Below, in pieces: positions 1 through 5,117 of a stretch of 5,117 bases of DNA (its first letter is position 1; the number at the start of each line of letters is the position of its first letter). The stretch covers positions 1 through 5,117 of the forward strand of contig JALUVB010000304.1 of the NCBI GenBank assembly GCA_027021085.1. Reading direction: 5' to 3'. A model generated the notes under the pieces. That model had not been told where the DNA came from. It was given only the letters and a program-made list of their open reading frames with translations, and searched no databases. This DNA comes from a bacterium (GTDB taxonomy: Bacteria; CAIJMQ01; JAADFP01). The translations under genes were made by a program, and so were the position numbers.

Positions 1-554
1 CTAATTACCCGAAGGGTTTTTCCATCTTTTTCTCTTATTTTGTAAAGGGTTACTCCCCAAATTTTCTTCCCCCGGATTTTCCTGATGAAAACTACATGTC
101 CCTTAAAATTGTCCAGGAATACACCCTCTTCCAGGAGGAGTTTTCCCTTGCTGTAGGTTAAAGTCTTCAGCCTGTAATTGGCCATGGGGACGATATAGAG
201 AGAGAAGAAAAGCAGGAGTATAGAAAGGAAAAAGGCAAGGGGGAGAAAGGGAAGCAAGACGTTTCCTTTTCTTATCCCGCTTGTTTCCAGGGAGAGAAAC
301 GCTCCTTCTCGCTTGGCTTTCCCCATTATGCCCATTATCCCCACCAGGAAACCGCAGGAAAGGGCATAGGGGAAAGAGATGAGAAAAATTAGTACTACTA
401 TCCCGTAAAGAAGGGCAACTTTTACCCCTTCTTTTCCTAAGATTCGAAGAAAAGGGAAAATATTTCCTATGACAAAGAGAAAAAAGAAAATTCCCCAGCC
501 CAGGAAAAAGGAGGGAAGAAATCCCTTGAGCAGGTTGCGGTAAAGAGTTTTCAT
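1..554 (-). CDS. LptF/LptG-family LPS export permease, N-terminal part (cut by left edge)
   Basis: This open frame reads from an ATG at 554 down to the left edge without a stop, giving 184 codons; the C-terminal part lies outside the window. By family knowledge, LptF and LptG are the inner-membrane permease halves of the LptB2FG ABC transporter, which extracts LPS from the inner membrane and passes it to LptC/LptA. Seen here: a short basic N-terminus, then hydrophobic spans at about residues 14-36, 46-77 and 99-122. A cytoplasmic loop between spans 2 and 3 carries the family-typical pattern KREGAFLSLETSGI (81-94). P123 and N126 (PMAN) close the third span. A polar, beta-rich stretch from about 137 fits the start of the periplasmic jellyroll domain. 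The complement reads AGGAG at 569-565, 10 bases before the ATG, a slightly long spacing. The gene diverges from the rph operon. The sequence does not decide between LptF and LptG, since the two are hard to separate from an N-terminal half. Confidence 0.88.
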   Translation of the reverse strand, partial: MKTLYRNLLKGFLPSFFLGWGIFFFLFVIGNIFPFLRILGKEGVKVALLYGIVVLIFLISFPYALSCGFLVGIMGIMGKAKREGAFLSLETSGIRKGNVLLPFLPLAFFLSILLLFFSLYIVPMANYRLKTLTYSKGKLLLEEGVFLDNFKGHVVFIRKIRGKKIWGVTLYKIREKDGKTLRVI

Positions 555-639
555 GGCACGATAACTCCTGGTGGGAAAACTTCCCTTTTCCTCTTCTGTC
601 TTTCCCGTTTCTGGTTTATCAAATCTTTGCTCCTACAGT

Positions 640-669
640 ATTCTACCTGTATATGGTATCAGGTATCAA
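640..669 (-). promoter_or_regulatory. Predicted sigma-70-type promoter for the LptF/G permease gene
   Basis: On the minus strand, TTGATA (669-664, five of six to TTGACA) is followed after 18 bases by TAGAAT (645-640, five of six to TATAAT). The start of transcription would fall near 633, leaving a 5' leader of roughly 79 bases before the ATG at 554. The -35 box lies inside a tandem GGTATCA duplication at 655-668. Called by eye only. Confidence 0.5.
655..668. repeat. Tandem duplication of the heptamer GGTATCA
   Basis: GGTATCA occurs twice back to back at 655-661 and 662-668. The 7-bp unit length matches the period of the larger array that begins about 70 bases further on. The duplication overlaps the predicted -35 box and spacer of the minus-strand permease promoter, so copy number could affect it (inference). 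Confidence 0.6.
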
Positions 670-714
670 GAAAGCGGCATGAATTGGGTCAGCGGGGAAA
701 CTAAAAATACCCGG

Positions 715-941
715 CCAGGATACCAGTACTTTATTTAAGAAAGTAGCGAGTAGTTAGTAGCGAGGGGAACATTTTAGACCTTAGACCATAGACTTTAGAC
801 TATAGACTGGGAGATAGTGAACAGTAAACAGTAAGCAGTGAATGGTGAATGTTGAGAAAGTAGCGGGTAGTTAGTAGCGAGGGAAGATAGTAAACAGTAA
901 ATAGTAAACAGTGAATGGAGAATGGTAACTCGGTATCCTGG
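715..941. repeat. 10-bp perfect inverted repeat flanking most of the heptamer block
   Basis: CCAGGATACC at 715-724 is the exact reverse complement of GGTATCCTGG at 932-941. The two arms enclose 207 bases that hold nearly all of the 7-bp-period repeats. The match does not extend on either side: 714/942 and 725/931 do not pair. The right arm is also part of the ctGGTa-type octamer series at 928-969, so the symmetry may come from the repeat sequence rather than mark element ends. No transposase or target duplication is visible. Confidence 0.5.
738..924. repeat. Composite 7-bp-period minisatellite block (several heptamer families)
   Basis: The block is built of heptamers of different families. 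Family A, AGTAGCG/AGTAGTT/AGTAGCG, lies at 742-762 and again at 859-879. Family B, (A/T)TAGAC(C/T), has five units at 774-808. Family C, GT(A/G)AA(C/T)(A/G) and close variants, has five units at 817-851 and five at 890-924. A 29-base segment at 738-766 recurs at 855-883 with a single difference (749 against 866), 117 bases apart. The first C array, a TTGAGAA unit at 852-858 and the second A array run in one continuous 7-bp phase from 817. No coding function is likely: a minus-strand open frame through it encodes only the repeat. Short heptanucleotide tandem repeats are known from cyanobacteria (STRR); I do not recognise this set. Confidence 0.85.
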
Positions 942-969
942 TTCCCTGGTAATCCTGGTTTCTCGGTAA
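928..969. repeat. Degenerate 8-9-bp direct repeats with a CTSGGT core
   Basis: Directly after the heptamer block come ACTCGGTA, TCCTGGTT, CCCTGGTA, ATCCTGGTT and TCTCGGTAA in tandem, sharing a CT(C/G)GGT(A/T) core with a period of 8 to 9 bases. It looks like a further unit type of the same composite array, with a different period. The second and fourth units share TCCTGGTT exactly. Confidence 0.6.
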
Positions 970-1187
970 AGGGATAGATTTCGCAGGAATGATAATAAAC
1001 CGGCTCTACCTGTCATACCTACCTGCTTTCCCCCGATATCCGTCGGGAGAACGGCAGGGCATCTTGAACAGTTAACTTTAAAAGTCGCACATGGTGTGAG
1101 GGAAATAATGGTTTTTAAGCATTTGCCCGGATAAGTTACTCCGTAGAAGTTGTCTCTCTCTGACCATTCTGCTTTTACCCTGCTGCC
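970..1187. other. Non-coding stretch upstream of rph
   Basis: I see no convincing gene here. It contains an imperfect hairpin (annotated separately), a small inverted repeat CACA-tgg-TGTG at 1088-1098, and an 8-codon frame at 1108-1134 (MVFKHLPG) with a GAGGG six bases before its ATG. I do not call that frame a gene. TTTCGCAGGAATGA at 979-992, read on the complement as TCATTCCTGCGAAA, resembles one arm of the dispersed TCATTCC-type repeats of many bacterial genomes, but its partner arm is missing. No tRNA, riboswitch or Rho-independent terminator is apparent. Confidence 0.4.
1022..1058. repeat. Imperfect intergenic hairpin (REP-like)
   Basis: CCTGC (1022-1026) pairs with GCAGG (1054-1058). 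Inside it TTC (1028-1030) pairs with GAA (1049-1051), and CCCGA (1032-1036) pairs with TCGGG (1043-1047) across a six-base loop. That is 13 pairs in 37 bases, interrupted by small mismatches and one bulge. Neither strand has a T-run after the stem, so it does not look like a terminator. It may be a remnant of a dispersed palindromic repeat. Confidence 0.5.
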
Positions 1188-1196
1188 ATGCTAATC

Positions 1197-1222
1197 TTTA
1201 CCTGTAAGAAGTGTGATAAAAT
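1197..1222 (+). promoter_or_regulatory. Predicted extended -10 promoter for the rph operon
   Basis: TGATAAAAT at 1214-1222 matches an extended -10 element: TG, one base, then TAAAAT, five of six to TATAAT. A weak -35-like TTTACC lies at 1197-1202, with only 14 bases between, so the extended -10 would carry most of the recognition. The transcript would start at about 1229-1230, which is the first base of the preferred rph ATG, suggesting a leaderless mRNA. The element lies inside the longer possible reading frame from 1188, which argues against that longer start. Confidence 0.45.
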
Positions 1223-1229
1223 ATGGGAT

Positions 1230-1958
1230 ATGTCAATAAGAGAAGAGCGCAGCAGGAATGAGTTACGGCCTATAGAATTCCAGGTAGGTTATTTAATTCA
1301 TCCCAAGGGGTCCTGTTTTGTAAAGTGGGGTAATACCTGGGTGATTTGTTCGGCCCAGGTAGAAGAAAGAGTTCCTGCCTTCCTGCATGATACCAGGACT
1401 GGTTGGATAACCGCTGAATACAGCATGATCCCGGGAGCAACAGACCCAAGGATTGGGCGGGAGCAAGTACGTACGGGAGGAAGGACAAAAGAAATACAGA
1501 GAATGATTGGGAGGAGTTTGCGGGGAGTAACTAATCTTGCCTTGTTGGGGGAGAGAACCATCCATATTGACTGCGAGGTAATCCAGGCAGACGGCGGCAC
1601 AAGGATGGCATCGGTAACAGGCGGGTTTATAGCACTCATTGAGGCAGTAAGCAAGTTAAAAAGAGACAGAATTATTACCCGCTCGCCCATCCGGGAATAT
1701 CTGGGAGGGGTAAGCGTGGGCAAGGTAAAGGGAGATTACCTGCTTGACCTGAATTATAATGAGGACTATCAGGCAGAGGTGGACATGAATGTAGTAATGA
1801 CCGAGAGTGGTAAATTCGTGGAAATACAGGCTGCTGCTGAGGGATATCCCTTTTCTCGGGAAGAAATAAATACTTTCCTTAATCTTGCTTCTCAGGGAAT
1901 TGATGAGGTTATTCGAAAGATGAAGGAGGTTACAAAGGATATATGGATGGATTCCTGA
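1230..1958 (+). CDS. rph: RNase PH (tRNA 3'-end processing phosphorolytic exoribonuclease)
   Basis: RNase PH removes nucleotides from the 3' end of tRNA precursors using inorganic phosphate and releasing nucleoside diphosphates; it acts in the cytoplasm as a ring of dimers. The product from 1230 has 242 residues, against 238 in E. coli. Family signatures in order: MSIREERSRNELRP at the N-terminus, GWITAEYSMIPGAT (58-71), GGRTKEIQRMIGRSLR (83-98), QADGGTRMASVTGG (119-132) and EVDMNVVMTESG (183-194). R85 and T124-R125 correspond to the phosphate-binding residues, and D179 and D185 to the metal-site acidic residues. The frame is open further upstream to an ATG at 1188, adding MLIFTCKKCDKIWD. I prefer 1230: the shorter protein aligns with relatives from its first residue, neither ATG has a Shine-Dalgarno sequence, and a -10 element lies between them. 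The 3' end overlaps truB by 16 bases. The start is less certain than the identity. Confidence 0.95.
   Translation: MSIREERSRNELRPIEFQVGYLIHPKGSCFVKWGNTWVICSAQVEERVPAFLHDTRTGWITAEYSMIPGATDPRIGREQVRTGGRTKEIQRMIGRSLRGVTNLALLGERTIHIDCEVIQADGGTRMASVTGGFIALIEAVSKLKRDRIITRSPIREYLGGVSVGKVKGDYLLDLNYNEDYQAEVDMNVVMTESGKFVEIQAAAEGYPFSREEINTFLNLASQGIDEVIRKMKEVTKDIWMDS
1923..1930 (+). promoter_or_regulatory. Strong Shine-Dalgarno for truB, inside rph
   Basis: AAGGAGGT at 1923-1930 closely matches the anti-Shine-Dalgarno sequence. It lies 12 bases before the ATG at 1943, longer than usual, but no in-frame ATG, GTG or TTG lies closer. A second ATG at 1947 is in the rph frame. The site sits in the last codons of rph, which fits translational coupling. 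Confidence 0.7.
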
Positions 1959-2866
1959 TTGTAAACAAGCCCAAGGGGTTAACTTCCCATGATGTGGTGG
2001 AGAAGGTAAGGAAAAAGTTCAGGGTGAAAACAGGGCACCTGGGAACGCTGGATCCTTTAGCTACCGGAGTATTACCCCTGGCAATAGGGGAGGCTACCAA
2101 GCTTACTCCTTTACTGCTGCACAGGGATAAGGAATATGCGGGAGAGATGGTGCTGGGATTTGCCACCGATACCTACGATATAGAGGGTAAAGTAATTAAT
2201 AAAGTGGAAAGAATAACGGTAAGCAGAGAAGATATAGAAGAAGCAGTGAAAAAATTCAGGGGTGATATAAAACAGGTTCCTCCCATGTATTCTGCTATTA
2301 AGAAGGGAGGGAAAAGGCTTTATAAATGGGCCCGGGAAGGGGTGGAAATAGAAAGAAAGCCGAGAGCGGTAAGTATTTTTGCCTTCAGGATACTTGAATT
2401 CAACTCTCCCATTATAAAGTTCTATGTTCACTGCTCCGCGGGGACTTATATTCGTTCCCTGGTTAATGACCTGGGAGAAACTCTTTCCTGTTTTGCTACC
2501 TTGAAGGAATTGAAAAGGTTGAAAAGCGGTCCTTTCCACATAAAAGAAGCTGTTTCCTTGGAGGAAATTATTTCCTCTCCTTCTATTTCCCCTTTTCTGA
2601 AACCAATGGAAATGTTTCTCCAGGATATTAAAGAAGTAAAGGTAGCGGCGGAATTTGTAAAGAATCTTCTCCAGGGTACTCCCATCTATAAGTCTAAACT
2701 CCTTTCCTACCCGCCAGAGGTAAAAAAGGGCGAAATAGTCAGGGTGGTCAATGAGAAAGGTAAGCTGCTCTGCCTGGCCGAAAGTAAATTTATGGGTAAG
2801 GAAATACCTTCCCGGGCAGAAAACAACATTGCTTTTCAGCCCAGGAGAGTTTTTAGGAAAACATGA
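1943..2866 (+). CDS. truB: tRNA pseudouridine-55 synthase TruB
   Basis: TruB isomerises uridine 55 in the T-loop of elongator tRNAs to pseudouridine and also helps tRNA fold. The 307-residue product is close to the E. coli length of 314. It opens with the typical MDGFLIVNKPKGLTSHDVV. GHLGTLDPLATGVLPLAIG at 31-49 carries the catalytic aspartate D37. Y65 (DKEY) matches the conserved active-site tyrosine. QVPPMYSAIKKGGKRLY (111-127) and CSAGTYIRSLVNDLG (164-178) are the remaining catalytic-domain motifs. A PUA-like tail occupies roughly 215-300. It overlaps rph by 16 bases and ribF by 4 (ATGA). The truB-ribF order is common in bacteria, usually after infB-rbfA; here rph takes the upstream place, giving two consecutive tRNA maturation genes. 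No key residue appears to be missing. Confidence 0.97.
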   Translation: MDGFLIVNKPKGLTSHDVVEKVRKKFRVKTGHLGTLDPLATGVLPLAIGEATKLTPLLLHRDKEYAGEMVLGFATDTYDIEGKVINKVERITVSREDIEEAVKKFRGDIKQVPPMYSAIKKGGKRLYKWAREGVEIERKPRAVSIFAFRILEFNSPIIKFYVHCSAGTYIRSLVNDLGETLSCFATLKELKRLKSGPFHIKEAVSLEEIISSPSISPFLKPMEMFLQDIKEVKVAAEFVKNLLQGTPIYKSKLLSYPPEVKKGEIVRVVNEKGKLLCLAESKFMGKEIPSRAENNIAFQPRRVFRKT

Positions 2867-3759
2867 AGTTGAAAATATTTCCTCCTTCTGAGCCTCCCTC
2901 CCGATATTGGGCCGTAAGTATCGGGGTATTTGATGGTGTTCACCTGGGACACCAAACAATAATTAAAAAGTTGAAAGAAGTAGGAGAAAAAAAAGGGTAT
3001 CGGAGAGCCATACTTACTTTTCCCTATCCTCCCTCCTGGCATATGGGGAACAAGGAACTGGTGCCACTTTTAATGTCGCCTTTGGATAAGCTTAAAATTC
3101 TCCGTAAAATGGGAGTGGATACAGTATTTTGTCTTGATTTCCATGAAATAAAAGAGATGCCCCCGGCTGATTTTCTTCTTCGGCTTCTATTCCCCTATTC
3201 TGTAAAGCACATAGTGGTGGGAGAAAATTTTCGTTTCGGTAAAAATAAACAGGGAGACATACAACTTCTGAATAAGTTATGCAAGAAAGCAGGCGTGGGA
3301 GTAGATATAATCCCTGCCTTGGTTAAAAAAGGAGAAGTGGTAAGTAGTTCCCGTATACGGGAACTGGTGAAAGAAGGCAGGTTAAGGGAGGCCAGGGAAT
3401 TACTGGGGCGTCCCTTCTTTGTTACCGGGATAGTCAGTGCGGGAAAGGGGGTAGGTAGACACCTTGGTTTTCCTACTCTGAATTTAAAGTTAAGGCATTA
3501 TGTTCTTCCTCCTCCCGGAGTCTATGCGGGGAGAGTGAAAGTCAAAGGAGAGAGTTTTCCCGCGGCCATAGATTTGAGAAAATTAAGAAAATACTGGTGC
3601 CTGGAGGCACATCTGTTGGGCTTTGGGGGAAACCTCTACCGAAAGAAGGTGGAGGTAAGCATAGAAGAATTTTTAAGGGATAGAGAAAAGACAGAAGATA
3701 TAACTAAACTTAAATCTCTTATCAGAAGGGATATAAAAATGGTGGAGGAATTGCTATGA
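2863..3759 (+). CDS. ribF: Bifunctional riboflavin kinase / FAD synthetase RibF (divergent kinase domain)
   Basis: RibF phosphorylates riboflavin to FMN and adenylylates FMN to FAD, supplying cytoplasmic flavin cofactors. The 298-residue product is close to the usual 300-315. The N-terminal nucleotidyltransferase domain shows IGVFDGVHLGHQ (20-31), with the HxGH-type H27 and H30, then VVGENFRFGKNKQGD (118-132) and SSSRIRELV (161-169). The C-terminal kinase domain starts near 183, with GRHLGFPTLNL (198-208) keeping T205 and N207 of the PTAN motif, GVY at 219-221, and E248 in the position of the catalytic glutamate of the EVH motif. Two features are odd. The canonical GVANIGxRPTF loop between GVY and the glutamate is shortened and replaced by DLRKLRKYW (237-245). 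The usual TFDPHP of the first domain reads TFPYPP (52-57). The start overlaps truB by four bases, with AGGA at 2855-2858; the end overlaps apbE by four. Kinase activity is inferred, not certain. Confidence 0.93.
   Translation: MKLKIFPPSEPPSRYWAVSIGVFDGVHLGHQTIIKKLKEVGEKKGYRRAILTFPYPPSWHMGNKELVPLLMSPLDKLKILRKMGVDTVFCLDFHEIKEMPPADFLLRLLFPYSVKHIVVGENFRFGKNKQGDIQLLNKLCKKAGVGVDIIPALVKKGEVVSSSRIRELVKEGRLREARELLGRPFFVTGIVSAGKGVGRHLGFPTLNLKLRHYVLPPPGVYAGRVKVKGESFPAAIDLRKLRKYWCLEAHLLGFGGNLYRKKVEVSIEEFLRDREKTEDITKLKSLIRRDIKMVEELL
3346..3365. repeat. Perfect 20-bp palindrome inside ribF
   Basis: AGTTCCCGTA at 3346-3355 is followed immediately by its exact reverse complement TACGGGAACT at 3356-3365; the next outer bases (t3345, g3366) do not pair. 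It lies in the codons for the conserved SSSRIRE segment of the FAD synthetase domain. Codon constraint may explain part of it, but several third positions also take part in the symmetry. Its role, if any, is unknown. Confidence 0.8.
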
Positions 3760-4736
3760 GGATACTATTCTCTCTTCTCCTTTTACTATTCTCTTTTTCA
3801 ACTTTTGCCGGGACACTTGCCGAGCGGTTCGTGCTTATGGACACAGGAGTGGAGATAAAGGTAAGCAGCCCGGGCAGAGAAAAAACGCTTATCCCAATAA
3901 TTAAGGATGCACGTGTTTACATGGAATCCCTTGCCATAGTGCTGAGTTCCTATAACGAGCGAAGCGAGGTTGACCGCATCAACAATGCTAAAGTGGGGAG
4001 CAAAGTCAAGGTATCTCCGGTAACGGCTCAGGTGATTAAACAGGCTCTTGCCATATCCCGTCTTACCGGGGGAAGTTTTGATATAACCGTGCTTCCGCTG
4101 GTTAATCTCTGGGGATTTTTCAAAAAACAAAGAAAGATGCCTCCGTCACCTGCTGCGATAGAAAAAATCCTTCCCCATGTAGGATACTATTATCTCCAGG
4201 TCCTTCCTTCCGGGGAAGTGGTGAAATGGCAGGAAGGTGTACAAATTACCCTGGCAGGTATTGCCAAGGGGTTCATTGTGGATGAAGGTATCCGGTTTTT
4301 GCAAAAGAGAAAGATAAGAGCTGCTCTCATAAACGCGGGGGGAGACTTGAGAGTTTACGGGAAAAGATGGAGAATCGGGGTACAGGACCCCAGGGATAGG
4401 ACAAAAATAGTGGGTGTGATAACTATTAAGGAAGGAGCGGTGGCTACTTCCGGAGACTACGAGAGGTTCTGGACCTACAAGGGGAAAAGGTATCATCACA
4501 TCATTGATCCCCGTAGCGGTTACCCGGCAGATTCTGGTATAATATCAGCTACTGTTCTTTCTCCCGATTGCCTGCGTGCAGATGCCCTAGCTACTGCACT
4601 GGTAGTAAAGGGGAGGGACGGTTTTTCCTGGTTAAATAAAAAGGAAGGCGCTCTTCTTATGAAGGAAGAAGCAGGTGAATTGAAGTTTATTGTTTCCCCT
4701 GGTATGGAGAAGTATTTTAAAAAGACAATCAGATAA
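3756..4736 (+). CDS. apbE: FAD:protein FMN transferase (ApbE/Ftp family), exported
   Basis: ApbE cleaves FAD and attaches FMN through a phosphoester bond to a threonine or serine of target proteins, classically RnfG/RnfD or NqrC/NqrB, outside the cytoplasmic membrane. The 326-residue product begins with a Sec-type signal peptide (MRILF, then a hydrophobic core to F17), with likely cleavage after A18 or A22. There is no lipobox cysteine, so it is not an evident lipoprotein. Family motifs: LSSYNERSEVDRIN (63-76), GGSFDITVLPLVNLWGF (105-121), GIAKG (168-172), NAGGDLRVYG (193-202), SGDYERFW (232-239), HHIIDPRSGYP (247-257) and DALATAL (276-282), in which D276 and T280 are the expected magnesium ligands. 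Small departures are MDTG for the usual MGT (28-31) and ITLAG where DLGG-like residues are common (164-168). GGAGGA at 3744-3749, six bases before the ATG, is a good ribosome site. Four bases overlap ribF, and rnfC follows, which points to the Rnf complex as target. Confidence 0.96.
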   Translation: MRILFSLLLLLFSFSTFAGTLAERFVLMDTGVEIKVSSPGREKTLIPIIKDARVYMESLAIVLSSYNERSEVDRINNAKVGSKVKVSPVTAQVIKQALAISRLTGGSFDITVLPLVNLWGFFKKQRKMPPSPAAIEKILPHVGYYYLQVLPSGEVVKWQEGVQITLAGIAKGFIVDEGIRFLQKRKIRAALINAGGDLRVYGKRWRIGVQDPRDRTKIVGVITIKEGAVATSGDYERFWTYKGKRYHHIIDPRSGYPADSGIISATVLSPDCLRADALATALVVKGRDGFSWLNKKEGALLMKEEAGELKFIVSPGMEKYFKKTIR

Positions 4737-4744
4737 AGAACCAA

Positions 4745-5117
4745 ATGAAGAAGCTTTCTTTTCCCGGCGGTGTGCATCCGGCAGAGGCCAAGCTGACCGC
4801 ATCAGTTTCTATAAAAAATCCTCCTTTGCCGGGTAGAGTTATAATTCCTTTACAACAGCATATCGGGGCACCAAATACTCCCACGGTTAAGAAGGGGGAT
4901 GAGGTGTTTACCGGCACTCTTATAGGAAAAGCAGAAGCTTTTGTCTCCTCCCCTGTGTTCTCCAGTGTGACTGGCAAGGTAGTAGAAATCGGAAGTTTCT
5001 TCCATCCTGTAACCGGCAAAGGGATAGCGGTAACAATAGAGAGAAAAGACGAGGAAGTTCTTGACCCTGGGCTAAAACCTGTAGAAGACCCGGAAAATGC
5101 AGAGAAACAGGTGCTTC
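4745..5117 (+). CDS. rnfC: Rnf electron transport complex subunit RnfC, N-terminal part (cut by right edge)
   Basis: RnfC is the peripheral iron-sulfur and flavin subunit of the Rnf complex, which couples electron transfer between reduced ferredoxin and NAD to sodium or proton transport across the cytoplasmic membrane. The frame is open from the ATG at 4745 to the window end, giving 124 codons. The start FPGGVHPAEAK (6-16) is the RnfC signature. VIIPLQQHIGAPNTPTVKKG (32-51) followed by GDEVFTGTLIGKAEAFVSSP and SVTGKVVEIG (to about 83) forms the biotinyl-lipoyl-like domain at the N-terminus. The NADH/FMN-binding domain and the two 4Fe-4S motifs would lie beyond the edge and cannot be checked. 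It starts 8 bases after apbE. No clear Shine-Dalgarno is seen (the upstream sequence is only purine-rich, agataaagaa), so coupling to apbE translation is plausible. In many Rnf operons rnfC is the first subunit gene, so rnfD, G, E, A and B probably follow. Confidence 0.95.
   Translation, partial: MKKLSFPGGVHPAEAKLTASVSIKNPPLPGRVIIPLQQHIGAPNTPTVKKGDEVFTGTLIGKAEAFVSSPVFSSVTGKVVEIGSFFHPVTGKGIAVTIERKDEEVLDPGLKPVEDPENAEKQVL

Follow-up and report, generated by a model that had tools for sequence, protein, structure and literature searches.

The heptamer block at 738-969 of the window (the whole stretch of 5,117 nucleotides that was analysed, contig 304 of its assembly) is most likely the interior of a MITE-like, non-autonomous element, which would have been moved in trans, captured the heptamers it now carries, and been altered afterwards by slippage; we give this reading a probability of about 0.8. 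It follows from the presence of inverted ends with heptamers strictly inside them, which points to a MITE-like element with a composite heptamer minisatellite as its cargo. The family is characterised by terminal inverted repeats (TIRs) of the sequence AAYRCCATGTGCRACTTTT that start at TA, by conserved subterminal segments, and by a fixed fill in the order A-[E]-B-C-[A-C]-D-palindrome. The element in the window is now about 370 bp long and is inserted between two divergent genes, between the starts of an lptF/lptG-like gene (minus strand) and of rph (plus strand), the latter heading a truB-ribF-apbE-rnfC run (Table 1). The source genome is a 1.93-Mb draft, 93.9% complete and in 307 contigs, and the copy numbers given here are minimum values in this fragmented assembly because many arrays lie at contig ends.

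Table 1. Features of the element and its neighbouring genes, in positions of the window.
Feature	Position	Strand	Basis and remarks
lptF/lptG-like gene, divergent left neighbour	3..554	-	Pfam PF03739, E 2.2e-24
Putative left terminal repeat remnant and subterminal segment (GTACTTTATTTAAGAA)	726..741	+	Placed on GCGACTTTTCTTTTGAA by MAFFT alignment to seven two-ended copies; too decayed to match alone
Module A1 (AGTAGCG/AGTAGTT) and linker AGGGGAACA	742..771	+	Sequence; units AGTAGCG/AGTAGTT/AGTAGCG at 742-762; linker also present in copies elsewhere
Module B, five (A/T)TAGAC(C/T) units, and linker GGGAGAT	774..815	+	Sequence; TRF 773-808; units at 774-808, covered by about 90 matches in sampled contigs
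Module C1 (AGTGAAC/AGTAAAC/AGTAAGC/AGTGAAT units)	816..858	+	Sequence; TRF; AGTRARY-type units span 816-850
Module A2 and linker AGGGAAGAT	859..888	+	Sequence; units at 859-879; 855-883 repeats 738-766 with one mismatch
Module C2	889..930	+	Sequence; TRF
Module D, 8-9-bp CTSGGT/CCTGGTA series	928..969	+	Sequence; TRF; follows C in other copies too
REP-like, palindromic part (TTCGCAGGAATGA...; CCCCCGATATCCGTCGGGAG)	970..1052	+	Aligned copies
Right subterminal segment GGCAGGGCATCTTGAACAGTTAACTTT	1053..1079	+	Kept in most of the seven two-ended MITE copies
Right terminal inverted repeat, CACACCATGTGCGACTTTT on the minus strand, one mismatch to AAYRCCATGTGCRACTTTT	1080..1098	-	Motif search; alignment of copies
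RNase PH gene (rph), divergent right neighbour	1188..1958	+	Pfam PF01138/PF03725

A period of 7 dominates the block. Self-identity across 738-969 was 0.564 at lag 7, 0.468 at lag 14 and 0.360 at lag 21, while every other lag up to 30 gave 0.19-0.34, and in 2000 dinucleotide-preserving shuffles of the same segment the lag-7 value had a mean of 0.273 (sd 0.030) and a maximum of 0.369. The original prediction of at least three unit families together with an 8-9-bp CTSGGT series was borne out: the A, B and C heptamers and the D series can be read from the sequence between 742 and 969, and TRF listed the B, C and D arrays of the window as separate arrays. The 29-base segment said to recur with one mismatch was likewise found, as AGAAAGTAGCG(A/G)GTAGTTAGTAGCGAGGG, at 738-766 and 855-883, the two copies being 117 bp apart and differing at one position. 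A single 7-bp phase from 817 to about 886 had also been proposed; the register does continue, but the AGT core is offset by one base between C1 (816) and A2 (859), which means that this part of the block is not one uninterrupted array.

The end of the feature, first set at 969, has to be moved outwards. Coverage of the window by copies from the genome climbs at 735-755 and continues beyond 969 to 1020-1058, a few copies matching as far as 1097, the site of the terminal repeat. The right boundary of the window copy is at 1097-1099, where it ends in this repeat; the minus strand carries ACACCATGTGCGACTTTT near 1097, and GA is found at 1098-1099 where the flanking TA would be expected. At the other side the left terminal repeat has lost its outer half, and the position of the left end is a putative one, taken from the alignment of copies. 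A single listed ORF (795-1016, minus strand, 73 aa) crosses the block; it had no match in Pfam and probably does not represent a gene. ORFs of this kind arise because most minus-strand units are without stop codons.

A reading of the block as a structured RNA was dropped, since an Rfam search of the block gave no match and its folding was no better than that of shuffles on either strand (z about 0.8). The same results count against a regulatory or post-transcriptional element, in which the heptamers would serve as protein-binding sites or function at the RNA level, as has been proposed for TAACTGA in Beggiatoaceae. The intergenic position of the arrays, the frequent placement of their edges at gene ends, and the location of the window copy between two gene starts would all suit such a role, but no promoter excess of note was seen and array content at orthologous sites is not conserved, so that this explanation is regarded as very unlikely.

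Similar sequences are dispersed over the genome. BLAST of 738-969 returned 78 matching stretches from its own genome, mostly with the same module order, 20 from a same-genus genome (G001), and no more than three from any other relative; plasmid relatives of the block were also considered, and no plasmid match was found by BLAST. The suggestion that a block present only once would be a local slippage product does not apply here, because 78 similar stretches exist in the genome, with the recurrent order A-B-C(-A-C)-D. Within 575 kb of this genome's sequence, on contigs partly chosen for having matches, there were 124 lag-7 arrays against at most six for any period other than 7 and its multiples. 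Transitions from module B to C were counted 55 times and from C to B once, while A to B occurred 26 times, C to A 29 times and C to D 25 times. Short non-repeat linkers are common to different loci, indicating that the composites were copied as units. In alignments of the copies, gaps of exactly 7 bp, or one unit, are the most frequent (54, versus 18 at 6 bp and 17 at 8 bp), so slippage appears to act on top of dispersal. Slippage and a cassette spreading between genes had been offered as alternatives at the outset. The cassette is well supported, by dispersed copies of which a subset has transposon-like inverted ends enclosing the heptamers; slippage is supported as well, as a second layer, by the 7-bp indel peak.

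Of the 124 arrays in this genome, 114 contain AGT or ACT, and AGT-core arrays of period 7 were detected in 63 of 386 genomes. A universal AGT core was nevertheless rejected, as the cores TGA (about 33 of 193, by hand count), AGT (about 24) and GAT (21 of 193) occur elsewhere at similar rates, and the core is thus genome-specific. Period 7 as the sole unit length was rejected as well, with period-8 AGT arrays present in 25 of 386 genomes; in several genomes dispersed AGT-core arrays have a period of 8 in place of 7, and some genomes seem to prefer one unit length. The mechanism first suggested, one that sets unit length and not sequence, is possible: period 7 is overwhelmingly favoured in the source genome, but the period-8 arrays of other bacteria are of the same AGT type. 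Four heptamer families in the source genome share the AGT (ACT) core and differ in the base that follows (AGTA.., AGTG/A.., AGTC.., AGTT..). Every such unit includes a stop codon on one strand or on both, and a run of 21 bp therefore closes all three frames.

Pure local slippage would explain the arrays as having arisen in place from short seeds, their likeness being convergent because slippage favours 7-bp AGT units. That copies differ by whole 7-bp units is in keeping with this, as is the abundance of genome-specific heptamer arrays in unrelated bacteria (the AGT and GAT counts above). Independent slippage cannot, however, give linkers, subterminal segments and terminal repeats that are common to different loci and stand in a fixed order. 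It is considered highly improbable, and as the whole story it is refuted by these shared non-repeat parts.

The terminal repeat AAYRCCATGTGCRACTTTT occurs 43 times in the genome at up to three mismatches, versus 5 times for the reversed control, and inverted pairs of it are present at seven loci other than the window, 166-312 bp apart. These loci lie on contigs C23, C33, C42, C82, C280, C291 and C307. Alignment of these seven two-ended copies gave the arrangement TIR-CTTTTGAATGACGRATAAT-A-B-C-D-palindrome-GGGCAGGGCATTCCGGACAGTTAACCTT-TIR, and the shorter ones are without modules B, C and D. The window copy aligns to them over its full length, differing in the lost outer left end and in an extra second A-C pair. 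For 32 distinct terminal repeats, 100 bp or more of sequence was available on either side; heptamers occurred within 300 bp on the inner side of 27 of them, and on the outer side of none. The base preceding AAYRCCATGTGCRACTTTT is T in 37 of 38 copies, which means that nearly every terminus starts at TA, and TA is found at both ends in nearly all pairs; as a sequence pattern, this fits what would be expected of a TA-duplicating transposase. The flanks of several loci were located in G001, where the intergenic DNA is too diverged for an empty site carrying a single TA to be identified to the exact base. As in MITEs, the copies are short (under about 600 bp), numerous and intergenic, and contain no transposase ORF; inverted ends are present on both sides at the seven pairs, and in the window the right end alone is intact.

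Terminal repeats (about 38) are far fewer than arrays, most of which have no recognisable end; such arrays may be decayed copies or an older heptamer layer. Two further observations concern the surroundings of the termini. At C130 8761-10189, a rubrerythrin-like gene lies between inverted terminal repeats 1.4 kb apart, possibly representing two broken elements, or else a larger unit that can have a gene as cargo. Beyond the left terminus, three elements are flanked by similar DNA (TTGATGTCAAAGATATAGTTTTC...), which suggests insertion into another repeat, or a longer version of one.

The elements were most likely moved by a transposase that recognised the ends in trans, probably one of the TA-targeting IS630/Tc1-mariner type, after which replication slippage or recombination would add or remove heptamers within each copy. 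No DDE_3 (IS630-type) transposase was detected in this genome, and G001 has one broken fragment. No terminal-repeat pair was found to enclose a recognised transposase, either in this assembly or at the checked loci of other genomes, and ORFs beside single termini in other genomes, inspected by eye, included no recognisable transposase. The interval C130 7942-10189 was considered as a long autonomous element and rejected, as it contains ordinary genes (HAD-like and rubrerythrin-like, named from translation). The autonomous parent may be missing from this draft assembly, and a non-autonomous family can also persist after its parent has been lost.

A different class of enzyme is invoked by a REP/RAYT-type mosaic, in which palindromes (GCCTGCGAAAGCAGGC and similar) would be mobile via Y1 (HUH) transposases and the heptamers would hitchhike. 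The genome has two Y1_Tnp genes, and REP-like palindromes are found immediately beside heptamer modules and nested in one another. Arrays also favour gene 3' ends, as do REPs (PMC3733652), the median distance being 76 bp from the 3' end versus 142 bp from the 5' end, a preference that is only indicative because the gene calls were crude ORF calls. Such a mosaic could account for arrays without terminal repeats, and as most arrays have no recognisable end, a second route via REP-like palindromes is possible. On the other hand, long inverted repeats starting at TA, and not a tagged palindrome, form the boundaries of the window copy and of 27 or more termini elsewhere, and G001 displays the same mosaic with no match to Y1_Tnp. 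On balance, this explanation is thought unlikely. Nesting of palindromes next to heptamer modules was seen in the form of CCTGC...GCAGG within GCCTGCGAAAGCAGGC.

The history of the MITE-like element can be approached through G001, the one same-genus genome compared, the sequence of which was examined in part. It shares the A, B, C and D heptamer vocabulary, and has only one good terminal repeat, with no heptamers beside it. The presence of heptamers together with a single, cargo-free terminus indicates that the heptamers probably pre-date the expansion of the element, and were captured or expanded inside it; the vocabulary would already have existed in the genus before the element multiplied. 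The subterminal sequence CTTTTGGGTAA at the G001 terminal repeat is also found in one copy of the source genome. Orthologous intergenic sites usually hold arrays in both species, with differing content, and at one such gap (C255) an array is present in the source genome and none in G001.

Several known repeats resemble parts of this arrangement. The STRR heptamers of cyanobacteria, such as CCCCAGT, are dispersed tandem heptamers with several families per genome, as here, but with other units, and to our knowledge they are not bounded by inverted terminal repeats. In Streptococcus pneumoniae, BOX is a short element built of modules, in which internal repeats of about 45 bp vary in number, and RUP is a TA-targeting, IS630-derived MITE. 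The present family resembles BOX in being modular and variable in internal repeat number, and RUP in being MITE-like and TA-flanked, but it differs from both in sequence, and from BOX in having heptamers in place of repeats of about 45 bp. Pneumococcal repeats are treated in PMC3049150. Closest to the present family are the heptamers of Beggiatoaceae and cyanobacteria, described below, and BrickBuilt and MITE464/PgRS of Porphyromonas gingivalis, the latter being MITEs with inverted-repeat ends and a leader and tail around a tandem-repeat array; BrickBuilt has about 19 copies, all intergenic and many without one or both ends, and related MITEs of this species have common ends and different internal repeats (PMC4596501). 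Inverted-repeat ends around a tandem array, intergenic location and many end-deficient copies are common to BrickBuilt and the family described here. Each BrickBuilt or MITE464 element, however, has one 23-bp (or 41-bp) unit, whereas several unrelated 7-bp units in fixed order are found here, and BrickBuilt has IS5-type GAGACC ends and a known parent IS, in contrast to the TA-flanked AACGCCATGTGC ends, for which no parent IS was found. With its 7-bp units and AACGCCATGTGC ends, the element does not belong to BrickBuilt.

TAACTGA and other intergenic heptamers have been described in Beggiatoaceae, Cyanobacteria and Bacteroidetes, with no transfer mechanism evident (PMC4679880). Those are likewise intergenic 7-bp direct repeats in many sets, with mixed regions, strain-specific placement and 7-nt indels, but their unit sequences are different, and some of the present arrays are enclosed in a transposon-like element; no TAACTGA family was present in the unit list of the 124 arrays of this genome. 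A literature search for the terminal sequence gave unrelated matches only, and the open-licence papers searched contained no case of several unrelated heptamer families arranged in a constant order between TA-flanked ends. Minisatellites within MITEs were already known from P. gingivalis (PMC4596501), and intergenic heptamers from Beggiatoaceae and Cyanobacteria (PMC4679880).

The exact terminal motif extends to other phyla, being found in Desulfococcaceae HSG8, Desulfonema magnum, a Chlamydiae MAG, Parachlamydiaceae, Pedosphaera, Nostoc, Hydrocoleum and Dictyobacter, often as MITE-sized pairs (92-422 bp). The shared ends may reflect recent transfer, an old family or convergence. In the Chlamydiae MAG, another half-repeat in inverted orientation lies 46 bp from the end of many copies. 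The termini of HSG8 and D. magnum (Desulfobacterota) enclose different tandem repeats, of CACAAAGG type, which were found inside 13 of 20 termini and outside one in HSG8, and inside all four and outside none in D. magnum. A tentative interpretation, to which we give somewhat less than even odds, is that one end family (TAACGCCATGTGCRACTTTT) serves across several phyla as a vehicle into which each lineage loads its own dispersed tandem repeats, heptamers here and CACAAAGG-type repeats in Desulfobacterota. If true, TAACGCCATGTGCRACTTTT ends would act as a general carrier, sowing minisatellites over genomes. Heptamers in tandem occur between the genes of many bacteria, and some heptamer arrays can now be viewed as the physical cargo of a transposable element with recognisable ends, a possible vehicle between genes, so that their spread becomes testable by means of these ends and of insertion polymorphism.
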